Made by a program: the position numbers and the translations under genes. A stretch of DNA of 56,923 bases from an uncultured Bacteroidota bacterium (GTDB lineage Bacteria > Bacteroidota > Bacteroidia > Bacteroidales > P3): contig CADBOG010000037.1 in NCBI GenBank assembly GCA_902796265.1, positions 1 through 56,923 of the forward strand, in the 5' to 3' direction. This document shows positions 1 to 56,923 of this stretch, one piece after another. Below the pieces are notes generated by a model. That model saw nothing but the letters and a program-made list of their open reading frames with translations. It did not search any database and was not told where the DNA came from. The stretch's first letter is position 1, and the number at the start of each line of letters is the position of its first letter.

Positions 1-81
1 ATGCCTGGAACGGCCTTTAAAGCCCTCTTGCAGACGTCTGAAAACTGGTTGAGTGGGCTGAAAAATGCGGTGTCTTTTTGA
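1..81 (+). CDS. Possible 3' end of an upstream gene (partial)
   Basis: Frame 1 is open from the window edge to a TGA at 79-81, giving 26 codons ending in LSGLKNAVSF. It may be the C-terminus of a gene that begins outside the window. It is too short to assign to a family. A minus-strand promoter at 99-130 points into the same stretch, so the reading is uncertain. Confidence 0.25.
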   Translation: MPGTAFKALLQTSENWLSGLKNAVSF

Positions 82-98
82 TTATTTAAAAACATTTG

Positions 99-130
99 CA
101 AAGATACTCATTTTCAGCCACTTGGCCAAA
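99..130 (-). promoter_or_regulatory. Bacteroidota-type promoter reading leftward
   Basis: On the minus strand TTTG (127-130) is followed after 20 bases by TATCTTTG (99-106), matching the -33/-7 consensus. It would drive a minus-strand gene lying left of the window. No matching start codon is visible in the 90 bases present. Confidence 0.5.
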
Positions 131-217
131 TATTTAAAGTTAAAAAATCATAAATAAATTATTAAAAATCAAATATATAAATTAAAAATTACCGAAGTAT
201 TGAAAGTTAAGATTAAT

Positions 218-3200
218 ATGAAAAAAATACTTTTTTCACTCCTGCTGCTTGCGGCAGCAATCAACACTTACGCCTTTGACTTTTCTGCAGTATGTAGTAC
301 GGGACAGACGCTATACTACAACATTACAAGTGATTCAACAGTGTGTATTACATATTCAGATACATACACAGGTGATTATACTGGGGCACCAACTCAATAC
401 TATTGGCATTACTCCAGCCCTTCTGGCAGTCTGGTAATACCATCTATCGTTTATAACAATGGTCATGAATACAGTGTGACCGCAATTGGAAACCATGCGT
501 TTCATCAGTGTTCATTGAGTGATGTAATTATTCCAAATAGCATAGTTGTAATTGGTGGGGATGCATTTTATGCAAGTGGCCTGACTAGTATACAAATTGG
601 TGGAAATGTAATAAGCATTGGTGAGCGTGCTTTCGCCTTGACAGGTTTAAGTGATGTGGTGATACCCAATAATGTAGCGACAATAGGTGAAAGTGCATTT
701 GAAAGCTCTGGATTAAGAAAATTAACAATTGGAAAGAACGTGCATTATATAGGTTTTAGAGCATTCTGGAACAACTATTTAGATACTATTTATTATAATG
801 CAGATAGTTGTACTGATGTGGGTCATGGTTATCCGATTAACTATAGTCAAAGTGGAATTAACGATGGATTGGATTTAATTGTTCTTGGGAATAATGTAAA
901 AGTAATTCCCAAATATTTGTTTACCAACAATCAAAATATTATTTCGGTCAATATTCCTGACTCGGTCTCAAAGATATGTTATGGTGCATTTTCTGGGTGT
1001 ACAAATCTAACAGAAATCACAATTCCAAGTTCTGTTGACACAATAGAACCATTCGCATTCTCCGGTTGTATAAGTCTTTCTACATTCCCAATAATGGGTT
1101 TATGTAAGGGTATAGCTGAAGGTACTTTTTATGGATGTACAAATTTGACAACTGCAATTATTTCAGACAATATCGTGACTATAGGAGAGCGAGCATTCTA
1201 TAATTGTACAAATCTCGACACATTATACATCGGGGTCAATGTTAGAACTATTGGAAACGGCGCATTCGGTGGGTGTAGTCAAATACGATATTTGCATTTT
1301 AATGCGAAAAACTGCCAAACGAATTTTATGAGTAGTCCGTATAGTAGTACGCCAAGTATTTTCTCTTATTACTACGGATATAATTATAGTTGCTCAGGTC
1401 ATGACCTTGTCAACTCGCTTATTATCGGAGATAGCGTTTTAAACATTGTTGAAAATGCTTTTGGAGCGATAGGGAATTGGATTAATGTTCGCAATATTAC
1501 CATTCCAGAAAATGTTAAAACAATAGGTCTTGGTGCTTTCCATGGCTTGACAAATCTTGACACTATTTTTTATAACGCCAAAACGTGTAGGCAAATGAGG
1601 GGAAGCCTAACGCTCCCACCTAATGTTGGTAAAATTATTGTTGGCAACCATGTGCAAATGCTTCCAGATTCCGCATTCTATGGTTTAATGAATGTTTTTG
1701 ATAGCGTTCCTTGGCCAGATTCAATAAGGTATGTTGGTCGGCATTGTTATGATGGCCATAGTAATATTGTAGGCGCGGTAACAATTCCGAGTACAATAGA
1801 TACCATTGATGATTATGCTTTTGCAAACTGCACAGGTATAGACACAATCATCTTCAATGCCAAGAATTGTATGAAGATGAACAGTGGTAAAGTGTTTGAT
1901 GGGTGCAATAATATAAGCCATATTGAAATTGGCAACAATGTACAACGTTTCCCAGATAGTGCATTTACCATATTCAATCACCTTTTGGGTGCTATTCCAT
2001 GGAGGAATTCGCTGCGGTATGTGGGCACTTGGAATTTCCCAAACAGGAACGAACTATCAGGTAATTTCACAATACCGCTGAGTGTCGATACAATAGCAGA
2101 AGGGGCATTCTACAATTGTGACAATATTTTGTCTCTGAATACAAATAATGTCAAATACCTCGGCAGAAAAGCTTTCGCCAACTGTGACCGACTTGTTTCT
2201 GTAACTCTTGGCGGTTCGACGCAAATTCTTGGCAATGCTGCATTTAGCGGTTGCTTCCGACTTCAAAATGTCGACCTTGGAGTAGTAACCTCTATCGGTG
2301 ACAGTACCTTTCAAGGATGTATACGATTGACGAAACCAGAAATGCCGATGAATCTTCAAACCATTGGTCTTCGGGCTTTTGATGGATGTGGGGATATCAC
2401 AGGGAAGCTGACTATCCCAGCAGGGGTGACAAGTATTGGGGACTACGCCTTCAACAATACTGGTACTATTACGGAGATAGAAATGTTGGGTAGCATTCCA
2501 CCGACAATATATGCCCATACATTTGCATCTGTGGACAGCATGGTGACTGTCAGCGTTCCCTGCGGGGCAGTAATGAACTACTATACCACCGATTACTGGG
2601 AAAACTTCCCTAATATTGTTGAGGCTCCGCCATATAGACTGACAATGGCTGTGAACAATGATGTTATGGGTACTGCATCTGTGATGCAACAACCTACCTG
2701 CAGCAACCATTCTGCCATCATACAGGCCACTGCACAGCCTGGCTTTCATTTCCAGCAGTGGAGCGATGGTAACAGTGCCAATCCGAGAACAATCCAGATA
2801 ACACGGGACTCCTCGTTCACCGCCATCTTCGCTGTGAACAACAGCTATGTCACCATCCATGCCAACGATTCCACTATGGGCAGCGTCAGCGGAACAGGAC
2901 TTTACGGCTGGAATGCTCCAGTTACAATGACTGCCACAGCCTACAGTGGCTATCATTTCCTCCACTGGAACGACGGCAACACGCAGAACCCACGCTATAT
3001 GGCTGCGGTGCGCGACACTACTTTCACTGCCATCTTCGTCTCTAATGTCAGCACCATCACTGTCGGCAATGCCAATCCCGACATGGGCAACGTGAGTGGG
3101 AGCGGAGTTTATTACTACCAGAACCAGGTGAGCATCACCGCTACGCCTAACTACGGCTACCACTTCACCCAGTGGAATGACGGCAATACGCTGAATCCCC

Positions 3201-5596
3201 GAACAATAACCGTAAGCCAGGATTCGGCCTTTACAGCTTTCTTTGCCCTGAACACCTACAATATCGTGGCATCCAGCAACAGCACCACGATGGGCAGCGT
3301 GACAGGCGGCGGAAGCTACACCTACCTGCATGAGATGTCGATGACCGCAACACCAGCATACGGCTACCACTTCGTGCAGTGGAACGACCAGAACACCGAC
3401 AACCCCCGCACCATCACGGTGACACGCGACTCGGCATTCACGGCACAGTTTGCAGCCAACAGCTACGCCATAACTGCCGAACCTAATGACCCTACTATGG
3501 GAAGCGCATACGGCAGCGGCACATACAACTTCAATACTACCGCCACCCTGACCGCAGTTGCGGAATATGGCTACCACTTCACGCAGTGGAGCGATGGTGT
3601 GACTAACAATCCCCGTCTTGTCACCGTGCAGAACTCGGCCACATACACGGCACAGTTTGAAATCAACAGCTACATACTCACCGTGCAGAGCAGCAACCCT
3701 GCAATCGGCACCACCAGTGGCGGAGGCTCTTACAACTACCTTACGCCAGTGAACATCACAGCCATCCCCAACGCTGGCTATCATTTTACGCAATGGAGCG
3801 ACGGCAATACCGACAACCCTCGTCTGGTAAATGTCATACAGAATGCAACATACACCGCCCAGTTTGCCATAAACAGCTATGCTGTGGGAGTGACTTGCAA
3901 CAACTCGAACATGGGAAGTGTGTCGGGCAGCGGCACATATAACCACAACAGTGTTGCGACATTGTCGGCAACGGCCTATTACGGCTACCACTTCGTGCAG
4001 TGGCAGGACGGCAACACTCAGAATCCGCGCAGTGTGGTGGTTACCGACTCGACACAATACATAGCGCAGTTTGACTACAACAGCTATCTCGTCACTGCAA
4101 ATAGCAGCAATATGACCATCGGCATCGCCACGGGTGGCGGCAGCTACAACTACCTGTCGCAGGTGGCACTGACGGCAGTGCCCACACCGCACTACCACTT
4201 CACGATTTGGAACGACAGCATAGAGGATAACCCTAGGACAATCACCGTGACTCGCGACTCGGTCTTCACTGCCCACTTCGCCATCGACCGGCACACGATT
4301 GGTGTCATCTCGTCTGACGCCACACGGGGATCGGTCAGCGGAACAGACACTGTGGACTACAATACCGCTGTATGGATTTCTGCCACCGCCAACTATGGCT
4401 ACAACTTCACGCAATGGAACGACGGCAACACCCAGAATCCGCGTCGTGTGGTGGTGCAGCAGGATACGGTATTCACCGCCAGCTTTGCAGCGAACCAGTA
4501 CACCGCCACCTGCAATGTTAACGACGCGTCAAGAGGCATGGCAGAGATAACGACGGCTGCCACTCCACAGGCTGGAGCATCAACATATCAGGGCGATTAT
4601 CTCTCAGCCCTTACCTTTACTGCATCGCCATATTACGGCTATCACTTTGTGCAGTGGAACGATGGCATGACCGACAACCCTCGCCAAGTGACACTGACAA
4701 AGGATACTGCCTTGACGGCATACTTTGATTACAACACATACACTATAAGCCTTTCCGCTAACGACAGCACATTGGGCAGCGTGCAGGGTGGTGGAGAGTA
4801 CAACTACCTGTCGCAGGTCACTATCACCGCAACGGCAGCCCAGCATTGCCACTTTGTGCAGTGGAACGACGGCAACACCACCAACCCACGCCTGCTGACC
4901 CTGACGGCTGACTCTTCTTTCACTGCCATCTTCGAGCAAGACCAGCAATTCACTATCAATGTCATTGCAAACGATACCGCACGCGGCAGCACAGAGGGCA
5001 GCGGTACCTATTTCCTGGGAGAGACGGCTACCATCTCTGCAACTGCCTGCGACCATTACTACTTCGCGCAGTGGAGTGACGGCATCACCAGCAATCCGAG
5101 GACAGTGACTGTGATGGGCGATGCCACATACACCGCTGTCTTTGAACCAGTAAGCTATATCTTGACGGTTACTGCCAACGACTACAGCTGGGGCAGCGTG
5201 TCGGGAGGCGGTACTTATCCCTACGGCAGCGTAGCTGACATTGCGGCACAGCCTTTCGACGGCTACATCTTCAGTGGATGGAGCGATGGCGACAGCAATG
5301 CCACACGCCAGATAGTCATTGAGGGCGATTTGAGCCTTGAGGCCCGATTCGAAAAGAAGAATACGGAGAGGATAGGGGACTTGTCTGATGATGGCCAAGC
5401 GGCAGTGTCCGCGCAATGTCATACAATCATTGTGACTGGAGCCGAAGGACTATCAATATCAGTGTATGATGCCTTAGGAAGAAAGATGGCCGCAATCAAA
5501 AGAGCAACACTAAGAGAAGAGCTTACCCTATCGGCATCCGGCATCTACATGGTGAAAATCGAGAACCACAAAGCAATAAAATGCATTGTGAGATAA
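218..5596 (+). CDS. Giant BspA-like LRR protein with 13 InlB-B-like repeats and T9SS sorting domain
   Basis: Secreted surface protein of about 1792 residues. The ATG at 218 is preferred over an in-frame TTG at 200 because it directly begins a signal peptide (MKKILFSLLLLAAAINTYA). Residues about 70-790 are BspA-type LRR_5 repeats with the recurrent pattern 'IP..V..IG..AF..C..L'. From nt 2633 to about 5359 (residues about 806-1714) there are 13 tandem units of about 70 residues of the divergent InlB B-repeat type, each with a core like GYHFxQWNDGNTxNPR and ending TAxF. The last 80 residues form a type A T9SS C-terminal domain ending KCIVR. These features suggest export by T9SS and attachment at the cell surface; an adhesive role is inferred. 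A transglutaminase-like gene follows 26 bases later and is probably co-transcribed. Base use in the LRR half is more AT-rich than in the repeat half. Confidence 0.9.
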   Translation: MKKILFSLLLLAAAINTYAFDFSAVCSTGQTLYYNITSDSTVCITYSDTYTGDYTGAPTQYYWHYSSPSGSLVIPSIVYNNGHEYSVTAIGNHAFHQCSLSDVIIPNSIVVIGGDAFYASGLTSIQIGGNVISIGERAFALTGLSDVVIPNNVATIGESAFESSGLRKLTIGKNVHYIGFRAFWNNYLDTIYYNADSCTDVGHGYPINYSQSGINDGLDLIVLGNNVKVIPKYLFTNNQNIISVNIPDSVSKICYGAFSGCTNLTEITIPSSVDTIEPFAFSGCISLSTFPIMGLCKGIAEGTFYGCTNLTTAIISDNIVTIGERAFYNCTNLDTLYIGVNVRTIGNGAFGGCSQIRYLHFNAKNCQTNFMSSPYSSTPSIFSYYYGYNYSCSGHDLVNSLIIGDSVLNIVENAFGAIGNWINVRNITIPENVKTIGLGAFHGLTNLDTIFYNAKTCRQMRGSLTLPPNVGKIIVGNHVQMLPDSAFYGLMNVFDSVPWPDSIRYVGRHCYDGHSNIVGAVTIPSTIDTIDDYAFANCTGIDTIIFNAKNCMKMNSGKVFDGCNNISHIEIGNNVQRFPDSAFTIFNHLLGAIPWRNSLRYVGTWNFPNRNELSGNFTIPLSVDTIAEGAFYNCDNILSLNTNNVKYLGRKAFANCDRLVSVTLGGSTQILGNAAFSGCFRLQNVDLGVVTSIGDSTFQGCIRLTKPEMPMNLQTIGLRAFDGCGDITGKLTIPAGVTSIGDYAFNNTGTITEIEMLGSIPPTIYAHTFASVDSMVTVSVPCGAVMNYYTTDYWENFPNIVEAPPYRLTMAVNNDVMGTASVMQQPTCSNHSAIIQATAQPGFHFQQWSDGNSANPRTIQITRDSSFTAIFAVNNSYVTIHANDSTMGSVSGTGLYGWNAPVTMTATAYSGYHFLHWNDGNTQNPRYMAAVRDTTFTAIFVSNVSTITVGNANPDMGNVSGSGVYYYQNQVSITATPNYGYHFTQWNDGNTLNPRTITVSQDSAFTAFFALNTYNIVASSNSTTMGSVTGGGSYTYLHEMSMTATPAYGYHFVQWNDQNTDNPRTITVTRDSAFTAQFAANSYAITAEPNDPTMGSAYGSGTYNFNTTATLTAVAEYGYHFTQWSDGVTNNPRLVTVQNSATYTAQFEINSYILTVQSSNPAIGTTSGGGSYNYLTPVNITAIPNAGYHFTQWSDGNTDNPRLVNVIQNATYTAQFAINSYAVGVTCNNSNMGSVSGSGTYNHNSVATLSATAYYGYHFVQWQDGNTQNPRSVVVTDSTQYIAQFDYNSYLVTANSSNMTIGIATGGGSYNYLSQVALTAVPTPHYHFTIWNDSIEDNPRTITVTRDSVFTAHFAIDRHTIGVISSDATRGSVSGTDTVDYNTAVWISATANYGYNFTQWNDGNTQNPRRVVVQQDTVFTASFAANQYTATCNVNDASRGMAEITTAATPQAGASTYQGDYLSALTFTASPYYGYHFVQWNDGMTDNPRQVTLTKDTALTAYFDYNTYTISLSANDSTLGSVQGGGEYNYLSQVTITATAAQHCHFVQWNDGNTTNPRLLTLTADSSFTAIFEQDQQFTINVIANDTARGSTEGSGTYFLGETATISATACDHYYFAQWSDGITSNPRTVTVMGDATYTAVFEPVSYILTVTANDYSWGSVSGGGTYPYGSVADIAAQPFDGYIFSGWSDGDSNATRQIVIEGDLSLEARFEKKNTERIGDLSDDGQAAVSAQCHTIIVTGAEGLSISVYDALGRKMAAIKRATLREELTLSASGIYMVKIENHKAIKCIVR
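2633..5359 (+). repeat. 13 tandem InlB-B-like coding repeats
   Basis: Thirteen consecutive protein repeats of about 69-80 residues (207-240 bases) lie within the BspA-like gene. They share 'MGSVSGxG', 'GYHFxQWxDG', 'NPRxxxV' and a closing 'TAxF'. Unit 10 is longer by about 11 residues. Because of the repetition the antisense strand is also open over 2 kb; this is a shadow, not a gene. Confidence 0.9.
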
Positions 5597-5622
5597 GGAA
5601 TGATATATCTATAAGTAATAAT

Positions 5623-7110
5623 ATGCGAAAGTTCTTTTTTATATCGACAAGTGTTATTATAGCTCTGCTATCAATATCTGACAACATTTTTGCACAAACT
5701 CCACAGGAGGAATATGAGGCATGGAAAAAGCGGGCTATGCAAGAATATGGAAAGTATCGTGATGACCAGGTTAGGAGTTATAGGGAATTCCGTGAGAAGG
5801 CCAATGCTGAGTATGCCATGTTCATGCAAGAGGCTTGGGACCGTATGGGTGTAAAACCAGCATTGGAACCACCTACAGAGCCTGAACCTCCTCAACCAGA
5901 GCCTGTGCCCCAAGGGGCGGAACCAACAACAGAGCCAATTCCTTTTGTAGAACCCGTTCCATCACCTAAAGTGGAACCCACTCCTGTTGTACCATTGCCT
6001 GATGTTCCAGCACCAGCACCTACAGATCCTTCGTTTAGGATTGACTTTTACGGAACTTCGATTACACTACGTGCTGATAAGGATAAGCGTCCGAAACTGA
6101 AATCATGCGATGGGGTCTCTGTCAGCAAGATGTGGGAACAATTGGCAAAGAAGGACTTCGACCCTCTCTTGCGAGACTGCATGGAAAAAAGCCGTTCGCT
6201 ATCTCTGGGAGATTGGGGCTTTGTACAATTGGTACGTAAAGTCTCCTCGAACTATTATGGTAAGGAGAACAACGAGGCGGTATTGATGAGTGCCTACTTG
6301 CTCTGCCAGAGTGGATTGCAATGTCGGTTGGCAAGAATGGGGAACCGTCTATTGCTGCTTATGCCTTTTGATTGTGAGCTGATGTTTAACCATCCTTATA
6401 TTGAAATTGATGGCGTCAATTACTTTGCACTCAACATGAAAGATGGTGAAGGCGAAGTGGAGGTGTTCAACAGAGCTTTTCCTAATGAACACATTGGTTC
6501 ACTTCGGATGACGCAGCTCCCAAAGCTGGCCATGCGTGCAATATCAAAAAGAAGTTTCTCGGATAAGGATCCCCATGTTATGACCTGTGATGTCAGTGTG
6601 AACCGAAACTTGATAGACTTCTTGAACGACTACCCTCTTACACCACAATGGGACTATTATGCATTGGCTTCTTTGAGTGATTCTTCTAAAAAAGCCTTAT
6701 ATGCCACGATGAGGTTGAAGATTGCGGGTAAGAATCGGGTTGATGCTGCCAATATCCTCTTGCACTGGGTACAGACGGCATTCAAATACAAAACGGATGA
6801 GGATCAGTTTGGTGTTGAACGGCCTCTTTTTGCAGATGAGAGCCTTTATTATCCATATTGTGACTGTGAAGACCGCAGTATACTGTTTAGCAATTTGGTT
6901 CGTGACTTGCTGGGACTGGATGTTGTGCTTCTGCACTTCCCGGGTCATCTTGCCACGGCGGTGAAGTTCAAAGAATCAGTAGAAGGTGACTATCTTGACC
7001 TACATGATGGACGCTATGTTGTTTGTGACCCAACGTACATTGGAGCTCCAGTAGGTATGGCGATGCCACAATGCAAGAAACAGCAAGTGGAGGTGATTAT
7101 GCTTAAATAA
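5623..7110 (+). CDS. Secreted transglutaminase-like protein
   Basis: A protein of about 495 residues. The ATG at 5623 fits a signal peptide (MRKFFFISTSVIIALLSI, cleavage near IFAQ); the upstream in-frame ATG at 5581 lies inside the previous gene and would spoil it. After a charged helical segment comes a Pro/Glu-rich linker (residues about 75-135), then a globular part. The C-terminal third carries a transglutaminase-like triad: Cys in YPYCDCEDRS (about 413-415), His in FPGHLATAV (about 441) and Asp in VVCDPTY (about 469). Such domains act as peptidases or as amide crosslinkers; which applies here cannot be told. It sits 26 bases behind the BspA-like gene, so the two may act together at the cell surface. 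Confidence 0.75.
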   Translation: MRKFFFISTSVIIALLSISDNIFAQTPQEEYEAWKKRAMQEYGKYRDDQVRSYREFREKANAEYAMFMQEAWDRMGVKPALEPPTEPEPPQPEPVPQGAEPTTEPIPFVEPVPSPKVEPTPVVPLPDVPAPAPTDPSFRIDFYGTSITLRADKDKRPKLKSCDGVSVSKMWEQLAKKDFDPLLRDCMEKSRSLSLGDWGFVQLVRKVSSNYYGKENNEAVLMSAYLLCQSGLQCRLARMGNRLLLLMPFDCELMFNHPYIEIDGVNYFALNMKDGEGEVEVFNRAFPNEHIGSLRMTQLPKLAMRAISKRSFSDKDPHVMTCDVSVNRNLIDFLNDYPLTPQWDYYALASLSDSSKKALYATMRLKIAGKNRVDAANILLHWVQTAFKYKTDEDQFGVERPLFADESLYYPYCDCEDRSILFSNLVRDLLGLDVVLLHFPGHLATAVKFKESVEGDYLDLHDGRYVVCDPTYIGAPVGMAMPQCKKQQVEVIMLK

Positions 7111-7167
7111 TCACTCTCAATTGGTCATCAAAGCAACAAACCATTGTTATTACAGGCACATCCTCGG

Positions 7168-10100
7168 CTACCTTATTATTGTCACTGTGCCTTTGGTAGT
7201 GCGGGTTTGGCGGGGCTGGAGGAGGGTGGCGTATTTCATTATCCAGGTGTATGTTGCTTGGGGGCTAGGGGAACCGTGGTAGGTGCCATCCCAACTGCCA
7301 GTGAGGGCATCGAAATGGGTGATGAGAAGTCCGGCACGGTTGTATATCCACACTTCGCCATTTGCCAACTGGTTGGATATGATTGCAAAGCGATTGTTTT
7401 GCGGTTCGTCGGGAGTTATGGCGGTGGGTGCCCATATCACAGCACGATTGCAATGAACTATGCCCCATACACTATCGATGCAGCCTGCCATTGTGCGTGC
7501 CACGAGGAGTACCAGTAGCGAGTCTTTGTCAGCTGGAAACATGAAGGTGCTGATTCTTGCCGTATCGACAATGATGGATGAGGCGATACCGCTGCTGAAA
7601 GGAGTCGGTTCACTGATAAACCATATTCTAGAATGGCTCTCTGAACGGTCGCGGAGTCTGACTTCAGGATGGTCGAGGTCTACCATTGTGGGTGCTATCT
7701 CCATGGTTGCCTCGAAATTGTTGTCGAGGTCGAGTAGCAGGTGCAGCACCGAGTCGCATCCATAAATGTTAAGGTAGTCTATATGAGGACTGTAGGTTGA
7801 ATAGGTGTAGGTGTTCCCGTCAATCCAGTGATATGGTGCACCATCGCACACCACAGCACGATGGAATGTATGGTTGGTTGGATGGACTGTAAGGAGCATC
7901 GTAATGGTACTGTCGCAACCATAGGAATTGTATGTTGAGAACTGATGGCTGAAAATCGAACTGTCGAAGGTGTGTCCGTCCCAAGTGTAAGGCAACAGGT
8001 TGTCGCAGATGGTGTCGTAGAGGTTGGTATGATGTGTGGGGTTGACCGAGAGAAAGAGATGTACGGTGCTGTCGCAACCAAAAGAAGTGTGCGTTGATAA
8101 TTGATAGTTGAAAGATGTGCTGTCGCCTGAAAATGTGTGGTCGTTCCAAATGTATGGAAGCTGGTTGTCGCAGAGGGTGTCGTAGAAATAGAGGTCGTAG
8201 ACGGGATTGATGGTGAGATTGAGCGTCACAGTGCTGTCGGCACCATGGACATTTGTGGTAATATACTGAAAGGTATGGGTTGAAGACTGTGAGCCTGATT
8301 GAAGAATGGCTCCGCCTGAGCCTGAATGCATATTGGTCACTGTGCTGTCGTGCCATGTGAAGGGCAGCTGATCAGCGCAAATAGTGCTGTCTATCGTGAT
8401 AAAGACGTTGTTCCAAACATGGAGAGTGTAATGTATGGTGCTGTCGCAACCTAGATAATTGAGAGTTGAGAATTGAGAATTGAAAGTTCCGTCGGTGAAG
8501 GTGGAGTCAAGGAAGGTGTGGGGCAGTTGGTTTTGGACAATGGTGTCGTTGATAGTGGTGTCGCTGGATGGCAAAACATGAAGGGTCATGTATATTGTGC
8601 TATCGGCACCATGGATATTGGGTATCGTAAAATGATGATTAAAAAGTGATATGCCATCTTCTACGGTGTTGGGCGTGTCGCTGAAGAGATGTCCGTTCCA
8701 TAGGAGGGGCAACTGGGTATCGCAGATGGTGCTGTCGAGCGAGGTCTGGACATTGTGCCATACATGGAGAGTATAGTTTATGGTACTGTCGCAACCTAGA
8801 TAATTGAGAATTGAAAATTGAGTATTGAAAGTTTCGTCGATGAAGGTGGAGTCAAGGAAGGTGTAGGGCAACTGATTCTGAACAATAGTGTCGTGGATTG
8901 TGGTGTCGCTGGAGAGCAAAACATGAAGTGTCATGTATACTGTGCTGTCAGCTCCGTGGATATTTGGGATTTTGAAGTGATGATAGAATTGTGATATGCC
9001 ACCATGTAAAGTGTCGGGCGTATCGCTGAAGAGATGTCCTTCCCAGAGAAGGGGCAGCTGAGTGTCGCAGATGGTGCTGTCGAGCATGGTTTGGACGTTG
9101 TGCCATACATGAAGAGTATAGTAGATGGCGCTGTCGCAACCTAGAGAATTGATGGTTGAAAATTGAGAATTGAGAGTTTCGTCGGTAAAGGTGGAGTCAA
9201 GGAAGGTGTAGGGCAGCTGGTTCTGGACAATGGTGTCGTGGATGTATGCCTGAGTGTTGAGGTCAGCGACATGAATTGACCATGTGGCTGTGTCAGTGCA
9301 ACCGCCACCAGACAATGATGCAACCAACTGGATAGTGTGGTCTCCTGGCGAAAGAATTATTGACTCGTCGCTGTATGTGGAAAGGAACTGGCCGTCAACG
9401 AACCATTCGCCCTGTTCGCAAGGTCTTGAAGTGAGGTTCTGCCGCAGTGAATCAGTGGCTATGCAGCTGTTGTTGTGCAGGTTGAGGCGCATGTTGCAAT
9501 TCTCAGTTCTGCTGCTGTCGAATGATATTATCGCAGCGGGGTAACGTTCACCGGCAATAGCCTGCATCTCGAATGAACAACTTGTACCGGCTGGGGCACC
9601 GATGAATGAAATACGGCAACGGTATTCGCCAGCTTGTGTCACATGCAGAGACTGATTGGTGGAAAGAACCACGCTGGGGGCATCGGTATTGTACCATTGG
9701 TAGCTGAACCCTTCTGGTGCTGTGAAAGTGTTCTCTATCTGGCAACCGCAGTTCTCTGTGAGAAGAGTCTTGTTGCTGCAATCGATGACGAAATAGGCAT
9801 AGCCATAATGCTGTCCATGGGCGCAGTCATAGGTTGATAGGCGTATCTTGATGGTCTGTCCGTGAAGAGGTGTGAGGTCGATGCCCACGGTGGTCCAATC
9901 TTTCCAAAGGACAGCATCTGTGGTCAGATGTACGCTGTCGAAACATAGTGGGTCGTAGATGTTCCACCCAAGTTCGGTACTGGCAACGAAATCAGCCGAG
10001 TAGCAGCTGCTATTGACTTCGCAATCATTCTCGTCAAGGATTTGGAACTTGAATCGCGGTCGCTGAATGGAGTTGTGATTTGGCACCTGAAGCAGAGCTG

Positions 10101-11208
10101 CATATTTCATTATAAGCAGGTCGCTTGCATTGGTGTCGACGGTATAATCGTATGTTATGCTCTCTGCCTCTTGGTAAACATCCCAGTTGCCCAAACGCAC
10201 TGATGAGGTATAGCCGGGAGGCACGGTGTGGAGCTTGTTGCCAGAACGTGGGTCGGTTTCTGCTGTGTCGGTATGGACGGTGTGGCGAGAATGGATGCTG
10301 CTACTGCCGGAATCGACTATGCCACAGTGTTGTATGGGGTCGAAAAATGTTCCATAGGTGGCTCTTACATAGCATGAGGTAAGGTTGCTGTAGTCGATGC
10401 AGTTGCCGCGAGGTTCGTCGCATGTCGTCAGGATTGTGCGGACTAAAGAACAGCATGTATTGTTGGCATCATTGCTTGTGGAGACTGTATAATAGTAAGT
10501 TGTGTTAGGGGAAAGGGTGGTGAGTATGGCTGTTGGCTCGGTGCAGATGATGGTGTTGGAGAGGTTGCTTGGTGCGGTTCCATAGCGTACTGTCCAGTTG
10601 CCGTTGCTGCCAGTGCTGTCCCAATGCACTGTTGCTGAATTTGGCGTCACGGTGTCGATGGTCAAATTGCGGATGATTCCCTCGGGGAGGTCGCATACTG
10701 TCACGGCGAATTGGAAACCATAGTAAGTAGTGGCATTAGAACTGTTGAACACAAGAGTGACAACACCTGAAGGGAGTGTGATGTTGACGTTCTGGAGGCC
10801 TGAATAGGTGGCTGATATGGGTACGTTGTCTGTAGTACTCTCGTAAACACGAAGTGAAGCATAGCTGTAATCGGTACGAAGCATTCCGCTGATTGTTATG
10901 GCTGTGCCACTGTCGGAAACGAGAGTAAGGACGCTGCTGCATGTAGCTGGATAGTTTGCATCACCTCCCGGGTCGAGCAAAACATAACTGTTGCCAGCAT
11001 GAATAGTGTCGGTGCGGCAACCACTGGTTGGCATAACGATATTGTTCTGAGCTGCTATGCTTAGTGCGAATAACTCAAAAACAATAAAAGTTATTATTCT
11101 TTTTTTGATATGTTGGTATGTTGATACGTTGATATGTTGATTTGTTTTATGTTTAGCTTCAATACATTGCTTTATGGATTTGAAACCTGAAACTATTACC
11201 ACACACAC
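7168..11208 (-). CDS. Large T9SS type B (gliding-motility-type C-terminus) adhesin-like protein
   Basis: A protein of about 1346 residues in the longest frame. Order: a signal-peptide-like segment (RIITFIVFELFALSIAAQ), a CUB-like domain (about 60-170), a fibronectin III-like domain (about 172-260), a jelly-roll-like region, a PKD/Ig-like segment, then nine repeats of the 'CDNQLPYxW...GCDSTxxxxLxV' kind found in SprB-like proteins. The C-terminus (VWAPTAITPD... to TVTIIR) matches the gliding-motility-associated (type B) sorting domain. Six of the nine repeats form three A-B pairs of about 125 residues that look recently duplicated. The start is unclear: no ATG lies near the signal peptide, and the only in-frame starts are GTG codons at 11208 and nearby, placing 36 extra residues before it. 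The codon where ATG is expected reads ATC and belongs to an octamer repeat array. Surface display is inferred. Confidence 0.8.
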   Translation of the reverse strand: MCVVIVSGFKSIKQCIEAKHKTNQHINVSTYQHIKKRIITFIVFELFALSIAAQNNIVMPTSGCRTDTIHAGNSYVLLDPGGDANYPATCSSVLTLVSDSGTAITISGMLRTDYSYASLRVYESTTDNVPISATYSGLQNVNITLPSGVVTLVFNSSNATTYYGFQFAVTVCDLPEGIIRNLTIDTVTPNSATVHWDSTGSNGNWTVRYGTAPSNLSNTIICTEPTAILTTLSPNTTYYYTVSTSNDANNTCCSLVRTILTTCDEPRGNCIDYSNLTSCYVRATYGTFFDPIQHCGIVDSGSSSIHSRHTVHTDTAETDPRSGNKLHTVPPGYTSSVRLGNWDVYQEAESITYDYTVDTNASDLLIMKYAALLQVPNHNSIQRPRFKFQILDENDCEVNSSCYSADFVASTELGWNIYDPLCFDSVHLTTDAVLWKDWTTVGIDLTPLHGQTIKIRLSTYDCAHGQHYGYAYFVIDCSNKTLLTENCGCQIENTFTAPEGFSYQWYNTDAPSVVLSTNQSLHVTQAGEYRCRISFIGAPAGTSCSFEMQAIAGERYPAAIISFDSSRTENCNMRLNLHNNSCIATDSLRQNLTSRPCEQGEWFVDGQFLSTYSDESIILSPGDHTIQLVASLSGGGCTDTATWSIHVADLNTQAYIHDTIVQNQLPYTFLDSTFTDETLNSQFSTINSLGCDSAIYYTLHVWHNVQTMLDSTICDTQLPLLWEGHLFSDTPDTLHGGISQFYHHFKIPNIHGADSTVYMTLHVLLSSDTTIHDTIVQNQLPYTFLDSTFIDETFNTQFSILNYLGCDSTINYTLHVWHNVQTSLDSTICDTQLPLLWNGHLFSDTPNTVEDGISLFNHHFTIPNIHGADSTIYMTLHVLPSSDTTINDTIVQNQLPHTFLDSTFTDGTFNSQFSTLNYLGCDSTIHYTLHVWNNVFITIDSTICADQLPFTWHDSTVTNMHSGSGGAILQSGSQSSTHTFQYITTNVHGADSTVTLNLTINPVYDLYFYDTLCDNQLPYIWNDHTFSGDSTSFNYQLSTHTSFGCDSTVHLFLSVNPTHHTNLYDTICDNLLPYTWDGHTFDSSIFSHQFSTYNSYGCDSTITMLLTVHPTNHTFHRAVVCDGAPYHWIDGNTYTYSTYSPHIDYLNIYGCDSVLHLLLDLDNNFEATMEIAPTMVDLDHPEVRLRDRSESHSRIWFISEPTPFSSGIASSIIVDTARISTFMFPADKDSLLVLLVARTMAGCIDSVWGIVHCNRAVIWAPTAITPDEPQNNRFAIISNQLANGEVWIYNRAGLLITHFDALTGSWDGTYHGSPSPQATYTWIMKYATLLQPRQTRTTKGTVTIIR
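8454..8488 (-). repeat. Heptamer array inside coding sequence, copy 1
   Basis: Five 7-mers on the plus strand: GATAATT, GAGAGTT, GAGAATT, GAGAATT, GAAAGTT. On the coding (minus) strand they give the peptide stretch FNSQFSTLNY before GCDS. The same heptamer occurs in intergenic arrays at 12511-12538 and 54830-54857. Confidence 0.8.
8799..8833 (-). repeat. Heptamer array inside coding sequence, copy 2
   Basis: Five 7-mers on the plus strand: GATAATT, GAGAATT, GAAAATT, GAGTATT, GAAAGTT. They occupy the same place in the second A-type protein repeat (FNTQFSILNY). Confidence 0.8.
9144..9178 (-). repeat. Heptamer array inside coding sequence, copy 3
   Basis: Five 7-mers on the plus strand: GAGAATT, GATGGTT, GAAAATT, GAGAATT, GAGAGTT. 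They occupy the same place in the first A-type protein repeat (LNSQFSTINS). Confidence 0.8.
11106..11145. repeat. Octamer tandem array at the start of the type B adhesin gene
   Basis: Five near-identical 8-mers on the plus strand (TGATATGT, TGGTATGT, TGATACGT, TGATATGT, TGATTTGT). On the minus strand they read open as HINVSTYQ just before the signal peptide of the 7168-11208 gene. The unit next to the signal peptide supplies ATC where a start ATG would be expected. Confidence 0.75.
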
Positions 11209-11293
11209 TCAAATCAGCTCTGCGCGGTCCACTGGACCTTGCACCCTGAAACTTGAAACTTGAAACTTGAAACTTGAAACCTGAAACTTGAAA
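11205..11293 (+). repeat. Composite repeat: hairpin core plus GAAACTT heptamers
   Basis: A 52-base core (11205-11256) contains the palindrome GGTCCACTGGACC (11226-11238). It is followed by about seven GAAACTT/GAAACCT heptamers to 11293. The core is collinear with 54869-54920, with 45 of 52 bases identical. It lies between the mscS-like stop (11310) and the adhesin start. Confidence 0.8.
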
Positions 11294-11307
11294 CTAAAGC
11301 CCAAGCC

Positions 11308-12429
11308 TCAAAGCTTTGTAACTTCTTTTGGATTCATCTTTACTGTTAGGCCTTTGCTTTGAATTTCTTCTGTCGGAACGGGAGGGAATGGCGGCATCGA
11401 AGACCCTTGTGGCATAGGATTGTCGAAATGAACATCCACCTGTGGGAATGGAATTGTTATGCCATTGACGTAGAATGCCTTGTAGATGTTTTCTCGTATG
11501 CGCATCCAAACTGTCCAATAGTCTTCCACTTTGGTCCAAAGCCACAGTGAATAATCTACCGAACTGGAGTTGAGCTCACTTACGCACAATTTTGGGATAG
11601 GATCTTTGAGAATGAGAGGATCGTCTTCGATGACTTTCCTTATGACGGCAGAAGCTTTGTCGAGGTCGGTGCCGTATGCCACACTTGCAACAACATCGAG
11701 TCGAATGGCCTCCTCTTTAGTGTGATTGATAAGGCTTTTGGTTGCCAGCTCGCTGTTGGGGACAATGATGATGCGACCATTGAAGGGGCGTATGAAGGTG
11801 TGGAATATGCGTATCTCTTTGATATATCCTTTGTAGCCATTGGCCTCGATATAGTCTCCCACCTTGAAAGGTCGGAGCAACAGGATGATGACACCACCAG
11901 CGAAGTTCTGCAATGTACCTTGTAAGGCCATACCTACCGCGAGACCTGCAGCACCGAGGATGGCAATGAATGAGGTTGCCTTGATGCCAATGATGTCCAT
12001 TGCCATTATTACCAGCATTACCTTCATCAACACGTCGACCAGCGAGGTGAGGAATCCTTTGAGGGAGCTTTCGGCATTGCGTTTCTCGAGCAATCTGGTG
12101 AGGGCTCGTTTCAGCAACTTGATGAGTTTGAAGCCAACCCATAGTACTATTATACAGCCTATCAGTTTGGGTATGAAGGCCACAGTGAGGTCCACAAGAC
12201 TTGAAAGGGCATCCTTGAGGACTGTATTCTGCCCAGTGACGACATCTTTAATGTCTGCTATTCCCAGGTTGCGAATAGAGTCTGCCACTGTGTGAATAGT
12301 ACTGTCGGTTTTTACGACAGCTTCGGCAACACTACCATCTGCAATTATTTTGGTTGTGTCGGCTGCTGGTGTTGTGCCTGCTTGCAAGGCAGCGACAAGC
12401 ATCTTGTCAGGTTCGTCAATTAATATCAT
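11308..12429 (-). CDS. MscS-family mechanosensitive channel
   Basis: A 373-residue small-conductance mechanosensitive channel of the inner membrane, which opens on membrane tension to release osmolytes. After an N-terminal region of about 75 residues there are three membrane segments. The pore-lining TM3 and its extension are recognisable: the Gly/Ala-rich ILGAAGLAVGMALQGTLQNF, then ILLLRPFKVGDYIE. The beta domain carries FNGRIIIVPNSE, and the C-terminal alpha/beta domain ends ITIPFPQVDVHF, as in the family. The start at 12429 lacks a clear Shine-Dalgarno sequence; a downstream ATG at residue 10 is an alternative. The leader is made almost wholly of heptamer repeats and GGCC hairpins (12450-12538), ending 20 bases before the ATG. 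Confidence 0.9.
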   Translation of the reverse strand: MILIDEPDKMLVAALQAGTTPAADTTKIIADGSVAEAVVKTDSTIHTVADSIRNLGIADIKDVVTGQNTVLKDALSSLVDLTVAFIPKLIGCIIVLWVGFKLIKLLKRALTRLLEKRNAESSLKGFLTSLVDVLMKVMLVIMAMDIIGIKATSFIAILGAAGLAVGMALQGTLQNFAGGVIILLLRPFKVGDYIEANGYKGYIKEIRIFHTFIRPFNGRIIIVPNSELATKSLINHTKEEAIRLDVVASVAYGTDLDKASAVIRKVIEDDPLILKDPIPKLCVSELNSSSVDYSLWLWTKVEDYWTVWMRIRENIYKAFYVNGITIPFPQVDVHFDNPMPQGSSMPPFPPVPTEEIQSKGLTVKMNPKEVTKL

Positions 12430-12449
12430 TTTATCAGTTTAAAGATTTT

Positions 12450-12538
12450 GGTTTCAAGTGGCCTTCGGCCGTTTCAAGTTTTCAGGTGGCCCACGGCCGT
12501 TTCAAGTTTTAATTCTCAATTCTCAATTCTCAATTTTC
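12450..12538 (-). repeat. Composite repeat in the mscS-like leader
   Basis: Read on the minus strand: four GAGAATT-type heptamers (12511-12538), then TTGAAAC units with two GGCC-nnn-GGCC hairpins (12484-12506 and 12450-12478). The 12450-12475 segment is the exact reverse complement of 54982-55007. The element is co-oriented with, and 20 bases upstream of, the mscS-like ATG. Confidence 0.8.
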
Positions 12539-12604
12539 AATTTTACTAAACGCTTGATATTTAGAATTATTGTATTATGGATTGATTTTTTTGATAAAAC
12601 CATG

Positions 12605-12634
12605 CTTGTCTTTTACTAAAATTAATTAAATTTG
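12605..12634 (+). promoter_or_regulatory. Promoter of the DUF975-like gene
   Basis: CTTG (12605-12608), 18 bases, then TAAATTTG (12627-12634). This is close to the Bacteroidota consensus and about 65 bases upstream of the ATG at 12699. Confidence 0.5.
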
Positions 12635-12698
12635 CATTTCAAATAATGGATTGACTAATCATAAATCAAAATCATTAATAATTAAAAAACAAAAAGTT

Positions 12699-13358
12699 AT
12701 GGAAGAAACATTCAGACAATTTGACAATGCAATGATGCCCGAAAACCGTGACATCCGTGCTGCTGCACTTGCAGAACTAAAAGGCAACTGGACACAACCT
12801 GTATTATGTACTCTGGTCTATGTCATTGTTACTGGCGCTGCCAGCATGCTTTTTAGTAGTATTCATGAAGTATGTAATTTGGCTTTTGGTATCCTTGTTG
12901 CCACTCCTCTTGGGTTTGGTTTCATAATCACTTTCCTCAACTATATGCGTGGCATTGACCGTGACGACATGGTTGGCAAGCCTTTCATGTGTTTCAAGAA
13001 CTACGGACGCTTCCTTGGCGTTTCGGCACTCTACATTGTGTATATCTTCCTATGGACATTGCTCTTCATTATTCCTGGCATAATCAAGTCGTATTCATAC
13101 GCCATGACTCCTTACATCATGCATGAGAATCCCCAACTCAGCGGTGAGGACTGCATCAATGCTAGCATGAAGATGATGGATGGCAACAAAGGTAAACTTT
13201 TCCTTCTTGACCTCAGCTTCATCGGTTGGATTATCTTAGGTGTTCTCACTCTTGGTATCGGACTTCTCTGGGTTGAACCCTACATGATGTGCAGCCGCGC
13301 CAAATTCTATGAGGAGCTCAAGGCTCGCCAAATTGGTCAGACTAATCAAAACTGGTAA
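12699..13358 (+). CDS. DUF975-like integral membrane protein
   Basis: A 219-residue polytopic membrane protein. The ATG at 12699 (MEETFRQF) is preferred to an in-frame TTG at 12651, since the promoter at 12605-12634 leaves that start too close. After an N-terminal soluble segment (IRAAALAELKGNW) there are about five hydrophobic segments, with the family-like motif LFIIPGIIKSYSYAMTPYI followed by 'ENPQLSGEDCINASMKMMDGNKGKLF'-type sequence (shown in parts: ALNASM-like helix and GKLFLLDLSFIGW). This matches the DUF975 family, whose function is unknown. It is monocistronic, with its own promoter and a strong terminator just downstream. Confidence 0.8.
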   Translation: MEETFRQFDNAMMPENRDIRAAALAELKGNWTQPVLCTLVYVIVTGAASMLFSSIHEVCNLAFGILVATPLGFGFIITFLNYMRGIDRDDMVGKPFMCFKNYGRFLGVSALYIVYIFLWTLLFIIPGIIKSYSYAMTPYIMHENPQLSGEDCINASMKMMDGNKGKLFLLDLSFIGWIILGVLTLGIGLLWVEPYMMCSRAKFYEELKARQIGQTNQNW

Positions 13359-13390
13359 GAGAAGTTGTTACGCTAGAGGTTGATAATAAA

Positions 13391-13418
13391 AAAGGCATCC
13401 ACACGGATGCCTTTTTTT
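13391..13418. terminator. Bidirectional rho-independent terminator
   Basis: AAAGGCATCC, loop ACAC, GGATGCCTTT, followed by T-runs on both strands. It lies between the convergent DUF975-like and MFS genes and can serve both. Confidence 0.85.
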
Positions 13419-13437
13419 ATTGTAGTAGGAATTAGAA

Positions 13438-15069
13438 TTAGTTCTCGGGTTTGATATTGGGCTGCTCGAGGCCATAGCCTTTCTTCTTGTCGACCGCACG
13501 GAGATAGACGGAGATAAGGAGGGCTGCAATACCAAGGGCTGCAAGCATTACAAGTGCCCAGGTGTAGTTGAGCTCGTGTGCAGCGGTGCCTTCAGCATTG
13601 GTCTTGTTAAGGACGATACCAATGAGTGCCGGGAAAAGACCGAGACCGATATTCTGAATCCAGAAAATGGCTGCGTATGCAGAACCGATAATCTTCTCGT
13701 CGACCAGCTTAGGCACAGAAGGCCAAAGGGCGGCAGGAACCAGTGAGAATGAGGCTCCAAGAACGAGGATAGTGACATAGGCCACAACGGTACCTCCAAC
13801 AGCATTGCCCTTGAATGCAGGCAGGATGAAGGCGAAAGTGAGGTGGCAGATGACAAGCAGGATGGAACCAAGCATCAGCATGGAAGCGGCTTTACCTTTA
13901 TGGTCAACATAGTTGCCCAGAATTGGGGTGATGGCAACTGCGAGCAGCGGGAAGACAGCGAAGATGGTTTCTGCAGTACCACGCATGTAACCCATATAGC
14001 AATAGACTACAAGAGCGACGACAGCAAGACCCATAAGGCCATACTTCATGCCTTTATTCTTGGAGAAGTTGCTTGCAAAGGAGCAGATGGCGACAACCAG
14101 CATGATGATGTATTGGACAATGGTCACCGACTGGCTTGCCCAGAAAGTGCCATCGGCAGCAGGATTGAGGGTGAGGTTGCACTGAAGCATGTTGACAGCA
14201 TATTTCTGGAAGGGGAAGATAGCGCTGTAATAAAGCACACAGAGAAGGGCGACGAGCCAGAATCCAAGGCTGGTGAAAATTTTGCCAAGGTCGCTGAGTT
14301 TGAAGGGATCATCTTTCTCTTCGGCCTCACCGGTCTGAGCGTCGAGTTTCTTGTCCATAAAGAAATACGTGATGAACATCATAAGTGCTATGCAGAGCAG
14401 CACGACACCAAATTTCACAGCATTGTCGACATGGATTTCACCACCGAGCTTTGCGAAATAAGGGCTGAAAATCATACATGTTGCAACACCGAGGCGTGCA
14501 AGAGCCATCTCTGAACCCATGGCGAGGGCAGTCTCACGACCCTTGAACCACTTGACAATACCACGGCTTACAGTGATGCCGGCCATCTCGCAGCCGCATC
14601 CGAATAGCATGAAGCCGCAAGCGGCAAGTTTGGCAGATGCGGGCATGCCGTCGCAGAAGGGCAGGATAGCACCGATAATTGGTAGTTCGCCGTTCCAGTT
14701 GAGATGGTTGGTGAACCAAGTCTCAAGGCTGGTGCCGATGAATGATTCGCTGCAGGCATAGAACTTGATGATACCACCAATGAGCATCACGGCGCCCGAA
14801 AGCACAGCAGTGAAGCGGACACCCATCTTGTCGAGGATGATACCTGCGAAGATGAGGAAGAAGACATAGACGTTGAGGAACACCTCAGCACCCTGCATGC
14901 GGCCGAAAGAGGCGCTGTCCCATCCACGAGTTTCCTGCATCAGGTCCTTGATAGGCGACAAAATGTCCATAAATACATAGCTGCAGAACATGGCAAGAGC
15001 CAAAAGCAGCAGAGCTGTCCAGCGCATTCCTGCGCTGTCTCTCAATGTTTTAATACCAGTTTGTGTCAT
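13438..15069 (-). CDS. MFS transporter (MFSD1-like)
   Basis: A 543-residue major facilitator superfamily permease with about 12 membrane segments. The start at 15069 (MTQTGIKTLRDSAGMRW) is preferred over an upstream in-frame start at 15096, which would fall in the promoter region. The first segment WTALLLLALAMFCSYVFMD, the cytoplasmic 'DKMGVRF' loop (motif A-like, GxxxDxxG/R), a long charged central loop (DKKLDAQTGEAEEKDDPF) and a C-terminal VPAALWPSVPKLV motif are typical of the MFSD1-like group. The substrate is not shown by the sequence. It ends at the bidirectional terminator; no neighbour suggests a pathway. Confidence 0.75.
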   Translation of the reverse strand: MTQTGIKTLRDSAGMRWTALLLLALAMFCSYVFMDILSPIKDLMQETRGWDSASFGRMQGAEVFLNVYVFFLIFAGIILDKMGVRFTAVLSGAVMLIGGIIKFYACSESFIGTSLETWFTNHLNWNGELPIIGAILPFCDGMPASAKLAACGFMLFGCGCEMAGITVSRGIVKWFKGRETALAMGSEMALARLGVATCMIFSPYFAKLGGEIHVDNAVKFGVVLLCIALMMFITYFFMDKKLDAQTGEAEEKDDPFKLSDLGKIFTSLGFWLVALLCVLYYSAIFPFQKYAVNMLQCNLTLNPAADGTFWASQSVTIVQYIIMLVVAICSFASNFSKNKGMKYGLMGLAVVALVVYCYMGYMRGTAETIFAVFPLLAVAITPILGNYVDHKGKAASMLMLGSILLVICHLTFAFILPAFKGNAVGGTVVAYVTILVLGASFSLVPAALWPSVPKLVDEKIIGSAYAAIFWIQNIGLGLFPALIGIVLNKTNAEGTAAHELNYTWALVMLAALGIAALLISVYLRAVDKKKGYGLEQPNIKPEN

Positions 15070-15093
15070 ATAGTTTTGTTTAATAATTTTTTG

Positions 15094-15101
15094 CAAAATT
15101 A
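15094..15101 (-). promoter_or_regulatory. -7 element of the MFS gene promoter
   Basis: TAATTTTG on the minus strand, 24 bases upstream of the ATG at 15069. The -33 position shows only weak similarity (GTTA). Confidence 0.4.
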
Positions 15102-15191
15102 AGAAAAAAAAATGAGTTGATAACTATTTAGTAAGGTTTATTGTTGAAGGTTTTAGGTTGATTGGATTTTCTTACTTATAAACAGACAATT

Positions 15192-15389
15192 AAACCCAAA
15201 TCGGTCATTAGAACGACAATAGTTATTTTTATGAGTCATTTTGTCTGTTCATGCCATATCAGCATTTTTTTCGGCATCTTGTCCACATCCCTGTCTTGAC
15301 GTAGCACCGCTACGCCTTCGCCAGCGATGCAGCCAATCTGCTCGAAACAAATACTAATCTGACATAAATCCTAACGACCGATTTGGGTT
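15192..15389. mobile_element. MITE-like element with 19-bp terminal inverted repeats
   Basis: AACCCAAATCGGTCATTAG (15193-15211) and CTAACGACCGATTTGGGTT (15371-15389) are inverted repeats with one mismatch, enclosing about 160 bases with no credible gene. Both outer edges carry TTAA, which could be a target duplication. A related end-like sequence (GGCCGATTGGGGTTAA) lies at 38615-38630. No transposase is present, so this is either a miniature element or a large structured intergenic repeat. Confidence 0.5.
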
Positions 15390-15426
15390 AAAAAAAGCAG
15401 GGTTTCCGGATTTCGGAAACCCTGCT
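15390..15426 (-). terminator. Terminator of the giant fibronectin/adhesin gene
   Basis: A 13-bp stem (AGCAGGGTTTCCG with CGGAAACCCTGCT) and a 5-base loop, followed on the minus strand by a T-run at 15395-15390. It lies 50 bases after the stop at 15475. Confidence 0.85.
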
Positions 15427-15474
15427 TTCTGTTGGCAGAGCTGTGCTTGGCACAGCATTACCATTGAGATGTCG

Positions 15475-18400
15475 TTACTTCTTGACGATTCTCTTGACGG
15501 CGGTGCCGTTGGCAGTCTCTATGCGGAGCATGTAGGTGCCTGCAGAGAGGTTGGAGAGATCGAAGGAGTTACTATTCTCGAAGGTGGCAACCTTACGGCC
15601 ATTGAGATCCATAACATCAACCTTCACGACATCCTCGGCATCGATGTTGACAATACCGTAAGTCGGGTTAGGATAGATATTGATGTTGTTGAGATCACCA
15701 GCGACATTGATAGCATTATTTCTTGCAAAGTTGACAGTAACGTTGATTGTAAAGCCAATCATCATTTCAGTAACTGTCATGTTAAGATCTGTGATATCAG
15801 TGAAGACTGTGTCGGCCACTGGCATACCCATATAAGAGGCGGTAACATGAGCATTATCTAAGTGGTAGCCATCATTAGGAGTAGCAGAGAAATTGATAGT
15901 CTCGCCAAGAGCATATTGGTATGTGCCAGGAGCAGGAGTGATTGTACCCATATTGGGATCGTTGACGGCAGTGACAAGTGTCAAGTACTCATTCACGATA
16001 GGATCACCCTCTTCGAAGTTGACGGTGACAGTAATCTCTGTGCCAATCATTTCAGGTTCTACTACCATATTCAAATAGTCGAGGCTGAAGGTGACGGTTG
16101 TATCATACAGAGGTATACCCATCATGGAGACAGTGACGTTAGCACTTGCATAGCGGTAACCCTCATTGGGGAAAGCTATAAAGTCGACAGTGTCGCCAAC
16201 ACTCAGCTGATAAGTGCCAGGAGCAGGAGCCATGGTACCCATTGCAGGATCATTGACAGCGGTGGTGAGGGTGAGGTATCTCTGAGCTGTGTTGGGCTCG
16301 AAGTTGGCAATGATGGGATACATGGCACTGTTGTTGGTGACGGTTATCGTCAAGGGGTTAGCGGAGCCAAGGTCAATGCCGTTAGATGTCCAGTTGACGA
16401 AATTATAGCCATTGTAAGCATAGGCAGTCAAAACAGCGGCATCACCAACAGTATAGTCACCGCTACCAGTGGTATAACCCATGGTGCTGTCGTTGACATC
16501 AGCAGTGATGGTGAGAGTTTCGGCTGAGGTGCTAATGAAAATAGCCTGGAGTGTGATATCGGTAGCAGCCACGAAGGTGTATGGGTTGGCAGTGCTTACG
16601 ACAGAGCCGGCAGCATCCATCCAACGTGAGAACTGATAGTCTTCGGCAGGAGTAGCGGAAACAGTGACATTGTCGCCAATGGTGTAGACACCACTACCGG
16701 AGACGCTACCGTACATCGGGTTGTTCTGGGTAAGAGTGACGGTAATCTGGTTGGCACCAGCAGCCTCACGGAGTTCGAAGTTGTCGATGGCAATGCGGAA
16801 CATATTGGTGCAGTTCCAGTGACGGAAAGCAAGATAGATGTTCTGACCTGCATAGCTGCTGAGGTTGACCACGGGAACGTGACCTGCAGAGGTGAGAGTC
16901 CATTCCTGAACGAGGGTGAAGGCATTGGTATCGGTGTTGCTTGTGGTAGAAACATAGAGACCATAGTGCTCAGCGGGCCAGCTGGCATCCTGAGGATCTG
17001 CATTCCAGGTCACCTCATAGTTGGTATTGGCGGCCAGCTGGAAGTGAGGAGTGATGAGCCAGTTGTCGGGAGTGAGAACTCCATCGTTATTATCGTAAGA
17101 AGCGGAATGGATACCACCAGTGATGAGTTGCCAGCAATAACCGTCGCCATCGGCATCAATCATAGTCCAGCAACTAGGAGCAGCATTGAAGTTCTGAGTG
17201 TAGGGGAATGTGCTGATGATATCGCACTCGGTGCCAACGTTAATTGTAATAATGTTGGAAGTCTCAGTAGCAGAGCAGTTGGCAGCAACACCGAAGGTGT
17301 AGTTGGTAGCGGTTGCCAGGTTGGCAACAGTGTAACTTGTGGTGGTGATACCAGTTGCAACGACAGAGGTGTCATTCATGTCGTAGATAGTGTAAGTGGC
17401 ACCAGTGTTGCCTGCATCGGTCCAGCTGAGGGTTACGCTATTGGTTGTAGAAGCAGTAAGTGTCAGGTTGGTAACGGGGAGGCAGTTGGGTGCTTCGCTG
17501 ACGGAGAAGTCGTCAACAAAGAGGTAGTACATGTCATTAGCCGTGTAACGGAGAGAGACATACTTGACACCAGGAACACTGATAACCTCTGAATAATGAG
17601 CGTAGGTGGTATTGGAGAGGTTGGTCTGCTCAACACCCCATACGAAAGCAGAAGTGTCGTTTGTGGTAGTGGAATAGCCAATCTGGAATGACTCGGGATA
17701 AGAAGGCATCATCACTTTATAGTAGAATTCGACCTTCACGCCATTGCCTGTGCCAGCAAGACGAGGAGTGATGAAGTACTGAGGAGGATTAGTGTTGTAG
17801 TTGAAAACAAAAACACCACTTCCACTGTATTGGTAGCCAGTGTTGTTAATTACACCAGTATTGACATGAGTATTTGCTGTGGTCCAGCAGCCAGTACCAT
17901 TATCAAATGTTTCGACGTAAGGAATTGCTACAGAATCGGGGCAGTCTTCGGCAAATATGGCTGTAAAGATAATGCTATCGTACTCGGCATAAGCACTGTC
18001 GGTGTAAGAGGATATATTACCAAGATGGTAGGTTGTGCCAGCCAAATCAGCTGTAAGATCGACTATACGATAGCCGGCGTTAGGAATAACGGATAAGGTG
18101 AATGCCTCACCCACGGTATATGTGTAGGTGCCAGGAGCAGGGTTAGTGGTACCCATGGTGGCATCGTTGACAGCGAAGGTGATGGTGACATCACCAGTGG
18201 TAGTGTCGACAGTGGCAACAGCGCTGCAGCTGTCGAGTACTAAAAATTCGCCAGTCAAATCGCTACCAGAGGCAGTGAAGAGAACATCGCCAAAGCTGTT
18301 GGCAATCTCAACAGTGATTTCAGAATCCCAGGAACCGGAAGTCCAGTTGAGGCTAATAGGAGCACCAGCGCAGACGCTGACAGCGGCGGTGTCGTAGATA

Positions 18401-20970
18401 ACAGTGTTAGAGACACCCTGGCCAGCCATGCTGTAGGAATCTACATTGACACCGTTCTGGAGGAAGTTGATAGTAGCGCCATTCCAGCCATCGCCGTATG
18501 AATCCTGAGCATAGACATAGATGTTGCAGGAGCCGCCGACACAGCCGGTAGCGGCGGAAACGGTTACGATATCAGAAGCAGAAGTTGCGGAGCAGTTAGC
18601 GACAACGCCAAAAGTGTAGGCGGTAGAAGCATTGAGGCCGCTGACAGTGTAGTTATTACCAGAGACGTTGGAAGCGACGACAGAGGTGTCGGCCATGTTG
18701 TAGACGGTGTAGGAAGCTCCGCTGTTGTTAGCATCCAACCAGGAGAGGTCAATGCTGTTGGCAGTAGCATTGCCTGCGGTAAGGTTGGAGACTGCATAGC
18801 AGTAATCGCCAGCCATTTCGGAGAAGACAACGCTGTCGATACCAAGGCCGTAGCCGTAGCCGTCGACAAACTCGAAGGCAACCTGATAAACAGTACCGGG
18901 GATAATAACATTAGCAACAGTCCAAGTAGCAGCTGCATCGGTGTAAGCAGCAACCTGCTGCCAAGCGCTGTCAGCATCGGCACGGCTATACACATGGAGT
19001 TCGTCGATATCGCTACTCCAAGCACGCATGACGTAAGCGAAGTCGAGCTTGAGACCGTCAGTAACATTGTCAAGAACAGGAGAGATTAGCTTGGTAGCAT
19101 CACCAGTGGAGCCGTGAGTGATTTTCGCGTTGAGGAAGCCTTCAAAAGCGCCAGTAGTGGAGCTGTTGTCGCCAGTACCAACAGTCCAGTTGCCTGGGCC
19201 GTCAGTAGTCCAGCAAGCGATGGAACCGCTGGTAGCCTCGAAAGTCTCGGTGTAGGGCAAATCAACAGCAGTACAAGGAGTGTTGAAGGAAACGACAACC
19301 ATCTGGCTCTCGTTGCTGCCACAAACAGACTCAACACCATAGGTGTAATTGCTCATGGCATTAAGACCAGAAATGGTAAAGGTGGTGTTGGTGACATTCT
19401 GGACAAAGGTGGTGTCGGTAGCAGTGATGGCATAGACATTATAGCTGTTGGCCGTGCCATCCCAAGTCAGGGTGGCGCCAGTCTCTGTGATATTGCTGAC
19501 AGCCAGGCTGGTGGGAGCATAGCAAATATCGCCGGTGCTCTCGTCTATAGAGATATTGTCGATATGCAGATTGTTGTCGCCACCGCTAACAGTAGATTCG
19601 GCATAGAAAGCGATGCGGACTGTTTCACCTGCAAAGGCGCTCAAATCAACATACTGAGTCAAATAGCTACTGCTTGCAAGCTGGGTGAGATCCATGATAG
19701 AAGCGGTAGTCCAAGTGGTTCCATCGTCGGTGGAAGCAAGGATCATAAACTTGTCATCCGCAATATTCGTGGTATTGGCGGGATTCGAGCTGGTGGAAGT
19801 GTATACGGTGAAAGCAGCATCAAATGTCAGCAAGGGGTTGGTAGCCGTGGTGAAATCTATTGAAGGAGTAATGAGCCAGTATTTGCAGGTTGTACCGAAG
19901 ATATTCACGCGGTAGTGTCCAGCAGGAAGACCATTGTTGACACTGCTCTGATAACTCCAACCGGATATGCTGCCAAGAGTCGGGGTCACACCATCAGTAT
20001 AAAGGACACTGGCACCACGCCAGCAAGGATTGTTGGAGAGAGAGACGGAGAAGTCCTCGGTGAAGGGCAGACTCTCGGTAGCACAAGAAGTACGACCAGA
20101 TGTGGTTTGCATTGTTGCTTCTTCAGTTGCGGAGCAATTTGCAACAACGCCAAAAGTGTATTCAGTATTAGCGTTAAGGCCAGTAACAGTATAGGTTGTG
20201 TTAGTGATGTTGGACTGAACAAGAGTGCTGCCAGTTGCATCTACAGCATAAACGCTATAGGTGGCGGAAGTATTGAGGTTGTCTGTCCAAGACAGAGTTA
20301 AGCTGCTTGGTGTTGTTTGTAAATCATCAACATGCAAGTTAGTAACGGGACGGCACGTAATTTCAGTACCACCAGTGAATGTGAAGGTGGTTTTGGGAAT
20401 GAATGCACGAGTAGCTCCCGTAATGTTATCTACACTGGTACCATTGTTGCCTTGCCAGCTGGCACCCGTGGTGTTCACTCCATAGAACGAGGCACTTTTG
20501 TAAGTACCTTCAAGAGTGTTGTAGATTTCAATCAGAAGGTTACCACCCTGATAGACATAGGGTGTAGAGAAAGTGATCTCCATTGTCGACTGAGTGGCAT
20601 CCAATGAACCGGTATATACAGTTGTTGCATTGGTCATGTCCACAAAACTGGACAATGTTGTGGAGGTAACTTCCATCATTTTGACCACAAAAGAAGCAGC
20701 GCCCCACGAAGCTGTGGCGGGCGTGCTCAGATAATAGGTCAAACCGGTGATTGTTCCTCCTGTCATGTCGTAAGCGAGAGCGCTAGAAGCAATCTCGCTG
20801 GCAGGATAGATTGTTTGGCAGCGCACGAAGTCATCGACATATACGCCATAAACAGGCACATACGAGTTGGTGTTTGTGCCATCGGCCACTGTCAAAGTGT
20901 TCTGCGCTTGCGATGCGAACGGCAGCAGCATGGCAGCCGCAAGCATCAAAGTCCGTAAAAACTTTTTCAT
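15475..20970 (-). CDS. Giant T9SS type A protein with fibronectin III, adhesin and InlB-like domains
   Basis: A protein of 1831 residues. The signal peptide is MKKFLRTLMLAAAMLLPF... to SQAQ. It contains four fibronectin III-like domains, each with 'LSWTD' or similar and ending 'TFGVVANCSA'. These alternate with four 'cleaved adhesin / choice-of-anchor J' domains that begin 'LPFTEDF', 'LPYTETF', 'IPYVETFDNGTGCW' and 'FPYTQNF'. Five divergent InlB-B-like repeats (MGTxxPAPGTYxxxxG pattern) follow, one mid-protein and four near the end. The C-terminus (IYPNPTYGIVNI ... GTYMLRI ... AVKRIVKK) is a classical T9SS type A sorting domain. Export across the outer membrane by T9SS is expected; adhesion or matrix binding is inferred from the domains. 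It is monocistronic, with a consensus promoter (21066-21096) and a strong terminator. Confidence 0.9.
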   Translation of the reverse strand: MKKFLRTLMLAAAMLLPFASQAQNTLTVADGTNTNSYVPVYGVYVDDFVRCQTIYPASEIASSALAYDMTGGTITGLTYYLSTPATASWGAASFVVKMMEVTSTTLSSFVDMTNATTVYTGSLDATQSTMEITFSTPYVYQGGNLLIEIYNTLEGTYKSASFYGVNTTGASWQGNNGTSVDNITGATRAFIPKTTFTFTGGTEITCRPVTNLHVDDLQTTPSSLTLSWTDNLNTSATYSVYAVDATGSTLVQSNITNTTYTVTGLNANTEYTFGVVANCSATEEATMQTTSGRTSCATESLPFTEDFSVSLSNNPCWRGASVLYTDGVTPTLGSISGWSYQSSVNNGLPAGHYRVNIFGTTCKYWLITPSIDFTTATNPLLTFDAAFTVYTSTSSNPANTTNIADDKFMILASTDDGTTWTTASIMDLTQLASSSYLTQYVDLSAFAGETVRIAFYAESTVSGGDNNLHIDNISIDESTGDICYAPTSLAVSNITETGATLTWDGTANSYNVYAITATDTTFVQNVTNTTFTISGLNAMSNYTYGVESVCGSNESQMVVVSFNTPCTAVDLPYTETFEATSGSIACWTTDGPGNWTVGTGDNSSTTGAFEGFLNAKITHGSTGDATKLISPVLDNVTDGLKLDFAYVMRAWSSDIDELHVYSRADADSAWQQVAAYTDAAATWTVANVIIPGTVYQVAFEFVDGYGYGLGIDSVVFSEMAGDYCYAVSNLTAGNATANSIDLSWLDANNSGASYTVYNMADTSVVASNVSGNNYTVSGLNASTAYTFGVVANCSATSASDIVTVSAATGCVGGSCNIYVYAQDSYGDGWNGATINFLQNGVNVDSYSMAGQGVSNTVIYDTAAVSVCAGAPISLNWTSGSWDSEITVEIANSFGDVLFTASGSDLTGEFLVLDSCSAVATVDTTTGDVTITFAVNDATMGTTNPAPGTYTYTVGEAFTLSVIPNAGYRIVDLTADLAGTTYHLGNISSYTDSAYAEYDSIIFTAIFAEDCPDSVAIPYVETFDNGTGCWTTANTHVNTGVINNTGYQYSGSGVFVFNYNTNPPQYFITPRLAGTGNGVKVEFYYKVMMPSYPESFQIGYSTTTNDTSAFVWGVEQTNLSNTTYAHYSEVISVPGVKYVSLRYTANDMYYLFVDDFSVSEAPNCLPVTNLTLTASTTNSVTLSWTDAGNTGATYTIYDMNDTSVVATGITTTSYTVANLATATNYTFGVAANCSATETSNIITINVGTECDIISTFPYTQNFNAAPSCWTMIDADGDGYCWQLITGGIHSASYDNNDGVLTPDNWLITPHFQLAANTNYEVTWNADPQDASWPAEHYGLYVSTTSNTDTNAFTLVQEWTLTSAGHVPVVNLSSYAGQNIYLAFRHWNCTNMFRIAIDNFELREAAGANQITVTLTQNNPMYGSVSGSGVYTIGDNVTVSATPAEDYQFSRWMDAAGSVVSTANPYTFVAATDITLQAIFISTSAETLTITADVNDSTMGYTTGSGDYTVGDAAVLTAYAYNGYNFVNWTSNGIDLGSANPLTITVTNNSAMYPIIANFEPNTAQRYLTLTTAVNDPAMGTMAPAPGTYQLSVGDTVDFIAFPNEGYRYASANVTVSMMGIPLYDTTVTFSLDYLNMVVEPEMIGTEITVTVNFEEGDPIVNEYLTLVTAVNDPNMGTITPAPGTYQYALGETINFSATPNDGYHLDNAHVTASYMGMPVADTVFTDITDLNMTVTEMMIGFTINVTVNFARNNAINVAGDLNNINIYPNPTYGIVNIDAEDVVKVDVMDLNGRKVATFENSNSFDLSNLSAGTYMLRIETANGTAVKRIVKK

Positions 20971-21065
20971 GGTTTGATTAATATTTGATTAGTTAATAAA
21001 AGGATTTCTTAACAAAAGTTAAACTAAGTGGCTGTAAATATGCAATTTCTACACGAAACAAAATG

Positions 21066-21096
21066 CAAAAATACAAACTTTTTTTCGAATAACAAA
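21066..21096 (-). promoter_or_regulatory. Consensus promoter of the giant adhesin gene
   Basis: On the minus strand TTTG (21093-21096), exactly 19 bases, then TATTTTTG (21066-21073). The leader to the ATG at 20970 is about 90 bases. Confidence 0.8.
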
Positions 21097-21144
21097 AATA
21101 AAAAAACAACAGATATCAACACATTTGTTATTGTCTTGATATAC

Positions 21145-21189
21145 AATGAAACGGGGTTCGCTTTTCTATGTTGCGAACCCCGTCTCATT
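21145..21189 (-). terminator. Hairpin downstream of tyrS, possible terminator
   Basis: ACGGGGTTCGC (21151-21161) pairs with GCGAACCCCGT (21173-21183), with flanking AATGA/TCATT extending the stem with one mismatch. The T-run after it is weak, so termination is likely but not certain. Confidence 0.5.
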
Positions 21190-21272
21190 ACATAATCAGC
21201 ATTCAAAAAATGTGTTGAAAATGGAGATTATTGTAAATTTGATGAAATACTACGTTGATATCAATTAGTGTG

Positions 21273-22556
21273 TTATTCCACGTTGATAAGGTAATAGTTC
21301 TTTTTGCCTTTCTGGACAAGTATGCAGCCGCAGCTGAGTATGTCGTTGGCTGAGAGGCGGCAATCCTCACCTACTTTTTGCTTGTTGACCATGATGGAGT
21401 TCTGTTTGAGCTCACGGCGAATCTCGCCCTTGCTGGCAAACATTCCCACTTCAGCGGCAAGGTCGATGAGTGTTGGATTGGCATCTATTGCTGCTCTGGT
21501 GACGTTGAACTGCGGAACACCTTCGAAGACGCTCAGCAAGGTGTCGCGGTCGAGAGAATTGAGCTGCTCAGTGGTGGCTTTGCCAAAAAGTAGCTCGCTG
21601 GCAGCTATGGCTGTATCGTATGCTGCCTGACCATGGACGCGGATAGTGATATCCTTGGCGAGAGCCTTCTGAAGGATGCGACGTTCCGGAGCTTCGGCAT
21701 GCTGGCGCTCAAGCTCTTCAATCTCATCTTTGGAGAAGAGGGTGAAGATGCGGATGTAGCGTGCGGTGTCAACATCGGAGCAGTTGAGCCAGAACTGGTA
21801 GAACTTATAGGGGGATGTCTTGGCAGGGTCAAGCCATACATTGCCGCCTTCTGTCTTTCCGAACTTGGTGCCATCGGCCTTGGTGATGAGAGGGCATGTG
21901 AGAGCAAAAGCCTCACCTCCCTCCATACGACGGATAAGCTCGGTGCCGGTAGTAATGTTGCCCCATTGGTCGCTGCCACCCATCTGGAGGCGACACCCTT
22001 TGGTGCGATAGAGGGTGAGGAAGTCGTAGCCCTGAAGGAGCTGATAGCTGAACTCGGTGAAAGAGATGCCTGTCTCCATGCGTTTCTTGACGGAGTCCTT
22101 GGTCATCATATAGTTGACGGTGATATGCTTGCCAACATCACGGATGAAATCGAGGAAGAGATAATCCTTCATCCAGTCGTAGTTGTTAAGGATCTCGGCT
22201 CCGTTTACAGGATTGTCAAAATCGAGAAAACGTTCGAGCTGATGGCGGATGCAGGAGACGTTGTGCTGGATTTCCTCGGGAGTCAGCAGCTTGCGCTCGG
22301 CAGCCTTGAATGAGGGGTCGCCAATCATGCCAGTAGCACCACCGACGACGGCGAGAGGCTTGTGTCCGGCCATCTGTAGATGTTTGAGGAGCATGATGGA
22401 AACGAGGTGGCCAATATGGAGAGAGTCGGCTGTGGGGTCGATGCCCACGTATGCTGTAGTAACTTCCTTGTTGAGCTGTTCTTCTGTACCCGGCATCATG
22501 TCGTGTATCATGCCGCGCCACTTGAGCTCTTCAACTAGATTATGATTTATTGTCAT
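21273..22556 (-). CDS. tyrS: Tyrosyl-tRNA synthetase
   Basis: A 427-residue cytoplasmic class I aminoacyl-tRNA synthetase that charges tRNA-Tyr. The HIGH signature is exact at residues 47-50 (LHIGHL); the KMSKS loop reads KFGKT (near residue 236), as is usual in bacterial TyrRS. '[12 protein letters not shown]' and 'YQLLQGYDF' are family motifs. The C-terminus is an S4 RNA-binding domain (about 360-427, [17 protein letters not shown]). The length fits the family. It appears to be a single-gene unit between two T9SS genes. No T-box or other leader element is visible upstream. Confidence 0.97.
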
Positions 22557-22620
22557 ATTAATATTAATGAATACATATTATTTATAGTAACATTTAGCTC
22601 AATTATCAAAACGCTACAAT

Positions 22621-22655
22621 AAAAAAGAGGTACCGATGCGAAGTCAGTACCTCTT
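22621..22655 (-). terminator. Terminator of the beta-propeller T9SS gene
   Basis: AAGAGGTAC (22625-22633) pairs with GTACCTCTT (22647-22655), followed on the minus strand by T6. It lies 18 bases after the stop at 22673. Confidence 0.8.
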
Positions 22656-22672
22656 CATCTATTTAATTATTA

Positions 22673-25600
22673 TTATCGAACGATAAGTTTCGAGGTGGCT
22701 GACTCCTTGCCAATGTTGATATTCACAAGATACATGCCGCGATTGAACTTGCTGCAGTTGACGTTGTACTGGTGGATACCCTCATTGAGGTAGCCGAGGT
22801 TCTCGCTGAAGACCAGCTTGCCAGAGACATCGTAAATCTTGATGACTGCGTTGCCAGAATTGACAATGCCGAGGTCGATGGTGGCGTGATCCTTAGCAGG
22901 GTTGGGGTAGATGTTCATGTGGTTTTCGCCATTGTCGACGTTGGTGATGCCTGCCCAATCTTCAGGATCGGAAACCTCGTTAACATGGTCGGTGACATAG
23001 GTGGTATCCATGAAGACACCGCGGCCGTAGGTACCGAAGTAGATTGCGCGAGGATATTTGGTCTTGGCGAAGAGATACTGGACTTTGTTGACACCTTCAC
23101 GAGCGATGTAGCTCTCGCGAGGCAGACTCTGGGTCTGCTGAACGATGGAGGTGACAGGAACACCGATGAAGTCACCGAAATTCTGCCATGAGGGGCTGGT
23201 GAGAGAGGTGCTGGTGAAGACACCCTTTTCAGTACCGACATAGAGAACGGGATTGTTGCTCTTGTCTATAGCGATGATGCCAGAGTGGACAGGGTCAGCG
23301 GTGGTCATACCGTTATTGCTGTTGGTGACGTTGAGGTTGACAGTAGTGCGGGTATTTGCGTTGGTGGCGTTCTTGACAAGAGCCAAGTTGGATTCAGTCG
23401 AACCATAGTCGTCGAAAGTGATAAGGAGGTTGTCCTGACCTTCGCGAGGATCGACGGAGATGGAGGAGATGTGACGTTTGAAGAAGTCGCCGTTGGCAGC
23501 AAAGATGGTATCGGTTCTGATAACGCGTACGCCAGTGGTATCGATGGTTCTCACATATCTGAGACGAGTTCTCATAGTGATGGGGTCGTTAGCATTGATG
23601 GTGTTGAAGTTGTAGAGGCGCATGATGTAGTTGTTGCCAGTAGCATTTTCGGAAACGGCCACAAAGATGCTCTTACCATCGCGGCTGAACTTGATGTCGT
23701 TCACAGTGTTGCCAGGATCGCCCTGATAAATCTGTGCCCACTGCATTGCGGTGGGGCTACCGCTTTCGAGGCTACTCCAAACGTTGCGGAAATAGTTGGG
23801 TGTGAGGGTGAAGAATACACAGTCGTTATCGTTACCATCTCTACCGGTAATAATCATACGGCTAACCACGGGGTTCTTGACCTTCATATTTAAGCGGTAT
23901 TCAACGCGGAAGGTATCCTTATTATATATAGGGTCATAATAATTAATAGTGGTATCAATCTGGTAGGGTTTGGTGAACTTGTAATAGAATGGGTAGTTGA
24001 AGTTGGGTTTCGAAGCTACGAGGATGCTGTCGCCAGCAACAAATCTGGTGTTGCCGTGGAGCTGTGTCTCTTGACCATTGTGGATATAGGTGAGGGCGGT
24101 GTCGATAATGAAATCGACGCTGTCATCCCAGATGGTGTTGCTTTTGGTCTCCCAGAGGTCCATCTTGGGGATGGGGTTGGAGTTGTAGTTGCTGTTGGCG
24201 ATGAAAGCCTCTGCAAAGGTCCAAGTCTGGGTGTTGGTATAGTCGGCATAGTCAGCGCATGCACGGGCATAGCTCGAAACGCCATAGGTGCCACGGCTAT
24301 CGGAGATGGTGAACTTGCCGGGGTCCGAAGAGACAAAGAGGGTGCGGCGTGAGAAAGGTTTCAGCTGCTGGAACATGGAGCTTGCCACATCGGCACCAGA
24401 ACCGGTCCAGATGATGTTGCCAATATGGTTGATTACAGAGTTCTCGTCGTTGTCATACCATGAGTTGGTGGGCACGCTGCCGTTATGGTCATTACGTGAC
24501 TGGATGAAGGGGCAGCTGTTGTCGACAGCACCACCGATGATAGAACCGTCGGGCGAAACAGAGATATGGTTGAACTGGACATTGTTGAGGCCCTTGTTGA
24601 TTGCGGTGAAGGTCCAATAGTTGGTGGTACCTAATTTCTGGCATACGCCTTTGAAGACACCACCATCGGTAGCGTAGTAGTATACCCAAGCGGTATCACC
24701 ATTCTCGATGGTCCATGTGGGGACAATCTGGTGGATACCGGAATGGATGAAGATGGGGTTGGAAAGGACAGCGGCCATATAGTTGCCCTGGTTGAGCTCC
24801 TTCTCGGAGTAGGACTGTCTTGTCCACTGGTAGTGTGAGTTGGCTACGAAACCTTCGCCGTTCCAGAGGGAGGCACCACCCACGAAGATGTTCTTGCAGT
24901 TGAGCGGGTCAACGGCAATAGCGGCATTGAGGTAACCGGGGTTGGCGCTGTTGAAAGGAGTGACGCTCTCGGTTGCGAGGCGAATCCAGTTCTGCTGGTT
25001 GGTGGTGAGGTAGATACCATCGGTCAGGCCGTTTGAGTCGGCCACGACAGCATAGAGATAGGTGGTACCAGCTTTGTGGTCGGTACGGTAAGCCATTTCT
25101 ATGCGGCTAGCACTTGCAAAAGAAGAAAGGCTATTGGTGACATCGACTGCGGTGGGGTTGTCAGCGGTGGCATTACCGATGCGGTATACCTTGCCAGGAG
25201 CGGTGGCATAAACGATATTGTCGGAAGAGATTACTATGACATCCTGGAAGTTGCCGGCCTGAATGAGCTTCGGGGCATCGTTCCAATTGGGATTGCCGGT
25301 GAATTTCCAACGATACAGACCCTCAGAAGTGGCTACATAAACGAAAGTGGCATTGCGCTCGTAGACGGCGATGCGGTTTATGTAAGTCCACTCAGGATGG
25401 GTGGCGGGGTCGGTCGAGGGAACGAGGGTGAACGTGTTGCTTCCTCTGTTGAAGATGTAGAGACCTTGTCCTTTGGGAGCCATACGTTCGGTGTTACGGC
25501 CGTGATTTTTCACGAAACCTTCACCAGTACCGATAACCAAGTCGTTGTTCGGCATCTGAGCCATGCAGGAGATAGGAAGAGTGATCTGCTGGTAGTTGGA

Positions 25601-25858
25601 ATTGACAAATGGTACATACTGCCAAGGTTCGTTACCGATTTTCTTGAAAAGACCACCTGCTACTCCGCCTGCGAACAGAGTTGCATGTTCTACGTCAGCC
25701 TCGTCGACAACGATTGCGCGGACACGACCAGCGACGTTGTCAGGCCCAATTTCGATAAGGTTGTTTTGGTAGTTTGCCTTTGGTTGGGCTGATGCAAAGT
25801 GCGTTCCACCCACAAAAGCAGCGACAATTAAGCCGATTAGTAACGTTTTTCGTTTCAT
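22673..25858 (-). CDS. T9SS type A protein with sialidase-like (BNR/VPS10-type) beta-propeller
   Basis: A 1061-residue secreted protein. The signal peptide MKRKTLLIGLIVAAFVGG ends near FASAQ. The body is built of short beta blades with recurrent 'LFAGG..GGLFKK', 'YVATSEGLYRW', 'LYVGTEKGVFTS' and 'AIYFGTYGRGVF' motifs, typical of WD40/YVTN- or sialidase-like propellers in the 'exo-alpha-sialidase/glycosyl hydrolase-like' surface proteins of Bacteroidota. No sialidase catalytic Arg triad or Asp-box series (SxDxGxTW) is clearly seen, so enzymatic activity is doubtful. The C-terminus (MNIYPNPAKDHATIDLGI ... GMYLVNI ... TSKLIVR) is a T9SS type A sorting domain. It has its own promoter and terminator. 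Confidence 0.8.
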   Translation of the reverse strand: MKRKTLLIGLIVAAFVGGTHFASAQPKANYQNNLIEIGPDNVAGRVRAIVVDEADVEHATLFAGGVAGGLFKKIGNEPWQYVPFVNSNYQQITLPISCMAQMPNNDLVIGTGEGFVKNHGRNTERMAPKGQGLYIFNRGSNTFTLVPSTDPATHPEWTYINRIAVYERNATFVYVATSEGLYRWKFTGNPNWNDAPKLIQAGNFQDVIVISSDNIVYATAPGKVYRIGNATADNPTAVDVTNSLSSFASASRIEMAYRTDHKAGTTYLYAVVADSNGLTDGIYLTTNQQNWIRLATESVTPFNSANPGYLNAAIAVDPLNCKNIFVGGASLWNGEGFVANSHYQWTRQSYSEKELNQGNYMAAVLSNPIFIHSGIHQIVPTWTIENGDTAWVYYYATDGGVFKGVCQKLGTTNYWTFTAINKGLNNVQFNHISVSPDGSIIGGAVDNSCPFIQSRNDHNGSVPTNSWYDNDENSVINHIGNIIWTGSGADVASSMFQQLKPFSRRTLFVSSDPGKFTISDSRGTYGVSSYARACADYADYTNTQTWTFAEAFIANSNYNSNPIPKMDLWETKSNTIWDDSVDFIIDTALTYIHNGQETQLHGNTRFVAGDSILVASKPNFNYPFYYKFTKPYQIDTTINYYDPIYNKDTFRVEYRLNMKVKNPVVSRMIITGRDGNDNDCVFFTLTPNYFRNVWSSLESGSPTAMQWAQIYQGDPGNTVNDIKFSRDGKSIFVAVSENATGNNYIMRLYNFNTINANDPITMRTRLRYVRTIDTTGVRVIRTDTIFAANGDFFKRHISSISVDPREGQDNLLITFDDYGSTESNLALVKNATNANTRTTVNLNVTNSNNGMTTADPVHSGIIAIDKSNNPVLYVGTEKGVFTSTSLTSPSWQNFGDFIGVPVTSIVQQTQSLPRESYIAREGVNKVQYLFAKTKYPRAIYFGTYGRGVFMDTTYVTDHVNEVSDPEDWAGITNVDNGENHMNIYPNPAKDHATIDLGIVNSGNAVIKIYDVSGKLVFSENLGYLNEGIHQYNVNCSKFNRGMYLVNINIGKESATSKLIVR

Positions 25859-25910
25859 AAGATATTAATAATTAATTAGATTTTTAAATTCAGCATGAAA
25901 TATTAACATG

Positions 25911-25918
25911 CAAAGATA
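25911..25918 (-). promoter_or_regulatory. -7 element of the beta-propeller gene
   Basis: TATCTTTG on the minus strand, about 53 bases upstream of the ATG at 25858. The -33 region (ATTG at 25941-25944, spacing 22) is weak. Confidence 0.5.
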
Positions 25919-26065
25919 TACTTTTTTTTTTGAATACGAGCAATAATTGCAAGAAAAAATTAAAAAAAAGTTAAAGGCAACAATATTTTGTAGGGGGATG
26001 TCGTTTGTTAGGGGCAAATGAAAAACGGAAATTGGGTTCCGAAGGGACAAAAATGTGATACGATT

Positions 26066-26120
26066 GACTCTAACCTAACTCTAACTTAACTCTAACTTAA
26101 GTCTAACTTTCCTCTGACCC
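26066..26120. repeat. Five phased 11-mers upstream of the moxR/bat operon
   Basis: GACTCTAACCT, AACTCTAACTT, AACTCTAACTT, AAGTCTAACTT and TCCTCTGACCC follow without gap. They lie between the divergent beta-propeller gene and moxR, about 105 bases before the moxR ATG. Two GGGTTCCGAA-like sequences flank the array (26033 and 26128). A related array is at 56796-56850. Confidence 0.8.
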
Positions 26121-26226
26121 TTTTTTGGGGTTCCGAACCGAATGAAAACCGAAAAAATTTCATCACCGAAAAAATAAAAAATAGCATATAAAGTTTTACA
26201 TTGTTACGTAAAAAATCTGTTAAAAA

Positions 26227-27222
26227 ATGAACGAAACAGTAAACATCCAAGAGCTTAATGCACGCATCGAACAGGAGAGTGCGTTTGTGGATGCCCTGAT
26301 GATGGAAATCCGCAAAAACATCATCGGACAGAAACACATGGTCGAAAGCCTTATGATTGGCCTTCTCTCTAATGGCCATGTGCTGTTGGAAGGTGTCCCC
26401 GGTTTGGCAAAGACACTTACTATCACCACTTTGGCAAAAGCCATAAATGCCAAATTCAGCCGCATCCAGTTCACCCCCGACCTGCTGCCCGCTGACCTTA
26501 TCGGTACCATGATTTATAGCCAGAAGAACGAGTCGTTCCAAGTCAAGAAAGGACCTATTTTCTCCAACTTCATCCTTGCTGATGAGATCAACCGTGCTCC
26601 TGCGAAAGTTCAGAGTGCTTTGCTCGAGGCCATGCAAGAGAGACAGGTGACCATTGGCGAGAACACCTTCAAGCTGGAGGAACCTTTCCTGGTCATGGCA
26701 ACACAGAACCCGATAGAGCAGGAGGGAACCTATCCCTTGCCCGAAGCTCAGGTCGACCGTTTCATGCTCAAGGTGGTCATCAGCTATCCCGAGAAGGACG
26801 AGGAACGCCAAATCTTGCATCAGAGTCTTGGTGAAGGCTTTAACCGCCAGACGGCGATGATGGAACCTTCTGCAATCATCAAGGCAAGAAATCTGGTGAA
26901 AGAGGTCTATATGGATGAGAAAATCGAGAATTATATCACTGATATTGTGTTCGCTACCCGCTATCCAGAACAGTACGGTCTTGAGAAGCTGAAAGACATG
27001 ATCAGCTACGGTGCTTCGCCTCGTGGTTCGATAAGCTTGGCTCAAGCTTCGAAGAGCTACGCTTTCATGAAGAGAAGAGGATATGTGATTCCCGAAGACG
27101 TGAGAGCCATCGCTATGGATGTGCTTAGACACCGTATCGGCTTGACTTATGAGGCCGAAGCCGAGAATGTGAAGAGCGAAGAGATTGTGAACGAGATACT
27201 TAATAGAGTAGATGTTCCGTAA
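26227..27222 (+). CDS. moxR: MoxR-family AAA+ ATPase
   Basis: A 331-residue cytoplasmic AAA+ ATPase of the MoxR group, thought to act as a chaperone for VWA-domain partners. The Walker A motif is GVPGLAKT (residues 56-63), Walker B is LADEINRAP, and the sensor region is MATQNPIEQEGTYPLPEAQVDRF, shown here as MATQNPIEQEGTYPLPE and AQVDRF. The C-terminal lid domain contains YGASPRGS. It is the first gene of the operon that runs through batA-batE, so it probably acts on the Bat VWA proteins. No perfect promoter is seen; an array of 11-mers lies upstream. Confidence 0.95.
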   Translation: MNETVNIQELNARIEQESAFVDALMMEIRKNIIGQKHMVESLMIGLLSNGHVLLEGVPGLAKTLTITTLAKAINAKFSRIQFTPDLLPADLIGTMIYSQKNESFQVKKGPIFSNFILADEINRAPAKVQSALLEAMQERQVTIGENTFKLEEPFLVMATQNPIEQEGTYPLPEAQVDRFMLKVVISYPEKDEERQILHQSLGEGFNRQTAMMEPSAIIKARNLVKEVYMDEKIENYITDIVFATRYPEQYGLEKLKDMISYGASPRGSISLAQASKSYAFMKRRGYVIPEDVRAIAMDVLRHRIGLTYEAEAENVKSEEIVNEILNRVDVP

Positions 27223-27289
27223 TTAGTTTATAGTTAAAATTTAAATTCAGAGTTTTAAGTTTAACGTTGACAATTAAAATAACTTCACT

Positions 27290-28159
27290 TTGCAAGAGAA
27301 CGATATAATAAAGCAGGTGCGGCGGATTGAGATTCGTGCCAGAGGACTTTCGCAGCAGATGTTCTCGGGCGAATACCATAGCGCCTTCAAGGGACGCGGT
27401 ATGGCGTTCAGCGAAGTGCGTGAGTACCAATATGGCGACGATGTGAGGAACATCGACTGGAACGTCACGGCGCGACTTAACCATCCCTATGTCAAGGTGT
27501 TCGAGGAGGAACGCGAACTTACTGTTATGCTGCTCATCGATGTCAGCGGCTCTAACCTCTTTGGCACTACAAGCCAATACAAATCGGAGCTGGTTGCTGA
27601 GATTGCAGCAACGCTTGCTTTCTCGGCAATACACAACAACGACAAGGTTGGCGTGGTGATGTTCAGCGACCACATCGAGAAGTTTATTCCACCCAAGAAA
27701 GGTAGCAGCCATATTCTGCGAATCATTCGCGAACTGATTGGTTTCCAACCTACAGGACATGGAACCAATATTGCCGAAGCACTCCGTTACTTCACAAATG
27801 TGACGAAGAAACGCTCGACAGCTTTTCTGCTCAGCGACCTTTATGATGAGGGCTATGAGAACGCTCTCAAGATTGCCGCTGGCAAGCACGACCTCGCTGT
27901 GCTTCGCATCGAAGACCCTAGAGAGAAGGAACTGCCGCGCATAGGACTGATGCCCTTCGAGGATATGGAAACGGGCGAAGTGCGATGGATTGACACCTCG
28001 TCGGCCAACGTGCAGAAAGCCTACAAAGAACACTACCAACATTATAAAGACCAAGCTGACAACATGCTGCAAAAGTATGGCATTGACAATGTTACGATGA
28101 CTACTGGCAGTGACTTCGTCAAGCCCCTGATTGGTCTTTTCAAGATGAGGAGTTACTAA
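27290..28159 (+). CDS. DUF58 (VWA-like) protein of the Bat operon, TTG start
   Basis: A 289-residue cytoplasmic protein. It has the conserved DUF58 signature YHSAFKGRGMAFSEVREY and DVRNIDWNVTAR near residues 28-65, then a VWA-like fold with DVSGSN (MIDAS-like DxSxS), 'TGHGTNIAEAL' and 'LLSDLYDEG'. The first codon is TTG: a TAA lies just upstream in frame, and the next ATG (27359) would remove the conserved start of the domain (IIKQVRRIEIRARGLSQQMF). It lies between moxR and the Bat membrane proteins, the usual position for this partner. It probably links the MoxR ATPase to the membrane complex. Confidence 0.9.
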   Translation: MQENDIIKQVRRIEIRARGLSQQMFSGEYHSAFKGRGMAFSEVREYQYGDDVRNIDWNVTARLNHPYVKVFEEERELTVMLLIDVSGSNLFGTTSQYKSELVAEIAATLAFSAIHNNDKVGVVMFSDHIEKFIPPKKGSSHILRIIRELIGFQPTGHGTNIAEALRYFTNVTKKRSTAFLLSDLYDEGYENALKIAAGKHDLAVLRIEDPREKELPRIGLMPFEDMETGEVRWIDTSSANVQKAYKEHYQHYKDQADNMLQKYGIDNVTMTTGSDFVKPLIGLFKMRSY

Positions 28160-29179
28160 ATGAAACAGAAACAAATAATATTAGGCCTGTTGCTGATGGT
28201 TATGGGCATCGGTTGGTGCCAGGAAACGCAAGATAGCATTATCCGTATGCCATCGAGGAGCGAGAAAGTGGCCCTTACGGCTACAATCGACACCGGCACG
28301 ATGGTTATCGGCCAACAGCGCCAACTGCACATCAAGGCTACTAATCTGCAGAGCAACAAGCATATGCCCCCAGTTGCTTTTCCCACTTATGACATGATGA
28401 CCAATGGCGCCATCGAAGCTCTCACATCCCATTTCGACACTACCAAGACGAAAGACGGAATAGTGGAGAGCATTGAGCAGGTGGTGACGCTGACCATCTT
28501 TGACTCAGGCAGATATGCAGTTCCAGGCGTGCTGCTGATGACCGAAGAGAACGGCACCACTATGGTGCTTGCTCCTGAGGACAGCCTTTTCATGGAAGCT
28601 GTATATGCCTCAACGGCCGACACAACGAAATGTGAAGTACGTGCCGATGCAACCTATCAGAAAGAAAAGCTAACTGCATGGGATATATTGCGTTGGGTTC
28701 TTGTTGTGTTGGGTGTTGCTTGTGTTGTTTTGATTATTATAATCATTATCAGAAGCAAGAAACACCATGAACCAATCCCGTTCCTTCCCAAAGCCAAACC
28801 AGTACCTGCCGACAAGAAGGCTCTCAACGAACTTGAGGCCCTGAGACGCAAGGAATTGTGGCAGAAAGGACGCATCAAGAAGTACTATACCGACATGACC
28901 GACATCGTGCGCCGCTTCCTGCGCAACATGTATGGCATTTCGGCTGCAGAGATGACCACACGACAGACGCTGAGGGCTTTCCACGGCATAAGCGACTGGA
29001 GTGAGGAAAGCGAGAGCCTGTTGCGCCAGTTGCTGAATCAGGCAGATATGGTGAAATTCGCCAAATCAGAGCCGGCAACACACGAACACGACATGGCTAT
29101 GCAAAACGCCGTGAACTTCGTCAGAAAAGTGGCTGAAACTCATTCACTCAACAATCCCACAGTTGACGAGAAGAAGTGA
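28160..29179 (+). CDS. Bat operon single-span membrane protein (DUF4381-like position)
   Basis: A 339-residue protein. The signal sequence (MKQKQIILGLLLMVMGIGWC) is followed by an exported beta-rich domain (about 20-165), one membrane segment (WVLVVLGVACVVLIIIIIIR, about 180-200) and a cytoplasmic helical tail containing 'KYYTDMTDIVRRFLRNMYGI', a motif of Bat/DUF4381-type proteins. The ATG follows the DUF58 stop codon with no gap, which suggests translational coupling. Its role is inferred from position only: part of the Bat envelope complex. The Cys at position 20 is not in a clear lipobox. Confidence 0.75.
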   Translation: MKQKQIILGLLLMVMGIGWCQETQDSIIRMPSRSEKVALTATIDTGTMVIGQQRQLHIKATNLQSNKHMPPVAFPTYDMMTNGAIEALTSHFDTTKTKDGIVESIEQVVTLTIFDSGRYAVPGVLLMTEENGTTMVLAPEDSLFMEAVYASTADTTKCEVRADATYQKEKLTAWDILRWVLVVLGVACVVLIIIIIIRSKKHHEPIPFLPKAKPVPADKKALNELEALRRKELWQKGRIKKYYTDMTDIVRRFLRNMYGISAAEMTTRQTLRAFHGISDWSEESESLLRQLLNQADMVKFAKSEPATHEHDMAMQNAVNFVRKVAETHSLNNPTVDEKK

Positions 29180-29224
29180 GTAGTAAACGATTAGACCCTT
29201 AACTAGTAAAGTAACTATAAGAAA

Positions 29225-30199
29225 ATGTTCCATAACATAACATTTGCTCATCCCTGGCTCTTGCTGCTGCTCGCTATCGTGCCGCTTATGGTGGTATGGT
29301 ACATAATGAGAAACAAGCAGATAAAAGCTCCCGTACATATACCGTCAAGCGAGATGTTCGGTGAAGGAGGAAGGACTTTCAGACATCTGCTTTTCCACAC
29401 CCGTTTCGTGCTTAGATGCCTGGCTGTCACTCTGCTTATTGTCGCCCTTGCACGTCCGCAAAGCAAGCTGAGTCGCGAGGAGATGGAGATTGAAGGAATC
29501 GACATTGTGCTTACAATGGATGTGTCGGGCAGCATGAAGGGCGAGGACTTCCGCCCCAACCGATTGGAAGCTGCCAAAGATGTGGCACTCAAATTTATAG
29601 AAGGTCGCAAGAACGACCGTATAGCACTCGTTGAATTTGCAGGCGAGGCTTTCACTCAGACGCCATTGACAATTGACCATAACGTGCTCAACAGCCAGCT
29701 TTCCGCCATGCGTATCGGTTTGTTGGAAGACGGCACAGCCATCGGTGACGGCTTGGCAACGGCTATCAACCGCATCAAGGAGAGTGAAGCTGTTAGCAAA
29801 GTCATTATCCTGCTTACCGACGGTGTGAACAACAGAGGCTCCATCGACCCCGAAACGGCTGCCGAACTTGCAGCCGAATATGGCATAAGGCTTTATACCA
29901 TCGGTGTCGGCAGTCGTGGCGATGTGCTCTATCACGACGAATATGGACGTCCGTTCCATGCTCGTGCCGACCTCGACGAGACTTTGTTGACACACATGGC
30001 CGAAGCTACCGATGGTGGACACTATTATCGAGCTACCGACAAGAACTCGCTCGACAACATCTTTTCTCAAATCGACGAGATTGAGAAAACTCGCATCGAT
30101 GTAACTCAATACCACCAGACAAAAGAGGAATTCAAGATATTTCTGCTCCTCGCCTTGATAGCTCTTGGTGCCGAACTACTGATAAAATCTTTATTATAA
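29225..30199 (+). CDS. batA: Aerotolerance protein BatA (VWA membrane protein)
   Basis: A 324-residue inner-membrane protein. Two N-terminal membrane segments (about 10-28 and 60-78) precede a von Willebrand A domain with an intact MIDAS: DVSGS at 99-103, with downstream Thr and Asp (GTAIGDGL, LLTDGVNN). A last hydrophobic segment sits at the C-terminus (FLLLALIALGAELLIKSLL). In Bacteroides the Bat proteins were named for aerotolerance; the molecular function remains uncertain. The operon order moxR, DUF58, membrane protein, batA, batB, batC, batD, batE is complete here. Confidence 0.95.
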   Translation: MFHNITFAHPWLLLLLAIVPLMVVWYIMRNKQIKAPVHIPSSEMFGEGGRTFRHLLFHTRFVLRCLAVTLLIVALARPQSKLSREEMEIEGIDIVLTMDVSGSMKGEDFRPNRLEAAKDVALKFIEGRKNDRIALVEFAGEAFTQTPLTIDHNVLNSQLSAMRIGLLEDGTAIGDGLATAINRIKESEAVSKVIILLTDGVNNRGSIDPETAAELAAEYGIRLYTIGVGSRGDVLYHDEYGRPFHARADLDETLLTHMAEATDGGHYYRATDKNSLDNIFSQIDEIEKTRIDVTQYHQTKEEFKIFLLLALIALGAELLIKSLL

Positions 30200-30223
30200 A
30201 GAACCAACCATTAAACTTCATCC

Positions 30224-31288
30224 ATGCACTTCGAACATATAAAACTACTTTGGTTGCTTGTGATAATACCACTCATGGTGGTGATATTCATTGCCAAGCA
30301 ACGCTATAAGAAGAAACAACTGGAGAAATTCGCCAGCACCGGCCTTCTGCCGCGACTCCAGCCTTTGGCGTCGCATCGTCGTCCCGCCATCAAACTCACA
30401 CTCCTCAGCCTTGCTGTTGGTTTCCTTATCGTGGCTCTTGCCAATCCCCAGATGGGCAGCACCATTGCCGAAGGCGAAGAGAAAGGTATCGATATGGCTG
30501 TCTGCATCGACGTGTCGAACAGCATGATGGCTCAAGACATGAAGCCCAGCCGTATGGCACGTGGCCGACAGGTGGTGCTCAACTTGATGAACCGCTTGGG
30601 CGGTGACCGTGTCTCGCTGGTTGTCTTCGCTGGACGCTCATTCATCCAGATGCCTCTCACCAACGACTACAGCGCCACCAAGATGTTCCTCGAACAGGTC
30701 AATACCGACCTGATTAGCGAACAAGGTACCGCTATAGGCGATGCTATCGAGAAAGGTATGGCTACACTAGGTTATGGTGCCGATGGCGATGCTGACCAAC
30801 CTGAATGGGAACCCAACAAGAGTCGCGCCATATTGGTCATCAGCGATGGTGAGAATCACGAGGATGATGCTGTGGAAGCTGCAAAACATGCCGCAGATCA
30901 AGGCATTATGGTTTGCTGCATCGGCATAGGTTCAACGGCTGGAGGTCAGATTCCTATCGTTGACAGACGAGGCAAAGTGGTTGACTGGCGCAAAGACAAC
31001 GAAGGCAACATCGTGACGACCCACCTCAACGAAGAGATGCTCAAAGATATTGCAAAAGCAGGCAATGGCATCTATGTTCATGCTGGCAACGGCAATGCTG
31101 CTGTCGACGATATCGTCAAGAAGATTTCCACTCTCGAAAGCCAAAAGTTCGGGACAGCACAATTCTCCTCATATAAATCACAATATCAATATCCTTTGGC
31201 TGCAGGACTTTTTTTCCTGCTTCTTGAGGTGTTTATTTTCGAACGCCGCAACGCCAAAATTAGTTTCAATAAAATGATAAGAAGGTAA
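30224..31288 (+). CDS. batB: Aerotolerance protein BatB (VWA membrane protein)
   Basis: A 354-residue paralogue of BatA. It has N-terminal membrane segments (LLWLLVIIPLMVVIFIA and LLSLAVGFLIVALA), a VWA domain with MIDAS DVSNS (residues 96-100) and the matching GTAIGDAIEKG and VISDGENHEDD motifs, and a C-terminal membrane segment (LAAGLFFLLLEVFIF). It lies 24 bases after batA and 4 bases before batC. It probably forms a heteromeric membrane complex with BatA, regulated by MoxR. Confidence 0.95.
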   Translation: MHFEHIKLLWLLVIIPLMVVIFIAKQRYKKKQLEKFASTGLLPRLQPLASHRRPAIKLTLLSLAVGFLIVALANPQMGSTIAEGEEKGIDMAVCIDVSNSMMAQDMKPSRMARGRQVVLNLMNRLGGDRVSLVVFAGRSFIQMPLTNDYSATKMFLEQVNTDLISEQGTAIGDAIEKGMATLGYGADGDADQPEWEPNKSRAILVISDGENHEDDAVEAAKHAADQGIMVCCIGIGSTAGGQIPIVDRRGKVVDWRKDNEGNIVTTHLNEEMLKDIAKAGNGIYVHAGNGNAAVDDIVKKISTLESQKFGTAQFSSYKSQYQYPLAAGLFFLLLEVFIFERRNAKISFNKMIRR

Positions 31289-31292
31289 TCTC

Positions 31293-32402
31293 ATGCATAA
31301 ACACATAGCAATCATCATAATAGCCTCCTTGCTGACTTGTGGGATAGATGCTTATGCCCAAAAGGTTGATGCATTGACCCAGATGCCTAAACCTCAGCAG
31401 ACAACCCAGCCGCAACAAGCGCAGAAAGCACCACGAGCACCTCAATCTGCACAAGCACAGCGTGTACCAAGCACGCAACAGGCCGCCCCAATGCCTAACT
31501 CCCCGATGCCCAATGCCGCAATGCCCAATGCCCCGATGCAGCAACAAGCTCAACGACAAGCAGCAGGCGAGGGCAAACAGATGTCTCCAGCCGAACAGTA
31601 CCTCAAAGAGACAGCCACAGCAAAATATAAGACTCCTAGGAAGGATTCAAGGATACGCCATAAAGCAACACGCAAAGCTGTGCATTCTTTGAAGAAGAAA
31701 AACTACAGCGAAGCAGTTTCGGGTTTCCGCCAAGCTTTAAAAGCTGACAGCTCGTACGCCAAAGCTCAATACAATGTGGCAATTGCCCATTCGGGACTTC
31801 AGCAATACGATACTGCTTTGAGCTATTACCAGCGTGTGTGCGAGAACCCTAATGCAACAAAGGAGCAACGCTCTAACTCCCACTATAATGCCGGTAACAT
31901 CCACCTCCGCAAAGCTCTAGCTGTTCGCGACACGGGTGGCTACGATGCAATGAGCCTAAAAAACGCCATAGCGGAGTACAAGTCGTCGCTGCGTCTCAAC
32001 CCCACCAATGCCGATGCACAACACAACTTGTCGCTTGCCAAGAAGTTGCTTCGTCCCGAAAGTCAAGACGGACAAGGTGGCGGAGGTCAGAACCAGCAGA
32101 ATCAAGATCAGAACCAAGATCAACAAAACCAAGACCAACAGAACCAGAATCAAGACAAAAACCAACAGAATCAGAATCAAGACCAGCAAAACAAAGATCA
32201 GCAAAACCAGAATCAGCAAAACCAGCAGGGACAGCAAGGCAAGCAGGACCGCCAAAAGCAAGAACAGAGCCGTAGAGAGGCGGAGCAGATGCTCAATGCC
32301 ATGAAAAACAATGAGCAACAAACCATGAGAGCTGTCCGCATGAAAGAGGCTGAAAAAGAGCGTCGTCATGGTCAACCTGCAAGAATTGAAAAAGACTGGT
32401 AG
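31293..32402 (+). CDS. batC: BatC: TPR protein with Gln/Asn-rich tail
   Basis: A 369-residue exported TPR protein. The signal peptide (MHKHIAIIIIASLLTCGI, cleavage near AYAQ) is followed by a Gln/Pro-rich region that includes four short 'PMPN(S/A)' units, then two to three TPRs (about 135-250: SYAKAQYNVAIAHSGLQQYD..., SNSHYNAGNIHLRKAL..., NPTNADAQHNLSLAKKLL). A very low-complexity Gln/Asn/Asp tract (about 260-320) comes next, and the protein ends in the family-typical KDW. Periplasmic location is expected, as a scaffold for the other Bat proteins. Confidence 0.9.
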   Translation: MHKHIAIIIIASLLTCGIDAYAQKVDALTQMPKPQQTTQPQQAQKAPRAPQSAQAQRVPSTQQAAPMPNSPMPNAAMPNAPMQQQAQRQAAGEGKQMSPAEQYLKETATAKYKTPRKDSRIRHKATRKAVHSLKKKNYSEAVSGFRQALKADSSYAKAQYNVAIAHSGLQQYDTALSYYQRVCENPNATKEQRSNSHYNAGNIHLRKALAVRDTGGYDAMSLKNAIAEYKSSLRLNPTNADAQHNLSLAKKLLRPESQDGQGGGGQNQQNQDQNQDQQNQDQQNQNQDKNQQNQNQDQQNKDQQNQNQQNQQGQQGKQDRQKQEQSRREAEQMLNAMKNNEQQTMRAVRMKEAEKERRHGQPARIEKDW

Positions 32403-32462
32403 TTTGTTGACGACAGATGAGTGATAGAACTATATTAACAGTTGACTATTGAGTATTTTGAT

Positions 32463-34331
32463 ATGAAGTTTCTAAGTAAAATATTAATCTTTTCCTTCTT
32501 GATGATGGCTTTCAATGCCATCTATGCACAAGATGCCGTAATGAATGTGCGTTGCCGCAGTTCGGTACCTGCCGGACAGCCATTCCAGATTACATTCGAT
32601 GTCAATGCACGTGCCAGCAATTTCAAGATGCCCTCGCTCAAAGGACTGAACCTTATGAGTGGGCCAAGTACTGGTTACAGCAGCTCAATGTCGATTATCA
32701 ACGGGCAGGTGTCGCAGTCGGTCTCCTACACATTCACCATCGTCGTTGTGGCTGACAAAGAGGGTACTGCCAACGTGGGCGCAGCAAGCTGCACAGTAGA
32801 TGGCAAAAGCGTCAATAGCCGTCCCTTCAGTATCAAAATCGAGAAAGAGGCACCACAAAGTGCCAACAACCAGCAAGGCGGATGGGGACAGCCTCGTGGC
32901 AATCAGCGTCAGCAGCAACAGCAAGCTCAAGAACCAGCTAAAACAATCGACGGAAACACTCTCTTTGCTCGCGCCTCTATCAACAAGAGCAACCTCTATC
33001 AGGGAGAAGAGGCAATCATTGTGTACAAGATCTACACTCAGGTTCCTCTCACACAATTCCAGATCGACAAGCTGCCCCGCAACAAAGGCTTCTGGAGCGA
33101 GGACTTGAGCGAGAATATGACCCAGGTGAAACAGTACTCCGAGACCTACAACGGACGCCAATATCAGGTGGCAGAAATACGTCGCGGCGCACTCTACCCA
33201 CAAGAGAGCGGTAAATTGAATATCGCCCCTCTGAAAACCGACGTTGTCGCCATCATCCAAACTCGTGCTCAACGCCAGCGCACAGGAACAATACTTGACT
33301 TTTTCATCGATGACCCATTCTTCACTCCCACACAGCAGCAAGCTGTTGTCAAGTCGCTTACAAGCAACTCGATAAATGTAAATGTGAAGCCACTTCCCGA
33401 AGCACCTGAAGGATTTGCTGGCGGAGTTGGCAATTTCTCCGTAAGTGCCAAGAGTGATCTCAAAGAACTTCACGCCAACGAGGCTTTCACCTACACTGTG
33501 ACCATCAGCGGTCGAGGCAACCTGAGTCTGCTCGAAGCTCCTCATATTGACTTCCCCAAAGGTATGGAGGCTTATGAACCACGCGTGATTGACAATATAA
33601 ACAAAGGTGACAACGGCCTTAGCGGCAGTCGCACTTTTGAATGGATAATCACACCACAAACTCAAGGCGAATACGATCTGCCTGCCTTCGATTACGTTTA
33701 CTTCGACCCCTCTACGGGGGCATATGTCACAAAGCAATGCAACAAGGTGCATGTCAAAGTTAACAAATCGCTTGGCAACGCCACCTCGAAGAGCGACGTC
33801 ACCGAGCTTAACAGCGACATTCATCACATAATGAAGAACGCCAAGCTTTATTCGGCTGATAATGCTGGTCGTGTGCCGCTGCTCTTCTGGCTGGCATTGC
33901 TGATTCCCGCTTTGATAACAGCTGGTGTTGTGGTTTATGCACGCCGCCAACAGGAAATTGCAGGCGACGAGGCAAGCATGCGTCTGCAACGTGCCAATAA
34001 GCTGGCAAAAAAGCGTTTGCGCAATGCTGAGAAATATCTCAACGGAGGCAACGATGAGCAATTCTATGAAGAGATTTACAAGGCACTCTGGGGCGGTATT
34101 GCCGACAAATTCAATATTCCTTTGGCCTCTCTAAGCTCCGATACCATACGGCAGCAGATGGCCGACAAGAATGTCGAAGAGACTTTGCAGCAACAGATTC
34201 TCGACACCTTGAAGGATGTTGATTTCGCACGCTTTGCACCAGGCGATAGCAGCACCAAGAAACATCAGATATACAACGAAGCGATGGAGACAATCACCAA
34301 CATCGCAGCGATTAAGGTAAAGTTTAAATGA
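32463..34331 (+). CDS. batD: BatD oxygen-tolerance protein
   Basis: A 622-residue protein. The ATG at 32463 starts a signal peptide (MKFLSKILIFSFLMMAFN, cleavage near AIYAQ) and is preferred to an in-frame TTG at 32442. The large exported part holds several Ig-like beta domains, with the BatD signatures 'YQGEEAIIVYKIYT', 'SNFKMPSLKGL' and 'FEWIITPQTQGEYDLPAFDYVYFDP' (given in part). A membrane segment (LLFWLALLIPALITAGVVVY, about 471-491) leads to a cytoplasmic helical tail similar to that of the 28160 gene product. Gln/Asn-rich linkers lie near residues 145-165. It is a core member of the Bat operon. Confidence 0.95.
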   Translation: MKFLSKILIFSFLMMAFNAIYAQDAVMNVRCRSSVPAGQPFQITFDVNARASNFKMPSLKGLNLMSGPSTGYSSSMSIINGQVSQSVSYTFTIVVVADKEGTANVGAASCTVDGKSVNSRPFSIKIEKEAPQSANNQQGGWGQPRGNQRQQQQQAQEPAKTIDGNTLFARASINKSNLYQGEEAIIVYKIYTQVPLTQFQIDKLPRNKGFWSEDLSENMTQVKQYSETYNGRQYQVAEIRRGALYPQESGKLNIAPLKTDVVAIIQTRAQRQRTGTILDFFIDDPFFTPTQQQAVVKSLTSNSINVNVKPLPEAPEGFAGGVGNFSVSAKSDLKELHANEAFTYTVTISGRGNLSLLEAPHIDFPKGMEAYEPRVIDNINKGDNGLSGSRTFEWIITPQTQGEYDLPAFDYVYFDPSTGAYVTKQCNKVHVKVNKSLGNATSKSDVTELNSDIHHIMKNAKLYSADNAGRVPLLFWLALLIPALITAGVVVYARRQQEIAGDEASMRLQRANKLAKKRLRNAEKYLNGGNDEQFYEEIYKALWGGIADKFNIPLASLSSDTIRQQMADKNVEETLQQQILDTLKDVDFARFAPGDSSTKKHQIYNEAMETITNIAAIKVKFK

Positions 34332-34362
34332 TATAGTTTAACGGCTAAAGAGAGACGAACTC

Positions 34363-35130
34363 ATGATGAAGATATTTAAAACATTGACATTTATATCAGT
34401 TTTGGCTATCGTATTCCCCGTTTTTGCCGGAAACGACAGTCAGACAGCATTGTTCCAACAAGCAAATGCAGCTTATGACAGTGGCGACTACCAGCATGCC
34501 GTAGAACTTTATAACTCAATAGTAGACAATGGGTTCGACGGCTGGGAGCTTCGTTACAATATGGGTAATGCCTACTACAGATTGGACGAGATAGGCCACT
34601 CAATCCTCAACTACGAGCGTGCTCTACGTTTGGCACCAGGCAAAAAGGTTATCAAAGACAACCTCGCCCTTGCCCGCAGCCATACTACCGACAATATCGA
34701 GGAGCTCCCAAAACTCTTCCTCTGGGAATGGGCTCAGTCGGTGTCACAAATGTTTACCTTGAAAGGCTGGCTTATTATTTTAGCTTTGCTGTTCCTTTTA
34801 GGATATGCTGCCTTAGGCGTATTCCTTATCTCTACAGAATACAAGACACGCAAAACGGCTTTGATAGTCAATATGGTACTCGTTGTCTTGATTGTTTTTT
34901 CTGCTGCAGGCGCAACGATTTCTGCCATTAATGCGTCTAAAGATAATGAAGCTATCATAACCGAACCGCTGGTAGTTGTTAAAGGGTCACCCGACTTCAA
35001 AGGGGTTGACAAATTTGTGTTGCATGAAGGCACAAAACTCACCATAAACGACATCCAGGACGATTGGTGGCAGATTGAAATAGCCGACGGCAAAAGCGGT
35101 TGGATAAACTCTGGAGCCGAAATTATTTAG
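34363..35130 (+). CDS. batE: BatE: TPR and SH3-like membrane protein
   Basis: A 255-residue protein. Signal peptide (about 1-22); TPRs at about 30-100 (ANAAYDSGDYQHAVELYNSI, NMGNAYYRLDEIGHSILNYE); two membrane segments (WLIILALLFLLGYAALGVFL and ALIVNMVLVVLIVFSAAGA); and a C-terminal bacterial SH3-like domain (about 200-255, ending GKSGWINSGAEII). This architecture is that of BatE. It ends the classical bat set; a WG-repeat gene follows 13 bases later, so the transcript probably continues. Confidence 0.92.
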   Translation: MMKIFKTLTFISVLAIVFPVFAGNDSQTALFQQANAAYDSGDYQHAVELYNSIVDNGFDGWELRYNMGNAYYRLDEIGHSILNYERALRLAPGKKVIKDNLALARSHTTDNIEELPKLFLWEWAQSVSQMFTLKGWLIILALLFLLGYAALGVFLISTEYKTRKTALIVNMVLVVLIVFSAAGATISAINASKDNEAIITEPLVVVKGSPDFKGVDKFVLHEGTKLTINDIQDDWWQIEIADGKSGWINSGAEII

Positions 35131-35143
35131 TCAAACAAAAAAC

Positions 35144-36448
35144 ATGAAAGCCTTTAGACTTCTCTTCGTCAGCCTATTGACATCAATAACTCTTTTAGCA
35201 CAAGCCCAAAATGACAAGGAAAACGTCGTAATTGTAGACGACGAGGAATGCGGGTGCGAGCTTGTCTTTATCGACGGCATTCAAACTATCGAACGCGACG
35301 GACATTTCGGGTTCAAACGCGAGGACGGTACGGTTTTCGTAGAGCCTATCTATCGTTATGTGGGTCAGTTCACTAAGGGCTTTTGTATCGTCTATAATGA
35401 CGACATGAAGAGTGGTGTCATAAACCGCGCTGGACGCGAAGTGGTACCGTCACACTATGACGAAGTCTCGCTACCTAATGAAGGTATGATACGCGTGCGT
35501 AATGGCAATCTCTGGGGATTTTATGATACTGCCGGAAATAAGGTTATAGACTTCCAATACCGCACAGAGTCAGACTTCAGCGAAGGCCTTGCTGTAGTCA
35601 ACGTCGATGTCGACAGCTTAACGGTCAAGTATGGCTATATAAACAAAGATAATCAGATGGTTATCCCTGCCCGATATGATTTTGCCATGACCTTCAGCGA
35701 AGGGTTCGCTGTCATCAAGAACTACGACCGATACGGTATCATCGACCGCAACGGCAAAGAAGTTTTTCCTTGCAAGTATATCGGTATCACAAACATGATG
35801 GAAGGACGCTTCTTTGCCTTTGATGCAGAAACTGAGCTTGCCGCCATGTTCGACAAAAATATGAAACAGCTGACTGATTTCAAATACAACGAGATACAGT
35901 TCTACAACGAAGGCTTCTACACCGCACGTATCGGCAACCAATACACCTATCTTGACAAAAAAGGACATGAATGCTTTGGCATGTACGAAGAGCTGAGCGG
36001 CTTCTTTGACGGATACTCGATGGTTAAGAAAGATGGCAAATATGGCATAATCAATAAGAAAGGGAAAATTATACTTCCTATAGAATACGACAACAGCGGT
36101 TGGCGTACGATGGAATACATCTTCAGCGAGAATCTGGCGATGGTTGAGAAAGATGGTAAATACGGCTTCGTAAACAAACGCGGCAAAATTGTCATACCTC
36201 TGATATACGAATCGGCACAACATTGCACCGAAGGTCTTATTGCCGTGGAGAAGAATGGCGTATGGGGCTATATCGACAAAGAAGGCAACGAGGTGGGACC
36301 ATTCGAATACATGATGGCATCCTATTTCACATGGGGTCGTGCCGAGGTGGTCTACAACAACGAGACCTACAAAATCAATACCGAAGGCCAATGCGTGAAA
36401 AATTGCAAGACCTATCCTAAATCGTTAAAATTCAAATTCAAGAAATGA
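35144..36448 (+). CDS. Secreted WG-repeat protein
   Basis: A 434-residue exported protein with a signal peptide (MKAFRLLFVSLLTSITLLAQ). The rest is a series of about nine WG repeats: 'GHFGFKREDGTVFVEPIY', 'NLWGFYDTAGNKVIDFQY', 'VKYGYINKDNQMVIPARY', 'GKYGIINKKGKIILPIEY', 'GKYGFVNKRGKIVIPLIY' and 'GVWGYIDKEGNEVGPFEY'. WG repeats form beta-structured binding surfaces of unknown ligand. It sits 13 bases behind batE and its last codons overlap the RseC-like gene by 4 bases, so it belongs to the bat transcript here. WG genes are not part of the canonical bat set. Confidence 0.85.
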   Translation: MKAFRLLFVSLLTSITLLAQAQNDKENVVIVDDEECGCELVFIDGIQTIERDGHFGFKREDGTVFVEPIYRYVGQFTKGFCIVYNDDMKSGVINRAGREVVPSHYDEVSLPNEGMIRVRNGNLWGFYDTAGNKVIDFQYRTESDFSEGLAVVNVDVDSLTVKYGYINKDNQMVIPARYDFAMTFSEGFAVIKNYDRYGIIDRNGKEVFPCKYIGITNMMEGRFFAFDAETELAAMFDKNMKQLTDFKYNEIQFYNEGFYTARIGNQYTYLDKKGHECFGMYEELSGFFDGYSMVKKDGKYGIINKKGKIILPIEYDNSGWRTMEYIFSENLAMVEKDGKYGFVNKRGKIVIPLIYESAQHCTEGLIAVEKNGVWGYIDKEGNEVGPFEYMMASYFTWGRAEVVYNNETYKINTEGQCVKNCKTYPKSLKFKFKK

Positions 36449-36861
36449 GTCAAATAGCCACCCACGATGGGAAAGTGATATCTGTTGCCGACGGCGTAGT
36501 GCGTGTCGAGATGCATGTCGTCTCGGCCTGCAGCAGCTGCAAAGCGCACGAGAAATGTGCTTTTGTAGACAAGGCCGATAAGGTAGTTGAGGTAGAGACT
36601 CCCGACTGGAAAAACTATCACGAAGGCGACAACGTGGAGGTGAGCGTGAACGAAGGGCTGGGATTGCTGGCCGTATTGCTCGCCTACTTCCTGCCAGCGG
36701 TGATAATAATCGGTGCCGTCATCTTGCTATCTGTTTTCACCGACTCAGAAGCCATCGCTGCCTTGGTTCCAATAGCTTTGATTTTCATCTATTTCATTCT
36801 CCTTTACAAACTACACGACCAGCTCCAGCGAAAGTTCAGTTTTGGTATCGTGAAAAAATAA
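36445..36861 (+). CDS. RseC/MucC-type SoxR-reducing family protein
   Basis: A 138-residue membrane protein. The N-terminal part holds a four-cysteine cluster (ACSSCKAHEKCAF and neighbours; three Cys are clear), then two membrane segments (LLAVLLAYFLPAVIIIGAVI and AALVPIALIFIYFILLY). This is the RseC/MucC family, linked elsewhere to SoxR reduction and usually found in Bacteroidota next to the rnf genes. No rnf gene follows here. Its ATG overlaps the WG gene stop (ATGA), so it is translationally coupled to the extended bat operon. Confidence 0.85.
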   Translation: MSQIATHDGKVISVADGVVRVEMHVVSACSSCKAHEKCAFVDKADKVVEVETPDWKNYHEGDNVEVSVNEGLGLLAVLLAYFLPAVIIIGAVILLSVFTDSEAIAALVPIALIFIYFILLYKLHDQLQRKFSFGIVKK

Positions 36862-36886
36862 TAGTGCGTAATTCGGAAAATCTATG

Positions 36887-36894
36887 TATATTTG
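36887..36894 (+). promoter_or_regulatory. -7 element of the caspase-like gene
   Basis: TATATTTG lies 19 bases before the first candidate ATG (36913), with only a poor -33 match. It also argues against an apparent in-frame TTG start at 36892, which falls inside it. Confidence 0.5.
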
Positions 36895-36912
36895 CACATA
36901 ATATCAAAACAG

Positions 36913-38604
36913 ATGCTTATGATGCAAATAATACATTTTCAAAAGAATATACATAAAATCATATTGCTTTGTGCCATGTTGCTATGCTGTTATGGTACCA
37001 AAGCACAGATGACTGAGGAAATCCTCAATGGCGAGTATCGCGAGATTATCCTCAAGCAGCTACAGAAAAATGTGGAGACCCGCGAGGCGACAATGAGACA
37101 ACGCGCAGAGCAATACTTGCTGTCGTTGCCCAACAATCGTAAACTCTACGACGAGTCGAAACTTGGCATCAAGGCCGACCTTGTAAGCGGCATCAACAGC
37201 GATGGTCATGCCGAGCTAAATTTCAAGTTTACAATAGAGTATACCTGCCACCATTTTGAGAGCGTGACCGACAACTACCCGACAGGAGCCTACCTATGCG
37301 AACAGTCGAACGCCTCCACAGCAATCTGTGAGTTGACCCGAATGATGGTTGACGAGATAGCACCGAACTATTTCAAATCGGGTAAGAAAGCCGACATCAA
37401 GCTAAAAGCCTCAACCGATATCACAGAGGTCTCCCATCTTGATTACAACAATGAATATGGCGAATTCCGTTATGTGGCTGCCCGCTACAATGGCGAGTCG
37501 GTGCGTATTTCCGTTTCGCAGGAGAGCGGCATAAGCACCAACGCACAGCTGGCTTTCCTGAGGGCGCAAGGCCTGAAAGACAATCTGAGCAAAAACGTCA
37601 ACGGGTTGAAAGTCACCGAGAACAACTACACTTACGACACACGCAGCTACAGCGAGACGGGTTCCATGTACCGCAATGTGGGTATAGAAATACTGGTGCA
37701 TGCAGCTTTCGACCAGGAGATTGTAGAGATGAATGAGCGGCTTATCAATGACGAATTCATCGATTACAACATACCCAAGGTTGACGAGAACAGCAACACC
37801 AAGACATACGTTCTCATCATCGCAAACGAGAGGTATGACCGTCCTCTGCCCGATGTTCCATACGCTTACAACGATGGCGAGGTGATGCAGCAGTATTGCA
37901 TCCGCACACTGGGTATCCCACAGCGCCAGGTGAAGATTATCGAAGACGCCACCATGAAGCAGATAAAGAAAGATGGCGTCGAATGGCTGAAACAGATAGC
38001 CACATCGCAGAAAGGCGACTGCCAGTTCATCATCTATTATGCAGGACACGGTCTTTCCGACTACGACCACAACCCATATCTAGTTCCAAAGGACCTCAAT
38101 TACAAAGGCATCAAGGCATTCAAGGGCAAAACGATAGATGTCGAGTCACGCATGTCGGGTCGTGACACTAAAAAACTACTCGAACAATGTCTCCGCATTG
38201 ACACCCTCTGTGCTTGGTTTAACCGTGTTCCATTCAAGTCGATAACAATGATTGTCGATGCCACCTTCGACGGCAATCAGCGTGATGGCGAACCATTGGT
38301 AAACATGAAGCTCAGCGATAAAAAAAGCAAAGGCTTGCGTATTCGCAACGACATAGTTATTATCGGTGCCGCAGCATACGAAAAGACCGCTTTCGCTTTC
38401 GACGAGCAGCATCATGGATTCCTCACCTATTACCTGCTCAAAGAGCTTAAGAGTCGAAAAGGCGATGTGAACCTCAGCAACCTATACAAGAGTATCGACA
38501 AAGAGGTGCAGCGAGAATCTTCGTTGCAGGGTCATCTTCAGGAGCCAATCATAACAGTTGGCGGCAAACTGAAAGACAACTGGGGGCAGATACGTTGGAA
38601 ATAA
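36913..38604 (+). CDS. Secreted caspase-fold protein lacking the catalytic cysteine
   Basis: A 563-residue exported protein. Start candidates are ATGs at 36913, 36919 and 36922, all just before a signal peptide (IHKIILLCAMLLCCYGTKAQ). After an N-terminal region of about 280 residues comes a C14 caspase-like domain (about 290-555). It starts TYVLIIANERYDRPLPDVPY, has the catalytic His in FIIYYAGHGLSD (His about 379), and ends near LTYYLLKELKSRKGDVNL. At the place of the catalytic 'DACxSG' the sequence reads VDATFDGNQ: the cysteine is Thr451 (codon ACC, 38263-38265). It is therefore predicted to be catalytically dead and may act as a regulator or binding protein, or use another residue. It is monocistronic, and convergent with elbB 22 bases away. 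Confidence 0.8.
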   Translation: MLMMQIIHFQKNIHKIILLCAMLLCCYGTKAQMTEEILNGEYREIILKQLQKNVETREATMRQRAEQYLLSLPNNRKLYDESKLGIKADLVSGINSDGHAELNFKFTIEYTCHHFESVTDNYPTGAYLCEQSNASTAICELTRMMVDEIAPNYFKSGKKADIKLKASTDITEVSHLDYNNEYGEFRYVAARYNGESVRISVSQESGISTNAQLAFLRAQGLKDNLSKNVNGLKVTENNYTYDTRSYSETGSMYRNVGIEILVHAAFDQEIVEMNERLINDEFIDYNIPKVDENSNTKTYVLIIANERYDRPLPDVPYAYNDGEVMQQYCIRTLGIPQRQVKIIEDATMKQIKKDGVEWLKQIATSQKGDCQFIIYYAGHGLSDYDHNPYLVPKDLNYKGIKAFKGKTIDVESRMSGRDTKKLLEQCLRIDTLCAWFNRVPFKSITMIVDATFDGNQRDGEPLVNMKLSDKKSKGLRIRNDIVIIGAAAYEKTAFAFDEQHHGFLTYYLLKELKSRKGDVNLSNLYKSIDKEVQRESSLQGHLQEPIITVGGKLKDNWGQIRWK

Positions 38605-38626
38605 GGCTCGTATAGGCCGATTGGGG

Positions 38627-39304
38627 TTAAATCCATTCACCGAGTTTGGCAACCATATTCTCGCCACCGGCAAAGATCTCGCTGATTCTCGTTGCGGCCA
38701 TATAAGCCGGAGTAGTGATGATTTTGTGTTCGTCATCGACACAGATATCGGTAGGACCACAGACCTCGGTCTGGCAGCCAAAACCTTGAGCTGTTTTTGC
38801 AGCGGCATTGTCGTCAGCACCCAGTGTGAGATGTATTCCATATTTGCCAAAAACCTTAGCAAGCACCATGGGAGCGATGCACATAGCAATGATAGGTTTC
38901 TTGGCACGGAAAGTCTCAAGAAGAGCATCTGTGACGCCATCTATTACAGTCATCTGTGGACCATCAAAAGCAAAAGTGCTCAGGTTGCGGGCAGCACCCA
39001 TGCCACCAGGCAGAGCAAGTGCGTCATAATCGGCTGCATGATAATCGCTCAGAGGCAATATGTTGCCGCGAGCAATACGGGCACTCTCAACAAAGATGTC
39101 GCGCTGCTCGATATCGAGGACAGTGCCTTCCTCTTCCTCGTCAACAACATCGATATGAGGGACAACCTCGAAGTAACCTTCAGGGGCAAAGCATTGGTAT
39201 TGCCATCCCCTTTTGTCGATAGCTAAGAGAAGGGAAAGAGATTCTTGAAGCTCGCTGCCGTCGCGGTTGCCACAGCCACTTAAAATTACTGCTATTTTCT
39301 TCAT
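38627..39304 (-). CDS. elbB: ElbB-like isoprenoid biosynthesis glyoxalase (DJ-1/PfpI superfamily)
   Basis: A 225-residue cytoplasmic protein of the DJ-1/PfpI superfamily. The start MKKIAVILSGCGNRDGSELQ, the core 'ALALPGGMGAARNLSTFA' and the nucleophile-elbow region 'KPIIAMCIAPMVLAKVFG' (Cys at the elbow) match ElbB/ES1 proteins. In E. coli this family was linked to isoprenoid metabolism and shows weak glyoxalase activity; its exact substrate is unsettled. Length fits. A GlsB-like gene lies upstream on the same strand. Confidence 0.9.
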   Translation of the reverse strand: MKKIAVILSGCGNRDGSELQESLSLLLAIDKRGWQYQCFAPEGYFEVVPHIDVVDEEEEGTVLDIEQRDIFVESARIARGNILPLSDYHAADYDALALPGGMGAARNLSTFAFDGPQMTVIDGVTDALLETFRAKKPIIAMCIAPMVLAKVFGKYGIHLTLGADDNAAAKTAQGFGCQTEVCGPTDICVDDEHKIITTPAYMAATRISEIFAGGENMVAKLGEWI

Positions 39305-39348
39305 GATTATAAAGTAACAATTTGACCGTGAATTATGAATCTACGGTT

Positions 39349-39600
39349 TTATTTTTTCTTTTTGAAGAGAAGTGAGAGGACCCACAACAATAGGACGGCG
39401 CCAATGACAGAAGTGATAAGGACACCCAAGAATGTGTTGCCCCAGTTGATTCCGAGCCACGACAGCATGCTGCCGCCAACAAAACTGCCTATCAGGCCGA
39501 CGATGAGGTTAATGATAAGGCCAAAACCAGAACCATTCATGATTTTGCCAGCGAGATAACCCGCCAAAACTCCAACTACGATACTTACAAGAAAACCCAT
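39349..39600 (-). CDS. GlsB/YeaQ/YmgE-type small membrane protein
   Basis: An 83-residue protein with three membrane helices rich in Gly (MGFLVSIVVGVLAGYLAGKI, GLIINLIVGLIGSFVGGSML, LGVLITSVIGAVLLLWVLSL) and a final KKKK. The pattern is that of the GlsB/YeaQ/YmgE (transglycosylase-associated) family, often induced by stress. Its biochemical role is unknown. It lies 44 bases upstream of elbB on the same strand. Confidence 0.88.
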   Translation of the reverse strand: MGFLVSIVVGVLAGYLAGKIMNGSGFGLIINLIVGLIGSFVGGSMLSWLGINWGNTFLGVLITSVIGAVLLLWVLSLLFKKKK

Positions 39601-39636
39601 AATAATTTTATAAATCGAAGATTAATAAATAAAAAG

Positions 39637-39677
39637 AAACAGCGACTTGCCTAATAATTATGGCAAATCGCTGTTTT
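39637..39677 (-). terminator. Terminator of the PLP lyase gene
   Basis: AAACAGCGACTTGCC and GGCAAATCGCTGTTTT form a stem with one mismatch, followed on the minus strand by TTTCTTTTTATTT. It lies 15 bases after the stop at 39692. Confidence 0.75.
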
Positions 39678-39691
39678 GGTTACAGAAAAGA

Positions 39692-40903
39692 TTATTTGCT
39701 GGCGTTATACTCGTCAACAGACTCCTTGATAAGCTGGAAGGTAGCCTCGATGTCGTTGTCGAGACCCATGCTGAAGCGGATAAGGCCTTCGCTCATACCC
39801 ATCTCTTTCTGGATATCCTCGGGAACCTCGCTTGAGGTCGACTTGCCAGAGTTTGAGAAGAGGGTCTTGAAGTAGCCCAGAGAGACGGCGAGGTAGCCGA
39901 CACCCTTACGCTGCATGATTTCCATAATCTTGCTTGCAGCCTCGGCAGTATCCATATCGATGCTGATCATACCACCAAAGCCGTAGCCCTCGTTCATCAT
40001 GCTGCAAAACAGCTCATAGTCGGGATGCTCGGGCAGACCAGGATAGTTGTATTTGAAACCAACCTCTTTGAAGCGCTTAGCAAGATACATGGCGTTCTCA
40101 CCATGCTTCTTCATGCGGATATGGAGGGTATGGAGGTTCTTGTTGATAGATGCGCTGCGCATAGGATCCAGCACGGGACCGAGGAGCATGCAGGTACCGT
40201 TATTGACATCGATAAGGCTGTTGATATAATCAGCGCTACCGCAGATAGCACCAGCCACACAGTCATTAGTACCGTTGATGTACTTGGTCATTGAATAGAC
40301 AGTAACGTCGGCACCCAAACGGCAGGGACTGAAAATCATTGGAGTGAAGGTGTTGTCAACGATAAGTTTAGCACCAGCGGCATGAGCCATCTTGCTCAGT
40401 TCGGGAATGTTAGCAATGCGGAGTAGAGGGTTGTTCATGGTCTCAGTGTAGACAACCTTGGTGTTAGGATGCTCAGCGAGGGCTTTCTTCACAGCGTCGA
40501 GGTTCTGCATGTTTACGAAGGTGCAGTTGACGTTGAACTTCTTGAGGTAGTTAGCCATGAAAGCGAAGGTGCCACCGTAAGTGGTCATGCTGGCAACGAT
40601 ATGGTCGCCTGCGTTGACTTCATGCAGAAGAGCACTGGTGATAGCAGCGAGGCCAGAGCCGGTAACCCAAGCCAAGTCAGTGCCTTCCATAGCGGCGAGG
40701 CGCTGGCAGAGAGCGAGGTTGGAGGGATTCCAATGACGGCTGTAGAGGAAGTAACCCTCAGTCTCACCGTGGAAAGTCTCGGTCATAAGATGAGCCTCGG
40801 GGAATGTAAAAGTGGCGCTGTCGCAGATTGCGGGGTTAACACCACGGTTGGCATCGCGTCCATCGATGCGTTGGATAGCTGTTGCGGGATCAAATTTATT
40901 CAT
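39692..40903 (-). CDS. PLP-dependent Cys/Met metabolism enzyme (methionine gamma-lyase-like)
   Basis: A 403-residue cytoplasmic enzyme of the Cys/Met metabolism PLP family (gamma-lyases and gamma-synthases). PLP-binding features: GSGLAAITSAL (phosphate cup), Tyr in FLYSRHWNPS, Asp in LIVDNTFTP, and the Schiff-base Lys207 in YSMTKYINGTND. The usual motif is 'S.TKY..GHSD'; here GHSD is GTND, so specificity may differ from classical methionine gamma-lyase. The C-terminal region has 'VSLGYFKTLFSNSGKSTSSE', as in this family. The reaction cannot be fixed from sequence alone: candidates are methionine gamma-lyase or O-acetylhomoserine sulfhydrylase-like activity. It is monocistronic. Confidence 0.82.
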   Translation of the reverse strand: MNKFDPATAIQRIDGRDANRGVNPAICDSATFTFPEAHLMTETFHGETEGYFLYSRHWNPSNLALCQRLAAMEGTDLAWVTGSGLAAITSALLHEVNAGDHIVASMTTYGGTFAFMANYLKKFNVNCTFVNMQNLDAVKKALAEHPNTKVVYTETMNNPLLRIANIPELSKMAHAAGAKLIVDNTFTPMIFSPCRLGADVTVYSMTKYINGTNDCVAGAICGSADYINSLIDVNNGTCMLLGPVLDPMRSASINKNLHTLHIRMKKHGENAMYLAKRFKEVGFKYNYPGLPEHPDYELFCSMMNEGYGFGGMISIDMDTAEAASKIMEIMQRKGVGYLAVSLGYFKTLFSNSGKSTSSEVPEDIQKEMGMSEGLIRFSMGLDNDIEATFQLIKESVDEYNASK

Positions 40904-40963
40904 TACTTATATTTTTTATTTAATTGGTCAATAATAACAACAAAAAATCCTATAACAAATTTA

Positions 40964-41014
40964 GACACAAAACATTCCTTGTGTCAAATCATTATTTTCA
41001 ATAATGCAAAGATA
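40964..41014 (-). promoter_or_regulatory. -7 element and leader hairpin of the PLP lyase gene
   Basis: TATCTTTG (41007-41014, minus) is a good -7 element; the -33 is weak. The predicted leader of about 95 bases contains a small hairpin, GACACAA (40964-40970) with TTGTGTC (979-985 of that line, 40979-40985). No known riboswitch fold was recognised. Confidence 0.45.
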
Positions 41015-41026
41015 ATAAAAAAGTTT

Positions 41027-41065
41027 AAAAAAAGACCTCTTTTTGTTAAAAAAAGGTCTTTTTTT
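41027..41065. terminator. Bidirectional terminator between the PLP lyase leader and the BspA remnant
   Basis: AAAAAAAGACC (41027-41037) pairs with GGTCTTTTTTT (41055-41065), giving a T-run on either strand. It most likely ends transcription of the minus-strand BspA remnant. Confidence 0.7.
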
Positions 41066-41085
41066 GAACTGACTCAAACATCTTG

Positions 41086-42338
41086 CTATCTCGTCACCAC
41101 AACTTTGCGGGTAGGACGAGTTCCGACTTTGACCATATAAATGCCAGCAGAAAGAGCTTGAGTGCCAACAGAGCGGCCAGTAATATCAAACACACGCACG
41201 TTTTCGTTATAGGCATTCTCTACCACAATGTTACCGTCGACCGAGTAGATCTTTATGTCGTCATTATTAATGTCGTCAATTCCCTCTGAGCCACCTTCGA
41301 TAACAAAGAAAGCTGTGATGACAGTGTCAGTGGTGACAGTCAGCGAGTATGGGTTCTGTGTGCTGCCGTCGCTCCAATGGTCGAAAAGGTAACCGCTGGC
41401 AGGTATGGCGTTAACCTCAGCGTTTGGATTACTGCAGGAGGGTTCGTTAATTACCTGTACAGTACCCATATTATCATCGGCTGATTGGACGGAGAAGTTG
41501 AAAAATACATCGTTTATAAAATTGGATAAATCGGTCCAACGATTTTGATAGGAATTCAAACTGCCACAAGGAATATAAACTGGGATATTAGCGTCTATTT
41601 CACCGAACACATTGGTTCCTAAAAGAGGTGCTTCTGAAGCAAAACTGGTTATTTCTGCCAAATTGCTGCACCCTAAGAATGCCTGATCTGCAATTATTCT
41701 TACATTTTTCCCGATGATTAATTCTGTAATATTTGTGCATCCAGTGAAAGATGGGTAGCCATACCAGAATCCAACATAAGCTTCGCCTTCTGAACCTACA
41801 ATACCAACACTGTCTGCATCATAGAAAATGGAAGTAAGTCCTGTACATCCGTAGAAACAATATTTTCCAATATGGGTACAAGCTTTTGGAAATGATACAC
41901 TGCCTGTTATGTTACTGCAAGAATTGAAAGCGTCATTCCCAACATAAGTCACTTTATATGGTATTACTAAATTGGAGATGGCAAGATTGTTACAATTTCT
42001 GAAACAATCATCGCCAATATATTCAAGAGAATCAGGGATGGTCACAGACAATAAACTACTATTGTCGAAGAATATAAAAGAAGGTAAGATTTTGACATTA
42101 TCTCCAAAGATTGCATTTGTGATGGAATTGCATCCATGAAAAATATGCTCATAATAATTACCTACTACTGGACATCTTTCAGCATTGAAGTATACGGTTG
42201 TCAATCCTGTGCAATTCGCAAAAGCATATTTTTCTATGCTAGTCACAGCAGGGGGAATTGTTATTGATTCAAGTCCAGTACAGCCATTAAAGGCGTTTAT
42301 GCCAATACTTGTTATTGAGTCTGCAACAAAGTTTTAAT
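41086..42338 (-). pseudogene. 5'-truncated BspA-like LRR protein with T9SS sorting domain
   Basis: The reading frame is clear from about 42337 down to the stop at 41086 but has no signal peptide and no ATG. It begins in the middle of an LRR_5 repeat (VADSITSIGINAFNGC), preceded in frame by a TAA. It then carries about seven LRR_5 repeats, one InlB-B-like repeat (YLFDHWSDGSTQNPY) and a complete T9SS type A C-terminus (IYSVDGNIVVENAY ... AGIYMVKVG ... RKVVVTR). A GTG at 42246 could in theory start it, but the product would not be exported. The 5' part appears to have been lost by deletion or recombination; the sequence on the other side of the break is a fragment of a different, plus-strand frame. 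Confidence 0.75.
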
Positions 42339-42425
42339 GGTTGTGTAACTGCAGCATCAAATAGTATTCAAATTATCGCCACAGCATATGAGGATGCCAT
42401 GAAACGGTATATAGAAATGATTTAA
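42336..42425 (+). pseudogene. C-terminal gene fragment abutting the BspA remnant
   Basis: An open plus-strand frame ends in TAA at 42423-42425 and has no start. Its last residues include NSIQIIATAYEDAMKRYIEM. It abuts the broken end of the BspA-like gene at about 42335, which suggests that a rearrangement joined two unrelated gene ends. The family was not recognised. Confidence 0.35.
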
Positions 42426-42454
42426 GAAAAAATGCAGTCCATTTTCAGGACTGC
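42426..42454 (-). terminator. Terminator of the 42577 ATPase gene
   Basis: GCAGTCC (42434-42440) pairs with GGACTGC (42448-42454), followed on the minus strand by T6. It lies about 120 bases after the ATPase stop. Confidence 0.6.
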
Positions 42455-42576
42455 ACTTAATATTTCACAAAAAAAGGTTAACATGTATATAGTTCCATTT
42501 TCACATCATCGATCGCCCCTGATCTCTATCGCCTCTCGCTGTCATGGGGCAAGGATTCTCTGCGTAGAATTAGGTG

Positions 42577-43716
42577 TTAATAGTTGTTCTTTAGCCACCA
42601 GGCAAAGAAATAATCGTAGATTCTTGTTCCGTTCCCGGTGTTGGAGATGATTTCTTTGTCGTTAAGACCCTTGATTGCTGATTGGACGGAACTTGCTGAG
42701 TCGAGTGAGTATTTTTTGATAAATGCTCCCGAGGTGGCTGATTTTACGATACCTTCATGAGCAATGGCTTGCAACACCTGTTTCTGTTTAGGGGAAAGCA
42801 TGTTTAGCTGTGTTTGATAGGCCCCCTCTTGAATATCGATGATGTTTTGTCTCGCCTGTGGCAGCATGGCGGGTGTGCAGGTCTGGCCGGCAGCGGTGAT
42901 GGCAAATAGTTCGTTCAGCATCATCTGCATGTACCATGTGGTTCCCTCGTAATCATCGTAGATGGTTATTACTGCCGAAGGATCCAGTTGTTTGCCATAA
43001 AGAGAGAACAGGCGGCAGGCAAAGTCTGTGTACACTTCGCGGTTCAAGGGTCGTAGGTCCATGAGTTGGGCACTTTGGTAAAAAGGACGTGACTTTGAAT
43101 GGAACATCTGCTCGATGGAATGCTGACGGCTGCCGCTGAATATGAACGATGTGTTTTGGCAGTTATGTATGATTCCCCGCAGAGTGGCTTCCACTCGTTT
43201 CTCTTGGAACTCGGCAATTTGTTGGAATTCGTCAAAGGCCACAAGGCATGGCTCGTTGGCCTCCTCCAGATAGGTGAAAATCTCCTCTAGTGTCGTCGTT
43301 GGATTCTCTATCGTGCCGATACCTAGCTCGATGGAAGGTTCTCCGGTGATGGTGTCGACCTTCAATCCTGCTCGAAGCGACTTGATAGTCTTAAAAAAAA
43401 CCTCCCATTGTCTCTCCTTTTTGCTCTTCAAGCGTTCGAATACCGCCTTGCCAAAGATGTAGCACATCTCTTGAAGGGTGGATGCTGGGTAAATGTCCAC
43501 GAAGAAAGTATAATATTTCTTAGTAATCTCGTCTTGTGAGAATAGGTGGTGTATCAAACCAGTTTTCCCCAGGCGTCTGGGTGACATCAAAACGACGTTT
43601 CTTCCGTTCTCGATAAGTTTGATAAGGAGCTCTGTCTCCTCTTTGCGGTCGCAAAAAAACTCGTTTGGAATGCTCCTTGAAACGATGAAAGGATTACTTA
43701 TATTGTTGTTTTTCAT
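42577..43716 (-). CDS. AAA+ ATPase (COG1672-like, no nuclease domain)
   Basis: A 379-residue cytoplasmic ATPase of the 'archaeal ATPase_2' kind. Walker A is SPRRLGKTGL; Walker B is LVAFDEFQQI; the sensor region is FIFSGSRQHSIEQMF. The C-terminal part is a winged-helix-like domain (LSPKQKQVLQAIAHEGIVKSATSGAFIKKYSL), ending in 'DYFFAWWLKNNY'. Families of this type are expanded in Bacteroidota and have no settled function. The promoter has a perfect -33/-7 and a perfect 11-bp inverted repeat over the -7 element, which suggests tight, possibly self-directed control. Confidence 0.85.
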   Translation of the reverse strand: MKNNNISNPFIVSRSIPNEFFCDRKEETELLIKLIENGRNVVLMSPRRLGKTGLIHHLFSQDEITKKYYTFFVDIYPASTLQEMCYIFGKAVFERLKSKKERQWEVFFKTIKSLRAGLKVDTITGEPSIELGIGTIENPTTTLEEIFTYLEEANEPCLVAFDEFQQIAEFQEKRVEATLRGIIHNCQNTSFIFSGSRQHSIEQMFHSKSRPFYQSAQLMDLRPLNREVYTDFACRLFSLYGKQLDPSAVITIYDDYEGTTWYMQMMLNELFAITAAGQTCTPAMLPQARQNIIDIQEGAYQTQLNMLSPKQKQVLQAIAHEGIVKSATSGAFIKKYSLDSASSVQSAIKGLNDKEIISNTGNGTRIYDYFFAWWLKNNY

Positions 43717-43742
43717 TATAATATTAGTTATTGAATTTATAA

Positions 43743-43794
43743 TTATTACTTTTATAATAATTGCAAAAGTAATAAAAAAAACTCAATCGACAAA
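43743..43794 (-). promoter_or_regulatory. Promoter with perfect inverted repeat, 42577 ATPase gene
   Basis: On the minus strand TTTG (43791-43794), 19 bases, TACTTTTG (43764-43771). TTATTACTTTT (43743-43753) and AAAAGTAATAA (43765-43775) form an 11-bp perfect inverted repeat with an 11-base loop. It covers the -7 element and the likely transcription start, the expected place for a repressor operator. Confidence 0.75.
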
Positions 43795-43811
43795 AAAACT
43801 TTCAAAAAAAA

Positions 43812-43834
43812 GCCAGACGCTAAAAACGTCTGGC
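43812..43834 (-). terminator. Hairpin with T-run upstream of the 42577 ATPase promoter
   Basis: GCCAGACG (43812-43819) and CGTCTGGC (43827-43834), followed on the minus strand by T8. No gene is seen just upstream of it on that strand, so it may insulate the ATPase promoter or end an unseen short transcript. The rest of 43835-44068 shows no convincing gene; it includes a TGCAAATTTGCA palindrome at 43985-43996. Confidence 0.6.
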
Positions 43835-44068
43835 GAAATAATTCTTGGAAACTTGAGTTGTCCATTCGGTAGCATCCCTATTTCAAGCCTGCTCAAAAGT
43901 AGACTCTTACTCTTTGAAAAGCAATTCTTAGAGGTTGCCTTTATTTTTTGCCATATCACATTTTATGTAATTTTGCAGTTGAATTGCAAATTTGCATAAA
44001 GTGTATTTTATAGTTTGATTGATAGATGTTTAGTTGTGAACACCAAGATTTGTTGTTTTCTTCGGCTT

Positions 44069-44201
44069 GTTTAATGTGTTAAACAATTTTTGCTGATTTT
44101 TGTTTAATAGGTTAAACAGTTATTGCTATTTTTTGTTTAATGTGTTAAACAATTTTTGCTGATTTTTGTTTAGTATATTAAACATTTTTTGTATCTTTGC
44201 A
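44069..44201 (+). promoter_or_regulatory. Four palindromes at exact 33-bp spacing ending in the ATPase promoter
   Basis: GTTTAATGTGTTAAAC at 44069-44084 and 44135-44150, GTTTAATAGGTTAAAC at 44102-44117 and GTTTAGTATATTAAAC at 44168-44183 start exactly 33 bases apart. The 17-base spacers are alike (AATTTTTGCTGATTTTT). In the last unit the spacer is the promoter itself: ATTTTTTGTATCTTTGC (44184-44200), with -7 TATCTTTG at 44192-44199. The fourth palindrome covers the -33 position. The ATG of the ATPase follows at 44219. Confidence 0.85.
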
Positions 44202-44218
44202 CTATAAATTTGTTTTTT

Positions 44219-45418
44219 ATGGAGAAGCTTTTTTCTTTGCAACGACAACTGATTCAGAATTGTAGCACATCTTTTGTCCGGTCGCTGATGAATGAAATTG
44301 ACTGGGCAAACACCCGCCTTATTGGCATCCGTGGTGCCAGGGGAGTGGGTAAAACGACCCTACTCCTCCAGCACATCAAGTTGCATTACGGGGTTGCTAC
44401 CAAAAAAGCCCTGTACATAAATCTCGACAGTACGTATTTCTTGCAACACGACTTGATGGACACCGTTCAGACTTTCTATACATCGGGCGGCGAATGTCTG
44501 CTGTTGGACGAGGTACACCGCTACCCGCATTGGAGTCAATATGTGAAGAACATCTTTGATTTGTATCCAACAATCAAGATTGTTTTCACAGGATCTTCGT
44601 TGCTGCAGATTCTCAATGCAGAGGCCGACCTCTCACGGCGTTGTGTGAGTTACGAGCTGCAGGGGCTCTCCTTCAGGGAGTATCTCCTGTTCTACCACAA
44701 AATCAGCATTCCTCAACTATCGTTTGACGACGTTCTGCACCATGCTGACGACATCTGTGTGGAGACGAACAGCAAGTGTCGCCCATTGGAGCATTTCAGT
44801 GACTATCTTAGCTCGGGTTACTACCCTTTCCGCAAAGATAATCCCAACAACTATTCCTCTCTGGTTGAAAATGTTGTGGATATGATTCTAGGCATCGAAC
44901 TGCCGCAGCAACGCGGTGTGGATGTGGGCAATGTCAGAAAGCTGAAGTCTCTACTGGCTGTGTTGGCCACAGAAGTGCCCATGTTGGTAGATATCAGCAA
45001 ACTGTCGAAGATGACGGAGTTGAGTCGCGTGAGCCTCACCTCCTATCTGCAATACCTCAACGATGCACGATTGATAAGACTGCTTTATTCAGACACCACA
45101 TCGGTGAAGAGGATGCAGAAGCCGGACAAAATCCTTATGGAAAACCCCAATCTATGTTTCATCCTCAATCTTGGACAGGTAAAAGAAGGGACTGTGAGGG
45201 AGTCATTCTTCTGCAACCAGGTTGCCTATCGGCATACGGTGGAATATACCAAGCCGGCCGACTTTGTTATCGACGGCAGAGTCGTTGTGGAGGTAGGAGG
45301 TGGTTCTAAAGACGGCACTCAAATTGCTGGTAATGAAAACGCCTTTCTTGCCTGCGATGGTATTGAATATCCATTCGGCAATAAACTCCCGCTATGGTTG
45401 TTCGGCATGATTTACTGA
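44219..45418 (+). CDS. AAA+ ATPase with DUF4143-type C-terminus
   Basis: A 399-residue protein (AAA_14 plus DUF4143). The ATG at 44219 (MEKLFSLQRQLI) is chosen because an upstream in-frame TTG at 44189 lies in the promoter. Walker A is GARGVGKTTLL (about 39-48), Walker B is LLLDEVHRYPHW (about 96-107) and the sensor is IVFTGSSLLQI. A winged-helix-like part follows (LSKMTELSRVSLTSYLQYLNDARLI). The C-terminal domain (about 320-399) has DFVIDGRVVVEVGGGSKD, a PD-(D/E)xK-like nuclease remnant in which the usual Lys is not evident. The function of this widespread family is unknown. The leader is very short (about 12-15 bases) and lacks a Shine-Dalgarno sequence. The promoter is the last unit of a palindrome array. 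Confidence 0.88.
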   Translation: MEKLFSLQRQLIQNCSTSFVRSLMNEIDWANTRLIGIRGARGVGKTTLLLQHIKLHYGVATKKALYINLDSTYFLQHDLMDTVQTFYTSGGECLLLDEVHRYPHWSQYVKNIFDLYPTIKIVFTGSSLLQILNAEADLSRRCVSYELQGLSFREYLLFYHKISIPQLSFDDVLHHADDICVETNSKCRPLEHFSDYLSSGYYPFRKDNPNNYSSLVENVVDMILGIELPQQRGVDVGNVRKLKSLLAVLATEVPMLVDISKLSKMTELSRVSLTSYLQYLNDARLIRLLYSDTTSVKRMQKPDKILMENPNLCFILNLGQVKEGTVRESFFCNQVAYRHTVEYTKPADFVIDGRVVVEVGGGSKDGTQIAGNENAFLACDGIEYPFGNKLPLWLFGMIY

Positions 45419-45460
45419 CATCTCCTTTCGTATTGGAGCAAATGGACCAAAACGGATGCG

Positions 45461-45489
45461 TTGTGTTTCAAAAAAACTTTGTACTTTTG
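45461..45489 (+). promoter_or_regulatory. Promoter of the HTH-like gene, nearly leaderless
   Basis: GTTG (45460-45463), 18 bases, TACTTTTG (45482-45489). The ATG at 45500 lies only 10 bases past the -7 element, so the transcript should be leaderless or nearly so. Confidence 0.6.
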
Positions 45490-45499
45490 CAATCTATTT

Positions 45500-46084
45500 A
45501 TGGAGCATTCTGACAACATATATTTGGATAATTTGCGGCGCCTTATATGCGAGGCGGCTGGTTGTGAGGCTAAATCGCCTGCCGACCTTTACACGCTTGT
45601 GGCTTTCATTGAGAACCGCACACGAGAAACAATAGGACTCACTACTGTCAAACGTATGTGGCAATATGGAGGCCTCAGTTCAAAGCCTCGCCAGAGCACT
45701 CTCAACGTGATGGCTCGCTCTATCGGTTACCGCAACTATGACGATTTCTGTGAACATTATGGCGACTGTACACCGTCGAGTGACATCGTGCTTGGCGAAA
45801 GTATAAAAGTGTCCGATTTGAAATCGGGTGACAGATTGATGTTGCGTTGGAATCCGGGCCGTGAGATTGTGGTTGAATGTCTGGGCAACAGCACTTTCCG
45901 TGTACTAAAAAGTGAAGGTAGCAAACTGCATGCCGACGATACCTTCCAAGCTGCCATATTCGCCTTGGGTCACTCGGCCTTGCTCTCCAACGTGATACAC
46001 GAAGACTCCTCGTGGCCGCTCTATGAGATTGGCCAACAAGGTGGTCTGACTCTTATTCGCCAACTCACATCGAGAGGCGAATAA
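45500..46084 (+). CDS. HTH-like Bacteroidota protein of unknown function
   Basis: A 194-residue cytoplasmic protein. The ATG at 45500 (MEHSDNIYLDNLRRL) is chosen over an in-frame start at 45461 that lies in the promoter. The N-terminal 85 residues resemble the small helical domain seen in many Bacteroidota proteins: 'IGLTTVKRMWQYGG', then 'RQSTLNVMARSIGYRNYDDF', where a helix-turn-helix is likely. The C-terminal half is beta-rich (DRLMLRWNPGREIVVECLG ... FRVLKSEGSKL). DNA binding is inferred. It sits 280 bases upstream of the kinase-LRR gene on the same strand but is separated from it by a terminator. Confidence 0.65.
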   Translation: MEHSDNIYLDNLRRLICEAAGCEAKSPADLYTLVAFIENRTRETIGLTTVKRMWQYGGLSSKPRQSTLNVMARSIGYRNYDDFCEHYGDCTPSSDIVLGESIKVSDLKSGDRLMLRWNPGREIVVECLGNSTFRVLKSEGSKLHADDTFQAAIFALGHSALLSNVIHEDSSWPLYEIGQQGGLTLIRQLTSRGE

Positions 46085-46113
46085 TACTTTTATTTATTGT
46101 TTTTTTGAGACTT

Positions 46114-46155
46114 TGGAACGACGCATCCTTGCGACTCGTTCCATTGTCTTTTTTT
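46114..46155 (+). terminator. Terminator of the HTH-like gene
   Basis: GGAACGA (46115-46121) pairs with TCGTTCC (46136-46142), followed by a T-rich run (46146-46155). The remaining bases to 46363 hold no firm gene. A very short frame at 46293-46349 and a Shine-Dalgarno-like AAAGGAGG at 46351-46358 precede the kinase. Confidence 0.7.
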
Positions 46156-46363
46156 ATAAACATTTGTTCACGTCATTATTTTTTCCGACTTTTGCAAAAC
46201 AATATAAGAGAGAGTTTTTTGTAATTGGTTGAATCTGCGGATGTTTTTTGTGCTATATTAATGCAAATCGCTAAATGAATAGCATTTTTTACATGAAAAT
46301 GACTAGAAGACAAGCGGAGAAAGACCGCCTAAATATATTAATGAATAATAAAGGAGGCTCTGT

Positions 46364-48145
46364 ATGCTGAGCGATGGTCCTTCTGGATTGGTGTCGGGTG
46401 GTGCCGGCATCACTGAGCCTTTCTTCTCGTCTTATGAGGAGATTGGTCGTGGGACATGTCATGTGCTGTGGCGTGCACGACGCTTCGGACGTTGGTATGT
46501 CCTCAAAGGAATCAAAGAGGATTTCCGTGGCAATGACATCTACAAGGAGTGGCTCTATAAGGAATACAGCATTGGCGTAAGTCTCGACAATCCTAACATC
46601 GTGCGTGTCGATAGCCTTGAGGACGACAAAGTGGCGGGATTCTGCATTGTGATGGAATGGATTGAGGGCGAGACCCTTGACAAATGGAAGAACGGAAAGA
46701 GTAATGCCGAACGGCGACGTGTCTTCAACCAGCTGCTCGATGCTGTCGATTATCTTCACAGGCATGGTATATACCACCACGACATAAAGCCTTCCAACAT
46801 TATGGTCACGCCCGACGGACGTGTGAAGCTTTTAGACTTCGGACTTAGTGATGGCCCTCAGTATGCTTCGTTCAAGCAGGCGTCTGGAACTGAAAACTAT
46901 GCCTCACCTGAGCAACGCGAAGGAAGAGAGTCTGACCATCGTGCCGATATCTATTCTTTGGGTCGAATTGTGGAGTTTCTTTTCGCTCGCCGCTATCCGT
47001 TTGCTGTGCGTCGAGCCACACGTGTCGATGTCAGTCGACGGCCCCAGTCGGTGGCAGCGCTCCGCAAATTGTTGGTGCCAGTATGGCCAGCATGGGTGTT
47101 GGCAGGATTGCTTATGGCAATACTAGTGGTAACGGTGTTGCAACCGTCTCCTAGACGCTTTGCCATAGAGCTGGAGAGTGGACAGACAGTATGGATGTGT
47201 GAGGTGAGCAGAGTGCCACAAAGACAGGTGGCGGTCGTGCCTCCAACTTCAGCGGATATGAAACCATGGCCAGAGGAAATGGCTAAACCACAGGGCGATA
47301 TGTTGATTCCTGCCACTATTCGCCATTTGGGTTTGGAATGGACTGTGGTTGGTGTTGACGACAATGCCTTCAAGGACATTTATGAGCTGACATCGGTGAG
47401 GTTTCCTGAAACTCTTCTTAGCATTGGTCAGGCAGCTTTTCTCGGTTGCATAGGTCTACGCGACACTCTTATTATCCCTTATGGTTTGCGGAGCATCGGC
47501 TCGATGGCTTTTAATGACTGTTCGGGCCTCACCACCCTTATATGGAAAGCCCGAAACTGTCAGGGGAGCCAACATGACACAACGCTGAGATACAGCTATT
47601 TCTACCGATGCATGGGGCTGTCCGACATCATTATCGACACAGGGGTGGAACAATTGCCTGTCGAATTTATAAGCAATGTGTCGGGTGTGAAGCGGTTAGA
47701 GTTCAAGAGCGCAACACGCACTGCTATCATAAATCTTGCTGCAAGGAATCCTCAGATGCGTCATTTGGTGCTGCCACCACAGATGAAAGAGATATGTCAC
47801 GGAGCATTCTACGAAACAGGTATTGACACTCTTATGTTGCCCGACAGTCTTGAGATTGTGGGTGATTATGGCTTCGCCTACAGCAAAAACCTGCGTGTGG
47901 TGTATATGGGAGAGAAGGTGCGGAAAGTGGGCAGCTACAGCTTCACTGAATGTTCGCAACTTCAGGAGGTGATATTGTCGGCTCCGGTACCGCCCGATGT
48001 GAAGTACACTACTTTCTATCAACTCCCATCGACAGCTGTGCTGCGTGTCCCTGCTGAAAGCGTACAAACCTACCGTGATCACCCGATATGGGGTCAGTTC
48101 CCATCGATAGAACCCATTGTTACCTCTCCAGAAGAGAAAAGGTAG
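46364..48145 (+). CDS. Transmembrane Ser/Thr kinase with extracytoplasmic BspA-type LRR domain
   Basis: A 593-residue protein. The cytoplasmic N-terminal kinase (about 20-225) has a Gly loop (EEIGRGTCHVLWRA), the ATP-binding Lys48 in YVLKGIK, a catalytic loop YHHDIKPSNIMV (Asp140, with HHD in place of HRD), DFG at 158-160 and the 'ASPEQ' segment in place of APE; all key residues are present. A single membrane segment (WPAWVLAGLLMAILVVTVLQ, about 241-261) leads to an outer domain with five to six LRR_5 units of the BspA kind (about 325-560: 'SVRFPETLLSIGQAAFLGC', 'DTLIIPYGLRSIGSMAFNDC', 'DTLMLPDSLEIVGDYGFAY'). By analogy with PASTA kinases the outer domain may be a sensor. The start has a strong Shine-Dalgarno (AAAGGAGG, 6 bases before the ATG), unusual in this window. 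The stop codon falls in a 24-bp direct repeat. Confidence 0.85.
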   Translation: MLSDGPSGLVSGGAGITEPFFSSYEEIGRGTCHVLWRARRFGRWYVLKGIKEDFRGNDIYKEWLYKEYSIGVSLDNPNIVRVDSLEDDKVAGFCIVMEWIEGETLDKWKNGKSNAERRRVFNQLLDAVDYLHRHGIYHHDIKPSNIMVTPDGRVKLLDFGLSDGPQYASFKQASGTENYASPEQREGRESDHRADIYSLGRIVEFLFARRYPFAVRRATRVDVSRRPQSVAALRKLLVPVWPAWVLAGLLMAILVVTVLQPSPRRFAIELESGQTVWMCEVSRVPQRQVAVVPPTSADMKPWPEEMAKPQGDMLIPATIRHLGLEWTVVGVDDNAFKDIYELTSVRFPETLLSIGQAAFLGCIGLRDTLIIPYGLRSIGSMAFNDCSGLTTLIWKARNCQGSQHDTTLRYSYFYRCMGLSDIIIDTGVEQLPVEFISNVSGVKRLEFKSATRTAIINLAARNPQMRHLVLPPQMKEICHGAFYETGIDTLMLPDSLEIVGDYGFAYSKNLRVVYMGEKVRKVGSYSFTECSQLQEVILSAPVPPDVKYTTFYQLPSTAVLRVPAESVQTYRDHPIWGQFPSIEPIVTSPEEKR

Positions 48146-48189
48146 GCGAATAGGGGAGAGAAAAAGTAGGCGAATAGGGGAGAGAACGA
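48132..48189. repeat. 24-bp direct repeat at the kinase stop codon
   Basis: GTAGGCGAATAGGGGAGAGA occurs at 48142 and again at 48166 (period 24), with a partial copy before. The first copy supplies the kinase TAG stop. Confidence 0.8.
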
Positions 48190-48200
48190 AGGATGTCGAT

Positions 48201-49196
48201 TTATGCTGGAATAAGTTTGTTCCGCATGGCAACCCATACATTATTAATATAGAAGCGGCGGAACATTGACTGGCCGTATAGGGCTCGATACTTGCGACCG
48301 TAACGGATGTACTTCCAGCTGCGACGGGCAACACGAACTATGGCAAGTCGGTGTCGCTCGGGACATTGCATGTAGAGCAAATCGAAATCGTCGGCAACGA
48401 GTGTGTCGGGTACTTGACAAGGGAAATCCGTGCCGAACAACCTGTTGCAATATAATGTCATGAGTTCAATAAACAGGTCGACATCGGTGCCACTCTTGAT
48501 TTTGCGAAGAGCCTCAAGGTCGAAGTCGCCACTTCGCAGAAGTATGCACCAGTCAATCAGGTCGCGAAGCCTTATGGGATTATGGAAGAAGACGGCATGA
48601 TGTTCCATGTGCTTGGCAAGGAAGAAAAGATGCTGGTAAAGGGGCAGGGCGTAGGTGGCAGTTTCTGGATGGATTGGGACGTTGAGCCACTTGGGGTCGT
48701 CGTTGTGGTATAGCAGATAGGAATGACATTCGAAATCAACATCATGGAAGATGAAGCTGATGTGTCGAGGGTCTTTGCGGTCGACTTCGATACCGAGCGA
48801 CTCGAGTCTCCGTGCAATGCTCTCTGTGTCCGAACCGGTGTAGAGGTCGTTGTCGCCACATTCGCGATGCAAAGGGTTGGGATATTGGCGAGCTATTGCT
48901 GAACCTTTGACGACAACTGTTGGTAATCCAAGCGGTTGCATCACCTCATCCTGAAATGCCACAAGCGCTTGATGGCGAAGTGTGTTGTCTCGCTCGATGG
49001 TTTGTGTCATCGACAAGAAATGGAACAGCACGCTGCGTGAAGGGCGTTGCTCCTTGGTCAGCATCAACAGGGCATCGTAAAGCAAGGCCGTCACAGCCTG
49101 CCGACGCGACTCCTCAAAAAGTTGCTTCCAGTCGTCGGCAGAAAGAACCTTTTCGTCATTCAGCGGATTGTCGCCGCCAAAAAGGCTGAAAGCCAT
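48201..49196 (-). CDS. Nucleotidyltransferase-fold protein (NTP_transf_5-like)
   Basis: A protein of about 331 residues. The core motif VVVKGSAIARQYPNPLHRECGDNDLY matches the 'uncharacterised nucleotidyltransferase' family (PF14907), in which a GS...D-x-D arrangement binds metal; here the acidic pair is DND. The substrate is unknown; relatives occur in polysaccharide and peptide-modification clusters. The ATG at 49196 shares its A with the TGA of the upstream glycosyltransferase (TGATG), so translation is probably coupled. A longer start at 49226 (10 more residues) is possible. With the glycosyltransferase it forms a two-gene surface-glycan-like unit. Confidence 0.75.
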   Translation of the reverse strand: MAFSLFGGDNPLNDEKVLSADDWKQLFEESRRQAVTALLYDALLMLTKEQRPSRSVLFHFLSMTQTIERDNTLRHQALVAFQDEVMQPLGLPTVVVKGSAIARQYPNPLHRECGDNDLYTGSDTESIARRLESLGIEVDRKDPRHISFIFHDVDFECHSYLLYHNDDPKWLNVPIHPETATYALPLYQHLFFLAKHMEHHAVFFHNPIRLRDLIDWCILLRSGDFDLEALRKIKSGTDVDLFIELMTLYCNRLFGTDFPCQVPDTLVADDFDLLYMQCPERHRLAIVRVARRSWKYIRYGRKYRALYGQSMFRRFYINNVWVAMRNKLIPA

Positions 49197-50179
49197 CAAT
49201 CGTGTGAGGGTCGTAAGATGCGGCATACAAATGATAAAAGAGAGTGAATGACAATGTTTTTCAGCAGACGTTCCTTGATGTTGCGAGGAATGAAAGTGTC
49301 TTGTATGATGGTTTTGTAGAATAGTTCCCTATATAATGCGGTCGGGACACCTTTGACGGCAAGAACCCTCATGTAGACATAACTGTAGCGATGGTAGAGA
49401 TCCTCGATGTGAGGCAAATCCGCATGCCGTGCCTTGAACTGCGACAGATGGGAAAAAAACAACTGGATAAAGGGCATGAAGGTTGCCGATTTGTCTTTCG
49501 ACCATGCTCCTGCTGTCACTGACGGCGAATCGGTATGACGGATATAAAGAGAGCAATCATCGGCAGAAACAATGTTTTTTGCCTTTTCCAGCAGCTGAAG
49601 CACAAATATCGAATCCTCTAATATCTCGCAATTCTCTATATAACGGATGTCTGGGTTATTCATCAGAAACTCGCGACTAATCCAATAGGTGGTATGGTCG
49701 AGGCAATGGCTGCGAGGGATGAGAATGTCCGAAAGGCGTGATGGGTGATGGGTGATGGGTGATGGATGTTTGGTGACGTGCTGTTTGCCGTCGACCATTG
49801 GGCCGATATGTAGAAGCTCTACATTGTTGTCCAGCTCTTTAAGCTTCGGCCACCATAGGTTCATCAGTTCTGTGTCTATCTCATCATCGGCATCGACAAA
49901 CCATACAAAACGTCCTTGGGCAGAGAGCAGGCCCTTGTTGCGAGCAGCTGACGCACCTTGATTCTTGGGGTTGGTGATGAGCTGCACAGTGAGCTTTGAA
50001 TCCTTTGAAGAAAGTTCGGCAACTAAAGACTCTGCTTGCTGGCGTTGGCTGTCGGTCGACCCATCGTCAACAACAACCACTTGCAACTCGTCGCCCAACT
50101 TGGACGCTACAATTGAATGTAGGCAGCGGCCGAGTAGGGCGACGTTGTTGTAATGTGGTATGATTATTGTAAGGATCAT
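49196..50179 (-). CDS. Family 2 glycosyltransferase with an in-frame heptamer repeat
   Basis: A 327-residue GT-A fold glycosyltransferase that transfers a sugar from a nucleotide-sugar donor, probably for a surface glycan. It has the start TIIIPHYNNVALLGRCLHSI, the nucleotide-binding VVVDDGSTD, GASAARNKGL and the DxD motif in VWFVDADDEID. C-terminal to this is helical sequence ending RILRPSHD. Residues about 139-147 (HPSPITHHP) are encoded by four tandem CATCACC heptamers, which look like an insertion in an otherwise ordinary protein. It is co-transcribed with the nucleotidyltransferase gene. Confidence 0.9.
   Translation of the reverse strand: MILTIIIPHYNNVALLGRCLHSIVASKLGDELQVVVVDDGSTDSQRQQAESLVAELSSKDSKLTVQLITNPKNQGASAARNKGLLSAQGRFVWFVDADDEIDTELMNLWWPKLKELDNNVELLHIGPMVDGKQHVTKHPSPITHHPSRLSDILIPRSHCLDHTTYWISREFLMNNPDIRYIENCEILEDSIFVLQLLEKAKNIVSADDCSLYIRHTDSPSVTAGAWSKDKSATFMPFIQLFFSHLSQFKARHADLPHIEDLYHRYSYVYMRVLAVKGVPTALYRELFYKTIIQDTFIPRNIKERLLKNIVIHSLLSFVCRILRPSHD
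49738..49765 (-). repeat. Four GTGATGG heptamers inside the glycosyltransferase gene
   Basis: Perfect tandem copies on the plus strand at 49738, 49745, 49752 and 49759. On the coding strand they read PSPITHH. Gain or loss of one unit would shift the frame. Confidence 0.9.
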
Positions 50180-50230
50180 TATCTATACTGTTCCGAGAAC
50201 GGAGCAAGCTGAAATGAAACCCACAATGCT

Positions 50231-51688
50231 TTACTTCTTCTCAGGGATGGCTTCGAGGGAAGCGAGAAGGAAGTCGTAGAACTTCACGCAGCTGGGGATG
50301 TTGGCACGCTCATCGGGGCTGTGAGGACTGTTCAGCGTGGGGCCGAAGGAAATCATATCCATATCGGGATACTTGCCTCCGAGAAGACCGCACTCGAGAC
50401 CAGCGTGGATAGCCATAACAGCAGGCTCTTTCTTGTAGAGCTTCTTGTAGGTGGCCTTCATGCTCTTAAGCAGCGGGCTTTCCATGTTGGGCTTCCAGCC
50501 AGGATATGCGCCAGAGAGCTGGCATTTGCCGCCTGCAAGTTCAGCGAGGCAAACAAGACGCTCAGCAAGAGCCTCTTTTGCAGTGTCGACAGAAGAACGC
50601 AGCAGAGCGTAGACGACAAATTTCTTGCTGGGAGTTGTTTTGGCAATAGCGAGGTTGAGAGAGGTCTCTACGAGGCCTTCCATATCCTTGCTCATGCGGA
50701 TAACGCCGTTGGGGGCAACCATCATGAGGTTGATGATCTTCTGGGTGCCTTCTTCGTCGATGACGGTGGGGTTCATGCGGACCTTCTCATATTTCATGCA
50801 GAAGTCGGGCTCAACATTGGCGAGTTCTTTCTTCACCCAGCCAGCAACTTTCTCAAACTCCTTGAGGATGCACTCTTCGTGCTCCTTGGGCATAGCGATG
50901 ACAGCCTCAGCGTCGCGCGGGATGGCGTTACGCATGTTGCCGCCCTCAATGCTGATGAGGCGGATGCCGCATTCGGCAACCCAGCGGAGGTGGCGGAAGA
51001 GAAGCTTGTTGGCATTAGCACGGCCGGTGTTGATTTCCATGCCAGAGTGACCGCCCTTGAGACCGCCAATGGTGAGCTTGTAGGCAACCATACCCTTGGG
51101 AGCCTTTTCGGTAGCGTAGGGGATGCTCAAAGCGGCATCTATACCACCAGCGCAGCCTACATAGAGCTCGCCTTCGGTCTCGGAGTCGAGGTTGAGGAGA
51201 TAGTCACCATGCAGTTCGCCAGCCTTGAGTCCGAAAGCGCCAGTCATACCGGTCTCTTCGTCGGTGGTAATGAGAGCCTCGAGAGGACCGTGCTTGATGG
51301 TTTTCGACTCGAAAACAGCCATGATGGCGGCAACACCAAGACCATCATCGGCACCGAGAGTGGTGTCGCATGCATAGACCCAATCGCCAACGATTTTAGT
51401 CTCGATGGGGTCTTTCAGGAAGTCGTGTTTCTTGCCGGCACGAGCCTGGGGCACCATATCCATGTGAGCCTGCAGGACAACGGGGCAGCGGTTTTCCATA
51501 CCCTTGGTGGCGGGCTTGCTCATGATGACGTTGCCAACTTTGTCAACACGGCAGTCGATTTTTTTCTTCTTTGCCCAATCGACGAGGAAGTTGCGGACAG
51601 CCTCTTCGTGCTTTGACGGACGAAGGCAACGGGTCAGGGAGTAGAAATTGCTCCACAATGCTTTCGGTTCAAGATCTTTGATTGTCAT
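50231..51688 (-). CDS. pepD: Aminoacyl-histidine dipeptidase (PepD, M20 family)
   Basis: A 485-residue cytosolic metallo-dipeptidase of the M20C group (PepD, also named Xaa-His dipeptidase). The metal and catalytic residues are visible: His in VVLQAHMDMVP, bridging Asp in TLGADDGLG, the Glu pair in TTDEETGMTG, Asp in LLNLDSETEG and the C-terminal His in LNSPHSPDER. The length fits the family. It has its own consensus promoter (51736-51766), back to back with the palindrome array of the 51949 ATPase gene. Confidence 0.95.
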   Translation of the reverse strand: MTIKDLEPKALWSNFYSLTRCLRPSKHEEAVRNFLVDWAKKKKIDCRVDKVGNVIMSKPATKGMENRCPVVLQAHMDMVPQARAGKKHDFLKDPIETKIVGDWVYACDTTLGADDGLGVAAIMAVFESKTIKHGPLEALITTDEETGMTGAFGLKAGELHGDYLLNLDSETEGELYVGCAGGIDAALSIPYATEKAPKGMVAYKLTIGGLKGGHSGMEINTGRANANKLLFRHLRWVAECGIRLISIEGGNMRNAIPRDAEAVIAMPKEHEECILKEFEKVAGWVKKELANVEPDFCMKYEKVRMNPTVIDEEGTQKIINLMMVAPNGVIRMSKDMEGLVETSLNLAIAKTTPSKKFVVYALLRSSVDTAKEALAERLVCLAELAGGKCQLSGAYPGWKPNMESPLLKSMKATYKKLYKKEPAVMAIHAGLECGLLGGKYPDMDMISFGPTLNSPHSPDERANIPSCVKFYDFLLASLEAIPEKK

Positions 51689-51735
51689 AATGTTATATTA
51701 TAAATTAATGATTTCAATACTTATCTCAGAGAAAA

Positions 51736-51766
51736 CAAAGGTACATTTTTTTTTCGAATTGGCAAA
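51736..51766 (-). promoter_or_regulatory. Consensus promoter of pepD
   Basis: On the minus strand TTTG (51763-51766), exactly 19 bases, TACCTTTG (51736-51743). The ATG is at 51688. Confidence 0.8.
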
Positions 51767-51785
51767 TATTTTTTTTAAAGATAAA

Positions 51786-51941
51786 ATATTTTCTGCGGAA
51801 TGATGACATTTTTGCATCAATTCCGCGAAAAATATTGTATATTTTCCGCTGAATAATGCTGTTTTTGCATCAATTCCGCGAAAAATAATGTGGATTTTTC
51901 GCGGAATAATGTATTTTTTGTATCTTTGCAGCGAAAAATAA
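51786..51941 (+). promoter_or_regulatory. Three 53-bp hairpin units, the last carrying the ATPase promoter
   Basis: Each unit is an inverted repeat of a TATTTTTCGCGGAAT-like arm and its complement around a TTTTTGC box. The boxes end at 51814, 51867 and 51920, exactly 53 bases apart. Units 1 and 2 share TTTTTGCATCAATTCCGCG. In unit 3 the centre is replaced by ATTTTTTGTATCTTTGCA (51913-51930), the promoter with -7 TATCTTTG at 51921-51928; the predicted -33 falls in the left palindrome arm. The ATG is at 51949. Confidence 0.85.
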
Positions 51942-51948
51942 TTGCATT

Positions 51949-53343
51949 ATGATTGGAAGAATCTTTGAACAACAGGAACTTATGCGTATTAGTAATTCTG
52001 AAGAATCAGAATTTGTAATGATTTACGGAAGGCGACGTGTTGGTAAGACTTATCTTGTTCGCGAATTCTTCGATGACAAGTTCACTTTTTCTTGCACAGG
52101 CATCGCAAAAGGCGACAAAGCGGAGCAATTGGCGAATTTTCGCTCTGATCTCGACCGTTATACCAATGAGACGCATCCTATACTGAAGTCTTGGTTTGAA
52201 GCTTTCAATTCGCTCCGTTCGATTGTGGAGAAATCCAAAAGGAAACGCAAGGTCATCTTCCTTGACGAAGTCCCTTGGATGCACACGCAGAAGTCTGATT
52301 TCTTGAAAGCTGTGGAGCATTTTTGGAACGCCTTCGCCTGCCCTCGTCATGATGTGGTATTAATCGTCTGCGGGTCGTCAGCATCTTGGATGGTGAAAAA
52401 AATGGTCAATGACAAAGGAGGTCTCCACAACCGGATAACTCTGCCGCTCAAGATTCTCCCCTTTACCCTCAACGAGACACGCGAATATCTTGTTTCACGC
52501 AAGATACGTTGGGATGAAAAGACAATAGCTGAATGCTATATGGCACTCGGAGGCATCCCTTATTATCTGAAAATGCTCGACAGAAGGCTGAGCCTGGCAC
52601 AAAACATGGACAGAATGTTCTTCAGCAGTAAGGCTCTTCTTGGCAACGAGTTCGACAACCTTTATGCTTCACTTTTCAAGGATTCGCAGCAGTATGTGAA
52701 AATAGTCGAAATCCTGTCGAAGAAAAAGGTTGGGTTCACGCGCGACGAGATTATCAAAAAAGGAAAATTCAAGGATGGGGGCAACGTCAGCGAGAAGCTC
52801 GATGACCTGGTGGAATGTGGATTCGTAAGAAAATATGATTCTAGGGGTAAGGTTGGAATGCTTTTCCAGCTGAGCGATTTCTTCACAATGTTCTATTATC
52901 AGTTCGTGAAGAAGGGCTCGTTTGGCGACGAAGACTATTGGATGCATACCCAAGGTACTGCGGCTTACAACACATGGAAAGGGCTCTCGTTCGAGAGGCT
53001 CTGTTTCGCTCATTTGCAGCAGATGAAGCATGCACTCGGTGTTGACGGAGTTCTCACAAAAGCCTTTGCATACTATAGCGACAAAACACAGATTGACATG
53101 ATTTTGGAACGCAACGACCGCAATGTGAACATCATCGAGATGAAGTATTGCGACGGGTCATACACTTTGACCGCAAAGGAGGTCGAAAAAATGAAAACAC
53201 GCAAAGATATCGTAAGCAAACTGTACAGAAAACGTATGGCTTTCAGCATTGTTATGGTTACGACCGAAGGTGTAGTACAGAACCAATACTCTTCGGAAAT
53301 GATTCAGCGAACTGTTAGATTGAACGACTTATTTAAAGATTGA
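51949..53343 (+). CDS. AAA+ ATPase with DUF234 and PD-(D/E)xK nuclease-like C-terminus
   Basis: A 464-residue protein of the ATPase_2 (PF01637) plus DUF234 (PF03008) architecture. Walker A is YGRRRVGKTYLV (about 26-37), Walker B is KVIFLDEVPWMH (about 102-113) and the sensor is LIVCGSSASWM. A winged-helix follows (about 255-300). The C-terminal part has the full nuclease signature: Asp in TQIDMILER and, 13 residues on, Glu-x-Lys in NIIEMKYC. So, unlike the DUF4143-type ATPase at 44219, the nuclease site looks intact. The function of the family is unknown. The leader is very short and lacks a Shine-Dalgarno sequence. Expression starts from the last unit of a hairpin array. Confidence 0.9.
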   Translation: MIGRIFEQQELMRISNSEESEFVMIYGRRRVGKTYLVREFFDDKFTFSCTGIAKGDKAEQLANFRSDLDRYTNETHPILKSWFEAFNSLRSIVEKSKRKRKVIFLDEVPWMHTQKSDFLKAVEHFWNAFACPRHDVVLIVCGSSASWMVKKMVNDKGGLHNRITLPLKILPFTLNETREYLVSRKIRWDEKTIAECYMALGGIPYYLKMLDRRLSLAQNMDRMFFSSKALLGNEFDNLYASLFKDSQQYVKIVEILSKKKVGFTRDEIIKKGKFKDGGNVSEKLDDLVECGFVRKYDSRGKVGMLFQLSDFFTMFYYQFVKKGSFGDEDYWMHTQGTAAYNTWKGLSFERLCFAHLQQMKHALGVDGVLTKAFAYYSDKTQIDMILERNDRNVNIIEMKYCDGSYTLTAKEVEKMKTRKDIVSKLYRKRMAFSIVMVTTEGVVQNQYSSEMIQRTVRLNDLFKD

Positions 53344-53345
53344 AA

Positions 53346-53840
53346 ATGAAAGATTTTGCAGCAATAGATTTTGAAACCGCTAATGGTTGTCGCTCCAGCG
53401 TGTGCAGCGTGGGTGTGGTCATTGTACGTGATGGTGAGATGACCGACAGCTTTTATAGCCTTATCAAGCCCGAACCGAACTACTACAACTACTACTGTCA
53501 GCGTGTGCATGGATTGGGACCAAAAGATACCGATAGGGCAGAAGTGTTTCCACGTGTGTGGGCGAGGGTTGCACCCATGATTGAGGGTCTTCCTCTGGTG
53601 GCACACAACAAGATGTTCGACGAGGGTTGTCTGCGGGCTGTGATGAAGGTCTATCGGATGGATTGGCCCGACTATAGGTTTTATTGCACACTCCAGGCTT
53701 CGCGAAAGCTGCTTCCCGACCTAGAGAACCATCAGCTGCATACGGTCTCTGCCGCTTGCGGCTACGACCTTACCCATCATCATAATGCCTTAGCTGATGC
53801 CGAAGCTTGTGCGGCAATAGCTATAAGGCTCGGAATGTAA
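53346..53840 (+). CDS. DnaQ-like 3'-5' exonuclease (DEDDh)
   Basis: A 164-residue exonuclease-domain protein. The ATG at 53346, two bases after the ATPase stop, is chosen over an in-frame TTG at 53340. The DEDDh residues are present: DFE in AAIDFETANG, Asp in AHNKMFDEGCL, and His-x4-Asp in HHNALADAEA. It is the short, stand-alone exonuclease type seen as DnaQ-like proofreading or RNase T-like enzymes; substrate (DNA or RNA) is not shown. It is probably co-transcribed with the upstream ATPase. Confidence 0.88.
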   Translation: MKDFAAIDFETANGCRSSVCSVGVVIVRDGEMTDSFYSLIKPEPNYYNYYCQRVHGLGPKDTDRAEVFPRVWARVAPMIEGLPLVAHNKMFDEGCLRAVMKVYRMDWPDYRFYCTLQASRKLLPDLENHQLHTVSAACGYDLTHHHNALADAEACAAIAIRLGM

Positions 53841-53851
53841 AGAAAAGGCTT

Positions 53852-54838
53852 ATGAATTGTAAGAATTGTCCTAGACATTGTAATATTTCAGAGCCGGCAA
53901 AGGCTCCCAATCTTATTGGTGAAGAGTCTGAAATGGCTCCACTTACCGAAGGACAGCGCAATAGGCGGAAGGGTGCGGGGTTCTGCGGTGCCAATACTGG
54001 ATTTCCCGAGGCGGCTGCGGTATATGCACACACAGGGGAGGAACCGCCCATCTCAGGGAAGCGGGGCATCAGCAATATCTTCTTCGCACACTGCAACTTG
54101 CAATGCTGTTTTTGCCAGAACCACGAGATTTCGAGAACCATTGTTGATGAGGAACGAATTGGGCTTAGAGGTGTAGGGGAGATTGTTGAAGCCACAATAC
54201 GAAGTCTTCAGAAGACCGAGAATATGGTTGGGTTGGTGAGTGCGACACAGTATGCGGGATTGGTGCCAGAGATTGTCGAGGGACTTCACGAGCGAGGTTT
54301 CTTCCCTACGGTGGTCTATAACAGTAACGGATATGAGAGCGTAGAGACGCTAAAGGAGATTGCACCTTATATAGATGTCTATCTGCCCGACTTTAAATAC
54401 GCTGACGGCATGCTTGCGGCACGCTATTCTAATGCCGCCAATTATCCTGAGGTGGCAGGTGCGGCACTGAAGGAGATGTATGACCAGAAAGGCTCGTCGC
54501 TGCCTACTGACGATGATGACCTGGCATTCAGGGGGTTGATTGTGCGTCACTTGGTACTACCAGGACAGGTCGATAACTCGATTCGTTGTCTCGAATGGTT
54601 GGCAGACAATATTTCTACCAATATCCACGTTTCTTTATTGGCGCAGTATTTCCCACCCGAAGGGATTGCTCTGCCAGATGAGTTGGGGAGGCGGTTGAAG
54701 AGGGAAGAGTATGAGAAGGTAGTTGAATGCTTTTATGACTTGGGCTTCCATCGTGGATGGGTGCAGGAACTTGAGGCAGCAGACAACTATAAACCGCATT
54801 TCGAGGGAGAAACGAGATTTGGGGGAAATGAGAATTGA
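53852..54838 (+). CDS. Radical SAM protein (PflA-like, COG1313)
   Basis: A 328-residue protein. The ATG at 53852 (MNCKNCPRHC) is chosen: longer starts overlap the exonuclease gene. An N-terminal Cys cluster (NCKNCPRHCNI) and a later Cys (GAGFCGANTG) precede the radical SAM cluster CNLQCCFCQN, which fits CxxxCxxC (Cys spacing 3 and 2). 'GISNIFFAHCNLQCCFCQNH' is characteristic of the PflA-like COG1313 group (given in 20). 'VYNSNGYESVETL' and 'VYLPDFKYAD' follow. The substrate is unknown. The stop codon TGA is made by the first two GAGAATT heptamers of a repeat array, so the last residues (NEN) derive from the repeat. Confidence 0.85.
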   Translation: MNCKNCPRHCNISEPAKAPNLIGEESEMAPLTEGQRNRRKGAGFCGANTGFPEAAAVYAHTGEEPPISGKRGISNIFFAHCNLQCCFCQNHEISRTIVDEERIGLRGVGEIVEATIRSLQKTENMVGLVSATQYAGLVPEIVEGLHERGFFPTVVYNSNGYESVETLKEIAPYIDVYLPDFKYADGMLAARYSNAANYPEVAGAALKEMYDQKGSSLPTDDDDLAFRGLIVRHLVLPGQVDNSIRCLEWLADNISTNIHVSLLAQYFPPEGIALPDELGRRLKREEYEKVVECFYDLGFHRGWVQELEAADNYKPHFEGETRFGGNEN

Positions 54839-55007
54839 GAATTGAGAATTGAGAATTGAAACCTTCCAACACTCAAATCCCCTCTGCGCGAGCCACTGGC
54901 TCTTGCAACCTGAAACTTGATACTTGAAACTTGAAACCTGAAACTTGAAACCTGAAACTTGAAACTTGAAACCTGAAACCTGAAACGGCCGAAGGCCACT
55001 TGAAACC
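54830..55007 (+). repeat. Complete composite repeat: GAGAATT array, hairpin core, GAAACTT array, GGCC hairpin
   Basis: In order: four GAGAATT heptamers (54830-54857); a 52-base core (54869-54920) with the palindrome GAGCCACTGGCTC (54890-54902); about ten GAAACTT/GAAACCT heptamers (54911-54986); and GGCCGAAGGCC inside a 26-base segment (54982-55007) repeated exactly at 12450-12475 (reverse complement). It ends 10 bases before the ATG at 55018. Confidence 0.85.
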
Positions 55008-55017
55008 AACATTTCCA

Positions 55018-55719
55018 ATGGTAAAGAAAGTATTAGACTTTGATTATCAAGAGTATTTCAACGAGATGTTTGAAACGACAACGGTGCTGATGTGGAGTAC
55101 CCATTGTGAGCCGTATACCTTTGCATATTATATCAACAAGCTTTATGGTATCAAATTGGTACGCAAAAACAACATCTCTATCAAAATGCCTCATTCGCAC
55201 AACGAGATGATAGAATGCTCGGTATACCACTATCAGTCGAATGTCGAGCACATGGCTTATCTGCTGATAGACAGCAGCAAATATGTTCGCGACAAGCAAA
55301 GCAACAAGAAGGGCACCATTTTCGATAAGACACTTCTGCTTATCGGTGCTGATTCGGAAGATTTGGCCAAGTCAATCTATGAGGAGATGATAGGGCAGAA
55401 TCTTTTCCGCAACGACACTCTTACGGAGAACAGGGGACAAACCCTTCAGGAGTTTCTTCAATCAGGCATACTTGAGAGTGTGCTTTTCGACTTCTCCAAT
55501 CCTGATGAATTGGAGACCACTTATTTCCGCAACTCTCTCAAAGATGCCAATCTTGAAGCCAAGCGTCAAAAATTCTTGAACGACCAACGCACATTTGTCA
55601 CCGAACTTATGCTGGCTCTCAACGACCTGATGCCCAATTTTGATATAGATGGTCAGAGTAACGACCGATTTATGCGGCCATCAGGGGAGTGCAAACGCTG
55701 CAAGCTTCCGTCAGAATAA
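55018..55719 (+). CDS. Uncharacterised Bacteroidota protein (possibly IPExxxVDY-like)
   Basis: A 233-residue soluble protein. The ATG at 55018 (MVKKVLDFDYQEYF) is preferred; a start at 55000 would lie in the repeat. The first half resembles the layout of the Bacteroidota IPExxxVDY family (a compact domain with 'STHCEPYTFAYYINKLYG' and 'VEHMAYLLIDSSKY'), but the namesake motif is not clear, so this is tentative. The C-terminal half is helical and charged and ends with a small Cys pair (GECKRCKLPSE). The leader is formed by the composite repeat. No function is proposed. Confidence 0.6.
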   Translation: MVKKVLDFDYQEYFNEMFETTTVLMWSTHCEPYTFAYYINKLYGIKLVRKNNISIKMPHSHNEMIECSVYHYQSNVEHMAYLLIDSSKYVRDKQSNKKGTIFDKTLLLIGADSEDLAKSIYEEMIGQNLFRNDTLTENRGQTLQEFLQSGILESVLFDFSNPDELETTYFRNSLKDANLEAKRQKFLNDQRTFVTELMLALNDLMPNFDIDGQSNDRFMRPSGECKRCKLPSE

Positions 55720-55720
55720 T

Positions 55721-55751
55721 TTTGCCAATATATTTTTTGTTCGTATTTTTG
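55721..55751 (+). promoter_or_regulatory. Consensus promoter of the DUF5674 gene
   Basis: TTTG (55721-55724), exactly 19 bases, TATTTTTG (55744-55751). An AAAGG ribosome-binding-like sequence precedes the ATG at 55789. Confidence 0.8.
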
Positions 55752-55788
55752 CTTTTTGAATTGTTACAAATTAATAAAGGCTTGAACT

Positions 55789-56130
55789 ATGCAAATAATT
55801 GACCACCAAACAGACAGAAAGATATTGTTGGCCATGATGCCAAACTATTTTGGCGACATGGTGAAGGCTGTGGTGGATATTGCGAAGAAGAAGATTGGTG
55901 TAGATTCTGAATTGCATGCCGATATTGAGAGGGAAATGTTAGCACAAGGTTCGTCGCAGTACGACCTGTGGGGCATCAACCTCTATCCAGAGATGGACGG
56001 TGAAGATTTCATTGAGTTTGACTCGATGATTAATATCCGCCCGGGTCAGGGCAACCGCAGCCGCGACGTGCAGGATGCCGACACGCGGCGACGAATTATT
56101 GAAACAGTAAACTATCTGCTGCCATGCTGA
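55789..56130 (+). CDS. DUF5674 family protein
   Basis: A 113-residue protein. The conserved features are 'FGDMVKAVVDIAKKKIGVDSELHADIE', here given by GDMVKAVVDI and SELHADIE, then 'YDLWGINLYP', 'EFIEFDSMINIRP'-like sequence (DFIEFDSMINIRPGQGNRS) and a C-terminal helix. This pattern is that of DUF5674, a small family of unknown function found in distant bacteria. The downstream gene overlaps by 7 bases, so the two are coupled. The promoter is a perfect consensus. Confidence 0.85.
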   Translation: MQIIDHQTDRKILLAMMPNYFGDMVKAVVDIAKKKIGVDSELHADIEREMLAQGSSQYDLWGINLYPEMDGEDFIEFDSMINIRPGQGNRSRDVQDADTRRRIIETVNYLLPC

Positions 56131-56459
56131 AAATGGAGTTCCAACATAAGGATTTGGCTGCTGGCCGGTGGGCGCAGATGTCGTTGGCCGAGCAGATGCT
56201 GAACATCGGCAGCGAGGTGTCGCGTGCCAATCGCTGGAAGGCCAAAGGCAACGAAGAACAGTGTCATCGTGCAGCTGATCGCGCGTTGGAGCTGGTGTCG
56301 CTAACCATCGATGCCCACAAGAATCGTGCAGGCCTGGGAGAACTGTGTCGCCTCTACGAGGTGATGGCCGATTTTTACTACGGCGATAATATCTATCAAA
56401 CCGAAGCAAATTCCTTGCAGCGGTATTTTGATGTTTTTTATTCGGATAAAAAGAAATAG
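56124..56459 (+). CDS. Helical partner protein of DUF5674
   Basis: A 111-residue, all-helical protein (WAQMSLAEQMLNIGSEVSRA, then RAADRALELVSLTID, then YEVMADFYYGDN). Two starts are possible: ATG 56124, overlapping the DUF5674 stop, or ATG 56133 just after it. From memory, proteins of this kind recur next to DUF5674 in other bacteria, which suggests a functional pair; toxin-antitoxin-like behaviour is one guess, with no direct evidence. A terminator follows. Confidence 0.7.
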   Translation: MLKMEFQHKDLAAGRWAQMSLAEQMLNIGSEVSRANRWKAKGNEEQCHRAADRALELVSLTIDAHKNRAGLGELCRLYEVMADFYYGDNIYQTEANSLQRYFDVFYSDKKK

Positions 56460-56514
56460 TTTTTAATCTGCAGAATACATAGAGTTTTTGTTTCTGAAGT
56501 AACATTGGTAAATC

Positions 56515-56543
56515 AAAAACAGTCAAATTCGACTGTTTTTTTT
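56515..56543 (+). terminator. Terminator of the DUF5674 pair
   Basis: AAAACAGTC (56516-56524) pairs with GACTGTTTT (56531-56539), followed by a T-run to 56543. Next to it TTTGTCTGTT (56541-56550) and AACAGACAAA (56561-56570) form another 10-bp inverted repeat. Confidence 0.85.
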
Positions 56544-56671
56544 GTCTGTTTTCCTTCATAAACAGACAAATCTGAATATCTCACGACGCTCTTTCAACCA
56601 TTCCGAGTAGTCCTTGGTAACCCTTGTCGCCTCGGTCAATCACAAGGTGATTTTTTTAATCTGAGAAAAAA

Positions 56672-56739
56672 AAATATGCCGATAGCACTACAATAAGTGG
56701 GTAAAAAGGGTGGGTTATTGTAGTGCTATCGGCATATTT
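56672..56739. repeat. 25-bp perfect inverted repeat with 18-base loop
   Basis: The arms are 56672-56696 and 56715-56739 (core GCCGATAGCACTACAATAA and its complement), with the loop GTGGGTAAAAAGGGTGGG. The stem has no mismatch. T-rich tracts lie on both sides. 56571-56671 holds only short open frames and nothing I can assign. Confidence 0.9.
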
Positions 56740-56795
56740 CTGTCTAGTTTTGACTTTTTTTTAATTGGTTGACTCATTCAGAGTGTAGACCTTTC

Positions 56796-56850
56796 AACTC
56801 CCACTTAACTCCCACTTAAGTCTGACTTGACTCCCACTTAAATCTGACGT
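56796..56850. repeat. Five phased 11-mers, second array
   Basis: AACTCCCACTT, AACTCCCACTT, AAGTCTGACTT, GACTCCCACTT and AAATCTGACGT follow without gap. They have the same unit length, copy number and pattern as 26066-26120. Confidence 0.85.
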
Positions 56851-56923
56851 GTTGCAGCGTTGCAGTCCGAAAATAGACAATTCATAGTCAAAAACGGACT
56901 GCAACACTGCAACGCTGCAACGG
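56851..56923. repeat. CGTTGCAG octamers in inverted orientation
   Basis: GTTGCAGCGTTGCAGTCCG (56851-56869) faces CGGACTGCAACACTGCAACG (56895-56914) and one more CTGCAACG unit at the window edge. The arms can pair in more than one register. The element runs out of the window. Confidence 0.75.

Follow-up and report, generated by a model that had tools for sequence, protein, structure and literature searches.

ATPase Genes and Promoter Repeats in the Window

The window (the whole stretch of DNA that was analyzed, 56,923 nucleotides) harbors three AAA+ ATPase genes, 42577, 44219, and 51949. As the original prediction had stated, a palindrome is present at each of their promoters, although the one at 42577 is weak when taken alone (equalled by 4/100 shuffles). 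PADLOC profiles relate 44219 and 51949 to PDC-S01 and PDC-S27, respectively, which are single-gene phage-defense candidates.

Gene 44219 (44219..45418, + strand) encodes a PDC-S01-like AAA_14 ATPase of 399 aa, as judged from Pfam, PADLOC, AlphaFold2, and invariant residues. The protein consists of an AAA+ domain, a winged helix-turn-helix (residues 236-307), and a C-terminal PD-(D/E)XK-like motif (D348, E358, K364), which is invariant in the 76 sequences of the 44219 subfamily alignment and was named by eye and from excerpts of PMC12988326. PADLOC assigns 44219 to PDC-S01 at 8.3e-29, with six profiles below 1e-5, and a scan of the alignment members matches the PDC-S01 profile in 76/76. Upstream lies a putative operator array (44067..44184, +) of four palindromes, TGTTTA(A/G)TNNNTTAAACA, with a period of exactly 33 bp (18-mers at 44068-44085, 44101-44118, 44134-44151, and 44167-44184). 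The direct repeat has a z of ~20 against dinucleotide shuffles, and TGTTTARNNNNTTAAACA has 4 matches in the 2.29-Mb assembly (82% complete), all of them within this array. A promoter of the Bacteroidetes type follows (44184..44201, +), with a -7 box, TATCTTTG, at 44192-44199 that was called by the Bacteroidetes promoter consensus. Array, promoter, and ORF are common to 44219 and four orthologues, and their genomic surroundings differ.

Gene 51949 (51949..53343, +) encodes an ATPase_2/DUF234 ATPase of 464 aa that is PDC-S27-like (Pfam, PADLOC); the PADLOC PDC-S27 profile covers residues 1-462 with an E-value of 1.8e-178. Its putative operator array (51777..51935, +) comprises three 53-bp units with split inverted repeats, CCGCGAAAAAT / ATTTTTCGCGG. 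The tandem unit has the perfect arms ATTCCGCGAAAAAT / ATTTTTCGCGGAAT, unit 1 is matched at 81% identity by unit 2 and at 66% by unit 3, and the direct-repeat z reaches 30-40 against dinucleotide shuffles. Allowing up to one mismatch, ATTCCGCGAAAAAT occurs at 3 places in the 2.29-Mb assembly, all within this array. The promoter (51913..51930, +) has its -7 box, again TATCTTTG, at 51921-51928, and the last operator unit (51894..51939, +) places one arm on either side of it (ATTTTTCGC at 51894-51902, GCGAAAAAT at 51931-51939). Some relatives of 51949, inspected by eye, likewise have a bracketed -7 box. A putative orphan operator, belonging to a PDC-S27-like module but with no accompanying gene, is located at 56681..56730 (- strand). 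A regulon for the 44219 or the 51949 motif can be dismissed within the assembly (2.29 Mb, 82% complete), where no further sites occur.

The third ATPase, 42577 (42577..43716, -), has 379 aa and scores below the Pfam cut-off for ATPase_2 and just above it for AAA_14. The inverted repeat across its promoter (43743..43775, -; TTATTACTTTT..AAAAGTAATAA, arms 43743-43758 and 43760-43775) recurs in the three nearest orthologues (L331-L333, 64-72% identity), two of which have matching changes in both palindrome arms; more distant relatives are mixed. In the search for an empty site, 13 loci with relatives of the neighbor gene 45500 (L317-L329) were inspected, and neither 42577 nor 44219 was recognized adjoining. 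A kinase like 46364 was recognized beside the 45500 relative in four loci (L324, L325, L326, L329).

The promoters of 44219 and 51949 do share an identical 18-mer, ATTTTTTGTATCTTTGCA, at 44184-44201 and 51913-51930, followed by the ATG after 17 and 18 bases, as predicted. Shine-Dalgarno sequences are often absent from Bacteroidetes genes. With up to 3 mismatches, the 18-mer has 4 matches in the window vs. a mean of 0.11 in shuffles. The original prediction had regarded it as a shared design element of a family of modules, which proves untenable: its 17-base core is found five times in the assembly, and the other three copies precede SHMT, dnaG, and a CoA-ligase-like gene. The 18-mer is therefore an ordinary, housekeeping-type promoter. 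The other part of that reading, different palindromes in one layout, is sustained by the constant period, the private motifs (two tested), the co-variation with the helix-turn-helix, and the combination of array and ORF common to orthologues. The pattern exceeds what had been predicted, where the constant period went unseen.

Phased Repeats Upstream of ATPase Genes

Across many genomes, 119 of 219 AAA_14-type genes carry a significant promoter repeat (z-scores against dinucleotide shuffles). Of these 119 arrays, 93 have a period of 32 or 33 bp, and the repeat sequences vary from gene to gene. Control promoters have a significant repeat in 31/258 cases and one of the 33-type in 5/258, two of these five being the own array of an unrecognized ATPase. 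The comparison of ATPase genes with other genes, which the original prediction had proposed, thus reveals enrichment (100/219 vs. 5/258, the latter being the 33-type in controls). A further 43 control genes, which are divergent from an ATPase gene and have a common upstream region with it, were set apart (z of at least 4 in 12, a period of 32 or 33 bp in 8). PDC-S27-like genes have their own period, 52-54 bp in 7 of 10 significant arrays (29 genes, pooled), as in an earlier sample of 51949 relatives (8 of 9 significant arrays, 23 genes). Among ATPase arrays with periods of at least 20 bp, 110/125 deviate from a whole number of helical turns by no more than 0.15 turn, compared with 10/17 in controls. 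Within a 446,522-bp sample of the own genome, all three repeats with a period of 31-34 or 51-54 bp and a score of at least 19 precede ATPase genes (44219, 51949, and L015); two 66-bp repeats in the same sample have no recognized ATPase downstream.

The pool comprises 258 ATPase genes (249 distinct), of which 248 have enough upstream sequence; they were sorted into 219 and 29 by the motif GRRR[VI]GK, not by PADLOC. The first survey covered 83 loci, 16 from the own genome and 67 for 98 matches elsewhere, two of them without a usable gene. Losses in the other samples were 3/28 loci (phylum), 1/31 genes (subfamily, upstream region too short), 5/91 loci (wider locus survey, from which 11 further ATPase genes were kept apart and entered in the final pool), and 4/30 loci without a usable gene (earlier PDC-S27-like sample, 23/27 genes kept).

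The arrays are not universal. No significant direct repeat is detected in 100/219 AAA_14-type genes, some of which have a single palindrome and some nothing visible, and the phylum-wide sample is weaker (6/25). Eleven plasmid loci were picked from the 60 listed records of the L119 protein. Arrays with a z of at least 4 occur in those of Criblamydia (Chlamydiota; 32 bp), Acinetobacter (32 bp), Vescimonas (42 bp), and a Bacteroides plasmid (66 bp), and none at this threshold in those of Fusobacterium, Vibrio, Ruminococcus, Sulfuricurvum, Agrobacterium, Segatella, and Runella. Seven further plasmid loci include one long palindrome upstream of the ATG in Treponema and Moraxella, a weak 32-bp repeat (z 2.2) in the archaeon Methanomethylovorans, and nothing at a z of at least 4 in Thermus, Acidithiobacillus, Wolbachia, and Nitrosomonas. 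One of five viral contigs has a 33-bp array (z 8.8). Among the members sampled from this large bacterial ATPase-nuclease family, about half carry private repeats spaced by whole helix turns.

Tandem repeats may also arise neutrally, as minisatellites produced by replication slippage, and the own genome does contain other intergenic repeats (23/138 control promoters with a z of at least 4). However, these 23 have other periods (11, 14, 16, 24, 25, 28, 41, and 49), whereas the ATPase arrays, though unrelated in sequence, hold to 32-33 or 52-54 bp. Neutral slippage is contradicted by this constant period together with the co-variation described below, and its probability is close to negligible.

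Predicted Recognition of the Operators

The strongest co-variation of the operator half-site is with residues 259-282 of 44219, a maximum that 0/200 permutations reach in the main run (68 of 119 subfamily genes; permutations ignore phylogeny). These residues correspond to helices 259-266 and 270-282 of the helix-turn-helix in the AlphaFold2 model of 44219 (pLDDT 93.5). The helix-turn-helix model refers to 44219 only, the model of 51949 (4 sequences) being poor (pLDDT 60.6). Runs on 30 genes see the maximum matched in 3 to 8 of 200 permutations, and one window size puts the top stretch at residues 299-306. A control 10-mer whose end lies 20 bp upstream of the ATG peaks at residues 45-56, a peak likewise reached by 0/200 permutations. 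The ATPase protein itself probably reads its own repeats.

The operators could instead be read by another, host-encoded regulator, with an ATPase devoid of specific DNA binding. Single operators without their gene would fit this arrangement, but the best co-variation of the half-site is with the ATPase's own helix-turn-helix. Moreover, the motifs are gene-specific and neither of the two that were searched recurs elsewhere in the assembly, so a host regulator would mean many dedicated regulators; we consider it very improbable.

The operators overlap their own promoters: in 31/53 cases the center of the last operator lies 16-18 bp ahead of the -7 box, and in 51949 operator arms bracket the -7 box. 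In Bacteroidales, inverted repeats around promoters are used for phase variation, and the arms that bracket the -7 box of 51949 would suit an invertible promoter. Against this stand the tandem copies, the fixed period, and the short arms, and the palindromes of 44219 do not surround the promoter but adjoin it. Inversion is accordingly a highly improbable function of the arrays.

A Proposed Single-Gene Module

The preferred reading, to which we assign a probability of about 75%, is that these loci are single-gene, self-regulated, and mutually orthogonal modules, each consisting of an operator array, a promoter, and an ORF whose protein binds its own operators. The protein, an AAA+ ATPase with a winged helix-turn-helix and a PD-(D/E)XK-like domain, would bind its own palindromes via the helix-turn-helix. 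Sites are spaced by whole helical turns, three in the AAA_14/PDC-S01 kind and five in the PDC-S27 kind, and therefore protomers would lie on one face of the DNA, where their AAA+ domains can touch. Because the last site overlaps the promoter, binding is proposed to shut the gene off, and release may follow from the ATP state or from a signal such as infection. Differing half-sites would stop paralogues in one cell from silencing each other. Computation shows the constant period, the gene-specific motifs (two of them free of other sites in the assembly), the co-variation with the helix-turn-helix, the location at the promoter, and the array and ORF common to orthologues in differing surroundings. 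We infer that the protein binds, does so cooperatively, represses, and is later released, and likewise its task, be it defense or selfish persistence.

Several known systems offer partial parallels. PDC-S01 and PDC-S27 have an ATPase domain fused with a PD-(D/E)XK domain, the make-up found in 44219 (AAA_14 ATPase plus PD-(D/E)XK-like domain), and phage-defense validation is pending for most core-set PDCs, according to the portions of PMC12988326 consulted. The literature, in the excerpts searched, counts PDC systems by their proteins, and no mention of promoter arrays of PDC-S01 or PDC-S27 was found in them.

Archaeal Orc1/Cdc6 proteins share with 44219 an AAA+ domain plus winged helix, and have repeated origin recognition boxes beside the initiator gene. 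The structural model and the co-variation of 44219 fit a winged helix that would read the boxes. The best Foldseek match of 44219 by E-value is 2qby_A, a Cdc6/Orc1 initiator on origin DNA (E 6e-7), with a low TM-score of only 0.31. Unlike Orc1/Cdc6, the ATPases described here have a C-terminal nuclease-like domain and many paralogues with differing boxes, and the boxes are on the gene's own promoter; several modules per genome argue against a replication origin at the boxes. Toxin-antitoxin systems, restriction controller proteins, and plasmid partition iterons exemplify self-binding at promoters and phased, repeated sites. The modules resemble such autoregulated operons with cooperative operators in their predicted self-binding at the promoter and their phased sites, but differ in being one gene, in the fusion of the DNA reader with an AAA+ ATPase and a nuclease-like domain, and in their many orthogonal versions.

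Possible Mobility of the Modules

Direct repeats (score of at least 30) flank 42/234 ATPase genes vs. 3/409 control genes, and inverted repeats flank 6 vs. 1; P-loop proteins and genes of <150 or >650 aa were excluded from this control. The flanking by direct repeats was unexpected and suggests mobility of the ATPase modules. The array may also be the end of a mobile unit, regulation being a by-product or a second role, and the unit would move through the action of its nuclease or via recombination at its repeats, leaving the module between direct duplications. Besides the flanking repeats, whose right copy starts at most 10 nt from the stop codon in 9/42, the different surroundings of orthologues and the occurrence of orphan operators favor such a unit, and COG1373 is listed, in the part of PMC10782964 consulted, among the genes co-shared between gut genera.

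Other observations weigh against it. Rather than the fixed short target duplication of a transposable element, the repeats span anything between 33 and 305 nt ungapped and up to 675 nt gapped. Most genes have no flanking repeats, and flanking direct repeats are absent at all three window ATPases (42577, 44219, 51949). The left flank of L156 is itself repetitive, and no empty site turned up among the loci examined. In the pairs L307/L311 and L299/L314, the same two flanks enclose the module in both loci, and therefore some modules keep their place. On balance, we regard a mobile unit as less likely than not. Like insertion sequences and transposons, the modules are non-syntenic single-gene units with direct duplications at some ends; unlike them, their duplications are long and variable, and they have neither universal inverted ends nor a known transposase. 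We know of no transposition chemistry for this ATPase family. An extended version, which we regard as unlikely, would make the modules single-gene mobile elements of a novel class, with an Orc1-like AAA+/helix-turn-helix/nuclease protein that reads its own phased array, the latter serving as operator and element end; [array + gene] would insert with long direct target duplications, and differing half-sites would provide immunity between versions.

Implications

For single-gene, self-regulated modules, the arrays indicate probable binding places of these ATPases, with the own promoter as a ready read-out, and residues 259-282 vs. the half-site constitute a candidate specificity code. Function, signal, and orthogonality thereby become directly testable, and the family could provide a natural collection of DNA-binding repressor candidates orthogonal to one another. 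Its members are today counted as candidate virus-defense genes, and the arrays raise the question of whether they serve defense at all. If the mobile-element reading were true, many of the tens of thousands of PDC-S01 and PDC-S27 "defense" genes would be selfish or self-moving defense modules.

Putative Operator Arrays of the Window Genes

The window, contig C37 of a 2.29-Mb assembly with a completeness of 82%, carries three ATPase genes: 44219, 51949 and, on the minus strand, 42577. PADLOC assigns 44219 and all 76 sequences aligned with it to PDC-S01, and 51949 to PDC-S27. The operator array upstream of 44219 consists of four near-identical palindromes (TGTTTA..TTAAACA) with a start-to-start spacing of exactly 33 bp. 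Upstream of 51949 a 53-bp unit occurs three times and comprises split inverted repeats (CCGCGAAAAAT / ATTTTTCGCGG), the final one of which encloses the -7 box of the promoter. In the 82%-complete assembly, TGTTTARNNNNTTAAACA has 4 sites, every one in the 44219 array, and ATTCCGCGAAAAAT (at most one mismatch) has 3, every one in the 51949 array; because all sites are confined to the genes' own arrays, no regulon is seen there for either motif.

The promoters of 44219 and 51949 share the same 18-mer, as the original prediction had it, and this identity was confirmed on the sequence. The 18-mer is not specific to the ATPase modules: the 82%-complete assembly contains five copies of its 17-base core, and three of them stand before other genes, namely those for serine hydroxymethyltransferase and a CoA-ligase-like protein and dnaG. 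Since the core also precedes these genes, the 18-mer is taken as an ordinary Bacteroidetes-type promoter. All three closest orthologues of 42577 retain the inverted repeat claimed for its promoter, two of them with matching changes in both arms; more distant relatives are mixed. A 42577-type promoter palindrome also lies before a different ATPase (375 aa, L345 in genome G124), like a left-over promoter.

Operator and -7 box could both be placed in 53 genes; in 31 of these the centre of the last operator is 16-18 bp upstream of the box. By eye, the box is enclosed by the final inverted repeat in some relatives of the PDC-S27 kind (L299, L308, L314). Judged from sequence, this placement looks like that of a repressor site; a role in activation is conceivable.

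Constancy and Breadth of the Period

Upstream regions of AAA_14 and ATPase_2 genes were collected from 16 loci of the own genome and 67 from other genomes of the genus (representing the 98 matches listed outside the own genome; 12 other genomes searched, 2 without a match). The best direct repeat was scored against dinucleotide shuffles, with significance set at z of at least 4. This level is reached by 10 of the 16 own-genome genes, with periods of 32 bp (L002), 33 bp (L003, L004, L006, L008, L009), 21 bp (L007) and 53, 53, and 52 bp (L010, L015, L016). Own genome and genus together give 53/82 genes, 23 with a period of 33 bp and 15 of 32 bp. When the arrays are stacked, the period is constant and the sequences differ gene by gene. 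Own-genome control promoters are significant in 23 of 138 cases (counted after removal of three regions at the window ATPases), with periods of 11, 14, 16, 24, 25, 28, 41, and 49 bp. A scan of 446,522 bp of the own genome gives three repeats that score at least 19 and have a period of 31-34 or 51-54 bp. All three precede an ATPase gene: 44219, 51949 or L015, the array of the last falling within an ORF call that extends too far. Two 66-bp repeats occur at other places.

Relatives of 44219 within its family are significant in 21 of 30 genes, 19 of these at 32 or 33 bp, and those of 51949 in 9 of 23, eight at 52-54 bp. Among the best 80 loci of named genomes, 35 of 75 genes carry arrays, 30 at 32 or 33 bp and two at 65 or 66 bp. 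The phylum-wide sample is weaker (6/25; periods 32, 32, 33, 34, 36, and 23 bp). Pooled distinct AAA_14-type genes are significant in 119/219 cases (32 bp in 36, 33 bp in 57), and pooled PDC-S27-like genes, defined by the motif GRRR[VI]GK, in 10/29 (52-54 bp in seven).

The comparison of ATPase genes with other genes, proposed in the original prediction, gives enrichment: repeats of the 33 type (period 31-34 or 64-66 bp) precede 100/219 AAA_14-type genes vs. 5/258 other genes at the same loci (Fisher p 3e-34). Two of these five are the array of one ATPase that the control filter overlooked, and 31 of the 258 are significant at any period. A further 43 genes divergent from an ATPase were kept apart from the controls because they share its upstream region. 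Periods cluster at whole helical turns: 110/125 ATPase periods of 20 bp or more lie within 0.15 turn of one, vs. 10/17 control periods.

Relatives on plasmids outside Bacteroidota also have arrays before them: Criblamydia with a period of 32 bp (z 15), Acinetobacter towneri with 32 bp (z 10) and Vescimonas with 42 bp (z 16). Of the eight other plasmid loci in this group, a single one, on a Bacteroides plasmid, reaches z of at least 4 (66 bp, z 4.9). In a second group, Treponema and Moraxella plasmid genes are each preceded by a single long palindrome ahead of the ATG. The five other loci in this second group show no repeat with z of at least 4; the archaeal one among them has a weak 32-bp repeat.

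A Candidate Reader of the Array

The AlphaFold2 model of 44219 is confident (76 sequences; pLDDT 93.5, pTM 0.91) and contains helices at residues 236-251, 259-266 and 270-282 plus two strands, which in the model are read as a winged helix-turn-helix. Ranked by E-value, the first PDB match in Foldseek is a Cdc6/Orc1 initiator from archaea on origin DNA (6e-7, TM 0.31).

Co-variation was sought as the 12-residue protein stretch that best predicts half-site similarity with the rest of the protein accounted for, in the subfamily of 44219. Of its 119 genes, 106 have a motif score of 8 or more, and 68 entered the main run. The peak falls at residues 259-270 (partial r 0.29) and is reached by 0/200 permutations in the main run; the next four windows are also inside 259-282. 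With windows of 8, 12, and 20 residues and 106, 84, 68 or 52 genes, the top stretch stays inside 259-280 (reached by 0-5/200 permutations). With 30 genes, two window sizes still put the 259-282 region at the top and the other puts it third, with 299-306 leading; 3-8/200 permutations reach the maximum. No significant peak comes from a spacer 10-mer or from control 10-mers at 0, 10, 200, and 225 bp ahead of the ATG (13-151/200 permutations); the control 10-mer whose end lies 20 bp ahead of the ATG yields an unexplained peak at residues 45-56, reached by 0/200. Among the 68 half-sites are 64 distinct sequences, which share an outer TTG and vary in their inner bases.

Possible Mobility and Flanking Repeats

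Four other genomes of the genus hold orthologues of 44219 (74-85% identity), in different surroundings. No window neighbours are recognized in the stretches around these orthologues (10.6 to 19.9 kb), apart from weak repeat-protein matches and, in L191, a 53346 homologue (75%, 147 aa) at a distance of about 3.3 kb. DNA similarity runs from the array to the stop codon or near it, and 44219 and its orthologues carry 4, 2, 2, 2, and 3 operator copies.

Direct repeats common to both 500-bp flanks (score of at least 30) are found at 42/234 ATPase genes vs. 3/409 controls (p 1e-16), and inverted ones at six vs. one. The direct repeats measure 33 to 305 nt ungapped and up to 675 nt gapped, and the right copy starts at most 10 nt from the stop codon in 9/42. 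The repeat is the operator itself in L314, L299, L307 and L184 and lies outside the array in L235, L236, L245 and L260; L168 is a further gene with direct repeats on both sides. Such direct repeats are absent from the 500-bp flanks of the three window genes. No empty site was found among the fetched loci; L307/L311 and L299/L314 share both flanks within each pair, with the module present in both loci.

An orphan PDC-S27-type operator, a split inverted repeat (GATAGCACTACAATAA..TTATTGTAGTGCTATC) with no gene behind it, lies at 56681-56730, and its sequence is present in 5/119 genomes of the genus. It precedes a PDC-S27-like gene in G124 and G187 and also a PDC-S01 module in G124, lies 44 bp behind a PDC-S27-like gene in G156 (no exact copy before that gene), and stands without a recognized ATPase in G197. 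An orphan of this kind could have arisen by recombination between directly repeated copies of the operator.

Further Features of the Region

At L333 (G110) a 42577 orthologue (65%) adjoins a 45500-like gene (35%) and a 46364-like kinase (41%), the same neighborhood as window positions 42577-48145; the trio may be an associated set. The gene at 46364-48145 joins a protein kinase domain to BspA-type leucine-rich repeats (Pfam PF00069 and PF13306). A minisatellite of 7-base units (ACTTGAA/ACCTGAA) at 54902-54986 is followed by CGGCCGAAGGCCAC before gene 55018, and similar repeats with an identical ending precede other genes at L055:18901 and L044:5507. A 24-bp tandem repeat, CTTTCTTACTAATCAAGCTGTAAC (z 68), occupies L059:15477-15650 before a 208-aa gene at a contig end.

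Proposed Working of the Module

A rumen study names PDC-S01 as the most frequent individual locus (PMC13356809), and COG1373 appears in another report among genes co-shared between gut genera (PMC10782964). For Thermus thermophilus TT_P0211 (AAA_14/DUF4143, helix-turn-helix motifs), a section on how expression changes with plasmid DNA gives a value of 6.6 (PMC4406477). In the open-licence papers searched no mention of promoter arrays was found for the PDC-S01/PDC-S27 family. The ATPase protein would occupy its own phased operators, with one or two protomers per palindrome. Beyond recognition, we infer that protomers would be joined along one face of the DNA and that the bound protein would obstruct its own promoter. 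Orthogonal half-sites would allow many paralogues to coexist.
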